NCBI GenBank assembly: GCA_937901475.1
Contig: CALGTL010000036.1
Coordinates: forward strand, 1 to 45,606
Length of the DNA: 45,606 nucleotides
Direction of reading: 5' to 3'
From: an uncultured Dehalococcoidia bacterium
Lineage (GTDB): Bacteria > Chloroflexota > Dehalococcoidia > Lucifugimonadales > Australimonadaceae
This document shows, one piece after another, positions 1 through 45,606 of this stretch. Position 1 is the stretch's first letter; every line of letters starts with the position of its first letter. The position numbers were made by a program, and so were the translations under genes. The notes under the pieces are model-generated. The model was given only the letters and a program-made list of their open reading frames with translations, made no database searches and was not told the origin of the DNA.

Positions 1-1149
1 GAGAGGCCCGAAAGCGAATGCATGCCCAACGGTGTGGTAAATCGCGCCAATCAACATGGGCCCCAAGAACGCGCCCACCGCTTGGAACATCATGACCACA
101 CCCAGGAAAGACCCTCGATGCTCTTCTGGTGCGATATCCATCGCATAGGTGTGAGTCGTCCCCATAGTCATCCCTTCGCCGGATCCTTGAATAGAGACTG
201 CGAGAAGTATCAATATGAATGTATCGCTCATGGTTAGCAGAGTCGATGCGGCGGCCAGTAGTAGCAACCCCGGGACCATACTAACCTTGCGGCCAAATTT
301 GTCTGCCAACATCCCATTGGGAAAGGCGACTAGGAATGCAAGAAATGCAGCCAACCCCACGAGCAACCCCACGCCGCTTGCCCCTACGCCAAGCTCTTCT
401 GATGCATAGATTGGGAGAAGCGCTTGCAACACAGCGGTCTGGGTCATGGCGAATCCCGTAATCGTCAGTGCCAGCGCCACGAAAGAGCGAGTGCGCATTG
501 CATGCAACACAGCGACACGAGGAGACTCCGCTTCAACGGTACCTGGGTCACTTGTTGCAGCGACTTTAAGTTCAGGCTTCGTCTCCTTCACCATGAACCA
601 CACGGTAAGTACAATTACTACCTTTGATGCGCCATTGATTAGGAACACTGCGGGCAAACTAATGGTCGCAGCGACCAAGCCCGCGAGCGCAGGGCCGGCA
701 ACAAACCCCAAGCGCGTGGACATCTGCCGCAGCGCTAACGAGCGCCCTCGGTTGCCAGTGGTCGTCATATCTGCCAGCAAAACATTTGCAGAAGTGTTCC
801 ACATGGACACGCCTATCTGGCCCACGAACTCCAGCACCAAGAACGTGGCGAAATCACCAGCAAAGAACTGGCCAACGTTCGAAACTCCACGTAAAGCAGC
901 CCCGAATATAACAAGCGGTTTGCGACCGACGCGATCAGCGAGGTACCCCGTGATAGGGCCAGTGAAGATTCGTGGGATGGCGTTCATCCCAATTACGACT
1001 GCTACGAGGAAGGTGTTACCCGTTAATGCATAGGCGAACAGGGGTCGCGCAAGGTGTTGGGCTCCTGTGCCGAATCCCCATGTGAAGAACGAAAAGAAAA
1101 TCGGAGCGCTCGATAGGCTCAAAATGCGTTTTTGATCGGGATAGGTCAC
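1..1149 (-). CDS. MFS transporter, 3' end outside window
   Basis: This is a major facilitator superfamily permease read from a GTG at 1149, preceded by AAGGAG seven bases upstream. It stays open for 383 codons to the window edge, so its C-terminus is missing. Visible features are the cytoplasmic loop motif A after TM2 (ITGYLADRVGRKP), a second copy of this loop in the C-terminal half (MLADKFGRKV) and hydrophobic segments consistent with about 12 membrane helices. Near the end it has an EEHRGSFLG loop. The layout suggests a TetA-like drug or metabolite exporter in the inner membrane; substrate unknown. The partial MFS at the other end of the window shares the APxxxRGxFLG loop, so the two are probably paralogues. 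It lies 85 bases after glutamate dehydrogenase on the same strand. Confidence 0.85.
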   Translation of the reverse strand, partial: MTYPDQKRILSLSSAPIFFSFFTWGFGTGAQHLARPLFAYALTGNTFLVAVVIGMNAIPRIFTGPITGYLADRVGRKPLVIFGAALRGVSNVGQFFAGDFATFLVLEFVGQIGVSMWNTSANVLLADMTTTGNRGRSLALRQMSTRLGFVAGPALAGLVAATISLPAVFLINGASKVVIVLTVWFMVKETKPELKVAATSDPGTVEAESPRVAVLHAMRTRSFVALALTITGFAMTQTAVLQALLPIYASEELGVGASGVGLLVGLAAFLAFLVAFPNGMLADKFGRKVSMVPGLLLLAAASTLLTMSDTFILILLAVSIQGSGEGMTMGTTHTYAMDIAPEEHRGSFLGVVMMFQAVGAFLGPMLIGAIYHTVGHAFAFGPL

Positions 1150-1234
1150 TCAGCTGCTCCTTGCCACAGCCCCAAGGCAGCGTGCAACTCCCGGAGCATA
1201 GCACTCTAATCCTTAATGATGTTCTACGCAGTGA

Positions 1235-2491
1235 TTAGACAACGAAGCCGCGAACTTCGGCGGCCTTCGCCACCCGCTCCACTCCGATTTCATATGCCGC
1301 CTCGCGAAGAGTGCGGTCGCTACTTTTCACCAAGGACTGCACAGCGTTGTAAGCACGCAACATTCGCTCCTTGAGCGCCTCGTTTACTTGAGTCTCCGTC
1401 CAGCTGTATTGTTGCAGGTTCTGTGTCCATTCAAAGTAGGAAACCACCACACCCCCAGCGTTGACCAAAATGTCTGGCAGCACAGGGATATTTCTTTCTT
1501 TAAGAATGGCGTCAGCTTCAGGAGTAACAGGGTGGTTCGCGGCCTCTAGCACCAGCCTAGTCTGGATCTTGGAAGCGTTGGACTCGTTGATGACATTCTC
1601 GATAGCCGCGGGCACAGCAACGTCCGATTCAACCATGAAAATTTGCTCTGGATCAAGCTGCGTTCCACCAGGGAATCCAGCGACTGAGCCGTGCGCCTTC
1701 GAATACTCCACGAGCGCAGGTATATCCAATAGGCTATCGTTATAGACACCTCCCAGGTGATCTGCCACTGCCACGACACGCGCGCCCTTTTCGTGGGCGA
1801 TTCTCGCGAACCATGATCCAACATTGCCCAGTCCTTGTAACACGATACGGCAATTCTGAAGGTCTATTCCAAGATCTGACGCAGCGGCCTGCAGTACGTA
1901 CATTGCGCCACGACCCGTCGCCGCCTCTCGGCCCAAGGAGCCGCCGATCTCGACCGGTTTCCCCGTAACCACCGCCGGCGCGTAGCCATTCGTCTGCCCA
2001 TAGGCATCCATCATCCATGCCATTGTCTGCGCGTTGGAACCTAAGTCCGGTGCAGGGATATCGCGGTGCGGGCCAATCAGGTGTTGAATATTATTGGTAT
2101 AACGGCGGGTAAGACGGTTAAGTTCAGCAGCGCTCAACTGATGCGGGTCGACCATAACTCCCCCCTTCGCTCCGCCGAAGGGCACGTCAACCAAGGCTGT
2201 CTTCCAAGTCATCAACATAGCTAGCGCGCGCACTTCATCGGCATTAGCGTGCGGGTGGAACCGGACCCCGCCTTTGTATGGACCTCTCGCTGCGTTGTGC
2301 TGTACACGGTAACCGACGAAAACCTCTACATGGCCATCATCCATCCGCACAGGCAATGCCACGCGCAATTCGCGCCAGGGCTCGATGAGCAGTTTCCGCA
2401 TACCATCGGAAATGCCTATGCGTTCTGCCACCAGGTCAAAAGAGACTTTCATATCCGCCTGGGCGCTGCGTTCCCCACCTTGGTCAGCCAT
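1235..2491 (-). CDS. gdhA: Glutamate dehydrogenase (Glu/Leu/Phe/Val family)
   Basis: It catalyses reversible oxidative deamination of glutamate to 2-oxoglutarate and ammonia in the cytoplasm. In the longest reading (ATG at 2497, 420 residues) the substrate-binding and catalytic lysines are visible at about K75 (GPYKGGVRF), K99 (MTWK) and K111 (PFGGAKGGV). The catalytic aspartate lies in PAPDLGSNAQT (about 151), and the nucleotide-binding Rossmann motif GLGNVG is at 222-227. Length is normal for the small hexameric type. The ATG at 2491 is preferred because GAGGTGA sits at a normal distance from it and too close to the ATG at 2497. Coenzyme preference cannot be read with confidence. It lies between two MFS genes on the same strand and may be co-transcribed with them. 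Confidence 0.95.
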   Translation of the reverse strand: MADQGGERSAQADMKVSFDLVAERIGISDGMRKLLIEPWRELRVALPVRMDDGHVEVFVGYRVQHNAARGPYKGGVRFHPHANADEVRALAMLMTWKTALVDVPFGGAKGGVMVDPHQLSAAELNRLTRRYTNNIQHLIGPHRDIPAPDLGSNAQTMAWMMDAYGQTNGYAPAVVTGKPVEIGGSLGREAATGRGAMYVLQAAASDLGIDLQNCRIVLQGLGNVGSWFARIAHEKGARVVAVADHLGGVYNDSLLDIPALVEYSKAHGSVAGFPGGTQLDPEQIFMVESDVAVPAAIENVINESNASKIQTRLVLEAANHPVTPEADAILKERNIPVLPDILVNAGGVVVSYFEWTQNLQQYSWTETQVNEALKERMLRAYNAVQSLVKSSDRTLREAAYEIGVERVAKAAEVRGFVV

Positions 2492-2543
2492 ACTCATTCA
2501 CCTCGCCGTGGATCTGCATGAATGTAATCGGAAATATATACGC

Positions 2544-3857
2544 TTACGGTGTACTGGGTTCACGTATTAGCGGGGGGGCACCAGGTGGTCGCGCTAGTAG
2601 AAGCGCAACCATCACTAGACCTAATGATGCGAAGAATATCTTGAACGGCACCGTGTAGTCGCCAGTAGAGTCGTACAGATACCCTGCCAAAAGCGGGCCA
2701 GCAGCGCCAACTGGCCCAGCCGCCAGCTGCCCAAATCCGCGAATCGCTCCTGCATGCGCACGGCCGAAGTAGTTGGCAAACAATACAACCTGCCCAACTG
2801 TCCACCCACCTATGCCCAAGCCGAATAACACCGAAAACAAGAATGCCATCGGCATACTGTCAGCGAAAATGAGCACCAGCAACGAGGACGCCGTCAGCGA
2901 CGTAGCCACCATGCTCACCCATCGCACGTGGAACCGGTCCATCAGCGCACCCCAACCGAAGGCAGACAACGCAGCAGTCCCGGCAAAGATGAATACAAAA
3001 ACACCAGCGAAGGCGTCAGCTATCCCTCGGTCTTGAAAACTAGCCACCGCGTGCAGGTTCACCGCAGTCTGCGCGAACACAACAATTGTGACTGCAGTAA
3101 CAATCATCCAAAAAGCTAAGGTGCGAGTCGCGTCGTGTAAAGTCCATGACACGTCACCAGCCCCTGCGTTAGATTTGCCGGGTGCTTGTTCCCCTAATTC
3201 TGGAGCAAGGTCGCCGTCGGGCAACATACCGAGGTCCTCTGGGCGGCGGCGCAGGAATATCCATCCCGGCAACACAATCAAGCTGAATGCAACGACCGCC
3301 AACAATGCATATGCATGGCGCCAACTTAGCCACAAAATCACCGGGGCGATAAACAATGGGAATACCGCCTGCCCCGTACGTAATCCTATGCCCAAAAGCG
3401 ACACGGCCCTGCCTCGCTTGCGGATGAACCAGTTGGCAACAGCAACTGTCGTACCCATATTGATTCCGGCCAATGCAGCAGTACGGCCAGCGCCAAAGAA
3501 TATCCAGAATTGCCACACCTCCTGCATCATCGCGAGCCCGATTAGGGCGCCCGTGACGACCATACCTGCAATGACAACTGACAATCTCGCACCGTAGCGA
3601 TCTATGTAGTGGCCAACAATGGAAGAAACGAAAGATCCAAGAAGGCTTCCAATGGTGAACGCTAGCGATATATCGCCGCGAGACCAACCCATGTCATCGC
3701 CGATTGGCTTCATGAACACAGATAGCACCGGCCCATACATGGGCACTTGGGCGAAAGAAACTAAAACAGAAGTAGCGACGATTCCCCAGCCGTAGTAGGC
3801 ATGTTTGAAAGGCCATAGGCGCGGGATACCGGAGTGGTTGGGAACAGGGGAGTGCAT
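2544..3857 (-). CDS. MFS transporter, OFA/monocarboxylate-type
   Basis: A 437-residue inner-membrane permease with about 12 hydrophobic helices. The N-terminus (YYGWGIVATSV), the GWSRGDISLAF segment and the HYIDRYGAR loop are typical of the oxalate/formate antiporter and monocarboxylate-porter group. The central loop RRRPEDLGMLPDGD recurs almost identically in the MFS at 16726-18075 (RSPEHYGMLPDGD), so the two are paralogues. The likely substrate class is organic anions, by family only. It lies 52 bases upstream of glutamate dehydrogenase and 53 bases after the ABC permease gene, all on the minus strand. Confidence 0.9.
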   Translation of the reverse strand: MHSPVPNHSGIPRLWPFKHAYYGWGIVATSVLVSFAQVPMYGPVLSVFMKPIGDDMGWSRGDISLAFTIGSLLGSFVSSIVGHYIDRYGARLSVVIAGMVVTGALIGLAMMQEVWQFWIFFGAGRTAALAGINMGTTVAVANWFIRKRGRAVSLLGIGLRTGQAVFPLFIAPVILWLSWRHAYALLAVVAFSLIVLPGWIFLRRRPEDLGMLPDGDLAPELGEQAPGKSNAGAGDVSWTLHDATRTLAFWMIVTAVTIVVFAQTAVNLHAVASFQDRGIADAFAGVFVFIFAGTAALSAFGWGALMDRFHVRWVSMVATSLTASSLLVLIFADSMPMAFLFSVLFGLGIGGWTVGQVVLFANYFGRAHAGAIRGFGQLAAGPVGAAGPLLAGYLYDSTGDYTVPFKIFFASLGLVMVALLLARPPGAPPLIREPSTP

Positions 3858-3910
3858 GTAAGCTCAGGATACGCCTCGTCGCGAAGCACTGCACGCGGAG
3901 ACAGCCTAGT

Positions 3911-4690
3911 TTACTTTCGGCGAACGCGCCCTAATAGCGTCCACATCGCGAACGGTACGCTCAATAGTGCAACAGCCGCGATACCGCAAAATGCCGCCAC
4001 TAGATCACCCACGACCCAGCCTTCACTAATTAACGAGCGCATCCCCTGAAGCAAATATGTCACTGGATTGAACTTCACTACGGTCGACATCCAACCCGTT
4101 AGCGACTCCTCAGGGACGAAGACCGTGGTCAGGAAGGTAACCGGTAGAAATAGCAGAAAGCTTGAATTGACCGCCGCCGGGTTCCCCGTCTTGAGCGCGA
4201 TTCCGTACGGAATCGCGTTGTAAGCCAGCGCCCATATTCCTGCGATACCCAGGAACGCGCACATACCCAAGATGCCCGTCTCGAAGCGCACGCCTACAAC
4301 CAGTCCCAACACTATCACTGGAATAGACAGCGATATCACCAGTACCAAATCGGCAACCATGAACCCTAGTAACATTGCAAAGCGATTCACTGGGGTCAGT
4401 GCCAACCGGTCGAAGTAGCCGCCCTGGATATCCAACACAAGAATGTTTGCTCGTGTCACTCCTGTTACAGCAAACAGTATTGCCACCGGCAGTTGGAACG
4501 CTTTGTAATCGAGCCCCGGCATTCGCTCAGCCACATCTTGCAACGCACCAACGTTCACTACAAAGAAAAACAACGGCACTAGCAACGCAGGGATTATCGA
4601 TTCCGGATCGCGAGGAATTGAACGCAACGCGCGGTTGCCCAGGCTCATTACATCGCGAAAGAATCCTGCCCGTCTCGCTTTGACCGTCAT
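3911..4690 (-). CDS. ABC-2 type permease (DrrB-like)
   Basis: A 259-residue membrane protein with about six hydrophobic segments and the ABC-2 fold. It begins with a basic cytoplasmic stretch and ends in the basic tail GRVRRK. The segment VTGVTRANILVLDIQGGYFDRL, followed by the LLGFM helix, matches the DrrB/multidrug ABC-2 permease pattern. The gene starts 13 bases after the stop of the ATPase gene, so the two are almost certainly co-translated as one exporter. By family it exports hydrophobic compounds such as antibiotics or lipids; the actual substrate is unknown. Confidence 0.88.
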   Translation of the reverse strand: MTVKARRAGFFRDVMSLGNRALRSIPRDPESIIPALLVPLFFFVVNVGALQDVAERMPGLDYKAFQLPVAILFAVTGVTRANILVLDIQGGYFDRLALTPVNRFAMLLGFMVADLVLVISLSIPVIVLGLVVGVRFETGILGMCAFLGIAGIWALAYNAIPYGIALKTGNPAAVNSSFLLFLPVTFLTTVFVPEESLTGWMSTVVKFNPVTYLLQGMRSLISEGWVVGDLVAAFCGIAAVALLSVPFAMWTLLGRVRRK

Positions 4691-4703
4691 ATTTTCCCCG
4701 CGC

Positions 4704-5675
4704 TCATCGCGATGTCACCTCATTCACCGTTTCTTCCTGCTGCAAATGGCCCCCTGTCACGTGCAGGAACACGTCATCCAACGTGGGAGTGCGAAGAGTC
4801 AGCTCGCGCACACGTATTGATGAAGCATTGAGCGCGAGCGCCACCGCGCTAATGAATCCAGCGCCGTTGGCCACACGGATAGAGACTTCTTGGTCGTAGA
4901 TATCAATGCCCTCAATTGCCTCAATGCTCTCGACTGCTTTCTTGGCCTCCTGTGCATCGCCATCGACACGGGCCACAATCACGTCGGAGCCTAGCTGGCG
5001 CTTCAGCTCGGTAGGAGTGCCTTCTGTCGCAAGCTTCCCATGTGCGATGATTCCGATCCGGTCCGCCAATGCGTCGGCTTCTTCAAGGTATTGAGTGGTG
5101 AGGAATATAGTCACGCCAAGTTCTCGATTAATGCGACGAACTTCCTCCCATACGCGCGAGCGACCAATAGGGTCCAAGCCCGTCGTCGGTTCGTCTAAGA
5201 ACAGCACCTCGGGGTTGTGCATCAGTGAAGCCGCGAGGTCTAATCTCCGTTTCATGCCTCCTGAGTACGTACCCACCTGTCGCTTGATTGCGTCGCCAAT
5301 TTCAATCAGTGACTCTAATTCTCCGATACGTGCCTCAATCTCACGTCCAGACAGTCCGTAGAGCCTCCCTTGAAGTTTGAGTAATTCCAGGCCCGTTTGC
5401 TTCGGATCCAATGCCGCTTCTTGCAAAGCAGCGCCAATTCGTAGTCGAACTTCAATCGGATCGTTAACGACATCGTATCCGGCAACCAACGCTATTCCAG
5501 AGGTCGGCATTAGCAGTGTTGTTAGCATACGGACTGCAGTAGATTTACCTGCTCCGTTCGGGCCAAGAAATCCGTATATCTCACCGGTCTTAACCAGTAG
5601 ATCAATGCCATCGACGGCCATTAAGTCGTCAAATGAGCGCCGTAATTCTTCAGTTACAACAGCGTATTCGGGCAC
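4704..5675 (-). CDS. ABC transporter ATP-binding protein (DrrA family)
   Basis: A 323-residue ATPase partner of the adjacent ABC-2 permease. It shows Walker A (GPNGAGKST, about residues 38-46), the signature YSGGMKRRLDLA, Walker B with DEPTTGLDP, and the H-loop region replaced by TTQYLEEADALADRI, which is normal for DrrA proteins. The C-terminal extension (LTLRTPTLDDVFLHVTG) is the DrrA-type regulatory domain. The start is a GTG with GGAGG eight bases upstream. Its 5' side faces the oxaloacetate decarboxylase-like gene, so 5676-5785 must hold promoters for both directions. Confidence 0.93.
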   Translation of the reverse strand: MPEYAVVTEELRRSFDDLMAVDGIDLLVKTGEIYGFLGPNGAGKSTAVRMLTTLLMPTSGIALVAGYDVVNDPIEVRLRIGAALQEAALDPKQTGLELLKLQGRLYGLSGREIEARIGELESLIEIGDAIKRQVGTYSGGMKRRLDLAASLMHNPEVLFLDEPTTGLDPIGRSRVWEEVRRINRELGVTIFLTTQYLEEADALADRIGIIAHGKLATEGTPTELKRQLGSDVIVARVDGDAQEAKKAVESIEAIEGIDIYDQEVSIRVANGAGFISAVALALNASSIRVRELTLRTPTLDDVFLHVTGGHLQQEETVNEVTSR

Positions 5676-5785
5676 TAAAACAGCCTCCGTGAATGAGTTA
5701 ATGGTATCACCGAGCCTTGTCGTTCAACCTCAGGTATCATCGGCTCGAGTCCTCAACAAATAACCAAGCGAAATACGAGATACCC
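5676..5785. promoter_or_regulatory. Divergent intergenic region
   Basis: This 110-base spacer separates the minus-strand ABC exporter operon from the plus-strand oxaloacetate decarboxylase-like gene, so it should contain both promoters. I see the GGAGG ribosome-binding site of the ATPase gene but no convincing -35/-10 pair on either strand. The function is inferred from gene orientation alone. Confidence 0.4.
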
Positions 5786-6649
5786 ATGCAAGTCTCCCAA
5801 CGACGACAGCGAGTAAGAGATCATTTTGCCGGAAGCAAATGTGTGAGACCTGCCTCTATTTTCGACCCCGTTTCCTCCCGCATCGCCTATGGCTTGGGGT
5901 TTCCTTTCGGAATGCTCGGAGGGTCAATCGCTAGTCACACAGTTCTTGGGGCGCCGGATCTTGCGGTCATAACACTGACGGAATTGGCTGAGCAGTGTCG
6001 GCGAATCACACGCGCCAGCGATATTTCGCTACTGGTGGACGCCGACCACGGTTACGGCAACGCCCTGAGTGTTATGCGCACCGTAGACGAGCTTGAGACT
6101 GCAGGTGTCGCAGCCATGACTATCGAGGATACGGTTCTCCCTCAGCGATTCGGTTACCAAGGCCAAGAGGAGTTGATTCCGCTCAACGAGATGGTTGGTA
6201 AGCTAAAGGCTGCAGTCGCAGCGAGGCAAGATCGTGCAACCGTCATCATCGGCCGCACTCACTCATTGAATGCGAGCAACCAGGCAGACGCGCTCGAGCG
6301 TGTCAAAGCATTTGATGCCACCGGAGTAGACGCCATTTTCCTACTGGGAGTGAAAGAGATTCATCAGCTCGAAGCAGTCCGTAAAGTGACGTCGCTGCCA
6401 TTCATGCTAGGCAACGTAGCCGAAGCTTTGGGCGATGAGACTTTGGCGCAATACGGAGTGAAGATGGCGCTTCGTGGTCACGGGACTTTCAACGCTACAG
6501 TCAAGGCAATCTACGATTCGCTCAAACACCAAGCAGAAGGCGGTGCTCCCTCAGAGGTTGTCGACACCCAAGCTGACACAGATCTCATCAGCATCGCAAT
6601 TGGCAGCACATCCTACAAAGATTCGCGGGATGCGTACCTGAGCGAGTAG
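5786..6649 (+). CDS. Isocitrate lyase/PEP mutase family protein, probable oxaloacetate decarboxylase
   Basis: A 287-residue cytoplasmic (beta/alpha)8 barrel enzyme. Metal-binding acidic residues are visible in LLVDADHGYGNAL (D85, D87) and TIEDTVLP (E114, D115). The N-terminal motif is ASIFDPVSSRIAYGLGF. The KKCGH loop of true isocitrate lyases is replaced by QRFGY, so this is not AceA. Length and motifs agree with the PA4872-type oxaloacetate decarboxylases. A related C-C or P-C bond lyase is possible. The ATG at 5786 is chosen because the reading upstream of it (from 5717) lacks family similarity. Its codons and composition match its neighbours. Confidence 0.85.
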   Translation: MQVSQRRQRVRDHFAGSKCVRPASIFDPVSSRIAYGLGFPFGMLGGSIASHTVLGAPDLAVITLTELAEQCRRITRASDISLLVDADHGYGNALSVMRTVDELETAGVAAMTIEDTVLPQRFGYQGQEELIPLNEMVGKLKAAVAARQDRATVIIGRTHSLNASNQADALERVKAFDATGVDAIFLLGVKEIHQLEAVRKVTSLPFMLGNVAEALGDETLAQYGVKMALRGHGTFNATVKAIYDSLKHQAEGGAPSEVVDTQADTDLISIAIGSTSYKDSRDAYLSE

Positions 6650-7103
6650 CCCTTGAAGTAGCTAGCAAAGCGCGTTTCCCTAGACCAAGAACTCGTTTAG
6701 CAATTTCACAGCCCGCGAATGGCTTTGGCAGGAAATCCCATGCAGTCTGTGTTCCCCGCGTATCTCGCTCAGCTTGTTGAGGCAGGTCGATTAGGATTAA
6801 CACCTTTTGATAGCCGCAATTCGGATTGTGCTTTCAGAAGGGCTCATCACCTATCTTTTTCGGCCACTTGGGGAGGTGCCTAGTAGCACTAAAACTACTA
6901 GCCGTTTCAAATCGCCGCGCTTTAGGTCTTTTGCCACCATCTGAGAGAGAAAGGCTCACTCCGGTTTTAGAGCAGCCATCAGAATGTACATAAGGTATTT
7001 ACTTTAACTTACCAGGCAATCAAAACACTGAAGCGAATTAAGTGCTTTACTGCGATTGCCGTGTATAAACTCCTCTCAGCCTACCTGACGAGGAGTTTGT
7101 TCC
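6650..7103. other. Intergenic region without recognised gene
   Basis: About 450 bases, more AT-rich towards the right. I found no coding frame that looks like a protein. There is a 7-base inverted repeat CTAGTAG/CTACTAG at 6880-6886 and 6895-6901 with an 8-base spacer, of unknown meaning. TATAAA at 7064-7069 lies 35 bases upstream of the GNAT gene and could be its -10 box, but no good -35 accompanies it. Confidence 0.5.
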
Positions 7104-7502
7104 ATGCCGCTCAATTATCTAATCAATGGCCCAGTGGAACCCAAGGAAATACTGGCGCTACTCAGTAATGGCGGCTTCCCTCGTCCATTGGACGACCCTG
7201 AACGCACACGAAAGATGCTTGAGAACGGTACCTTCTACGTCACCGTCCGCGATGACAGCAACCTAGTGGGGTGGGTCCGTGTGCTGACGGATTACGTGTA
7301 CTACGGCTTAGTGACAGAGGTTGCCGTGGCCCCGTCCCACAAGGGACAGGGAATAGGAAAAGAGATGCTTCGCATCGTCAGAGAAGTCGCCACGCCCCAA
7401 GCCACTCTCGTTCTAACATCCAGCGAAGAGGGCGAGTCTTTTTATGCCCACTTAGGATGGCAGCGCGCAGAGCGAGCCTATCGTCTTCGCCGCATTCAAT
7501 AA
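7104..7502 (+). CDS. GNAT family N-acetyltransferase
   Basis: A 132-residue single-domain acetyltransferase. The acetyl-CoA binding motif A is clear (EVAVAPSHKGQGIGKEML, about residues 72-89), followed by the motif B region ESFYAHLGWQRAERAYRL. The substrate is unknown. GAGGAG lies eight bases before the ATG. The gene ends one base before the stop of the convergent amidase gene, leaving no room for a separate terminator between them. Confidence 0.9.
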   Translation: MPLNYLINGPVEPKEILALLSNGGFPRPLDDPERTRKMLENGTFYVTVRDDSNLVGWVRVLTDYVYYGLVTEVAVAPSHKGQGIGKEMLRIVREVATPQATLVLTSSEEGESFYAHLGWQRAERAYRLRRIQ

Positions 7503-7503
7503 C

Positions 7504-8940
7504 TCAGTATGTTTTCGCTAACGACATATCACCGGCCATATCGGGCCAGTGGTGCGCCCACGGGTTTGCTTTCTCAAATGCCGCCGACATTCGGAGCACA
7601 CCAACGTCGTCGCGTGATCTGCCCACAATTTGCACTCCCAACGGTAGGCCATTGGAATGGAATCCAAACGGGATAGCAGCAGCAGGATTGTAAGTATGAT
7701 TAAACGGCGTAGTGAAGCTCACCAGCGCCCGGCTCCGGTCACGAAGCCCGATTTCAGCGACCTTTGCGGCAGGCCCGATCGAGGGAGATAGTAGAAAATC
7801 ATAGTCCCTAAACCATTCCTGCATCTCCAGCCCAAAGGCTCGGTTCCTGCGAATAATACGCCGGTACTGCCATGCCTTTGCCTCGGGGCCTTTCTCGTAA
7901 AGCGGCCTCGCGTGCGCGCCTAAATCATCGATGTGCTTTTCTAAGAAACCGGGAATCATCGCCTCGGCGGCAGCGTAATGATCGCCTGCATACGCCCAAA
8001 CTCCAGGCTCCAATTCTTCCGGGTCATGCAACGTTGGCGGGTCAGCCTCGATAATCTCACAACCGAGCCCTGCAAGCAGCTGCGCCGCCTCCCGCACGAA
8101 TTTAAGCGCTTCTTCGTCCATCGCGAATCCACGTCCGAAGTCGTAACTCACCGCCACTCGCATGCCACGCACATCGCCATTCGCGAAGCTCATGTAGTCA
8201 ACCTGCGGTAAATTCGATTCACCGTCGCGTAAATCAGCGCCCGAAATCGCCTGCAGCAACAGCGCTGCATCTCGCACCGTCCGTGTGAGCGGGCCGTTGT
8301 GAGATCGACCAGGGGCGGCACGCCAAGTTTGTACGGCAGGGATACGCTGGTAACTCGGTTTGATACCGTAGATACCGTTAGCAGCGGCAGGCATTCTGAT
8401 CGACCCTCCTGAGTCAGTACCGATACCTATCGGGCCCATACCAGTAGCCACAGAATTCCCTGCACCACCACTAGATCCTCCGCAGGTGTGATCTAGGTTC
8501 CATGGGTTTCGACCGGGAGGGCTGAGCAGGTTATCAACGGCACCATGCAGTGCGAACTCCGGGAGGTTCGTCTTGCCCGTAATCACGCCTCCTGCAGCTC
8601 GGATACGCCGCGCTAGCTCGGAGTCAGGCTGGCGGTTCTCTTTGAATGCCAGCGACCCATAAGTCGTCGGCATTCCTTCAACTTCTATCGAATCTTTGAT
8701 TGACACTGGAACGCCACACAGCGCAGGTTTCTCCCCAGAACCCATCCAAACATTCTCGGCGGTCTGCGCAGCAGCTAGGGCATCATCGGTATTCACAGCC
8801 AAGAACGCACTCAGCGCTGGGTTCAGTTGCTCAGCGCGGTCGAACAATTCACGAACAACCTCGACCGGCGAGAAATCATGCCGTGCATAGCCTTCGAGCA
8901 ACTTAGCAGCCGAAAGCCTCCATAATCCTGCATCCGCCAT
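7504..8940 (-). CDS. Amidase signature family hydrolase
   Basis: A 478-residue enzyme that hydrolyses a C-N amide bond with a Ser-cisSer-Lys triad. K82 (SIKDSIEV), the cis-serine in GGSSGGAG (S156) and the nucleophile S180 in GTDSGGSIRMPA are all present. Length is normal for the family. The GatA-specific partners gatB and gatC are absent nearby, so a catabolic amidase is more likely than tRNA amidotransferase. It is the last gene of the 13469-7504 minus-strand run, 26 bases after the SDR. It probably acts on an amide intermediate of that pathway. Substrate unknown. Confidence 0.93.
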   Translation of the reverse strand: MADAGLWRLSAAKLLEGYARHDFSPVEVVRELFDRAEQLNPALSAFLAVNTDDALAAAQTAENVWMGSGEKPALCGVPVSIKDSIEVEGMPTTYGSLAFKENRQPDSELARRIRAAGGVITGKTNLPEFALHGAVDNLLSPPGRNPWNLDHTCGGSSGGAGNSVATGMGPIGIGTDSGGSIRMPAAANGIYGIKPSYQRIPAVQTWRAAPGRSHNGPLTRTVRDAALLLQAISGADLRDGESNLPQVDYMSFANGDVRGMRVAVSYDFGRGFAMDEEALKFVREAAQLLAGLGCEIIEADPPTLHDPEELEPGVWAYAGDHYAAAEAMIPGFLEKHIDDLGAHARPLYEKGPEAKAWQYRRIIRRNRAFGLEMQEWFRDYDFLLSPSIGPAAKVAEIGLRDRSRALVSFTTPFNHTYNPAAAIPFGFHSNGLPLGVQIVGRSRDDVGVLRMSAAFEKANPWAHHWPDMAGDMSLAKTY

Positions 8941-8966
8941 AGGAATCCTCCTGGTGCCTCACTGGG

Positions 8967-9965
8967 CTAAGTAGCGATGGGGTCAATACCCATTCGTTCC
9001 ATCATCTCAACGTATGCTGCAACCATTGTTGCCGGTGTGTAGGACACCTCGAACCCCAGGTCCTCGCGGGCTCGTGTCCCATTGAGTATGCAATGCCCTG
9101 AAGTCTCAGGGTTCAGGTACTGCGTGCCTGGCCCTATCTCGAACTCAGCGTTCGGATAAACCGTTTGCACTCCTTCTCCGAATTCTGCCAGAGTGATGCC
9201 ATACCCCGAGCCAATGTTGTATAAAACGTCGGTCGGTCCCTCAGCGTGCAACACTGCCATAATGCCGCGTGCCGCGTCATCGTTGTAGATGATATCCGTC
9301 AAAGCATCCCCGCCTTTCGCAATCACAGCCGGTAAGCCTAGCATCGCATTCTCAATCATCTTGCTGTGCACACTCGTTTCATCGTGCCGTTGCGTCTTTG
9401 CTGGTCCGATCGTCGACGAGAAGCGTACCGCAGTGAACTCAATACCGTGACGCTTGCGATAAATGCGGCCCATGTGCTCTGAGGCCAGCTTGTAGGAGCC
9501 GCGCATGGTCGCTGGCTGCGGCATCATATTCTCATGCAGTGGTCTATATGTAGGGTGTGAGAATTCCCCATATACAGGACCGTAGACACCCTTCGTTGAA
9601 GTGAAAACCATGCGCTGAACCTCGCTGATACGCGCGGCCTCCAGCACGTTAGCCATGCCCTCAACGTAAACCTGAGCGGAGTACGATGGGCGTTGCTCCA
9701 CCCCGATATTGGCGCCCATATGCACCAGATGTGTCGGTAAATGCTCAGCGAACACAGCGTTGAGCATTTCTGCATCCACTATGTTGGCCTTCACCACTGT
9801 CACTTTATCTAAGATGTCTTTAATAAGGCCGGTATTGCCCGACACCGTAATGACGACCGGCGAATACCCCTCGTCCACGAGCCTACGCGTCACGAAGTGC
9901 CCGATGACCCCAGTGCCGCCAATGACCATGAATCGTTTCATGTCCGGCTGGTTCGCGTTGACCAT
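8967..9965 (-). CDS. Extended SDR / NAD-dependent epimerase-dehydratase family protein with atypical active site
   Basis: About 332 residues. The NAD-binding motif is GGTGVIG (residues 16-22 from this start), and the segment TSTKGVYGP (122-130) supplies the usual Ser/Thr. The YxxxK motif is broken: aligning the lysine of SYKLASEHMG (K159) puts Arg155 where the catalytic Tyr belongs, with a Tyr next to the Lys instead. The protein may therefore be a lyase, isomerase or non-canonical dehydrogenase. The ATG at 9965 lies one base after the stop of the ThDP beta subunit gene; the ATG at 9941 is an alternative. Its closest relative in the window is the SDR at 14952, which has the same kind of defect. 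Confidence 0.85.
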   Translation of the reverse strand: MVNANQPDMKRFMVIGGTGVIGHFVTRRLVDEGYSPVVITVSGNTGLIKDILDKVTVVKANIVDAEMLNAVFAEHLPTHLVHMGANIGVEQRPSYSAQVYVEGMANVLEAARISEVQRMVFTSTKGVYGPVYGEFSHPTYRPLHENMMPQPATMRGSYKLASEHMGRIYRKRHGIEFTAVRFSSTIGPAKTQRHDETSVHSKMIENAMLGLPAVIAKGGDALTDIIYNDDAARGIMAVLHAEGPTDVLYNIGSGYGITLAEFGEGVQTVYPNAEFEIGPGTQYLNPETSGHCILNGTRAREDLGFEVSYTPATMVAAYVEMMERMGIDPIAT

Positions 9966-9966
9966 C

Positions 9967-10530
9967 TCAGCTAGCGGCCAGTTGCTCACGAACAGAGGCA
10001 ACTTGCTTCGCCATAGGTACTCCTGCCCAGCGCGCCGGACCTTCCTCACGAGCGATGCTCAATTCAATCAATACAGGTCCTTCGAGCTTCCAGATAGACG
10101 GCAATTGCTCAAGCAGATCCTCTGCATCTTCGATTCTAAGCGCGTGCTTGTAGCCTGATGCTGTCGCCAGCGCCACCCAATCAAACATTCCTTGGCCCGG
10201 CAGCGGTTGATTACCAGTGCTCTGGTTGAGGCCATTGGCGAAAACAAAGTGGTAGAAGTTGTTCACCTTTGCTGCCGCGACGGTCACCAGTGACCCAAGC
10301 TGCATCAGTAGCGAGCCATCGCCGTCTAGAACCATCACCTTACGGCTCGGTTGAGCCAAGGCTAGTCCCAATCCAATTGTCGACGCGCTGCCCATGCACT
10401 GCGAAGCGTCGACGTTGAGCATGTCACCCTGGCCTGCCTCGTGCCACGGAAAGACTGATTGCATCGTGGGAACGCTAATTGCGCCGTGACGCCCTTCAGC
10501 CAAGATATCTATCGCTTCTTGTCGTTCCAT
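9967..10530 (-). CDS. ThDP-dependent decarboxylase, C-terminal (beta) subunit, sulfopyruvate/phosphonopyruvate decarboxylase-like
   Basis: A 187-residue polypeptide carrying only the diphosphate-binding half of a ThDP enzyme. The ThDP/metal motif runs from GDG (70-72) to the asparagine in FANGLNQSTG (about N99), with the expected spacing of about 26. The ATG at 10530 has AGGTGA just upstream and starts eight bases after the alpha-subunit stop, so the two are co-translated. By family (ComE-like) the complex decarboxylates a C3 2-oxoacid bearing an acidic group, such as sulfopyruvate or phosphonopyruvate. Which one cannot be told from sequence alone. Confidence 0.87.
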   Translation of the reverse strand: MERQEAIDILAEGRHGAISVPTMQSVFPWHEAGQGDMLNVDASQCMGSASTIGLGLALAQPSRKVMVLDGDGSLLMQLGSLVTVAAAKVNNFYHFVFANGLNQSTGNQPLPGQGMFDWVALATASGYKHALRIEDAEDLLEQLPSIWKLEGPVLIELSIAREEGPARWAGVPMAKQVASVREQLAAS

Positions 10531-10538
10531 CAAATCAC

Positions 10539-11060
10539 CTATAGTGTCGGTGCGCCAATGATTACCACTGCTGGCCCTTTGTCTGCCCAAGCGCGCTCGT
10601 AAGCAATCTTTAGCACGCCAATATCACCTGGGTTTTCGATGCGCCAGTACGGCACACCCCAGGAATCCAGAGTCGGTTCTAGCATGCGCACCGCACGCGA
10701 GGACTGTTCCTCAATGGTTTTGTTCACGTCCCGCTGAAACTGGCCCACCATGATGAACGTCGGCACCTTTGCATCCAGCGCGATTGCTTTCAGCGTATTA
10801 ATTGACGCAAATACCCCGTTGTTCTGGATGCACATCATCGGGTTTTGGCCTCCCATATAGAGACCCGCATTAACCCCCATGCCTTCGTCCTCGGTACATA
10901 CGCCGACGAAATGAGGGCCTCCTCCCGCTTGCCAGCGAGCAATCAACGTGCGCTGAAACGAGTCCGGCACGCACACTACATGCGTGATACCGAGCGTATC
11001 AATCTCTCCGGCTATCACCTCGGCCGGTACACCCGTCGCTATCGGCTGTTCGTTGGTCAT
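10539..11060 (-). CDS. ThDP-dependent decarboxylase, N-terminal (alpha) subunit, ComD-like
   Basis: A 173-residue protein equal to the pyrimidine-binding half of a ThDP enzyme. The conserved acidic motif that activates the cofactor is visible as VCTEDEGMGVNAG (about 54-66), followed by CIQNNGVFASINTL. The pattern matches sulfopyruvate decarboxylase alpha subunits. The ATG at 11060 follows the RidA-like stop codon by one base and has AGGTG upstream, which suggests translational coupling. It should form a heteromer with the beta subunit encoded next. A similar enzyme at 25405-26538 has the two halves fused in the opposite order. Confidence 0.87.
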   Translation of the reverse strand: MTNEQPIATGVPAEVIAGEIDTLGITHVVCVPDSFQRTLIARWQAGGGPHFVGVCTEDEGMGVNAGLYMGGQNPMMCIQNNGVFASINTLKAIALDAKVPTFIMVGQFQRDVNKTIEEQSSRAVRMLEPTLDSWGVPYWRIENPGDIGVLKIAYERAWADKGPAVVIIGAPTL

Positions 11061-11061
11061 G

Positions 11062-12237
11062 CTATGCACCTGCGATAGCAGACAGTTCAACTTCTGCGTT
11101 GTATTGCAGATCAACTCCAACGATGTTCATCGCGGGTGGATCACCCTTGAAAAACTCCTTGGTGATGGCGATGAACTCATCCTCAAAATAGATATCATCT
11201 AAGAAAACATCGAGCCGCAATGTCTGGTGAAGAGTGGTATCAAAGCGGTTCAGCGCTGCCTCCAGCCTGCGAAGCGCTTGCTTCGCCTGTGCCACACGGT
11301 CTCCGTATAGCTCGTGTATAACCCCGCCCAGCTTCGCATCGGCCAGCCCTGAGGCCCCGGAGGCGAACACCAAGCCGTTCGCCTTAACCGCCTGTGCCCG
11401 GCGAGGGTCTTCCTCCAACCAAGCTATCTCTTTGGTACCACCAGGATTGACAGCTAATCCACCAATCTCCATCAGTCCACGCCCTCCCAGAAGAGTACCA
11501 ACAGAATAGGCCGCGAACGGAATCGCACCGCCGAAGCGGCTTTTCAAGTTCTTCTGGTAGCGCACCACATCGCCTGTGCGCTTCAGCGCACAGTCGGCTC
11601 TGACCAGGTCATCTAATGTTCCGCCGCCCTTCTCGATGTGAGACCGGAGCCATTCGTAAGTGTAGAACGCCTCAGTCTCAAATTGCTCTTCCACTTCTTC
11701 CGGTGCCAATGCCTCTGAATAAGGATTCGAGCGCCCTCGTACGCCGATGACGTAGGTAAAGTCACCAGCGCGAGTGATACGTGATGCTCGGCCCCGTGTC
11801 GGCTGAGGCACTAAAATCTCACGCTTGATATCTGGGGTCAGACCCTGTACCACGGCCGTCAGCATATTCGTGCCAGCCATCTTCGCCTGTGCCCCGAAAC
11901 TAACCACCCTCTGGTGACCTTCTTCACCGAAATGTTCGGGCCATGTACCCATGCGCTCCAAGCGCCAAGACTGCCCAGACGTGAAATTTTCACACCAGAT
12001 TGAGTCTTCACCCGCGTAACCCGCCTGTTGTAACCGTAAAGCCTGGCGGCCGTAGGCGTTGTTGCACTGAGGCGTCGCTTGGGCATCCAAGTCCGGATCA
12101 ACTTTATTCGTCTTCAGATCGCGGTTGCCGTCAGAGCCAGAGAGGAAGAGGTACGGCCCGTAGCGTACCAACGCCGCTAGGTCTCGGTTTCTCTCATCGG
12201 ACAGCAGTATTTCTTTCGAATAGCGGTTCTCTGCCAC
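11062..12237 (-). CDS. RidA/YjgF-YER057c-UK114 family protein with repeated domains
   Basis: A 391-residue protein, about three times the length of a standard RidA. Two RidA-like segments are recognisable: the middle one (FTYVIGVRGR..., ending in PFAAYSVGTLLGGRGLMEIGGLAV) and the last (GLVFASGASGLADAKLGG..., ending in VGVDLQYNAEVELSAIA). The N-terminal third (YLFLSGSDGNRD) looks like a third, diverged copy. RidA proteins deaminate reactive enamines/imines or act as ring-cleavage hydrolases. Here it probably handles an unstable intermediate before the ThDP decarboxylase. It starts with GTG after AAGGAGC, 23 bases downstream of the amidohydrolase gene. Confidence 0.8.
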   Translation of the reverse strand: MAENRYSKEILLSDERNRDLAALVRYGPYLFLSGSDGNRDLKTNKVDPDLDAQATPQCNNAYGRQALRLQQAGYAGEDSIWCENFTSGQSWRLERMGTWPEHFGEEGHQRVVSFGAQAKMAGTNMLTAVVQGLTPDIKREILVPQPTRGRASRITRAGDFTYVIGVRGRSNPYSEALAPEEVEEQFETEAFYTYEWLRSHIEKGGGTLDDLVRADCALKRTGDVVRYQKNLKSRFGGAIPFAAYSVGTLLGGRGLMEIGGLAVNPGGTKEIAWLEEDPRRAQAVKANGLVFASGASGLADAKLGGVIHELYGDRVAQAKQALRRLEAALNRFDTTLHQTLRLDVFLDDIYFEDEFIAITKEFFKGDPPAMNIVGVDLQYNAEVELSAIAGA

Positions 12238-12260
12238 GCTCCTTAGCTCCTAACCGAGCG

Positions 12261-13469
12261 CTAGCTTGCGTCCGGACCTTTGATGTTAAACATTCGCGCC
12301 GTGCGCCCCCAAACAATTTCGTGCATCAATTCTTTGCTCACACCCGAGAACATGCGGTCCATCGCAGGCCCTGCGTCAGGCCATGTCTGCCCCTGCTCGT
12401 GGGGGTAATCGGCTCCCCAGATAGCGCAATCGCCAATGACAAATTCCGGATCAGAAAGCATCTTAGAGCCTATGTAATCCTCCTCGAAGGTGAACCACAT
12501 ATTGTTCCGCACGTAATGCGTCGGTTTTTCTTTCAATTGGTAGATCTTGTCTGGTAAACGGTCGGCATAGCACCTATCCATCCACTGGAATAAGAATGGT
12601 AGCCAACCGATTCGGCACTCCGCCACTCCTACTTTCAGGTCCGGATGCCGATCGAACACACCGCTGAATACTACCTGAGCGATGTGCCGTCCCACCGGGA
12701 TGAATGGAACCTGGGAGAAATGCGCTAAGGATTGGCCGTACTCGTTCACTGGGTATGGAGTCCCTGAGGAATCACCAACATGCGCGCAAACCACCGTATT
12801 CGTCTCAGCAGCGGCAGCCCAGAACGGCTCCCACTCCGGTGACCATAATGGGGCTCCCACTTCAGCATCAGCGAAGCTGAACTCAACAGCGCGTGCACCC
12901 TTTTCCACCATCCGGTAAAGCTCTGCCGCGCAAGACTCAGGGAATTGAGCGTGCATCCAAGGCAGCGCGATAATTCGGTCAGGTGCAGTATTGGAAAGCT
13001 CCTGCGTCCAATCGTTGAACGCCCGGTAGACTTCCTTTTCCAGCTCTTTGTCCTTGAACGTCCACTTCCTCGTATTCCCAAAGAAAACCCCAGCCCAAAT
13101 TTTCCCTATATCCATGTGCTGGAGCAGTACCGTGGGGTCGGTGGGGGGCAGTTTCCCTTCCGGCACTGGAATCGGAGCGAACCGCTGTGCGTACTTGGCC
13201 CAGTCCTTGCCATCCGCAGCGAACGCATGCAGGCTGCCTTCCCACTCCCAGCTTGTGCCTTGGTCTGCCTCTACTACCTTAGGCGCCGCGTCTTTGTACT
13301 TGGCGGCAATCCTAGATTGAATGATGTCCTTCGGATACCAAGTAAGGTCCATATGGTTGTCAGCAGAAAGGTACTGATAGTCAACGTTGCCATCAGTAGG
13401 AATTATTACGTCCTCAACACCACGTCGACGTCGTGCGGTCGCGCCCAATTTGTCTTCTCGAAGCACCAT
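12261..13469 (-). CDS. Amidohydrolase_2 family metal-dependent hydrolase/decarboxylase
   Basis: A 402-residue TIM-barrel protein of the family that includes ACMSD-type decarboxylases. Metal-ligand motifs are visible: SADNHMD near residue 35, the barrel histidine in VVCAHVG, and the late aspartate in WGADYPHEQG. It is probably a C-C bond-breaking hydrolase or decarboxylase acting on a carboxylated ring or enol. AAAGGAG lies upstream of the ATG. It is the first enzyme of the tight operon that continues with RidA-like, ThDP decarboxylase, SDR and amidase genes, so it may catalyse an early step there. Confidence 0.88.
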   Translation of the reverse strand: MVLREDKLGATARRRRGVEDVIIPTDGNVDYQYLSADNHMDLTWYPKDIIQSRIAAKYKDAAPKVVEADQGTSWEWEGSLHAFAADGKDWAKYAQRFAPIPVPEGKLPPTDPTVLLQHMDIGKIWAGVFFGNTRKWTFKDKELEKEVYRAFNDWTQELSNTAPDRIIALPWMHAQFPESCAAELYRMVEKGARAVEFSFADAEVGAPLWSPEWEPFWAAAAETNTVVCAHVGDSSGTPYPVNEYGQSLAHFSQVPFIPVGRHIAQVVFSGVFDRHPDLKVGVAECRIGWLPFLFQWMDRCYADRLPDKIYQLKEKPTHYVRNNMWFTFEEDYIGSKMLSDPEFVIGDCAIWGADYPHEQGQTWPDAGPAMDRMFSGVSKELMHEIVWGRTARMFNIKGPDAS

Positions 13470-13558
13470 GGAGTTCTCCTTTGCCTGGCCAGCATTTGCC
13501 TGGGCTCGCCCATCCTAGGAGCGGTCAACTAGAGTGTCAATCCGGTAGCCATCGATGG

Positions 13559-14887
13559 CTATTCGAGGCTACGAACAGTACGAGAGAGAAGCAAATGCCA
13601 CAGTCCGTATATGAAAACGATTGCGCCGACTCCGCTCAAAGCAATCTGAGCACTCGCGAACTCAGCAATCGCGGTGATCAACAATACTGCTGGTGGCATG
13701 AATCCAGACATCATCGCGTTCAGTGCCATAACGCGCCCGCGCATCTCCGGTGCTGTATACGTCTGGAGCGTCGCGATGTTCACCGTGTTACGTCCTGAAT
13801 GTCCCATGCCCACTGGCACAATCAACAATAAAGACAGTAGATACACGTCAGACAATGCAAACGCCAAAATAGCTGCTCCCCACACAGTGAGGAAAATCAC
13901 TAGTAGTAATCCTTTATGCCTAAAATTACCTACTGATGCGGCAGTCGTCGAGCCAATCAGGGACCCTGCTCCAAAAAAGGTGAACAATAGACCTACACGA
14001 TCCACTGTGATGTCGAGCACATCCGCGAAAAGAGGCAAAAGGTGTTGCAGTGGCTGGCCAATCAGTGTCGACACGAATGCAATCAGCAACAGATTGCGGA
14101 TCGTACGATTGCGGGCCGCGTACTGGAATCCTTCGCGAATGGCACCCGACATATCTCTTTTCCGGGAAGAATCACTGGGAACTATCTTCGGCACGACGAA
14201 AAGCAGCGCTACGCTGCTCAAATACATAGCAGCGATGGCCACATAGGCCCATTGAGCGCCAACACCAACGATGATGAATCCACCCGCTGCAGGCATCACC
14301 ATTCGATTTACATTCATGCTAACCGTATGTAGCGCCGTCGCATTGAGCAAATACTCACGCCCCACTAAGTCGCCGATAATCGCTCTACGCGTCGGAGTGA
14401 TAAACGTCATAACCGCGCCTTGGCCAATACCGATGATAGTCACGTGCCACCACGCGAACCAAGAAAGTGCCAAGCCAACTCCGGTCAACACTGCAAACCC
14501 TGCCATGATGACCGCACATACTTGAAGAATCGCCCGTTTTGGAACTCTGTCAGCCAGTGCTCCCGCATAGGGAGAAAGCACTAGCGAAGGCAGGTTATTA
14601 GCTGCAACCGTCAGGCCCAGCACAAGCGCGGACCGTTGTCCGAGTTCATCCGCGCTCAAGTCGAATGCAATCCAAGGCCGCACGAGCACCGTCATTTGCA
14701 TCGCCGCAAAATACAGGAACATAGCGCCGAAGTAATTCCGATGTGCTGGCACAACCAGCGAATCGAATGTCCGAATCGACTGCAAAAACCGCAGCCGCGA
14801 ACGCCGACCTGTATTAGTTGCATTAGGGAGTTGTTTGCCGGGTTCCAAAACACCGCAATCGTATCTCTTGAAGCCTGCTATGACCAC
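13559..14887 (-). CDS. MFS transporter (MFS_3, EntS-like)
   Basis: A permease of about 440 residues with 12 predicted helices. The YAGALADRVPKRAIL loop and the FGAGSLIGSTTAAS and PEMRGRVMALN segments match the MFS_3/EntS exporter group. The N-terminus is uncertain: the longest reading begins at a GTG at 14887 with no good ribosome-binding site, and the conserved part starts near RTFDSLVVPAHRNYFG. It lies 89 bases upstream of the amidohydrolase operon on the same strand and may be its transporter. It diverges from the SDR at 14952. Confidence 0.85.
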   Translation of the reverse strand: MVIAGFKRYDCGVLEPGKQLPNATNTGRRSRLRFLQSIRTFDSLVVPAHRNYFGAMFLYFAAMQMTVLVRPWIAFDLSADELGQRSALVLGLTVAANNLPSLVLSPYAGALADRVPKRAILQVCAVIMAGFAVLTGVGLALSWFAWWHVTIIGIGQGAVMTFITPTRRAIIGDLVGREYLLNATALHTVSMNVNRMVMPAAGGFIIVGVGAQWAYVAIAAMYLSSVALLFVVPKIVPSDSSRKRDMSGAIREGFQYAARNRTIRNLLLIAFVSTLIGQPLQHLLPLFADVLDITVDRVGLLFTFFGAGSLIGSTTAASVGNFRHKGLLLVIFLTVWGAAILAFALSDVYLLSLLLIVPVGMGHSGRNTVNIATLQTYTAPEMRGRVMALNAMMSGFMPPAVLLITAIAEFASAQIALSGVGAIVFIYGLWHLLLSRTVRSLE

Positions 14888-14897
14888 AAAACCCGTC

Positions 14898-14927
14898 TTG
14901 AATGTAAAGCTGTGGTATCAATATGTT
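14898..14927 (+). promoter_or_regulatory. Candidate sigma70-type promoter for the SDR at 14952
   Basis: TTGAAT at 14898-14903 and TATGTT at 14922-14927 are separated by 18 bases, each matching four of six consensus positions. A start about seven bases downstream would leave a leader of about 18 bases that includes GGAGG. The position in a 64-base divergent spacer supports it; the match itself is only moderate. Confidence 0.35.
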
Positions 14928-14951
14928 CAACTTTTCTTATGGAGGCTTGCA

Positions 14952-15905
14952 GTGATCCTCATCATCGGCGGTATGGGTTTCATCGGTCTGAACACAGCGG
15001 TCAGGTGCCTGGAGGTCGGTGAGAGCGTCGTCATCACCCAGCACAGCGCCAGTCGCATCCCCGATGCCATCAAGGACGAAGTCGGCAAGCGGGTTTTTAT
15101 CGAGCGAATGGACGTTACCAACGCCTTCGAAGTCAGTGCTGTCTTCCGCAAGCACCCTGAGATTGACCGGGTAATCAGCTTCGCGGCGCCTCCGGCTCGG
15201 GGCATCTCGCCCGAGGTTGATTACTACGTTTACACGACAGGGCTACAGAACATCCTGGAAGCAGCTCGCAATTTCGGAGTGAAGCGCACCGCTTTAGCAA
15301 GTTCCCAGTCCGTTTACAGCGGGCTTGCCTCTGGCCCATATCGGGAAGACGACCTCCTCCCGATAGAGTCGCGCTCGCAAATTGAAGCCCATAAAAAAGC
15401 CCAAGAGATTCATGCGCTACATTACGCCAGTCGCGCAGATATCGATGTCATCAGTCTGCGCATCGGGTCGATCTATGGGCCCCATTACTACAGTATGTTC
15501 CACCCCGGTGCGCGAATCGCCCATGCCGCGATTAAGGGAGTTGAGCCCGATTTCAGCGATAAGCTAGGTGGGGTTATGAACCAAGATGACCTCACGGATT
15601 GGACATACGTAAGGGACCTCGCAATGGGTATTCAGATGCTCACTACCGCAGACAAACTTAATCATGGCATCTATAACGTCGGTTCGGGGCGAGCAACAAC
15701 GCTCAAAGAAACATACGATGCCATCAAGGCCGTCATCCCGGAAGCTAAGGCAAAAGCCCTTATTCCAGGCAAAACCCCTAACATGCCGGAGAATCCGGTA
15801 ATGGATCTAACTAGAATCAATGCTGATACCGGATATGTGCCTGCTCACAATATCGAGACAGGGTTTGCCGAGTACCTTGAATGGCTCAGGCATAACGCCC
15901 AGTAG
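14952..15905 (+). CDS. Extended SDR / NAD-dependent epimerase-dehydratase family protein with atypical active site
   Basis: A 317-residue protein starting at a GTG with GGAGG six bases upstream. That places the NAD-binding motif GGMGFIG at residues 6-12, as is usual. The ALASSQSVYSG segment carries the conserved serine. In the lysine region (IEAHKKAQEIHA) K148 aligns with the catalytic Lys, but the position four before it is Ile144, so the canonical Tyr is missing. This parallels the SDR at 8967-9965. Likely roles are isomerase, lyase or dehydrogenase on an acidic or sugar-like substrate. It begins a plus-strand group with DUF1989 and MFS genes. Confidence 0.85.
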   Translation: MILIIGGMGFIGLNTAVRCLEVGESVVITQHSASRIPDAIKDEVGKRVFIERMDVTNAFEVSAVFRKHPEIDRVISFAAPPARGISPEVDYYVYTTGLQNILEAARNFGVKRTALASSQSVYSGLASGPYREDDLLPIESRSQIEAHKKAQEIHALHYASRADIDVISLRIGSIYGPHYYSMFHPGARIAHAAIKGVEPDFSDKLGGVMNQDDLTDWTYVRDLAMGIQMLTTADKLNHGIYNVGSGRATTLKETYDAIKAVIPEAKAKALIPGKTPNMPENPVMDLTRINADTGYVPAHNIETGFAEYLEWLRHNAQ

Positions 15906-15933
15906 CTAGCAACACGGCCTAGGCAATAGCGGG

Positions 15934-15974
15934 TATTACCTGTTCGACAGCTCCGCAGAGCTGGGCAGGTGATA
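15934..15974 (+). other. Stem-loop between SDR and DUF1989 genes
   Basis: TATTACCTG (15934-15942) pairs with CAGGTGATA (15966-15974) over nine positions including one G-U pair. Inside, AGCTC pairs with GAGCT around a CGCA loop. No T-run follows, so it is not a classical terminator. It may be an RNA processing or leader structure for the downstream DUF1989 gene. I see no match to the guanidine-I (ykkC) riboswitch core, which often precedes urea-carboxylase-associated genes. Confidence 0.4.
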
Positions 15975-16098
15975 CTGCTTTGCTCAGAACGCTATCAACC
16001 CTCGGCGAGGATTTCCCTTGGGTTCGATCACCAGTCATAGAAGTACAAAATCAGGCAGAACCGCTTCTCGGGTACCGGGCTGCCCCAAGGGGATCTAT

Positions 16099-16713
16099 AT
16101 GGCAAACTCACCGATTCGCGAAGTATTTATTCCACCCATGGAAGGCCGTTCTTTTGAATTAGGCGCAGGTCAAATGCTTCGCCTCATCGCGATTGAAGGG
16201 AAACAGGTCGGTGATCTCACGGCCTGGAATCTCCACAATCACGATGAACAAATGAGCGTCATCTTCAGCACTGCCATGAACAATCGCTCCGTAAGTCACG
16301 TCCATCGCATATTCTCGGGAGCTCCTTATTTCAACGAGATGTTCGTTCTAGAAAACGACACTTACGGCGTGCATTGGCTTGGCGGTCGATGCAATCGATT
16401 CTTGTATCAGGCTATGGGGGCCCCAGAGCACCGCAACTGTCACGACAATATTCTAGAGGCCGTCGAAAGTCACAATCTTACTGAGCGGCAAGTGCAACTC
16501 GACACGCTCAACGTATTCATGAACGTACTCTACGAGCCCAGCGGCACGTTCACCTTCGCGCCACCGGTCATCGAAAGTGGAGACTACGTCGACTTCAGAG
16601 CTGTCATGGATATTCTAGTTGCAATTTCCGCCTGCCCCAACGAAGGCGACCTCCGCGGGGAGATCAATGATTACGTAGCCAAATCTCTCAAAGTAGAGAT
16701 CTACTCTCCATAA
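16099..16713 (+). CDS. DUF1989 / urea carboxylase-associated family protein
   Basis: A 204-residue protein. The family pattern is visible in REVFIPPMEGRSFELGAGQ, the DLTAWN segment, and the Cys/His region GGRCNRFLY followed by HRNCHDN; the C-terminal half includes LNVFMNV and GDYVDFRA. Relatives sit beside urea/guanidine carboxylase or aminomethyltransferase genes and their biochemical role is poorly known, so a function in C1-N compound breakdown is only suggested. AAGGGG lies just before the ATG at 16099. It sits 12 bases upstream of the following MFS gene, which suggests an operon. Confidence 0.85.
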   Translation: MANSPIREVFIPPMEGRSFELGAGQMLRLIAIEGKQVGDLTAWNLHNHDEQMSVIFSTAMNNRSVSHVHRIFSGAPYFNEMFVLENDTYGVHWLGGRCNRFLYQAMGAPEHRNCHDNILEAVESHNLTERQVQLDTLNVFMNVLYEPSGTFTFAPPVIESGDYVDFRAVMDILVAISACPNEGDLRGEINDYVAKSLKVEIYSP

Positions 16714-16725
16714 ACCCGCATCCCG

Positions 16726-18075
16726 TTGAAAGAGAGTCCTCGTGATAGCATTTGCTCAACCCAACGATCCAGGCTGCACACATTGATTAAACCCGAAAGA
16801 GCCAAGCCTCGAATATTCTTCGGCTGGCATCTCGTAGCTGCGGGTTTCTTTATCCAAATACTCCATTCCTCTCTCCTTTTTCTATCACAGGGCGCATACC
16901 TCGTCGAACTCCAAGCCGCCTTTGGCTGGAGCCGTAGCAGCATCTCTGCAGGCTTCTCGCTACTGCGGTTAGAATCCGGCTTTCTTGGACCGCTTCAAGG
17001 GTGGATGATAGACCGATTCGGGCCGCGCCCGGTCATGCGGCTCGGCGCATTGCTCTTCGGCCTCGGGTTCATCGCTTTCGGCCAGATTCAATCGCTCTGG
17101 CAGTTCTATGCAGCACTCGCCGTTGTTGCCATCGGGTCGAGCCTTGGCGGTTTCCTCACTATCCACACCGCCATCGCACACTGGTTCCACCGCAAGCGGG
17201 CGCGGGCCATGTCTATCGGCTCAGCTGGGTTCGCATCTGGTGCGGTCATCGCACCTCTGGTTGCCTGGTCCATAGTCGAGTTCAGCTGGCGTACCACTGC
17301 CGTAATATCAGGAATATTGATTCTGGCCATCGGTATTCCTGGTGCCCAATTTTTCAAGCGCTCTCCTGAGCACTATGGCATGCTACCTGACGGTGATACA
17401 CCACCAGACGCAGATACAGCCTCTACATCTGGTAGCGCAGTCATTCATCCAGCGGTCGTTGGGAGCAATACTGACTTCACGGTGAGAGAGGCGATGCGCG
17501 ATCGATCTTTCTGGTTCATCGCCATAGGCCACGGCACTGCCCTTCTAGTCACTGCCACAGTGCCAGTTCATCTTGTTCCTTTCCTGGTAGACCAAAACGG
17601 ATGGAGCCTTGCCGCAACTTCATTCGTGTTCCCTGCCATCATGGTCATGCAGATTGCGGGGCAGATGATTGGAGGGGTGGTTGGCGATCGTTACACCAAG
17701 CGGTTTGTCGCCGCCGTCGCAATGTTCGGTCATGGAGGGGCTTTCATCATCCTAGCCTTCAGTTCCACGGTCCCCGCAGTCATCGCAGCCGTAGCCTTAC
17801 ATGGCCTCGCTTGGGGGGCTCGCGGCCCGTTGATGATGGCCATTCGAGCCGATTATTTTGGCAGACGCAATCTGGGGATGATCGCAGGCTGGTCTAACGG
17901 TATCACCCTCACAGGGAGCGTCATCGGTCCGCTTTACGCCGGTCTCTTGTTCGACAGACAAGGTGATTACAATTTCGCATTTTGGACCCTCGGAGTCGCG
18001 ACTATTCTCTGTACCGTTTTCTTCATTGCAGCCCGCAAGCCACCACTGCCAAGTCGAACCATCGGTCAGACCTAA
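16726..18075 (+). CDS. MFS transporter, OFA/monocarboxylate-type
   Basis: A permease of about 430-449 residues with 12 hydrophobic segments, closely related to the MFS at 2544-3857 (shared FFGWHLVAAGFF-type start, FGWSRSSISAGF, WMIDRFGPRP loop and YGMLPDGD central motif). An organic-anion substrate is likely by family. The start is unclear: TTG at 16726 or TTG at 16783 are in frame, neither with a strong ribosome-binding site. It is the third gene of the plus-strand SDR-DUF1989-MFS group. It ends only six bases before the stop of the convergent selenoprotein gene. Confidence 0.88.
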   Translation: MKESPRDSICSTQRSRLHTLIKPERAKPRIFFGWHLVAAGFFIQILHSSLLFLSQGAYLVELQAAFGWSRSSISAGFSLLRLESGFLGPLQGWMIDRFGPRPVMRLGALLFGLGFIAFGQIQSLWQFYAALAVVAIGSSLGGFLTIHTAIAHWFHRKRARAMSIGSAGFASGAVIAPLVAWSIVEFSWRTTAVISGILILAIGIPGAQFFKRSPEHYGMLPDGDTPPDADTASTSGSAVIHPAVVGSNTDFTVREAMRDRSFWFIAIGHGTALLVTATVPVHLVPFLVDQNGWSLAATSFVFPAIMVMQIAGQMIGGVVGDRYTKRFVAAVAMFGHGGAFIILAFSSTVPAVIAAVALHGLAWGARGPLMMAIRADYFGRRNLGMIAGWSNGITLTGSVIGPLYAGLLFDRQGDYNFAFWTLGVATILCTVFFIAARKPPLPSRTIGQT

Positions 18076-18081
18076 TCTCTT

Positions 18082-19272
18082 CTATCGAGCGATACCGAAT
18101 GCGGCACCCTTGAGTAATTCATCATCGGACTCGCTCAGACGCGCCGCTATTTTTGCAAGCATTGCTCCTGTCGCAGTCTCGGTCCAAAACCAAGATTGCA
18201 GATCGTTATTCTGCTGTTCTGGACGCTGGCACATCCGCGCTTCCATGTAGAACGCCTTGATATCGTCAGCTGCTAGTTTGAGGAATCGTTGCTCCGGCAT
18301 TCCTGCAGGCATGTCTTCGAACGTGACAGAGTCGCCGTTCGCATAGGCCTGTAGGTACTTCATCAGCCCACGCCAGCGGCGCTGGGGCACACCAGAGATT
18401 CCCACGCCTGTTCGACCGTCGTGATCCTCGACCCAACGCTCGAAGTAGCCGCGCAGGGCCGTCACTTCATCAACGGGATCAAGGTCGACCTCTTTCGACA
18501 GATCAGCATGCGCCAACCCTGCTTGGAGCAATTGAGCAGGCGCATCGGCTTCGTCAGGGAACTCGGCCAGCACCGGTGCCGAGTCCGACCCAAAAAGGTC
18601 CAATGTGGCCGCTAACACTTTGTGTTGAAACTCTGAATCATCTGGTTTTCCCAATGCAAACCCAAACGGAAATGGAACGAATAACGCACGAGGAGGCTTC
18701 ACACGCTGTGCCTGTTCCTTGATAAGCACGATCGCCGATGTCGGCAAGCCTGATTCCTCAATCGTCCGAGCCAGCACACAGACTGTGTGCGTGCAGTTAG
18801 GTCAGGTAGGGGTCAAAAGTACCCCGTCAACCTTTTCCGCTAAGAGGAGGCGTGCCACCTCAGGCCCGGTTTCCTCTTGAATATGCTTCGGGTTCCTCAA
18901 CGCACCCATAAACGAGTAGAAGTTCTCAGAGAGGCCCCCTAGCACACCACGCTCCACCAATTCGTGTAGGCGGTCGATGGGAAACGAGATGTTCACATCA
19001 CGCATAAAAGCAGTGCGATCGAAGCCGATCGAGGTATGACTCTGCACGATATCACGAGGATGGGTATTCGACGGAATCACCCTAAATGTCTGGTCACCGC
19101 TCGTAAAAGGGTCATCCTCCCTAATGTGCAATCCCGCAGTCGTTACCAGGGCTAATTTCGCCTCTGAAAGAGGTTTGTTCAGCGACACGAAAGGTGCATC
19201 ACTGTGCTCAAAAACAGGAAAATTCAAATGCCCCTGTCGAGCAATTTCCGTCAGGTCTTCCAATCGAGGCAT
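18082..19272 (-). CDS. Selenoprotein of the PrdB/GrdB (D-proline/glycine/betaine reductase) family, in-frame UGA = Sec
   Basis: Two open stretches in the same frame, 18805-19272 and 18082-18801, are joined by a single TGA at 18802-18804. They make one 396-residue protein with selenocysteine at residue 157. The Sec motif is TPT-U-PNC-THTVC (UxxC). The part before it matches D-proline reductase PrdB closely in my recollection: ALVTTAGLHI (41-50), FRVIP (63-67), ISFPIDRLHELVERG (95-109) and EETGPEVA (133-140). The part after continues VLARTIEESGLPT. PrdB is usually about 240 residues; the C-terminal 150 here are extra. A hairpin just after the UGA supports recoding. The enzyme probably reduces a C-N bond or acts as a thiol/selenol redox protein; no PrdA or GrdA partners are visible. 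AAGGA precedes the ATG. Confidence 0.88.
18774..18790 (-). promoter_or_regulatory. Bacterial SECIS-like hairpin within the selenoprotein mRNA
   Basis: The segment GCACACAGTCTGTGTGC begins 11 bases after the UGA on the minus strand. It folds as GCACAC / GTGTGC (six G-C or A-T pairs) with the five-base loop AGTCT. Loop distance (about 18-22 bases after the UGA) and a G near the loop start fit the loose bacterial SECIS consensus. The repeat is perfect and lies inside coding sequence, which is unlikely by chance at just this place. Confidence 0.7.
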
Positions 19273-19366
19273 GGGAGTGTTCCTTCGTTCATTGCTACCG
19301 GCAACTGTTTATAGGTATGCGTCAAACATAGACGGCGATTCTAGTTCATGGCTTTGACTATCAAAT

Positions 19367-19789
19367 CTAATCGTCGGTAGCCGGTTGCTTGCGCGAGCGT
19401 TTCGTCGCTGATCGCCGCCGTTTCTTTTGGATTCCCTGGGCAAGCATCGAGCGTGTTGGGCCCATTAAGCGACGGATGTTTGGGCGCACAGTGGCTCGCA
19501 CAAGCAGGCCTACCAGGCGGTCGATCGCGTCATCTCGATTCCGCTCCTGACTACGAAATCGCTGCGCATTAATAATCACTATGCCTCCAGCAGTCATCCG
19601 TCGCCCGGCGATTCCACGCAAGCGATTTTTGACCTCGGCTGGTAGTGCGGGTGAAGCGTTAGCGTCAAACACTAATCGAGCTGCAGTAGCCACCTTGTTC
19701 ACGTTCTGCCCTCCGGGACCCTGTGAGGGCAAATAGGTGAAAGACAGTTCGGACTCCGAAATAAATATACGATTAGCAATCCTGATCAT
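19367..19789 (-). CDS. arfB: Alternative ribosome-rescue factor / peptidyl-tRNA hydrolase ArfB
   Basis: A 140-residue homologue of the codon-independent release factor ArfB (YaeJ). The catalytic GGQ lies in LPSQGPGGQNVNKVATAARL (about residues 20-39). The core continues with IVIINAQRFRSQERNRDDAIDRL. The C-terminus is a long basic tail (QKKRRRSATKRSRKQ), which in ArfB enters the empty mRNA channel of stalled ribosomes. There is no stop-codon recognition domain, so it is not RF1 or RF2. It diverges from the LLM gene at 19879. Confidence 0.93.
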   Translation of the reverse strand: MIRIANRIFISESELSFTYLPSQGPGGQNVNKVATAARLVFDANASPALPAEVKNRLRGIAGRRMTAGGIVIINAQRFRSQERNRDDAIDRLVGLLVRATVRPNIRRLMGPTRSMLAQGIQKKRRRSATKRSRKQPATDD

Positions 19790-19819
19790 TGTCCAAGGCT
19801 ACTCCTCTACAGCTCTCGT

Positions 19820-19849
19820 TTGACACTCTAGAGGACATCTACCTATCCT
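19820..19849 (+). promoter_or_regulatory. Candidate promoter for the LLM gene at 19879
   Basis: TTGACA at 19820-19825 (perfect -35) is followed after 18 bases by TATCCT at 19844-19849 (four of six). Transcription would start near 19856, leaving about 23 leader bases with the AGAGG ribosome-binding site. TTTGACAC occurs again at 19858-19865, which may be chance. Confidence 0.4.
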
Positions 19850-19878
19850 CATTCCACTTTGACACAAAGAGGATGCTC

Positions 19879-20778
19879 ATGTCCGTTAGCAAGAATCCGA
19901 TTCGCTTCGGTCTCAACCCTCGCGGGATGAGCTTTGAGCGCACAGTCGCAATCGCCCAGGCCGCCGAGAAGGCTGGATTTGAAAACATCACTTTCAGTGA
20001 CCGACCACCGGAATCCAACCTTGAAGGCTGGACCCTCGCCACTGCCGTTGCCATGCAAACGCAGAGCATTCGTGTGACGCATTCCACCCTGAACGTACCA
20101 TATCGCTACCCGGCCTTACTCGCCAAGATGTCCGCCGCTCTCGACATCATAACTGGAGGGGATCGGGTATTAATGACCCTCGGGGCGGGAGCGCAGGAGG
20201 ACCACGCAACAACATACGGCATGGCCTGGGGCACTGCTGGAGAACGAGTTGATGGCCTCGTTGATACCATCAACATTCTCCGTGGTATGTGGGCCACTGA
20301 CGGTCCGTTTAGTTACGTAGGCAAACGCTATTCGGTCAGCGGGACGGTCCTAGACCCGCGCCCGCTCAACGGCTCTCTTCCAATTATCATCGGTGCAGCC
20401 AAGCCACGAACTCTACGCATCGCCGGGTCCATGGCGGATGGTTGGTTGAAGAACGGCGGTTGGCCTGTATCGCCGGAGGCATACGCAGAATTACAAGAAG
20501 CCGTTGATCGCGCTGCTGATACCGCAGGACGAGACGTCACCACCATAAGACGCGTTGTCAACTGCACAGCCTACGTTGGCGACCGTGATATCGCTGAGGT
20601 CATGCCATCTACATTCGGCTCCTCGGGGGGGTTGATGGGTACGCCTGATCAAGTGTTCGACATTATCGAAAAACACCGACTCGCAGGCGTAGATACCTTC
20701 CATGTCCAGTTCGCGGGAGACATCCTTGACGAGCAGATTCCTGCATTCGGTGAACAGGTCATAGCCAAGCTCAAGTAG
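19879..20778 (+). CDS. LLM class flavin/F420-dependent oxidoreductase
   Basis: A 299-residue bacterial-luciferase-like (beta/alpha)8 enzyme. Typical landmarks are RFGLNPRGMSFERTVAIAQAAEKAGFENITFSD at the N-terminus in family order, RYPALLAKMSAALDIITGGDRVLMTLGAG, and the late LPIIIGAAKPRTLRIAGSMADGW segment. The fold binds FMN or F420, and the motif set fits the F420-dependent branch slightly better. Substrate unknown. The ATG at 19879 has AGAGG at a good distance; the ATG at 19873 is too close. It is a single plus-strand gene ending before a terminator-like hairpin, convergent to the cluster that follows. Confidence 0.9.
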   Translation: MSVSKNPIRFGLNPRGMSFERTVAIAQAAEKAGFENITFSDRPPESNLEGWTLATAVAMQTQSIRVTHSTLNVPYRYPALLAKMSAALDIITGGDRVLMTLGAGAQEDHATTYGMAWGTAGERVDGLVDTINILRGMWATDGPFSYVGKRYSVSGTVLDPRPLNGSLPIIIGAAKPRTLRIAGSMADGWLKNGGWPVSPEAYAELQEAVDRAADTAGRDVTTIRRVVNCTAYVGDRDIAEVMPSTFGSSGGLMGTPDQVFDIIEKHRLAGVDTFHVQFAGDILDEQIPAFGEQVIAKLK

Positions 20779-20800
20779 CGTCCGTACAGCAACCCTACAA

Positions 20801-20834
20801 GAGAAAAGGCCTCCCACCTAGGAGGTCTTCTCTC
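20801..20834. terminator. Bidirectional terminator-like hairpin
   Basis: GGCCTCC and GGAGGTC-type arms around CACCTA pair, and the stem extends through the flanking GAGAAAA/TTCTCTC with one mismatch. It sits between the convergent LLM gene (+) and the small alpha/beta-barrel gene (-), where a shared terminator is expected. A-rich and T-rich ends suit both directions. Confidence 0.65.
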
Positions 20835-20916
20835 CTGATTCTATGGCTTGATGTCATACAAAAATCAGCGGCAGCAGCCCCCGCCACCCACTCGGCCATA
20901 TCGTGACCTAGATCTA

Positions 20917-21228
20917 TTACTCCCCAGAGTAGAGTTGGTAAAATTCGATTGAAGACGACTCTGATTCGTGCTCGCGGAGCTCGGCAAACAGTGCGTTCTC
21001 AGGTTCAGGCTTCGCTAAGTCTGGACGATACGGCGACATAAGAGCCTCCTCTAGCCATTCCATGTAAACAGTGTCCAAGGGCCCTGGTGTCGAGCCGCCA
21101 CTCGTGTAGATGCGTGAAGGCTTGCGGTCACCGGTGGTCTGGTACATCTCCCCAATCTTCTTCAGCACCTCGGCAAGTTTCCGAGATTGGCCTGGCTTTG
21201 CGTGATGGATACGTCGAACAACAAACAT
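20917..21228 (-). CDS. Small protein, probable dimeric alpha/beta-barrel (ABM/NIPSNAP-like)
   Basis: A 103-residue protein not confidently assigned to a named family. The opening strand and helix (MFVVRRIHHAKPGQSRKLAEVLKKIGEMY) and the middle strand (DTVYMEWLEEAL) resemble the ferredoxin-like dimeric barrel of ABM-type proteins, two of which are encoded nearby (22942 and 23247). The C-terminus is acidic. There is no membrane segment or signal peptide. It follows the Ldh-type dehydrogenase by 25 bases on the same strand and probably belongs to that operon. Confidence 0.7.
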   Translation of the reverse strand: MFVVRRIHHAKPGQSRKLAEVLKKIGEMYQTTGDRKPSRIYTSGGSTPGPLDTVYMEWLEEALMSPYRPDLAKPEPENALFAELREHESESSSIEFYQLYSGE

Positions 21229-21253
21229 AGAAACTCCTTGACTCGAAATTTAC

Positions 21254-22330
21254 TTATATGGCACACGGCACGCCAAACTCAGCGCACGTAGTACGGAACC
21301 AGTCGACAACTTGGTTGTGCAACGGAATACCGTTTGCAGAACGATCGAGGAACATCTCATGTTCCGGTTGACCAGCCACTAATACTCGTTCATGACCAGG
21401 AGCAGGGGGCGTAGCCTTCAACTCGCGAATCCAACCGTCCATGTTCGCCTTGAATTCGTCAATGTCTCCGAACGCCGAAACATCATAGGCCGCTAAGTAA
21501 TGACGAAACGACCATCGCGGCAGCTGCGTCGCCCAACGGGCGCCAGACATCATGCTACACAATATCTCCACCGCACTCGCGAGCCCGTATCCTTTGTGAG
21601 AGCCCTGCTCACGAGTTGAACCCAATGGCAACAGGTTGAATGTTTCGGGAGCCAATACAGGTTCCATAATGGGAACTCCTGCCGCGTCCGCGATGTGTCC
21701 TGGAGGCAATGTGCTCCCCATCCGGTGGGCATTGTGAAGTTTGTTCACAGGAACGATGCTAGTGGCCATGTCGAACACCCACGGCTCTTCTTCGCCAGCT
21801 GGAGCAGCCATCGCGATTGGGTTTGTTCCCAGCTTCGGCACGCTACCAAACGTTGGCAGGACTGACGCCCCAGCTGCGGTCATACACATTCCTATCATGT
21901 CGTGAGGCAGCGCAAGCATCGCATGATAGGCCGCCATCCCCAGGTGGCCTGCATTATTCACAGTAACCACGCCCACACCAGTGTCACGTGCCTTCGCTAT
22001 CGCTATCTCCATTGCCTTTGGGGCGATGATGATTCCCAAGCCAAGATCAGCATCTATGTTCGCAATCGACGCGCGTTCACTAACCACCTTCCAGTCGGGG
22101 TGCGCATTCTGCGTGCCGTCCCCGAAACGTTCAATGTATGTCTTGAGCATATTGGAAACGCCATGGCTGTCCACTCCTCGCAGGTCTGCCATCACTAACA
22201 CATCCGCCGCACAGGCAGCGTCATCAGCTGACACGCCTAACTTCTGGAACAACGCTACCGTCGACCGCCGAAGCTCCTCACCATCTACCCGTAAAGCATC
22301 TGCTTCTTTGAGATGAAAACTTTGAACCAT
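21254..22330 (-). CDS. Ldh family NAD(P)-dependent oxidoreductase (malate/L-lactate/sulfolactate dehydrogenase type)
   Basis: A 358-residue enzyme of the unusual Ldh_2 fold. The conserved histidines are in RGVDSHGV (H56) and VNNAGHLG (H129), and the nucleotide-binding stretch KLGTNPIAMAAP is followed by VFDMATS. The family oxidises 2-hydroxyacids such as malate, lactate, ureidoglycolate or (R)-sulfolactate (ComC). The ATG at 22330 has AAGGGA upstream and starts 10 bases after the GlcG-like stop. The presence of ComDE-like decarboxylases in the window makes sulfolactate a candidate substrate, but only by association. Confidence 0.88.
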   Translation of the reverse strand: MVQSFHLKEADALRVDGEELRRSTVALFQKLGVSADDAACAADVLVMADLRGVDSHGVSNMLKTYIERFGDGTQNAHPDWKVVSERASIANIDADLGLGIIIAPKAMEIAIAKARDTGVGVVTVNNAGHLGMAAYHAMLALPHDMIGMCMTAAGASVLPTFGSVPKLGTNPIAMAAPAGEEEPWVFDMATSIVPVNKLHNAHRMGSTLPPGHIADAAGVPIMEPVLAPETFNLLPLGSTREQGSHKGYGLASAVEILCSMMSGARWATQLPRWSFRHYLAAYDVSAFGDIDEFKANMDGWIRELKATPPAPGHERVLVAGQPEHEMFLDRSANGIPLHNQVVDWFRTTCAEFGVPCAI

Positions 22331-22340
22331 GGTACGTCCC

Positions 22341-22745
22341 TTACAACACAGCGAGGCCAGCGGCGGCCACAGCTTCGTCCTCATCAGATTTCGCACCACT
22401 AACGCCGATGGCTCCAATCATCACGCCGTCTGCGCGCTTAATGGGTAGAGCACCCTGCCATGGAATCAATCGACCCTGTTCCATCATAGATAGGCCGCGA
22501 ACCACCGGGTTTCCCCAGCGCTCCGTCAGTTCTCCACTAGGCGCATCAAACGCAGCCGATGCAGCAGCTTTACCCTGCGAGATTGGTACCGATCGCCAGA
22601 GCGCGTTATCCATCCGATTTAAAGCGACTAGGTCACCACGAGGATCTAGGATCGCAATCGTACAAGGATTGATTTTCATCTCTGTTGCCTTAGCCACAGC
22701 CGCGGCAAGCATTCGGTTCGCCTCAACAAGTGTCAATGAATCCAT
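22341..22745 (-). CDS. GlcG/HbpS family protein
   Basis: A 134-residue protein of the heme-binding HbpS/GlcG group (DUF336). Family landmarks are SLTLVEANRMLAAAVAKATEM at the start, the AILDPRGDLVALNRMD region, and the C-terminal GALPIKRADGVMIGAIGVSGAKSDEDEAVA, all in order. The role is unclear: some relatives bind heme, others accompany glycolate or glycerol dehydratase systems. The ATG at 22745 is chosen because GGAGG is eight bases upstream. It is followed closely by the Ldh-type dehydrogenase, a neighbour also seen for GlcG elsewhere. Confidence 0.88.
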   Translation of the reverse strand: MDSLTLVEANRMLAAAVAKATEMKINPCTIAILDPRGDLVALNRMDNALWRSVPISQGKAAASAAFDAPSGELTERWGNPVVRGLSMMEQGRLIPWQGALPIKRADGVMIGAIGVSGAKSDEDEAVAAAGLAVL

Positions 22746-22941
22746 CGATAGTTCCTCCATGCGGGGTCGAGCCCAAATTTCGCGGGTGAATGCAGACGTT
22801 GGTGTTGGACGCAAAGTCCCTGGGCACGAGCGCAACGATACCCGTTCAGTGCAGACTTAGCCAGAAGAGTCTTGAGAAGCTAGTCGACCAGACCCCTGAG
22901 ATCAGAGTAGGCAGCAGGCGGTTGACACCTCGCTTCAGCGA

Positions 22942-23247
22942 TTACCTGTTCTCTGAACGAAACACATAATCCAGCACATGCCTCACTCGGGACTCAACGT
23001 GCCGCCAATCCTTCGAGCGCTCCATCCAATCCTTGTAGAAGTCGTTCGCTTGATGTGCCAAGAATGCGGCCTCGTCTGTGAACACTTCATGCAAGCAAAT
23101 CGTTTGTGGATCAGCAGTGTCTTGCATCACGTCGTAGCGGACGCAACCGGGTTCCGCATTGGAATTTGTCGCATGTACAAGCACTTGTGAAAGAAATTCA
23201 TCCAAGTGCTCAATTTTGATCTTGTTAGTACTGAGTACGATATACAT
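22942..23247 (-). CDS. Antibiotic biosynthesis monooxygenase (ABM) domain protein, putative quinol monooxygenase
   Basis: A 101-residue single ABM domain. The pattern IVLSTNKIKIEHLDEFLSQVL, then PGCVRYDVMQD, HEVFTDEAAFLAHQAND is that of YgiN-type quinol monooxygenases: cofactor-free dimeric barrels that oxidise phenolic or quinol substrates, or simply modulate redox. Its ATG shares the A of the upstream gene's TGA (TGATG overlap), so it is translationally coupled to the HmoA-like gene. Substrate unknown. Confidence 0.88.
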   Translation of the reverse strand: MYIVLSTNKIKIEHLDEFLSQVLVHATNSNAEPGCVRYDVMQDTADPQTICLHEVFTDEAAFLAHQANDFYKDWMERSKDWRHVESRVRHVLDYVFRSENR

Positions 23248-23558
23248 CAGGCGAGATCCACAACCTCGAAAGACAGTAATTGAGAACCAGTCGCGACTGG
23301 AGTAGGCGCTTTATCTGTAGCCGCTGCCGCATGACCATGTTGAAATTCCTGACTGTTCAGCCAGGCTTGGAAATCTTCTTCCGATGCCCATTTCGTGTAC
23401 ACGAAATAGCGCGTTTCGCCTTTCACCGGACGCAGCAGTTCAAAACCCTCGAAGCCTTTCATTCCGTCAACTGCCTTCGCTCGCGCTGCGAATCGCTTCT
23501 CCAATTCCGGACCATTGCCATCAGAGACCTCAATCGCGTTGATTTTTACGACACTCAT
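23247..23558 (-). CDS. Heme-degrading monooxygenase-like protein (HmoA/MhuD-type ABM domain)
   Basis: A 103-residue ABM-fold protein. The opening VVKINAIEVSDGNGPELEKRFAARA and the strand FEGFELLRPVKGETRYFVYTKW (in family order) strongly resemble the mycobacterial MhuD/HmoA group, which cleaves heme or acts on related substrates. The ATG at 23558 follows AAGGAG. Overlap with the next ABM gene suggests a bicistronic unit. An alternative is a general ABM oxygenase, since heme ligands are not certain from sequence alone. Confidence 0.85.
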   Translation of the reverse strand: MSVVKINAIEVSDGNGPELEKRFAARAKAVDGMKGFEGFELLRPVKGETRYFVYTKWASEEDFQAWLNSQEFQHGHAAAATDKAPTPVATGSQLLSFEVVDLA

Positions 23559-23656
23559 GCAGCTCTCCTTCGACTCGCTCTGCAGCATTCCATAATCACC
23601 TGCTTTGCCGCCTCTAGACTGGTCGGTTCGGTGGGTAAATGTCACCACCCGGCGAC

Positions 23657-24430
23657 TCAGTTCAATCGTTCCAGCGTCTGAGTTTCGATCCCGGGCATGA
23701 TGTAGGGCGCACGAGGCATCGGATCGAACGATATACCCTCCTCAGTCGGGTCGAGGCCAGTTAGAAGCATTTGCTTCGGGGTTAAATATTCGTAACCCCC
23801 ATCATGAAGCATCCTGAACGGAACGTCATGACCGGGGTAGACGGTCTCAGCGGCTTGGAGGATACGTTCGATGCTATGCCGTGCTTCTTTCTCGTTCCAG
23901 AATATCAATGCGTTCTGTTTAGTAATGGCCGCGTCCGCCGTTTGGATCCCATCACCTGTAATCGCAACGGGACCGGCGTCGGTATCGACGATGACCGCGA
24001 CCGTGCCCGCCGAGTGCCCTGGTGTGTGCATGATGCGAACGCCAGGTTCAATCTCATAGCCTTCATCAACTTGCTGTACCCGCGACTCAAACTCAAGCAT
24101 GGCCGCGGTCCAGCGAGGTGTTGCCCAGTCGTTATCGTGGGGTTTCTGTACATATTTCAATTCATTAGTGTGAATAAGCAGCGGCGCCTCAAAAAGGTCG
24201 TAGTTCTGCGCGTGGTCCCAGTGAGCGTGCGTCACTACCGTGACGTCAATGTCTGAAGGCGTGAGCCCGCGCTCTCCCAACTCCTGCACGAGGAAACGGC
24301 GGCGGCCCACATGGCCAGAGTCCACCAATGTCAGTTTCTCCCCACGTACGAGCGTAATTGCGCAGAAACCAAAGGACCCAGAATCCGCGTTCACGCTGTT
24401 TCCATGAAGTAATGTCTCAACAGTTGGCAT
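23657..24430 (-). CDS. Metallo-beta-lactamase fold hydrolase (lactonase-like)
   Basis: A 257-residue zinc hydrolase. The metal-binding motif HAHWDHA gives H68, H70, D72 and H73 from this start; further ligands lie in HTPGHSAG, the TGDG aspartate and TVYPGHD. The sequence after the first glycine loop resembles N-acyl homoserine lactonases such as AttM/AiiA, so a lactone or thioester substrate is plausible. The ATG at 24430 is preferred because GGGAG is eight bases upstream; an ATG at 24445 is in frame. It is located between the LLM gene and the two ABM genes on the same strand. Confidence 0.88.
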   Translation of the reverse strand: MPTVETLLHGNSVNADSGSFGFCAITLVRGEKLTLVDSGHVGRRRFLVQELGERGLTPSDIDVTVVTHAHWDHAQNYDLFEAPLLIHTNELKYVQKPHDNDWATPRWTAAMLEFESRVQQVDEGYEIEPGVRIMHTPGHSAGTVAVIVDTDAGPVAITGDGIQTADAAITKQNALIFWNEKEARHSIERILQAAETVYPGHDVPFRMLHDGGYEYLTPKQMLLTGLDPTEEGISFDPMPRAPYIMPGIETQTLERLN

Positions 24431-24538
24431 GCTAGCTACTCCCATGGTCGGCTAGGAAGGCAGTCGCCTCCCTTTCAGTCTTTTCTCGCAATCATCGTCC
24501 CTATTTGGGGCTTGCCCGGCAAACTCTAGTACCCGAGC

Positions 24539-25402
24539 CTAACTGACCGCTCCTTGGAACTCACGCAGAGCATTGATGTGCTGCTCCACCGTCGTGAATC
24601 CTGCTTTCATAGTATTCACTCCTACGTAATCTGCACCAAGGCTTTCCCATTTTTGGCAGTTTTCAAGAGCGATTGACATACCGTCACTCACGGCGACACG
24701 TGCATCAATCCCAACGTCGGACGCCTCACGACCGGCCTCAGCAACAAAGTTGCGAAACTTATCCAGTAATACCGCACCCTTTTCGTCGGGGCGCGCTTGC
24801 GGCAACCAACCATCGCCAAGTTTGGCAATTCGGCGCAGCACTCCGTCCGTTCGCCCACCCCCGAAGTAGATTGGTATCGGTCGCTGCACCGGTAAGGGAT
24901 TAATACCCGCAGCATCAATGTGGTGCCACTGGCCATTGAACGTGACTGTTGGGTTTGTCCACAGCTCGCGCAGTAATTCAACCTGCTCTTCACTCCGCCT
25001 ACCGCGGTTGTGGAAATTCTCGTTCAAGGCGTCGTATTCCACTTCGTTCCAGCCGATACCGATACCCAATCGGAGCCGACCTCCACTGAGCACGTCAATC
25101 TCAGCCGCCTGCTTCGCCACCAGCGCCGTTTGGCGCTGTGGGAGGATAAGGATGCCCGTCACTAACTCTATACGTTGCGTGATAGCAGCAAGGTAACCGA
25201 ACAGCACGAACGGTTCATGAAAATTAGTCTCCGCCGTGTAAGGCCCGCTCCAATCTGGGCGTACTGAAGTATCAGCGCCGAGCACATGGTCATACGCCAA
25301 CAGGTACTCGTAGCCCATTTCCTCTATGGCATGGGCGTACTCGCGAACCGCTCCTGGGTCAGAACCTATCTCCGTTTGAGGAAAAACCGCTCCTAGTTTC
25401 AT
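24539..25402 (-). CDS. LLM class F420-dependent oxidoreductase
   Basis: A 287-residue luciferase-like enzyme of the TIGR03619-like F420 group. Landmarks are MKLGAVFPQTEIGSDPGAVREYA at the start, then YLLAYDHVLGAD, ELVTGILILPQRQTALVAKQ and the diagnostic LSGGRLRLGIGIGWNEVEYDALN. Substrate unknown. It begins two bases after the stop of the ThDP enzyme gene, with GGAG as ribosome-binding site, so it is translationally coupled to it. Enzyme pairs of this type suggest that the LLM protein oxidises a compound related to the ThDP substrate or product; this is inference. Confidence 0.9.
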   Translation of the reverse strand: MKLGAVFPQTEIGSDPGAVREYAHAIEEMGYEYLLAYDHVLGADTSVRPDWSGPYTAETNFHEPFVLFGYLAAITQRIELVTGILILPQRQTALVAKQAAEIDVLSGGRLRLGIGIGWNEVEYDALNENFHNRGRRSEEQVELLRELWTNPTVTFNGQWHHIDAAGINPLPVQRPIPIYFGGGRTDGVLRRIAKLGDGWLPQARPDEKGAVLLDKFRNFVAEAGREASDVGIDARVAVSDGMSIALENCQKWESLGADYVGVNTMKAGFTTVEQHINALREFQGAVS

Positions 25403-25404
25403 AC

Positions 25405-26538
25405 TTACTCCGCCATGACATGTGGAGGGATAATCACGGCCACTGGTGCACGCAAAACGCGCGCAGAGCGTTGTGATTCACTGATGTACAAATCTGCATC
25501 GTCCAAGTGCCGCAGCACCACCGTATGGATGTTCAATGCGCGCAGTAACGGCTCATTGACCATCGTTGCGATGTCATTGTGGGGTAGCCGGATACCCATC
25601 TCCTGTGGGTGGCTAGAGATGATTAGCATTGGTACGCGACTCAGGATTTCGTGCGCGATTATCAGCCCTGAGAACCCAATACCGGTGCCCTCCATCAATA
25701 TCGCAGGCTTGCGACCAGCATGTGCTGCACCACCTGCTATGGCGATGCCCTCGTCTTCCCGGTTGCAGCACACCGCCACCATCTCTGGGTCGAACTCCGC
25801 TTCCTCAATAATCGGATACAACTCGCCATCAGGCAGGTACACGATGAAATCGATGCCAGCGTCCTTGATCGCTTGGTAGATGCGCGAGCCCGCCGACTTA
25901 CCGAAACGTTCGCCCTTCTCGCGCGCCTGAGACGGCAGGGCAATATTCGGCCTATTGGTATTAGCTAGTGGATGCTCGTGGACCCAACGGTCGAATTCCA
26001 TCGCAAAGTCCGTACGGTCGGGGCGAGTACTCTGTTTATCAGGGTCCAACACGCGAGATTTATCCACGTTCGCTACTACCATCGTTGGGCCATCAGTGGC
26101 CATCGCATATTTAATTACCAGATCCAAATCTTCCGGGTTATCTGCAGTCTCTGCGTATGTGAATCCCGTAGCCAGCGCAACTCCCGGCAGGTCGGTGGAT
26201 ACCGTCGCTGAATCCAAGTAGCCCTTGAACGAACCCAAGTACGTTTGGTTGTTCATTACGAGCAAAGTAAGATTCTTCGGCGCGTAGCGACCTATCGTAG
26301 CTAAGTTTGCCATCCCCATCAGCATCGCACCATCGCCTTCGACCGCCACAACCTGTAAATCCGGGCGCATCATCGCGAAGCCCAGCGCACCAGCTGCTGA
26401 ATACGACATACCTGTGAAATACATGGTCTGCGGGATATGGCCCACCTCCCACATCGTCGGGGTCTGGCCCGACGATACCATGGCTACTGCACTGCCGCGG
26501 ATATTTGCGAATACACGCAGCGCTTCTCGCATTTCCAT
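25405..26538 (-). CDS. Fused ThDP-dependent decarboxylase with permuted domain order (beta-alpha)
   Basis: A 377-residue protein combining both halves of a ComDE-like ThDP enzyme in reversed order. The diphosphate-binding half comes first: GDG at 68-70 with NN at 96-97, separated by the usual 25 residues. The pyrimidine half comes second, with the activating acidic motif NREDEGIAIAGG near 259-270 and MEGTGIGFSG. In the split system at 9967-11060, and in fused bacterial ComDE proteins, the pyrimidine half is first. The likely reaction is 2-oxoacid decarboxylation, such as sulfopyruvate-like acids. The stop of a possible 44-codon frame overlaps its ribosome-binding region. Confidence 0.85.
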   Translation of the reverse strand: MEMREALRVFANIRGSAVAMVSSGQTPTMWEVGHIPQTMYFTGMSYSAAGALGFAMMRPDLQVVAVEGDGAMLMGMANLATIGRYAPKNLTLLVMNNQTYLGSFKGYLDSATVSTDLPGVALATGFTYAETADNPEDLDLVIKYAMATDGPTMVVANVDKSRVLDPDKQSTRPDRTDFAMEFDRWVHEHPLANTNRPNIALPSQAREKGERFGKSAGSRIYQAIKDAGIDFIVYLPDGELYPIIEEAEFDPEMVAVCCNREDEGIAIAGGAAHAGRKPAILMEGTGIGFSGLIIAHEILSRVPMLIISSHPQEMGIRLPHNDIATMVNEPLLRALNIHTVVLRHLDDADLYISESQRSARVLRAPVAVIIPPHVMAE

Positions 26539-26547
26539 ACTGCAACC

Positions 26548-26682
26548 TCACATTAGGACATCATCAACGAGGGGGTAGTTGATCCTCTGATTGCTGGAGT
26601 AATCGCTGTACAAGGCGAAATCTTTGCCAAGGATAAGTAGCGCCTTCAAAGAGCGCTCTTCCAATTCTGCGACAGCCCTCAT
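26548..26682 (-). CDS. Possible 44-residue leader ORF upstream of ThDP gene
   Basis: Reads MRAVAELEERSLKALLILGK and on to NYPLVDDVLM, ending at a TGA that overlaps the GAGG ribosome-binding site of the ThDP gene (start at 26538). The amino-acid composition is protein-like and the frame stays open some nine codons before the ATG, back to another TGA. No ribosome-binding site is visible at the ATG and I recognise no family. It could be a coupled small protein, a gene remnant or chance. Confidence 0.3.
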   Translation of the reverse strand: MRAVAELEERSLKALLILGKDFALYSDYSSNQRINYPLVDDVLM

Positions 26683-26820
26683 CGTGTGCCAATATCGGGA
26701 TTTCCCACATCAAAGCTCCGTGTGGCCTACCGAGATTGGTACGTCGCTCTCAGCGGTGCTTAGAATGCCTGCATGTTAGCGTGGCGACATTCAATGTGTC
26801 AGGCAAAAATGAAGGGAAAT

Positions 26821-26897
26821 TGGTGCCCCCAACGGGATTCGAACCCGTGATCTCCACCTTGAAAGGGTGGCGTCCAAGGCCGCTAGACGATAGGGGC
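26821..26897 (-). tRNA. trnE: tRNA-Glu (anticodon TTC)
   Basis: On the minus strand the cloverleaf is complete. The acceptor GCCCCTA pairs with TGGGGGC (one G-T pair) and the D-arm is GTC/GAC. The anticodon stem CCACC/GGTGG encloses CTTTCAA (anticodon TTC), and the T-arm is ACGGG-TTCGAAT-CCCGT. The discriminator is A and the CCA end is encoded. It lies between the ThDP region and argC, on the same strand as both. Confidence 0.97.
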
Positions 26898-26922
26898 ACG
26901 CAGTAGGCCTGCTTGCCGAAGA

Positions 26923-27957
26923 TTACGGGTAAACCGCAATCTGTTCGAGACCAGTTGTCTCGGGGATTCCAAACATGAGGTTCATGTTCTGGACCGCTTG
27001 GCCTGCGGCTCCCTTTACTAGGTTATCCAGCACGGCGAAAACCATCAACCTGCCGGTGCGCTTGTCGACTGTTGGGTAGATGAGGCAATCGTTATTGCCC
27101 CACGTCTGCTTGGTTTGGGGCGGATTGCCGACAACCCTTACGAAAGGCTCATCTCTATAGTACTCGTGGAAGAGTTCTGTGACACGTTCTTTCGCTTGCT
27201 CTGGTGAATCGAACGCGCCTTCGACGAAGTCTGCGTACACGGAGTCATGGATACCACGTGTCATGGGGATTAGGTGTGGTTGAAATATTATTTTCGGGTC
27301 ATATCGGGCATTGAGTCTCCGCAACTCCTGCGTAATTTCCGGTAGATGACGGTGACCGTCCACGCCGTAGGCGAAGACGTTCTCGTTGACCTCGGAGAAA
27401 TGCGTGACCATACTGAGACCACGACCAGCTCCCGAAACCCCTGATTTCGCATCCACAATGACCTGGCTAGTTATTAGCCCATTCGTCACGACAGGTGCGA
27501 GCGCCAGAAGCGCAGCCGTTGGATAGCAACCTGGGTTCGCTACGATTGATGCGTTGGTGATTCCTTCGCGGTCCAGCTCTGTCAGTCCGTACACGGAAGT
27601 CTCCAGCAGGTCAGGGGCAGGGTGCTCGTTGCCATACCATTCCTTATATTCCATAGGGTCGTGCAGCCGGAAGTCTGCGCTGATATCGATCACCTTTATG
27701 CCCTCTCGAAGGAACGGTACACAGGCCTCAGCGCTCGCTATTTGCGGCAACGCCGAGAAGACCAAATCTACGCTCTTGGTGATTTCTGGCTCGATCGTCA
27801 AGCCAAGACGCGATAGGTGCGGCAGCACGTTAGACAATTCGTTGCCAGCTTCGCTACGACCTGTCACACTCACGACATCAGCGTCCGGGTGTCGGTGAAG
27901 GATGCGCGCCAACTCGATGCCCGCGTATCCCGTTACGTTCATGATTCCGATTTTCAT
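26923..27957 (-). CDS. argC: N-acetyl-gamma-glutamyl-phosphate reductase
   Basis: A 344-residue enzyme of arginine biosynthesis; it reduces N-acetylglutamyl-5-phosphate to the semialdehyde with NADPH. The N-terminal dinucleotide motif is IGIMNVTGYAGIEL (residues 3-16). The active-site cysteine is in VANPGCYPTAALL (about C147), and the catalytic histidine is in QPHLIPMTRG. No other arg genes are adjacent, so the arginine pathway appears dispersed. It follows the LLM gene by 57 bases on the minus strand and precedes tRNA-Glu. Confidence 0.96.
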   Translation of the reverse strand: MKIGIMNVTGYAGIELARILHRHPDADVVSVTGRSEAGNELSNVLPHLSRLGLTIEPEITKSVDLVFSALPQIASAEACVPFLREGIKVIDISADFRLHDPMEYKEWYGNEHPAPDLLETSVYGLTELDREGITNASIVANPGCYPTAALLALAPVVTNGLITSQVIVDAKSGVSGAGRGLSMVTHFSEVNENVFAYGVDGHRHLPEITQELRRLNARYDPKIIFQPHLIPMTRGIHDSVYADFVEGAFDSPEQAKERVTELFHEYYRDEPFVRVVGNPPQTKQTWGNNDCLIYPTVDKRTGRLMVFAVLDNLVKGAAGQAVQNMNLMFGIPETTGLEQIAVYP

Positions 27958-28014
27958 AGTGTCACGTACTTCTCTATACCTACCGTGATCGTCCCTGGCT
28001 GCGCCACTAATTTA

Positions 28015-28953
28015 CTAATCCAGCGGGATAAGTTTCTGATGGAACGGCTGCACGAGCAACTTGCCTTGCAACTCCAGTTGCTCAAACAATTCATCGGCCC
28101 CACACGCGGGGTTGAAAACGAACTTCGTCGCCCCGGCATCTATGTACTCTTTCATCCGCGCAATAATCTCATCTGGAGTACCGATAAGATTGATTTGCTC
28201 TGGTGTGGCATCAGTGCGTCGCTGGAGCAAATATTTTTCTTTAATGTAGCGGGGAACTTTACCGTTCTCCACTACGTAGCTGCTCACCTGCAAGCCAAAG
28301 TGATCGCTTGGGATCACCCTCCCCGCTTCCGCAGCATATTCATTAATACGCTTTATTCCTGCACGTATCTCATCGGGTAGCATTTGCGTCGGAAGCCAGC
28401 CAGTGCCCAAATACCCCGTACGCCGTAGGCCTGCCTCGGCTCGACTGCCAATCCAAACCGGCAGATTTGGGCGGCTTGGTTTCACCGGAATCGATGCATC
28501 CGTAAGCTTAATAAAATCACTCTCATAAGTAATTTTATCTTCTTCCCAGAAACGTCTCATGAGTACGATTGCCTCATCGAGCCGCTTGCCTCGGTCGCGC
28601 TTTCGCACGCCCATTGCTTCGTACTCCAAAGGGGATTCCTGTCCAACACCAACGCCAACGACTAATCGGCCAGGAGCCATCATTTCAATAGTCGCCAAGG
28701 CCCTCGCGGTCGTCACAGGGCTTCGCACTGACATAATTAGAACGCTAGTGCCAAACTTAAGGTGCTCCGTACGACCAACTGTGATTGCCATACCCACAAG
28801 CGGGTCCATTCGCCAAGCTGCACCCACAATACGGTCCGAGAACCAGACCGAGTCCCAGTCCAGTTCCTCGAGGGCGTCAATATACCGTAAGAAAGTCTCT
28901 CGACCTTCCCGCGCAGCCACCGAGGAACCCGATACACCTATTTTTACTGACAT
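28015..28953 (-). CDS. LLM class F420-dependent oxidoreductase
   Basis: A 312-residue luciferase-like enzyme. Typical landmarks are VKIGVSGSS at the start, the segment WDSVWFSDRIVG, SPVTTARALATIEMMAPGRLVVGVGVGQ and the LGTGWLPTQMLPDEIRAG region. A flavin or F420 cofactor is likely; substrate unknown. AGAGG precedes the ATG. It is upstream of argC on the same strand. The leader region further upstream contains a structured RNA candidate and a terminator hairpin (29020-29198), suggesting regulated readthrough or a separate small RNA. Confidence 0.9.
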   Translation of the reverse strand: MSVKIGVSGSSVAAREGRETFLRYIDALEELDWDSVWFSDRIVGAAWRMDPLVGMAITVGRTEHLKFGTSVLIMSVRSPVTTARALATIEMMAPGRLVVGVGVGQESPLEYEAMGVRKRDRGKRLDEAIVLMRRFWEEDKITYESDFIKLTDASIPVKPSRPNLPVWIGSRAEAGLRRTGYLGTGWLPTQMLPDEIRAGIKRINEYAAEAGRVIPSDHFGLQVSSYVVENGKVPRYIKEKYLLQRRTDATPEQINLIGTPDEIIARMKEYIDAGATKFVFNPACGADELFEQLELQGKLLVQPFHQKLIPLD

Positions 28954-29019
28954 AACCTCTCGATTTTACCCCACCTTTTCTCACTTCAGAAGAGGTCATC
29001 ACTGACATCATTCAAACTT

Positions 29020-29059
29020 AAAAAGCGAGGTGCCCCGTCCGAAAACGGACGAGGCACCT
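29020..29059 (-). terminator. Rho-independent terminator (minus strand)
   Basis: On the minus strand AGGTGCC and GGCACCT, and inner CGGAC and GTCCG, form a long stem with a four-base TTTT loop. CGC and a TTTTT run follow. It lies about 65 bases upstream of the LLM start at 28953, so it would either end a small RNA or act as an attenuator for the LLM-argC genes. Confidence 0.75.
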
Positions 29060-29198
29060 TTCCCTTGCCCCGATCACTCGGGGTGCACTCGCTGCGCCCA
29101 CCGCGTGACCCTCGCAGGCCTCGCGTATCGCGAGCAGTTCCACTCGACCTAGAGAGAACTTCTAACGACGGGCAGCGGGTGACGCAACAGTGCTAGGT
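29060..29198 (-). ncRNA. Candidate structured RNA or leader upstream of the LLM gene
   Basis: On the minus strand this GC-rich segment shows several helices. CCCCGA-GTGA-TCGGGG has a GNRA tetraloop (29068-29083). CTCGCG-ATA-CGCGAG lies at 29120-29134, CTGCG/CGCAG at 29092-29117, and ACCTAG/CTAGGT at 29147-29152 and 29193-29198. The segment runs directly into the terminator at 29020-29059. I do not recognise SRP, RNase P, tmRNA or a named riboswitch core. A GNRA loop plus terminator suggests a real transcript in this orientation. Confidence 0.45.
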
Positions 29199-29211
29199 AA
29201 TGAACTTATCA

Positions 29212-29483
29212 CTATTTGATCACCCCCTTTCCACGGCATATGGCCGTTGGCCCATCATAGGCACACACATCCACTACTGCCAAGCCCTCAAACGTCCAAT
29301 TTTTCGGCTTTCCCAATCTGCCCCGGCCCTGAACTCGCGCTGATGCCAGCCATATAGCCCTGTGGCCGAGGTCCATGAGATCTGAGGCGACCAAAAGAAG
29401 AGTTCGATGGCAGGACTCACTACCAACGGAGCAGGACGGCCCAAGCGATCTCGGGGTATGCTCCATCTACCATCGGTCCACAT
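29212..29483 (-). pseudogene. Possible remnant of a hotdog-fold (thioesterase/dehydratase-like) gene
   Basis: Two overlapping short frames on the minus strand carry protein-like fragments. One contains WSIPRDRLGRPAPLVVSPAI. The other ends GRGRLGKP and, after a few residues, VVDVCAYDGPTAICRGKGVI. The latter resembles the last strands of PaaI/MaoC-type hotdog proteins. No single frame gives a complete domain, which would fit a frameshifted remnant. The resemblance is weak and it could be chance. Confidence 0.22.
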
Positions 29484-29498
29484 AAAAGGATCCTATCT

Positions 29499-30239
29499 AT
29501 GCAACTCGAGAACAAACTTACCATCGTCACTGGGGCAGGCCGCAACATCGGTGCTGGTATCGCTAATAGGTTCGCCAACGAAGGCGCCAAAGTCGCCATC
29601 GTTGACATCCTCGAAGAACGCACCCAGGCAGTAGCCGATCAGATCAACGCCCTGCACCCTGGCGCAGCGCTGCCCATCAGGTGCGATGTGACCAACGGAG
29701 GTGATGTTGAAGCCATGGTCGCCGAAGTTGTCGCTAAATGGGGGCATATTGACACTCTTATCAACAATGTCGGAGTCGTCGACCGTACTGACATTCTCAA
29801 CACCACAGAGAACGAGTGGGATCGCGTAATCGCCACCTCGCTAACCAGTGTTTTCCTGGTAACTAAATATGTCGCACAGAGCATGGTCAACCACGCCCAA
29901 GGCGGCCGAATCATCAATATATCGTCCACTTCAGGACACCAAGGACGTCCGAACGCTACCGCCTACCCAGCAGCAAAAGCAGGCGCCCTTCACCTCGCGC
30001 GATCCCTTGCTATGCAACTCGCGCCTCACAACATCCGGGTCAACTCGATTACACCGAATCGGGTTTTCACGGAAGCCGAGCCCGGTGCACCCGCCAGGTC
30101 CTCCAGCGTCGAAAACCTCATCGGCCGACAAATTACCGCAGAGGATATCGCTGGAGCCTGTGTTTACTTGGCAGGCCCCGATGGTGACTCACTCACTGGT
30201 GCCGACATTTTCATCGATGGAGGGGTTTTGGCGGGGTAA
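29499..30239 (+). CDS. Short-chain dehydrogenase/reductase (SDR)
   Basis: A 246-residue classical SDR. The cofactor motif is TGAGRNIGAGIA (11-22) and the NNVG loop lies near 89-92. The catalytic set is INISSTSG (Ser) and YPAAKAG (Tyr, Lys), and the C-terminus is DIFIDGG. Asp at the end of beta-2 (IVDILEE) suggests NAD(H) preference. Substrate unknown. AAGGA lies nine bases before the ATG. It stands alone on the plus strand, facing the amidohydrolase gene convergently. Confidence 0.92.
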   Translation: MQLENKLTIVTGAGRNIGAGIANRFANEGAKVAIVDILEERTQAVADQINALHPGAALPIRCDVTNGGDVEAMVAEVVAKWGHIDTLINNVGVVDRTDILNTTENEWDRVIATSLTSVFLVTKYVAQSMVNHAQGGRIINISSTSGHQGRPNATAYPAAKAGALHLARSLAMQLAPHNIRVNSITPNRVFTEAEPGAPARSSSVENLIGRQITAEDIAGACVYLAGPDGDSLTGADIFIDGGVLAG

Positions 30240-30416
30240 AGCCCGAACGAGCGGCAACGATTCGTCGCATCACTGAAACAGGATATAGGTTCTTATTTTC
30301 AATTCTCAGCTTCGGCTACCGTCAGCTAACAAAAGCCAAGTCCATCGCTTTAGTCATTCTGAAGAAATGCCCAGCGGGAAATAACCTAATACTAAGTCTG
30401 CTTCTCGAAGTTTGGC

Positions 30417-31595
30417 CTAGGCTCGATTCGGAAGCCATCCCCACGGGAACGGGCCGTAGTCAACCGGGTGTTGCTCGCCATCCTTGAACGTCAGCACTGG
30501 TTGTAAAGCCACCTCCCCTACTAGCGATACACCCAACGCATCGTCGTAGGTCCATTTACCTTGCTCCACCGAAAGGATTGCCACGTCGGCAGCCGTTCCC
30601 TCGGCAAGCGTACCTAGGTCCTCCTGCATGCCGATGAATCCAGCAGGGACGTACGTGCTCATCTTGATAACGTCCCTCAACGAGAAGCCGAGCGCTAGGA
30701 ATTTGCTCATTACATGAGTCATCGATTTCACCACTGAGAGACGTCCCTGTTTAGTGATATCTGTGCTGATGCTATCGGGCAGAATCCCTTGCTCCATCAT
30801 CCGCTTCGCAACCTCAAAGCTCATGTTGAAACGACCATGTGCGGGGTCGAAACCTACCCCACGAGCCCGTGCATCTAGTAACTCGGGCAGTACATTGCGG
30901 TTACCGTCCAGCACCTTGCCTGGAGCCCCGGTATAAAGATGTGTAATCAAGTCATCCGCCTGCAACAACGGCAAAAGGCGTGCGGTGATTGTCGGGTCCA
31001 CATTCCACTGCGGATCACCGATGTGCACCATGACTCGCACCCCAGATTCGCGGGCCGCTTTAATAGCCGCATGGATGTAGTCGATACCCATGGTATCGAG
31101 AGCGGGTCCGCATGCCCTTATCTTGACGCCTATAATCTCACCCCTGTAGCGATTGGCCACAGCGATCGTCTCATCGATGTTTACATCATTGGCATCCCGT
31201 GCCTCAGGGTTTACCGCAAGTCCCATTTGTGCGATGTGGATGTTCGCTAGTACTCGTGTCTTCGCAGTCCCAACGATGTACTGGTGGAAGCCGTCATAGT
31301 TCGCAGAGCCTGCGCTCCCGGCATCCACTATTGTCGTCACGCCCGATCGCACCCCAGCCAAGTCGGGATCCAGCCCGTTACCAACACCGTGTTCGAAGAT
31401 GTGAGCGTGGATGTCGATTAGCCCAGGAGTCACGATGTGCCCGCTAGCGTCGATGCTACGTTCTCCTTGCGATGCATCAATCCCTGCCGCGACCTTTGCT
31501 ATTTTGCCGTCCTTAATCGCCACATCTAGAGGCGCATCTACGCCTCTACCTGGGTCAATGACCTGGCCACCAGTAATAACGATGTCATAAGGCAT
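30417..31595 (-). CDS. Amidohydrolase/deacetylase family metallohydrolase (dihydroorotase-like, Atu3266/EF0837-type)
   Basis: A 392-residue TIM-barrel hydrolase. Metal ligands are in DIHAHIFEHG (about 61-70). The lysine in GVKIRACGP is the expected carboxylated Lys, HIGDP follows, and the late aspartate lies in SISTDITK. Characterised relatives hydrolyse N-acetylated hydroxyacids or amino-acid amides. An additional small beta domain is built by both termini. AGGAG precedes the ATG by five bases. No pyrimidine genes are adjacent, so a catabolic role is more likely than dihydroorotase. Confidence 0.9.
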   Translation of the reverse strand: MPYDIVITGGQVIDPGRGVDAPLDVAIKDGKIAKVAAGIDASQGERSIDASGHIVTPGLIDIHAHIFEHGVGNGLDPDLAGVRSGVTTIVDAGSAGSANYDGFHQYIVGTAKTRVLANIHIAQMGLAVNPEARDANDVNIDETIAVANRYRGEIIGVKIRACGPALDTMGIDYIHAAIKAARESGVRVMVHIGDPQWNVDPTITARLLPLLQADDLITHLYTGAPGKVLDGNRNVLPELLDARARGVGFDPAHGRFNMSFEVAKRMMEQGILPDSISTDITKQGRLSVVKSMTHVMSKFLALGFSLRDVIKMSTYVPAGFIGMQEDLGTLAEGTAADVAILSVEQGKWTYDDALGVSLVGEVALQPVLTFKDGEQHPVDYGPFPWGWLPNRA

Positions 31596-31888
31596 GGGAA
31601 CTCCTAACTTAGGACGCCCTTCGAAGTTGCCGCGATTCTAGCTCACTCTCTGCTCCCTTCAAGCGTTGGAGTAGATAAGGGTTTCTCGATGAAAAACCGA
31701 CAACCGAAGATGGCTAATCACGGATAACCCAATCGCTAATGACATCGGTGGCAGCTTCCGCATCCAGGGTGAGGCAAAAAGTCACCAGTGCGTCGCCTAA
31801 CGCGCTCCCTAGGAGTGACACTCGCTTACGGGGGCTCTGTCCTTGCTCACGTGGTTTCCACACCTGATCTAAGGAGCAAACCAGCTGT
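31596..31888. other. Intergenic region without clear gene
   Basis: About 290 bases between the amidohydrolase start and the SprT-like stop. A 67-codon frame (31714-31917, minus) overlaps the SprT-like 3' end but shows no recognisable motif or ribosome-binding site, so I do not call it. A weak GGTTT/AAACC pair near 31679-31699 is the only secondary structure noticed. Confidence 0.4.
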
Positions 31889-32449
31889 CTATAGTTTCCA
31901 GGCGCTATCCGTAGCAAGGGGAGTCGAAGTTTCGGTTGAAATCCACTCCAGTACTACGTCGCGCCGGTCGTGCAGCATTTCCTTCAAATTGCCACGACGA
32001 GGTCCGCAATCGCGATGATAGAGCCCTTTAATCAGCCGCATTCGAGCCAACCGCAAACCACATCTCTCGCACTCGAGTCCCCAGAATCGCCGGTTTTCCA
32101 TACGCTTAGGTGCGTTACGGGGCCCTACGCGCGCAGTTGCTCGCGGCTCAACTCCCAACCGCACTGCCCAATCCCGCCATTTGCGGCCGTGAGGGGCCCC
32201 CCGCTGTACCCCTGCTGCAATGTGCGCTAACTCGTGTCGTAGCGTGTCGTGAGCCTGGGTGCTATCCAGCCATGCAGACAGGCGAATCTTGTGCTCGCCC
32301 GGATATGCTCTTCCCAGCAATCGCCGCATACGAGTAGACCATTCCAGTCGCGGAGTTGGCTTGATCCCGTGCGTCGCTGACAATCGCTCCAATAGGTTAT
32401 TAACAGCAGACCGCAGGTCCTCAGAGGCAGGATGTTTTACATCACTCAT
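31889..32449 (-). CDS. SprT-like zinc metalloprotease-domain protein
   Basis: A 186-residue protein with the HELAH zinc-protease motif (H72, E73, H76) followed by HGRKW (H87). A C-terminal zinc-ribbon-like patch has CERC (C127, C130) and DCG (C148). SprT/Spartan relatives degrade DNA-protein crosslinks, but small bacterial SprT proteins are poorly characterised. The start ATG overlaps the stop of endonuclease III by four bases (ATGA), so both are made from one mRNA. This pairing fits a DNA-repair role. Confidence 0.87.
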   Translation of the reverse strand: MSDVKHPASEDLRSAVNNLLERLSATHGIKPTPRLEWSTRMRRLLGRAYPGEHKIRLSAWLDSTQAHDTLRHELAHIAAGVQRGAPHGRKWRDWAVRLGVEPRATARVGPRNAPKRMENRRFWGLECERCGLRLARMRLIKGLYHRDCGPRRGNLKEMLHDRRDVVLEWISTETSTPLATDSAWKL

Positions 32450-33225
32450 AACGGCTTAGCAGCAAAGCCAGGATTAGGTTGTCTATCATCGCCAGGAATA
32501 GCCAGTGACTCCCGTGAAGGGCACCTTTTACTTAGAACGCAAGCGTGGCACAGCGGCCTAATCGCTTTGCACACGCGCCGCCCATGAGTAATTAGGTAGA
32601 CATGAAATGCAAATACTCTGGTAGGGGCGATAGATCGTTCGAGAATGTCATGAGCTTCGTCGGCAGTAATCTTAGGGCCGATTAATGCAAGCCGATGCGA
32701 AACCCGGAAGATATGTGTATCCACTGCCATCGCAGGCATCCCCAACGCGAATGACAGGACGACGCCTGTCGTCTTTGGCCCAACACCTGGAAGCGATTGC
32801 AGCCATGCTTTTGCCTCGGCCAGTGGCATCTCTGCAAGGAAGGAAATGTCGTAACTCCCAGTACGCCCCTTTACAGATGCCAGCACAGCTTGGATACGAG
32901 GAGCCTTTTGTTGGGCCAATCCACCATGCCGAATCGTCGCCGCGAGCAAGTCGGTTGGTGCATCCACTACCTGCTGCCACGAAGGGAATCGCGCAGCCAG
33001 AGCTTCGTATGCCCTCCCAGCATTAAGGTCAGATGTGTGCTGCGAAAGAATCGTCCACACGAGCTCGGAGGTGCCATCTAAGCGCGGGCGATGCTCAACC
33101 TCACCCATCGCATCAGCGAGCATGTCAAACACTGATTCAGAGGTATAGGGAACGATGCCACGAACGCGCCGAGGTTGCAGTACTTTGCGCTTTCGGGGGC
33201 TTCTCTTCGCCCCGCTAATAGCCAT
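32446..33225 (-). CDS. nth: Endonuclease III (DNA glycosylase/AP lyase)
   Basis: About 259 residues; it removes oxidised pyrimidines and nicks abasic sites. The helix-hairpin-helix LPGVGPKTTGVVL contains the catalytic lysine K151, and the catalytic aspartate D169 lies in AVDTHIFRVSHRL. The 4Fe-4S cluster ligands have the exact spacing C-x6-C-x2-C-x5-C (C219, C226, C229, C235). The N-terminus has a basic extension. The ATG at 33225 is preferred to 33255, since the latter overlaps the phosphatase gene further; both are possible. Confidence 0.94.
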   Translation of the reverse strand: MAISGAKRSPRKRKVLQPRRVRGIVPYTSESVFDMLADAMGEVEHRPRLDGTSELVWTILSQHTSDLNAGRAYEALAARFPSWQQVVDAPTDLLAATIRHGGLAQQKAPRIQAVLASVKGRTGSYDISFLAEMPLAEAKAWLQSLPGVGPKTTGVVLSFALGMPAMAVDTHIFRVSHRLALIGPKITADEAHDILERSIAPTRVFAFHVYLITHGRRVCKAIRPLCHACVLSKRCPSRESLAIPGDDRQPNPGFAAKPL

Positions 33226-33838
33226 CGCTGATGCCCTGTAGATGTTCAACATCATTATGAGTTCGCAATTTGATTACGCCCTGATCAATCTCAAAGGTGC
33301 TTAGCGATGCGTTAGCAGTTACCAGGTCATGTCGATTGTGCTGCGAATCATCCAAGCCGAGAGCCAACGACGCCGCAACTCGTACTGGCGAGTCATGAGT
33401 GGATGCGAGCACCGTGCCCGACGGATGAAGTGCGGAGGTCTCAGAGATGAATCGCAACATCCTAATACGAAGATCACCGAGGCTTTCACCTCCCTCGAAG
33501 TGCACTGTTTCGGGGTGAGCCTGCCACTGTTCAATTAAACCGGGGCGCTCGCGCTGAAAATCGGAGAGGAATGCACCCGCAAACCGACCGTAGTCGAGAT
33601 CGCGCAGGAGATTTCGCTCTCTAACTTTAATCCCATGAAGCCGAGCAACAACCTGTGCTGTCTGCCTAGCGCGCAGCGTGTTACTTGCGTAAATACCGTC
33701 AAATGATTCTTTTCGGAGCCGCTCGGCAAGTGCAAGAGCCTGGGCACGGCCAAGTTCATCGATGGAACCACCACCCTGCACGCGCCCTTCGGCGTTCCAG
33801 GTGGTGCGGGCATGGCGTACGAGGAGAAGTCGGAGCAT
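33215..33838 (-). CDS. Histidine phosphatase family protein
   Basis: A 207-residue phosphoglycerate-mutase-like phosphatase. The active-site motif is LVRHARTTWN (H9; the usual RHGxT is RHART). The acid is in LRDLDYGRFAG, and the second catalytic histidine is in ASTHDSPVRV. The substrate could be a small phosphomonoester such as alpha-ribazole phosphate or a sugar phosphate. It overlaps the endonuclease III start by 11 bases and follows the rimI-like gene by 42 bases, so it is part of a four-gene operon. No clear ribosome-binding site precedes the ATG. Confidence 0.92.
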   Translation of the reverse strand: MLRLLLVRHARTTWNAEGRVQGGGSIDELGRAQALALAERLRKESFDGIYASNTLRARQTAQVVARLHGIKVRERNLLRDLDYGRFAGAFLSDFQRERPGLIEQWQAHPETVHFEGGESLGDLRIRMLRFISETSALHPSGTVLASTHDSPVRVAASLALGLDDSQHNRHDLVTANASLSTFEIDQGVIKLRTHNDVEHLQGISDGY

Positions 33839-33880
33839 GGGGCAGGATTCTAGCAGGGAGAGCGGTCGATCTCGAGAAAG

Positions 33881-34522
33881 CTAGAACAGGTACTCTCGAA
33901 CTGTTTCACCATAGCGTTGGTCGAAGGCGTTCAGGCGGTAGTCAAATAGAGAGCTGTATTCGTCCGATGTTAACTTATCGGTCGTCATGATAATCGCGTC
34001 CTCACCGTTGTCGGAGTAGTAGCGGCGCCGCAGGCCTACCTCGTTGAAACCATACTTCCGGTACAGCGCGATTGCTGGCTCATTGGACACGCGAGCCTCA
34101 AGGGTTACCACTTGGCAATCACGTCGCATTGCCATCTCAACGGAACCGATAACCAGCAACTCTCCTAGGCCTTTGCGTTTATAAGTCTCTCGAACAGCGA
34201 CAGATACGATGTGCGCTTCGCCCGCCATGTACCACACTCCCAAAAAACCGACGAGCAATTGCTGTCGAATCGGCTCTTGCGGCTTGTTGCGCCGGCCAAA
34301 TATACCAAGCAGGCCTTTCTTTTTTGGCCGAGGCTGGACGGTGACGAATTCATCATCGCGGACACAAACTGTGTATTCGGCCATCCGGTTCTTCAGCTCT
34401 CGTCGATACGATGTCGGAGGCCATAGGGTTGGGAAGGCCTCACGCTCCATGGCAGCGACCTGGTCCAGATCACTTTTTTCCATGGGTCTAAGCGCATAGG
34501 GCAAAGCTGATTGTCCGAGCAC
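33881..34522 (-). CDS. rimI: RimI-like N-acetyltransferase with insertion and C-terminal extension
   Basis: A 213-residue GNAT protein related to ribosomal-protein-alanine acetyltransferase. The core is RPMEKSDLDQVAAMEREAF at the N-terminus, HIVSVAVRETYKRKGLGELLV (motif A), and VSNEPAIALYRKYGFNEVGLRRRYYSDNGEDAIIM in family order. A basic insertion (QPRPKKKGLLGIFGRRNK) and 35 extra C-terminal residues are unusual. The GTG at 34522 is chosen because GAGGG precedes it and the RPM motif needs upstream residues. The true substrate may not be S18. Confidence 0.85.
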   Translation of the reverse strand: MLGQSALPYALRPMEKSDLDQVAAMEREAFPTLWPPTSYRRELKNRMAEYTVCVRDDEFVTVQPRPKKKGLLGIFGRRNKPQEPIRQQLLVGFLGVWYMAGEAHIVSVAVRETYKRKGLGELLVIGSVEMAMRRDCQVVTLEARVSNEPAIALYRKYGFNEVGLRRRYYSDNGEDAIIMTTDKLTSDEYSSLFDYRLNAFDQRYGETVREYLF

Positions 34523-34597
34523 GCGGCACCCTCACAAGAATATTGAGAGATTCTATCACCCGCTTCTACAAGCGCCTCTAAGCAGGCGCGCAATTCG

Positions 34598-34626
34598 TGG
34601 ACGGAATTCCTATTTAGAGGTATATT
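34598..34626 (+). promoter_or_regulatory. Strong promoter candidate for the ABC exporter operon
   Basis: TGGACG (34598-34603) and TATATT (34621-34626) are separated by 17 bases, matching four and five of six consensus positions. The expected start is near 34633, at or beside a GTG. A perfect inverted repeat GCGCCT/AGGCGC (34572-34577, 34584-34589) lies just upstream and could be an operator. Confidence 0.55.
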
Positions 34627-34674
34627 GACCCTGTGCGTCATCGTCGGGGCGAGGCGCACGGTTCCTTATTTTTT

Positions 34675-36465
34675 ATGCATACACTTTGGCGAATTTCGAA
34701 ACTTGCCGCCCAAGACAAATGGCGAATGCTAGGTGCCTGGGGCGCCCTACTTCTCTCGACTTCTTTTTTCCTGACTGTGCCCAAGGTGATCGGGCAATCG
34801 ATTGACAAGGCCCTCGAAGCTCTAGAGGAAGACCGTGCCGGTCCCGCCGATACGGATGGATTGATTTTCCTCGGGCTACTTCTTGTCGCAGTATTCGTTG
34901 CTAGGGGCGTTTTTAATTTCTTCAATCTTTACCTTGCCGAGTCACTCTCGCAGAGAACTGCATACAAGATTCGTAATCTTGTATACGACAAGCTCCAGCA
35001 TCTAAGTTTCGCGTTCCATGATCAAGAGCACACCGGCAACTTGATGTCCAAATCCACGGTAGACGTGGAAATGGTGCGTAATTTCGTCCAAATGGGCTTA
35101 GTCCGGTCTGGTCAGATTTTTGTGCTGGTGGTGGGCGCGAGCGCTCTAATGGTGCTCGTCGACTGGAAGTTAGGGCTCCTTTCCATTGCGTTCGTTCCTG
35201 TTATCGCGTTCAGGGCGATTACAGTCTCGACTCGTATGCGTGGAATTTGGAGGCACGCCCAGGTTGAGATGGGTCGTATGACGACCGTCCTTCAAGAGAA
35301 TCTTGAAGGACAGCTCGTCGTGAAAGCGTTCGGCGGCGAGGCCCATGAAGAAGCAAAATTCGTAGCGAAGAACACTGACGTATTCGACTGGACCCTCCAT
35401 GCCCGTCGAACTCAGGCGTTGAACTCGTCCATCATGCAGTTTATTTTCTGGGGTTCAACAGGAATCATTCTCTGGGTCGGTGGCCGAGCGGTCATTGAAG
35501 AGCGCATTACCACAGGCGAGATGACCCAGATGCTCCTCTATATCAGCTTGCTAGTGCAACCTATTCGCATGGTAGGAATGCTGGTCAACAATTACGCGAG
35601 AGCCATCTCCGCTGGTGAACGGATCTACGATATTCTCGACGCGCGATCTCCTGTTGAAGAGCATCCAGCGGCAGTGCCGCTCGCCAATGTTCGCGGCCAT
35701 GTGAAATTCGACCATACAAGTTTTTCTTATAGCGGCCAATCTGCGATCAACGATGTATCACTCGAGGTTTTGCCAGGTCAGGTTGTAGCTCTCATGGGTG
35801 CCCCAGGGGCAGGGAAATCAACACTTGTAAGCCTGCTTGCACGTTTTTATGATGCAGACAGCGGCTCAGTTTCAATTGACGGCATCAATGTCCGCGACGC
35901 GACACTATCGTCGGTTCGCAGCACAGTTGGAATTGTGCAGCAGGATGTGTTCCTTTTCAGCGCGTCAGTCCGTGACAACATTGCCTACGGCAAGCAGGGC
36001 GCGTCGATCGACGAAGTGGTGGATGCCGCCAAGACCGCGCAGCTACACGAAGAGATTATGGCGCTTCCAAAGGGTTACGAAACAGTCGTAGGTGAGCGTG
36101 GTACCAGCCTTTCGGGTGGGCAACGGCAGCGGCTTTCTATCGCACGGACGTTAATTCTGGACCCGCCAGTGCTTGTGCTTGATGACTCCACCGCCAGCGT
36201 GGATGCAGGTACGGAGTCTCGCATTCAAGAAGCCATCAGAGGGGTCGTGAAAGGCCGAACGACATTCATCATTGCCCACCGATTATCGTCTATCCAACAC
36301 GCCGAAACAGTCGTCGTTCTGGACCATGGCCAAATTGCTGAGATGGGCTCGCCTGTTGAGCTTGCTGCGTCTGGCGGACTATTCACTCACGTGTCCGAGC
36401 TCCAGTACGCCACCAATCTCAACGGCCACGCTAGCGTGGCCTCACTAGGAGGTGCTCACGCATGA
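34675..36465 (+). CDS. Heterodimeric ABC exporter, half-transporter 1 (degenerate Walker B)
   Basis: A 596-residue type IV ABC exporter half: six membrane helices, then a nucleotide-binding domain. Walker A is GAPGAGKST (375-383), the signature is a canonical LSGGQ (479-483), and Walker B is VLVLDDST (D503, D504), where the catalytic Glu is replaced by Asp; the H-loop IIAHRL is intact. The partner encoded next carries the complementary defects, as in TM287/288-like heterodimers. The GTG at 34633 is an alternative start: it lies at the likely transcription start and would give a leaderless mRNA. The substrate is probably a drug or lipid. Confidence 0.94.
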   Translation: MHTLWRISKLAAQDKWRMLGAWGALLLSTSFFLTVPKVIGQSIDKALEALEEDRAGPADTDGLIFLGLLLVAVFVARGVFNFFNLYLAESLSQRTAYKIRNLVYDKLQHLSFAFHDQEHTGNLMSKSTVDVEMVRNFVQMGLVRSGQIFVLVVGASALMVLVDWKLGLLSIAFVPVIAFRAITVSTRMRGIWRHAQVEMGRMTTVLQENLEGQLVVKAFGGEAHEEAKFVAKNTDVFDWTLHARRTQALNSSIMQFIFWGSTGIILWVGGRAVIEERITTGEMTQMLLYISLLVQPIRMVGMLVNNYARAISAGERIYDILDARSPVEEHPAAVPLANVRGHVKFDHTSFSYSGQSAINDVSLEVLPGQVVALMGAPGAGKSTLVSLLARFYDADSGSVSIDGINVRDATLSSVRSTVGIVQQDVFLFSASVRDNIAYGKQGASIDEVVDAAKTAQLHEEIMALPKGYETVVGERGTSLSGGQRQRLSIARTLILDPPVLVLDDSTASVDAGTESRIQEAIRGVVKGRTTFIIAHRLSSIQHAETVVVLDHGQIAEMGSPVELAASGGLFTHVSELQYATNLNGHASVASLGGAHA

Positions 36466-38372
36466 TGGGAGGAATCGGAGGAGGAGGTCATTACACTCGT
36501 TCATCCCAGCCTGGGGACATAGATCAGGACAGCACAAAGATATATGACAGTTCAGTAGTCACACGCCTCGCGACTTACATAACTCCCTATAAAGGAAAAG
36601 TACTACTCGCGATCCTAGGTGTGATTCTCTATACCTCGGCGACGGTCATGATTCCCCTGCTAATCAAGCTAGCAACCGACAACGCAATCTTGGATGGCGA
36701 CGCATCAGCGCTTAATGTTATCGCCGTGGTATTCGGTGCCGTATTGGTGGTTCATTTCTTCTCGAATTGGGTTCATCAAGTATTGCTTGCCCAGGTCGGC
36801 CAGACGGTAATTTTCAACCTCCGCAATGAGTTGTTTGTCCATCTCCAGCGTCTTCCAATGTCGTTCCACAACCGGAACAAAGTTGGCTCGGTAATGTCCA
36901 GAGCTCAGAACGATGTTTATCAGCTGCAAGAGTTCTTAGACATCATTGTTACATCACTTGGTGACTTGCTAAGCCTCACGGGCATCGTTGCCATTATGTT
37001 CTTCATCAACTGGCAACTCACGCTGGTCTCGCTAGCTTCATTACCCGTACTGATTGTCATCATTTATTTCTGGCAGCGGGTTGCGAAACCAGCCTTCTTT
37101 CGAGTCCGTGTCGCAGTGTCCTCTGTCAACGGCTCACTTGCGGAGAATCTCTCGGGGGTGCGCGTAGTTCAGAGTATGAATCGCCAGGTCAAGAATATGG
37201 AGAATTTCGATGTGCTGAACAAGCACAACTTAGAGTCCAATCTCAAAGCAGCCCGGCTTTCCGCATCACTTATGCCAACGGTTGAGATTTTCATGTCCTT
37301 CGGGCTGGCTGCTGCCATTGTCATGGGAGGAGCGAGTGTTGCTAATGGCGAGGTTCTCGCGGGCACAGTTATCGCATTCAGCCTTTGGATTCAACGATTC
37401 TTCGACCCTATTCGAAGCATGACGCAACAGTTCACCCAGCTCCAACGCGCCATGGCCTCCGGAGCACGAATTTTCGATTTACTGGACGTTGAGCCCGACC
37501 TAAGCGACTTCGATGATGCAATTGAACTACCCGTTATTCAAGGCGCGATTCAATATAACAACGTTAGTTTCGCCTACGACGAAGGTAAGCCAGTACTTGA
37601 GCACATTACCCTCGATATCAAGGCTGGTCAGACCGTTGCGTTCGTGGGCCGGACAGGTGCAGGTAAGACTACGATGGTTTCGCTACTCTCGAGGTTTTTC
37701 GATGTCACCAGTGGGAGCTTATCCGTGGACGGCCACGATCTTCGTGGGGTAACTCGAAGCTCCCTTGCTAGTCAGATGGGCATCGTCCTTCAAGAGCCCT
37801 TCCAGTTCTCGGGAAGCATCAAAGAAAATATCCGTTACAACCACGGGGAAGCGACCGAAGATGACATTATTCGGTCGTCCAAAGCCGTTGGAATTCACGA
37901 TTACATCGTCAGTCTCCCTGATGGGTACGACACCATCATGGAGGAGCGCGGCGGCAACATGAGCTTGGGGCAGCGCCAGCTCGTAAGTTTCTCTCGTGCG
38001 CTCGTCGCGAACCCGCGCATCATGATTCTCGATGAAGCCACGGCCAACGTTGACACTCAGACAGAGCAATTGATTCAAGAGGCGATTGCCACTCTCCTCA
38101 AAGATCGCACAGCAGTGGTAATTGCCCATCGCCTCTCGACCATTCGCAATGCAGACAACATCGTTGTCATGGATAAGGGACGCATCGCCGAGATGGGTAA
38201 TCATGATGAACTCATCGCCCTCGGTGGCATGTATGCCAAGCAATACGAACTCCATCAAGTGCTTGCGTCGTCAGGCCTGCAGCGCGTCGGTGCACCGGAA
38301 AACGAGTTTGACGATGACATCATCGACGACGAGTCGACACTCGATGACATTACCAGTGCTCGGAGTCCCTAA
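36462..38372 (+). CDS. Heterodimeric ABC exporter, half-transporter 2 (degenerate signature)
   Basis: A 636-residue half-transporter overlapping its partner by four bases (ATGA). Six membrane helices precede the nucleotide-binding domain: Walker A GRTGAGKTT (396-404), signature MSLGQ (500-504, non-canonical), Walker B MILDEAT with the catalytic E525, and H-loop IAHRLST. The Gly-rich start (MMGGIGGGG) and acidic C-terminal tail (NEFDDDIIDDE) are unusual. Together with half 1 it forms one normal and one degenerate ATP site. An efflux role is likely. Confidence 0.95.
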   Translation: MMGGIGGGGHYTRSSQPGDIDQDSTKIYDSSVVTRLATYITPYKGKVLLAILGVILYTSATVMIPLLIKLATDNAILDGDASALNVIAVVFGAVLVVHFFSNWVHQVLLAQVGQTVIFNLRNELFVHLQRLPMSFHNRNKVGSVMSRAQNDVYQLQEFLDIIVTSLGDLLSLTGIVAIMFFINWQLTLVSLASLPVLIVIIYFWQRVAKPAFFRVRVAVSSVNGSLAENLSGVRVVQSMNRQVKNMENFDVLNKHNLESNLKAARLSASLMPTVEIFMSFGLAAAIVMGGASVANGEVLAGTVIAFSLWIQRFFDPIRSMTQQFTQLQRAMASGARIFDLLDVEPDLSDFDDAIELPVIQGAIQYNNVSFAYDEGKPVLEHITLDIKAGQTVAFVGRTGAGKTTMVSLLSRFFDVTSGSLSVDGHDLRGVTRSSLASQMGIVLQEPFQFSGSIKENIRYNHGEATEDDIIRSSKAVGIHDYIVSLPDGYDTIMEERGGNMSLGQRQLVSFSRALVANPRIMILDEATANVDTQTEQLIQEAIATLLKDRTAVVIAHRLSTIRNADNIVVMDKGRIAEMGNHDELIALGGMYAKQYELHQVLASSGLQRVGAPENEFDDDIIDDESTLDDITSARSP

Positions 38373-38412
38373 TCTCTGTTATCCCTTTGCTCAAGGTAAA
38401 GCGCAGGCCTAT

Positions 38413-39762
38413 TTAGACCGGAGGTATGAGTTCGACGCCCAGAGTCTGTTCAGCCCAGTGCGCAGCGCCTAGTAAACGGGTCTCCTGGAATGGGCCGCAC
38501 GCAAACTGCGCGCCTAACGGGAGGCCATTCCCAGCGAGGCCCGTTGGGATGGTTATGCTAGGGAATCCAGTGAAACTCCACGGACTTTGGAAGCGTGTAT
38601 CACCGGTCTGTGTGAGGTCTCGAGGCGCGGGGCCTGATACCGTTGGCATCAACAGCACGTCGACTTCCGCTAGCGTTGCCCGGCAGCTTTCGCGCATCAG
38701 ATGCTGATAATTCATAGCCGTCACGTAGTCGGTCGCGGTGTACTCGAGGCCAGCACGGATGTACTCAGCAACTTTCGGCCCGTATTCTTTCTCGTGCTCC
38801 TTGAACATTGCCGCGTGAAAATGCGCAATCTCCGTCTGCTGCATCGTCCGATGGCTCTCATATCCGTAGCCGAAATCTATGCCCAAATGTACCTCTTCAA
38901 CGGTTGCGCCTGCTTGAGCAAACCGTTGAGCAATGTTTTCAATCATCAGTCGAGTTTCAGCATCTGATTCCTCAAAGAACCAGCCTCGGATTAAACCGAT
39001 ACGCGGTGCCACGGCATTCCGTATGGCTCCCATATAGTCGTCGACGGGGGCTATAACGCAGTCGGGATCAGAGGGGTCGTATCCTGCAAGGGCCGATAGC
39101 AGCGTTGCAGTATCCTCTACACTTCGTGCCAGTACTCCCACGTGGTCAAAGGATTGTGCGTGGGGAATCACGCCCACTCTGCTGATACGGCCGAACGTCG
39201 GTTTCAAGCCCACCACGCCGTTGTAGGCAGCAGGCCGTAAAACCGAGCCAACTGTCTGAGAACCGAATGCCCATGGAACCATACGCGAAGCGACTGCTAC
39301 CCCAGATCCTGTGCTAGAGCCTCCGGCGGTATGCTCGACATTCCATGGATTCTTGCTGGGAGCAGGATCTCCTGCTGCAAATTCAGTGGTATGGGACTTG
39401 CCCATAAGTACCGCCCCTGCATTTCTCACGATAGCGACGGGGGATGAATCTTTCTCTGGCACTCGATTCGCCCATACCCGCGAGCCTGCCGCGGTCCTGA
39501 TACCTGCCGTATCAAAGATGTCTTTCGCGGCATATGGAATTCCGTGTAACGGGCTCTTAGGACCGGAGGAGGCAATTTCTCGTTCAGCTTGACGAGCTGC
39601 TTCCAGCGCAAGGTCAGGGGTAAGCGTAGCCCAGGCGCTCAACGTTGGGTCGAGTTTCTGGATACGATCGAAACACGAATCGAATAGCTCTACAGGCGAG
39701 AGCTGTTTAGTGCGGATCGCTTCCGCAGCCTGCATCAGGGACAGTTCGTAGGGATAGGCCAT
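38413..39762 (-). CDS. Amidase signature family hydrolase
   Basis: A 449-residue amidase. The catalytic triad is visible: K80 (AAKDIFD), the cis-serine in GGSSTGSG (S149) and the nucleophile S173 in SQTVGSVLRP. The usual GTDTGGS is altered to GSQTVGS, which changes residues next to the nucleophile but keeps the serine. The C-terminal LGAQF motif is normal. GGAG precedes the ATG. gatB/gatC are absent, so it is probably a catabolic amidase. Its stop converges on the ABC exporter gene end, 40 bases away. Confidence 0.92.
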   Translation of the reverse strand: MAYPYELSLMQAAEAIRTKQLSPVELFDSCFDRIQKLDPTLSAWATLTPDLALEAARQAEREIASSGPKSPLHGIPYAAKDIFDTAGIRTAAGSRVWANRVPEKDSSPVAIVRNAGAVLMGKSHTTEFAAGDPAPSKNPWNVEHTAGGSSTGSGVAVASRMVPWAFGSQTVGSVLRPAAYNGVVGLKPTFGRISRVGVIPHAQSFDHVGVLARSVEDTATLLSALAGYDPSDPDCVIAPVDDYMGAIRNAVAPRIGLIRGWFFEESDAETRLMIENIAQRFAQAGATVEEVHLGIDFGYGYESHRTMQQTEIAHFHAAMFKEHEKEYGPKVAEYIRAGLEYTATDYVTAMNYQHLMRESCRATLAEVDVLLMPTVSGPAPRDLTQTGDTRFQSPWSFTGFPSITIPTGLAGNGLPLGAQFACGPFQETRLLGAAHWAEQTLGVELIPPV

Positions 39763-39782
39763 GCTAACTCCAACCTTTGGGG

Positions 39783-39917
39783 TTAGCGCGTGCGCTTCGT
39801 GAAGCCGTAGCGAATCTTGAGGCCGTTGCGCTTTGATTCCACATGGTTCACACGGGCAACGAACTCCGCAGTAGTTTCTTGCTTCTTTTCTTTCTTGACA
39901 GGCTTCGAGGTGGCCAT
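39783..39917 (-). CDS. Small basic protein (44 residues)
   Basis: Reads MATSKPVKKEKKQETTAEFV, then ARVNHVESKRNGLKIRYGFTKRTR. It has GGGAG five bases before the ATG and TAA at the end. It is strongly basic, with a Lys-rich N-terminus and an Arg/Lys C-terminus like small ribosomal or nucleic-acid-binding proteins. I do not recognise the family. It lies between the amidase start and the inverted repeat at 39982-40006. The good ribosome-binding site and composition argue for a real gene. Confidence 0.6.
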   Translation of the reverse strand: MATSKPVKKEKKQETTAEFVARVNHVESKRNGLKIRYGFTKRTR

Positions 39918-39981
39918 GAGTCTCCCTCAGGTTTCAGACTAACAACAGTATATCAGGAACAAAGGAAATGTCCGTTTGTTT

Positions 39982-40006
39982 TTGCTAAACCTTCGGGGTT
40001 TAGCAA
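39982..40006. repeat. 10-base perfect inverted repeat
   Basis: TTGCTAAACC and GGTTTAGCAA surround TTCGG. There is no T-run on the expected side (the T-run precedes the repeat on the plus strand), so it may be a protein-binding site or an imperfect terminator of the aldo/keto reductase gene transcribed from the right. Confidence 0.45.
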
Positions 40007-40088
40007 TTCTGGCACTGTAGTGCCTCTAAGCATGATTAAAGGGATTAATGGATGTAAGCCAATAAATCAGCAATACGTACTCGCTCGA

Positions 40089-41078
40089 TTAGATCGTCGG
40101 CCGCACGGGGGGGACGGAACTTTCGGTCAACGCATCCCCACCGAACCACCAATTCGTGATCGAATCCAATTCCGTTCGCTCGTCATCTGTAAGCCGCCAG
40201 CTCGCTCCTGGTGCGTTGGCTGCAACATGCTCCGGCTTGTCGAACCCGCACAATGTCACTCCCACTTCTGGGTGTGACAAAACCCACGCCAAGGCCAACT
40301 CAACCACTGTGTGACCATGCTCGCCCGCGAAAAGCTCCAGTTTGGGTACCAGATCATCTACACGTTCAGACCTCAATCGAGTCACGATCCCCGTAGGAAT
40401 CTTGTCCGCTCGGCTCCCGGCAGGTGGTGCTACACCTGGTCGATAGGTACCGGTGAGCCAGCCTCCTCCCAGGGGGAAATAGGGAATCAACGAGACTTCG
40501 TACTTACGGCAAAACGGTAGAAGTTCCAACTCAGCATGTCGATACAGCAGGCTGAAATGATTCTGAGTTGATTGAAAGCGAGCGAGTCCATTCTCACTGG
40601 AGGTGACTTCCTGTTCATGCATTCTCCAAGATGAAGTGTTGCAGTTACCTATGTAGCGAACCTTGCCCTGCTCCACCAGTTCGTTCAGTGGGCTCAGCAA
40701 TTCCTCATGCGGCAAATCTGGCGTTGCGTAGTGCACTTGAAAAAGGTCGATATGATCGGTCTTCAACTTGCGAAGTGCCTCTTCACAACGCCCGAATATA
40801 CGCTCCCGCGGAGTCTGTCCGTTAAGGCTCCTCAGGTTGAACTTGGTTGAGATGTAGACTCCGTCACGTTTCCCTTCGAGCGCCACACCCACCTGGTCTT
40901 CGCTCTGTCCGTTGCCGTAAACATCAGATGTGTCGAAGAAATTAATGCCATGTTCAAGCGCTGCGTCAATCACAGCTGTTGTCTCGGTCTGGCCCAGCAT
41001 CGGAGGGCCGAACGGGTAACCTCCGACGCCAATCACTGAAACGCGCATGTCGGTTTGACCCAGTTGCCTATACTCCAT
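40089..41078 (-). CDS. Aldo/keto reductase
   Basis: A 329-residue NADPH-dependent (beta/alpha)8 reductase. The catalytic tetrad is complete: D49 and Y54 (FFDTSDVYGNG), K79 (STKFN) and H116 (FQVHYAT). The cofactor-phosphate site lies near DKPEHVAAN. Substrate unknown. It begins two bases after the EutA-like stop, with GGGGAG inside that gene's end, so it is translationally coupled to eutA. An aldehyde product of a B12-dependent lyase would be a natural substrate, but this is inference. Confidence 0.93.
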   Translation of the reverse strand: MEYRQLGQTDMRVSVIGVGGYPFGPPMLGQTETTAVIDAALEHGINFFDTSDVYGNGQSEDQVGVALEGKRDGVYISTKFNLRSLNGQTPRERIFGRCEEALRKLKTDHIDLFQVHYATPDLPHEELLSPLNELVEQGKVRYIGNCNTSSWRMHEQEVTSSENGLARFQSTQNHFSLLYRHAELELLPFCRKYEVSLIPYFPLGGGWLTGTYRPGVAPPAGSRADKIPTGIVTRLRSERVDDLVPKLELFAGEHGHTVVELALAWVLSHPEVGVTLCGFDKPEHVAANAPGASWRLTDDERTELDSITNWWFGGDALTESSVPPVRPTI

Positions 41079-41080
41079 AG

Positions 41081-42571
41081 TTACTCCCCACTCGTAGATC
41101 CTGGGAATACCAGGGACTTGATAACAACAGGTACTGAGCCTGACGATGGCAGCATCTCGCCTATGTCTATGTAATCGAACTCGCGGAGGTCGATGCCATC
41201 GATCGAAACCACAGGCTCGGCTACTTGGAGTTCTTCGCGCAAATGCAGCCCGATCAACCCTCCCACGTCACTGTCGCTGACCAGCACGAGTGGATGGCCC
41301 TTAGCCAAGGTTGGGGCCATAGCCTGGAGCAATCCCTTGCAGAATGCTTCCAATCGCCAAAATGTGGCCGAGCCGCCCCAGTGGAATCCCACCGCGATAG
41401 GGTCATCCGAGTCCAAGAGGCCTAGTCGTGCCAGTCCTACCTGTACTGCCTGAGCTATCACGTCCGGGTCAAGCTCATCCGCTTCTAGGTTAAATTCGGG
41501 AGCAACCACTGGGATGTTACGGATAGGGACTATATCTTCGGGTGCAATAAATATGGTGCTCCCCGATACTTGAATCGTGTACTGAGAAGCTCCAATCACT
41601 GTTGCCCGGATGCCTGCGTCAGGAACCATCAGCATCGCTCCAAGCTCACCAATCCGAGTCCGAATTTTGCGACCGAGCACAGGGCCCATATCACCGAACG
41701 AGCGCTGTTCATGGCCGTAGATAAATTCCGAAACCCCGCCAGAGAAGATCACCGAATCAATTTTGCCGCGGTACTCTAATGGGGGTAGTCGTAAAAGCGA
41801 TTTACCTTCGTCACTCATATCCTGCAATAAAACTACCTCTACCAACTTGTCAATCATGTAGTCGGCGATCGTTTCCATCTCGCTGTCAGAGAGCAACTCT
41901 CCGAGATGAACATCAAGGCCTGCCTTTTTTGCGAAGAAGCGACCTGCGTCCTCAATGCGCGTGATGACATTATTTTCATCCGTCGCCAGCAAGCGCGCGC
42001 CAACATCAATCGCGGTCACCTCCAACACCTTGCCGGCCTCGCATATGGCCACTTTGCTGGTGCCGCCACCAATGTCTATATTCATCACCGTCGCAGCACG
42101 CGCTCGACCAGACTGTCCCACTGCCCCTGAGCCATGGGCAGCCATCGTCGCTTCTAGGCCATCACCAGCGCTAACTGCAACGAACTTCCCAGCCTCCCGT
42201 GCAAACAACTCTCCGATGGCCCTCGCATTGCTCCGACGTACTGCTACTCCTGTGAGAATCAATGCGCCCGTGTCCACCGCGCTTCTCTGCAATTTCGCTT
42301 CGTCGTATTGGCGGTCGATGAATTTACCAAGTGCCTCAGCATCAATAGTTGTACCGCCATCGACATAGGGCGTCAGCAATATCTCGGACTCCCGGAGCAC
42401 CGTTCGTCGCACGATCACGTAGCGGGTGTTCTGGCGCTCAAGCTCTAATTTCGAAAAAACGAGATGTGAAGTCGATGAGCCGATATCCACGCCAACACTC
42501 GTCAGTTGAATTTCATCCTCTTCAGTGATGTGCCGCCCCGCGGCGGAGAATCCGGCCTGCTCTTTTGTCAT
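41081..42571 (-). CDS. eutA: EutA-like ethanolamine ammonia-lyase reactivating factor
   Basis: A 496-residue ASKHA-fold ATPase-like protein. Diagnostic motifs are SVGVDIGSSTSHLVFSKLEL (phosphate 1) near residue 25, VMNIDIGGGTSKVAICEAGKV (phosphate 2), VIFSGGVSEF (adenosine) and RATVIGASQYTIQVSGSTIF. The ending DYIDIGEMLPSSGSVPVVIKSLVFPG matches EutA. EutA exchanges damaged cobalamin in ethanolamine ammonia-lyase (EutBC). No eutBC is in the window, so it may serve a distant EutBC or a related B12 enzyme. The ATG at 42571 follows AGGA; a longer frame to 42676 adds residues with no family match. Confidence 0.88.
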   Translation of the reverse strand: MTKEQAGFSAAGRHITEEDEIQLTSVGVDIGSSTSHLVFSKLELERQNTRYVIVRRTVLRESEILLTPYVDGGTTIDAEALGKFIDRQYDEAKLQRSAVDTGALILTGVAVRRSNARAIGELFAREAGKFVAVSAGDGLEATMAAHGSGAVGQSGRARAATVMNIDIGGGTSKVAICEAGKVLEVTAIDVGARLLATDENNVITRIEDAGRFFAKKAGLDVHLGELLSDSEMETIADYMIDKLVEVVLLQDMSDEGKSLLRLPPLEYRGKIDSVIFSGGVSEFIYGHEQRSFGDMGPVLGRKIRTRIGELGAMLMVPDAGIRATVIGASQYTIQVSGSTIFIAPEDIVPIRNIPVVAPEFNLEADELDPDVIAQAVQVGLARLGLLDSDDPIAVGFHWGGSATFWRLEAFCKGLLQAMAPTLAKGHPLVLVSDSDVGGLIGLHLREELQVAEPVVSIDGIDLREFDYIDIGEMLPSSGSVPVVIKSLVFPGSTSGE

Positions 42572-42841
42572 TGCTATTCCTAGGTGCCGAATTCCATCAC
42601 GGATTCCGGGGGCTCTTTTTCTATCAATCTGAAACTGAAGCTGATTGAGTTTAGGTAGGCACGAATAGCAGCGCAACCGGTACAGGTCAGTGTGTCGTAA
42701 CCATTTTCATCAACATTAGATTGCGTTCTTTCATGGCTTGTTCACATGGGCATTGAATGTCTAATAAGGATTTTCAGGATTCTCGATTGACCATGAGAGT
42801 TTCCATAGTTCAGTTCCGTGCTGGGAGTGGTTTTCTACATC
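42572..42841. other. Intergenic region upstream of eutA-like gene
   Basis: About 270 bases with no recognisable gene. It should contain the promoter for the eutA-AKR pair but I see no clear -35/-10 set. AT-rich stretches around 42700-42790 are unremarkable. Confidence 0.4.
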
Positions 42842-42897
42842 GCATTTCAATAACAAAGGGCCGCTCCTTTCGGAGCGGCCCTTTGTTATTGAAATGC
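42842..42897. terminator. 26-bp perfect hairpin, terminator of osmC-like gene
   Basis: GCATTTCAATAACAAAGGGC continues to CTCC, and the exact reverse complement follows after a four-base TTTC loop: 26 base pairs without mismatch. It begins 10 bases after the OsmC-like stop at 42908. The CCCTTTGTTATT arm gives a T-rich 3' side in either orientation. The stem is longer and more perfect than usual terminators. Confidence 0.8.
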
Positions 42898-42907
42898 TTA
42901 CAAGGAC

Positions 42908-43348
42908 TTATTCGAGTGTTGCTTCGACACTGAGTTCTACGTTGCCCTTGAGCGCGCTGGAAATTGGGCAACCCTCCTTGGCTGCTTCAGCAGCGGCCTC
43001 AAATCCTGCTGCGTCGAGACCCGGGACCTGGCCGACGACTTTGAGTGCGCTGGAAGCGACTTTCCAGCCACCGTCAACTTGGTCGAACGTGACCGTAGCA
43101 TCCACTTCGAGCTTTGTAGGCGGATTACCACCTTTACCGAGCCCTGCTGAAAGCGCCATCGAGAAGCATGCAGCGTGTGCCGATGCAACCAGCTCTTCCG
43201 GGCTTGTCTTGCCACCCGACTGGTCAGTCCGTGCTGCCCATGAAACAGGAAGCTCAGAGAATGCGTTGGATGAGGTTGCGCTAACGACACCGCTACCTTC
43301 AATAAGACTGCCTGACCAAGTTGCGTGTGCTGTGCGAATCGCTGCCAT
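42908..43348 (-). CDS. OsmC/OhrA family peroxiredoxin
   Basis: A 146-residue thiol peroxidase for organic hydroperoxides. The two catalytic cysteines are C61 (AHAACFSM) and C127 (EGCPIS), and the conserved glutamate is E51 or E52 in TSPEELVASAHAA. The pattern is closer to OsmC than to Ohr. AGGAG lies eight bases before the ATG. It is a single-gene unit: the 26-bp hairpin follows it, and 43349-43452 separates it from the D-aminoacylase gene. Confidence 0.94.
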   Translation of the reverse strand: MAAIRTAHATWSGSLIEGSGVVSATSSNAFSELPVSWAARTDQSGGKTSPEELVASAHAACFSMALSAGLGKGGNPPTKLEVDATVTFDQVDGGWKVASSALKVVGQVPGLDAAGFEAAAEAAKEGCPISSALKGNVELSVEATLE

Positions 43349-43452
43349 CTAAAATCTCCTAGAAATAATAATGAATCTGCAAATGCTGAAACCCAACAAG
43401 GCCTTCGTCCTTGAGTGGCGGGAGCATTGTATCGGCTGAATCCTCGAGTGGC

Positions 43453-45150
43453 CTAGACAGTCGCCGTAGCGTAGGCACTGTTTCGCATCACCCGACCAGG
43501 CAGCGCACCGCTGTGTATTCCTTTTTCAAGCAGGATTTCACCGTTCACAATGGTAAAATCTACCCCTGTTGCTGGTTGGTTCAAACGCATCATCCCGGCA
43601 GGAAGGTCATATATTTCTTCCGGTTCCTCTGCGGCAATCGTCGCCAGGTCAAAAACCACTATATCCGCCGCCATCCCCTGCCAAAGCAACCCGCGGTCGT
43701 GCATGCCGTACAGCGATGCTTGCATAAACGTCAGCTTGCGGACCGCTTCTTCCAATGTGAGCACTCCTTCATCGCGAACCCAATGACCAAGCACGATGCT
43801 CGAGTATCCGTACCCTGCCTCAAAAACCACATGCGCACCTGCATCTGAAAGGCCGATGACCGTGTAAGGGCTCTGTAGCATCGTTGCCATAGCTCCATTA
43901 TCACCACCAGATTGAGAATTACGGAAGCTAGTATTTAAGTTTTCCTCAACGGCAAGATCTAACAATGCGTCAACCGGGTTTTTGCCCTGCGCCGCAGCGA
44001 TGGCCGCGATACTTTTACCTTCCAATCCACGGTTCTGCTCCGATGCAGCACGCGTGACGTAGACACGCTCCCACACGATGCCGAATGCCGTTGGAGGCAA
44101 ATTGATTCCATCGGCCTCGCTACGCATTTTTTCACGGTTCACGGGGTCGCGGAATGCCGCAATCTTCTCTGCAGGCTCAAGCAACATCAACGGCTGCCAC
44201 GTAGGGAGGCGGTCGAATATCTGACCGTTCCGCATCGTGAAGCGCACTGATTGGGGGCGCGGATTGATGACCGGATAGACTTGTCGTCCTTCCTTCACTC
44301 GTTCTTCAACGATGTCCAAGTGCTCACGCCACTGGTTGGGCACGTTCTGGTTATAAGTAATTTGGTTGTAAACAACGGGGCGCCCGCTGATGTCTCCCAT
44401 CTTGGAGGCGAAGCCCTCTTTAATTTCGTGAGGGTAAGCAGACCCGCACTGCAAGACTCCAGATGAAAGACCCTGAAGTGCAGAGCAAAGCTTGTAGATT
44501 TCCTCGAATGGAGCAACAATTCCCGGGATCTTGCGACCAAGCAAATCCAGGTGCCCTCTATTACGGTCAAATGACAGTCCCACCGCCCCTGCCTTGATTC
44601 CATCACGCACAATGGCTTTCATGGCTTCTATCTCTTCATCCGTAGCATGCTCTCGTTCCCGGGCATCATCACCCATAACGTACTGCCGGATTGCAGAATG
44701 ACCGATCATCACGCCAACGTTCACCCCGAGTCGCTGGTCAATTTTGTCTAGATACTCTGGGAATGTTTCCCAGTCCCAATCAATGCCCGCCTCAAGGCTC
44801 TCTATCGGAATCGCCTCGACACGTGACAACATCATGGCAAGGGCTTCTTGCCCCTCGGGGCGTACCGGGGCAAGACCCAAAGAGCAATTACCGAAGATAA
44901 CTGTTGTCACGCCATGATTAGGCGAGAACGTGCACAGCGGGTCCCATGTGACTTGAGCGTCGAAGTGGCAATGATTATCAATGAATCCGGGAGCAACCAC
45001 TCGCCCTTTCGCGTTTATTACCCGCAGAGCTGGTCCGTCTAAGCGCCCCACCTCTGCAATTTTCCCAGATTTAATCGCCACATCGCCGTAGTACGAAGGC
45101 ATCCCTGACCCGTCCACGATCAAGCCATCTTTAATAAGCAGGTCATACAT
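43453..45150 (-). CDS. D-aminoacylase-like N-acyl-D-amino-acid deacylase (amidohydrolase family)
   Basis: About 565 residues. Zinc ligands and signatures are PGFIDNHCHFDAQV (near 57-67), the cysteine in IFGNCSLGLAPVR, and the H-x-D region GLSDAGAHVVFE. The C-terminal beta domain is rebuilt from ADIVVFDLATI and GVDFTIVNGEILLEKG. It hydrolyses N-acyl-D-amino acids or related amides such as N-carbamoyl compounds. The ATG at 45150 is preferred (GAGAGG eight bases upstream) over the GTG at 45159. It follows the partial MFS gene on the same strand, which may import or export its substrate. Confidence 0.9.
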   Translation of the reverse strand: MYDLLIKDGLIVDGSGMPSYYGDVAIKSGKIAEVGRLDGPALRVINAKGRVVAPGFIDNHCHFDAQVTWDPLCTFSPNHGVTTVIFGNCSLGLAPVRPEGQEALAMMLSRVEAIPIESLEAGIDWDWETFPEYLDKIDQRLGVNVGVMIGHSAIRQYVMGDDAREREHATDEEIEAMKAIVRDGIKAGAVGLSFDRNRGHLDLLGRKIPGIVAPFEEIYKLCSALQGLSSGVLQCGSAYPHEIKEGFASKMGDISGRPVVYNQITYNQNVPNQWREHLDIVEERVKEGRQVYPVINPRPQSVRFTMRNGQIFDRLPTWQPLMLLEPAEKIAAFRDPVNREKMRSEADGINLPPTAFGIVWERVYVTRAASEQNRGLEGKSIAAIAAAQGKNPVDALLDLAVEENLNTSFRNSQSGGDNGAMATMLQSPYTVIGLSDAGAHVVFEAGYGYSSIVLGHWVRDEGVLTLEEAVRKLTFMQASLYGMHDRGLLWQGMAADIVVFDLATIAAEEPEEIYDLPAGMMRLNQPATGVDFTIVNGEILLEKGIHSGALPGRVMRNSAYATATV

Positions 45151-45210
45151 CGCCGTCACCTCTCTAGAGTAACGAAAGTTCTGGCACCGTAGGCTTGAAC
45201 CAGTGAGGTG

Positions 45211-45606
45211 TCAAGAATTCTGAGGAGAGTCCTGTGCGTTGGCCCTGTCTCGGGTATCTCGACCCAGCAGCGCCATTATGGCGGCCGCAACGACCAGAGC
45301 AGCAACTACCGTCACAAAGCCTGTTTTGAATCCGTAAATGTCTGCGATAGTGCCCACGACCAATGGTCCAGTTATCTGGCCAATGTTCGTGAATAGCAAC
45401 CATGTCCCCAAGAACGCTCCACGCCTTTCAGTAGGTGCTTGGTCCATCGCATAAACCTGCAAAGAGCCTTGCCCAAGCGACTCCGCCAACCCGAAAACCG
45501 CTACCGCCAGAAACGCAGAAGAGAAGCTTCCGGTAACAGCCATGAAGTAGACGCCTAGCGCCGTTGCTAGGAGGCCCACAATCAGTGGGCGCTTTCGTCC
45601 ATAGCT
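45211..45606 (-). CDS. MFS transporter, 5' end outside window
   Basis: 132 codons, open to the right window edge, encode the C-terminal part of a permease: four or so hydrophobic segments with the loop MDQAPTERRGAFLG and TIADIYGFKTGFVTV. The loop corresponds to MDIAPEEHRGSFLG of the partial MFS at 1-1149, so the two are related. It lies 60 bases upstream of the D-aminoacylase gene on the same strand. Confidence 0.85.
   Translation of the reverse strand, partial: SYGRKRPLIVGLLATALGVYFMAVTGSFSSAFLAVAVFGLAESLGQGSLQVYAMDQAPTERRGAFLGTWLLFTNIGQITGPLVVGTIADIYGFKTGFVTVVAALVVAAAIMALLGRDTRDRANAQDSPQNS

Follow-up and report, generated by a model that had tools for sequence, protein, structure and literature searches.

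Results

A single reading frame interrupted by an in-frame UGA

The window, that is, the whole stretch of 45,606 nucleotides that was analysed, carries on its minus strand from 19272 to 18082 a single frame of 396 codons, which begins with ATG (19272-19270), ends with TAG (18084-18082) and is interrupted solely by a TGA at codon 157 (18804-18802). This bears out the earlier note on this DNA, which had described, without naming a strand, two stretches in the same frame parted only by a TGA; reading the TGA as U also gives the join that the note had proposed, TPT-U-PNC, within the sequence LLTPT-U-PNC. Under translation table 11 the frame is split into an ORF of 156 aa and another of 231 aa that starts at a later GTG. 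The locus comprises the following features:

16726..18075, plus strand: convergent MFS transporter, ending 6 nt from the selenoprotein stop (PF07690, 3.6e-44)
18082..19272, minus strand: whole gene of the putative PrdB-like selenoprotein, 396 aa, read with TGA as U (full-length homologues with the same TGA)
18085..18477, minus strand: C-terminal all-helical domain, residues 266-396 (about 130), specific to the long subfamily (pLDDT 94.8 when modelled alone; no Pfam or PDB match)
18595..19197, minus strand: PrdB/GrdB-like alpha/beta core, residues 26-226 (TIGR04483, PF07355; AlphaFold pLDDT mostly above 90)
18774..18790, minus strand: bacterial SECIS-type hairpin, 6-bp stem GCACAC/GUGUGC with 5-nt loop AGUCU, the stem beginning 14 nt after the T of the TGA
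18793..18795, minus strand: codon of Cys160, the putative resolving Cys for Sec157 within UxxC (no variation among the 34 aligned long homologues)
18802..18804, minus strand: in-frame UGA, predicted selenocysteine 157 of the motif U157-P-N-C160 (U in 34 of 34 aligned long homologues; tRNA-Sec, selA, selB and selD in the genome)
19281..19285, minus strand: Shine-Dalgarno-like AAGGA, 8 nt 5' of the ATG, by direct reading
19367..19789, minus strand: upstream neighbour on the same strand after a 94-nt gap, an RF-1-domain (GGQ) protein of the ArfB/YaeJ type (PF00472, 1.2e-18)

Throughout, the invariance of residues refers to an alignment of 34 long homologues, while the tree includes 42 distinct long forms.

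Decoding of the UGA as selenocysteine

The source genome (2.31 Mb in 208 contigs, 97% complete) encodes a tRNA-Sec (71 bits, above the cut-off; called tRNA-SeC with anticodon TCA by ARAGORN), selB (354 bits, matched over its entire length), selA (506 bits) and selD (306 bits). All four of selA, selB, selC and selD, which the earlier note had singled out as a check, are therefore present, and the Sec machinery, whose absence the note had held decisive against its proposal, is complete. The selD gene itself (L019, G000:C143:1-696) contains an in-frame TGA of its own, and the selenophosphate synthetase is thus probably a selenoprotein as well.

A TGA occupies the same codon in all of the distinct C-terminally extended homologues that were collected (42/42). 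In a tblastn search of the joined protein against a SAR202 metagenome-assembled genome (MAG), 396 of 396 residues aligned at 62% identity to a full-length homologue on MPMJ01000025.1 (SAR202 cluster bacterium bin16), with the TGA at the identical codon. The comparison of U with C at residue 157 gave U in every long homologue and Cys only in separate ones, and homologues ending at this position as genuine short proteins, the other finding that the earlier note had considered fatal, were not encountered. Judged from its codons, the extended subfamily is strictly Sec-dependent (42/42 distinct sequences). Relative to the homologue L009, one of seven compared, the first, second and third codon positions were substituted at rates of 0.26, 0.19 and 0.62 before the TGA and 0.29, 0.20 and 0.66 after it, and the seven homologues all gave comparable rates on either side. 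By this measure, the sequences before and after the UGA are under purifying selection to the same degree.

The hairpin downstream of the UGA is well conserved: in 45 distinct sequences, 96.7% of the cells are paired, and the covariation score is 0.672 compared to 0.202 for shuffled alignments and at most 0.134 for slid versions. Of the 6 pairs, 54 Sec genes keep 5-6, compared with 2-5 in 16 Cys homologues of the same phylum, 15 of which belong to a single clade. The window's own hairpin is not exceptionally stable when compared with shuffles (z -1.05), so the case for a SECIS element is built on the covariation and the Cys control; the GU of the loop also belongs to a conserved Val codon. A clade of short Cys forms (L118-L130, LTAGCPLCHR) is devoid of SECIS pairing and marks a switch from Sec to Cys or the reverse.

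Accordingly, an explanation in which the UGA really terminates translation or stems from faulty assembly, leaving a short protein of 156 aa or a pseudogene, has very little to recommend it. It would agree with the two ORFs given by table 11, but is contradicted by the TGA that every long homologue, across many genera, carries at this codon, by the equal constraint on either side, by the SECIS covariation and by the complete Sec machinery. A stop codon, a pseudogene and a sequencing error were rejected on the conserved TGA, the hairpin covariation and the codon-position rates. Reading of codon 157 as Sec, as suggested in the earlier note, is thus strongly supported by the genomic evidence.

Placement of the core within the GRDB/PrdB superfamily

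Among the profile models, TIGR04483 (PrdB) was the best match (1.2e-45, residues 26-226) with 155.8 bits, about half of the equivalog cut-off of 300 bits. PF07355 (GRDB) matched residues 25-156 with 40.4 bits (2.9e-10), which is above its gathering cut-off of 22, and this match stops at residue 156, the final position of the model, directly before U157. The models for GrdB, GrdF and GrdH gave weaker matches to the same stretch than TIGR04483; TIGR01917 (47.1 bits, cut-off 602) and TIGR01918 (52.8 bits, cut-off 65) both remained below their cut-offs. The same superfamily models, including PF07355, are matched by all 34 long forms. An UxxC motif with Sec is found at the site homologous to that of PrdB (U157-PN-C160), and beyond this motif D85, R86, D92, P194, R195, G204, G208 and Q216 are invariant in the long forms. 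A sequence profile search of the PDB returned chance hits only, and a fold search of the PDB with the whole model gave nothing usable (best E 0.06, TM about 0.2).

Matches below the cut-offs of the PrdB and GrdB models indicate a member of the superfamily rather than an established PrdB or GrdB. The earlier note had proposed a PrdB-like identity; the searches with PF07355 and TIGR04483 uphold this with respect to the superfamily, but not with respect to PrdB proper. Judged from these profiles, the protein is supported as a member of the GRDB/PrdB superfamily that is not PrdB itself, because it falls below the equivalog cut-off and the genome yields no PrdA.

With PrdB, the Sec subunit of D-proline reductase (TIGR04483), the protein shares a homologous core of about 200 residues and the Sec in UxxC. 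It is unlike PrdB in its score (155.8 of 300 bits), its lack of PrdA, its extra helical domain of 130 residues and its host, a free-living marine member of the Chloroflexota. The Sec position is likewise common to GrdB, GrdF and GrdH, protein B of the glycine, sarcosine and betaine reductases (PF07355, TIGR01917/01918), and the C-terminal half of GrdB can be aligned to residues 18-222. Unlike GrdB, the protein lacks the N-terminal half, is accompanied by neither GrdE nor GrdA, and scores far below the equivalog cut-offs as well as below that of TIGR01918.

Absence of the known reductase partners

That no PrdA, GrdA or other subunit gene is adjacent, as stated in the earlier note, holds and can be extended by profile searches to the whole genome. 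In the 97%-complete source genome, PF09338 (component B subunits of the GrdE type) had no match, and neither did TIGR04480 (PrdA) or PF04723 (GrdA), the latter two being models without a positive control. The gene thus appears to be a lone one, as the note had claimed. PF09338 does work as a probe, as it matches in 9 of the 400 genomes sampled from the phylum, and in several of these the match lies no more than 2 kb from weakly matching relatives of GrdB length (e.g. G019:C38, G193:C45, G231:C196, G252:C20). Among the 13 genomes of this sample that carry the long form, it is found in none.

These searches bear on the idea that the protein is a subunit of a D-proline- or glycine-reductase-type complex in which the pyruvoyl partner comes from another locus of the genome or has diverged beyond recognition. 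The similarity to PrdB (1.2e-45) and the state of the assembly, with 208 contigs and 97% completeness, would be in line with such a complex. We nevertheless regard it as improbable, as PF09338, TIGR04480 and PF04723 are all without a match and PF09338 is missing from all 13 long-form genomes of the 400-genome sample while being detectable in the phylum. In the absence of a pyruvoyl protein, reduction of D-proline or glycine by the known route is unlikely, and where PrdA/GrdE and GrdA are missing, no pyruvoyl Schiff base can hold the substrate.

A C-terminal helical domain that defines a long subfamily

Homology to the PrdB model, which has 238 positions, ends at residue 226. The earlier note had put the C-terminus at about 150 residues longer than PrdB, and this length holds; the extension is, however, no loose tail: it forms a helical domain that is conserved and sets a monophyletic subfamily apart. 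AlphaFold predicts the whole protein with a mean pLDDT of 89.5 and a pTM of 0.88, and six helices for the C-terminal domain alone. Near-invariant residues of this domain include E269, G291, D337, E344 and W361. It had no match in Pfam or NCBIfam, no relative in the PDB by Foldseek (best E 3.2), and in 251 genomes searched it was never detached from a PrdB-like core.

In a tree calculated from the core only, all 42 long forms fall into one clade (96/96), together with a frameshifted copy (L037) whose pieces also contain the C-terminal domain. A single gain of the domain, followed by its retention, is therefore probable. The long forms occur mainly in SAR202-class Chloroflexota, with one member in the Pseudomonadota (L010, a MAG of the Acidiferrobacterales). 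Short PrdB-like proteins with Sec or Cys, 240-290 aa in length (L035-L052, L105-L131), are also present in the Chloroflexota; they are encoded by lone genes and share the homologous core and the UxxC or CxxC motif; unlike the long forms, they have no C-terminal helical domain and are separate in the tree. Genomes of one SAR202-class genus (L100, L102, L103; G388:C27, G555:C59, G487:C2) contain up to five long Sec genes each, two to three of them in close tandem.

Neighbourhood and host

The RF-1-domain gene also adjoins the PrdB-like gene in two further genomes of the source genome's family, and the order with the MFS transporter is the same in several. A protein of the ArfB type, which is linked to ribosome rescue or peptide release, is encoded directly upstream of a gene that needs UGA readthrough. 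The convergent transporter adjoins a gene for a DUF1989 protein of the urea-carboxylase-associated type (16018-16713, plus strand). Upstream of the PrdB-like gene and on the same strand lies a malate/lactate dehydrogenase gene of the Ldh_2 type (21254-22417, minus strand), the only neighbour that recurs beyond the immediate family: two SAR202 families (including L089-L092) have it upstream at a distance of 1.2-2.4 kb. We did not use it as evidence because other genes always intervene. A thiamine-diphosphate enzyme (25405-26538, minus strand) has its TPP domains in reversed order, with the C-terminal one ahead of the N-terminal one, as in a fused beta-alpha decarboxylase.

When the ORFs of about 40 neighbourhoods were clustered, no same-strand partner proved to be shared, on which ground a function based on an operon was rejected; the neighbourhoods of the long form have neither an operon partner nor a pathway gene in common. 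The adjacent genes in relatives all differ (Fe-ADH, isochorismatase, SDR, pantothenate genes, PhzF, acetyltransferase). A weak hint at a possible electron donor comes from another family of the phylum, in which six close genomes (L116, L142-L146) have a thioredoxin gene directly upstream of a short PrdB-like Sec gene, at a distance of up to about 130 nt.

The SAR202 MAG with the full-length homologue belongs to the same family as the source genome (G628, L081), and the window can thus be assigned to a SAR202-type member of the Chloroflexota, in agreement with the non-clostridial host that the earlier note had proposed. Luciferase-like monooxygenases, amidohydrolases and MFS transporters encoded in the window fit such a host. 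SAR202-class Chloroflexota are aerobic marine bacteria and rank among the most abundant groups of the deep ocean.

Discussion

In this study, we describe a 396-aa selenoprotein candidate of the GRDB/PrdB superfamily, produced by SECIS-directed recoding of a UGA, which we consider most likely to act as a stand-alone selenol reductase (probability about 0.6). The Sec insertion and the absence of partners are deduced from sequence. As the partner proteins are absent and a helical domain is added, the protein probably has a selenium-dependent job that is different from that of the clostridial reductases.

We infer the chemistry, the electron donor and the role of the additional domain as follows. 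In the AlphaFold model, residues 150-154 form a strand that is followed by the motif U157-P-N-C160 at the N-terminal end of a helix (160-173), and Cys160 sits one turn beyond Sec157. The Sec157 selenolate would, in analogy to PrdB and GrdB, attack an electrophilic substrate and either expel a leaving group or accept oxygen or sulfur; Cys160 might then resolve the adduct as a selenenylsulfide, which a thioredoxin-type dithiol would re-reduce. For PrdB and GrdB, the proposed mechanism involves a Sec-substrate (Sec-carbon) adduct that is cleaved by a thiol (PMC10298544), and an attack on a C-F bond has been put forward for a GrdB-like protein (PMC10838667). The latter protein, FarB of Cloacibacillus, with its proposed role in fluoroacetate defluorination, is likewise a Sec protein of the GrdB superfamily with a proposed non-Stickland use; it is paired with FarE in an operon, whereas the PrdB-like gene stands alone (PMC10838667). 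The C-terminal domain is the best candidate for substrate binding or oligomer formation, and it may also be structural only.

Alternatively, the protein might be a general thiol/selenol redox protein, peroxidase-like or a protein-disulfide reductase, that protects the cell and uses UxxC as thioredoxin-fold selenoproteins do, with no small organic substrate being cleaved. The UxxC motif itself, the monocistronic gene with its varying neighbours, the aerobic marine lifestyle of SAR202 and weak thioredoxin-domain matches in a few members would be compatible with such a role. However, the core is PrdB/GrdB-like and not that of thioredoxin, the many invariant residues beyond UxxC resemble a specific active site, and the tandem paralogues in one SAR202 genus fit diverging substrates better than housekeeping, so that we consider this role rather unlikely and favor the stand-alone reductase.

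A lone marine PrdB-like selenoprotein is already known from two surveys. Among the Sargasso Sea sequences of 2005, 42 non-clostridial 'PrdB' Sec sequences with UxxC were described together with only one grdA and one grdB (PMC1088965); given this near absence of GrdA and GrdB, the marine PrdB of that set is probably partnerless, too. The GOS analysis of 2008 listed 235 Sec and 110 Cys forms of marine PrdB, with UxxC as the published motif (PMC2398784). These proteins belong to the same superfamily and share the motif, while the extended form is not mentioned in the passages that describe them, a contrast between descriptions and not between sequences (PMC1088965, PMC2398784). The new part is the C-terminally extended subfamily. 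In the open-access literature, outside which most subscription journals lie, we found no description of this strictly Sec-containing subfamily or its domain; nor did that literature yield a report on SAR202 and selenoproteins together, three main SAR202 papers being silent on selenoproteins and on these reductases.

PrdB-like genes are among the commonest selenoprotein genes of seawater, yet they are named after an amino-acid fermentation of clostridia, and in genomes without the partner genes, such as this one, the clostridial reaction cannot run by the known route. For annotators, the split ORFs belong together, and the function can be tested on one monocistronic gene. In SAR202-class bacteria, the extended subfamily is distinct, strictly Sec-containing and sometimes multicopy, with a domain that is new to Pfam and has no PDB match. 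It might be speculated, as a tentative and on balance unlikely extension, that the helical domain replaces the pyruvoyl subunit, resulting in a self-contained selenoenzyme that reductively cleaves C-N or C-halogen bonds of resistant organic matter. If true, a selenium chemistry so far known only from anaerobic multi-subunit reductases would be used by aerobic bacteria of the ocean.
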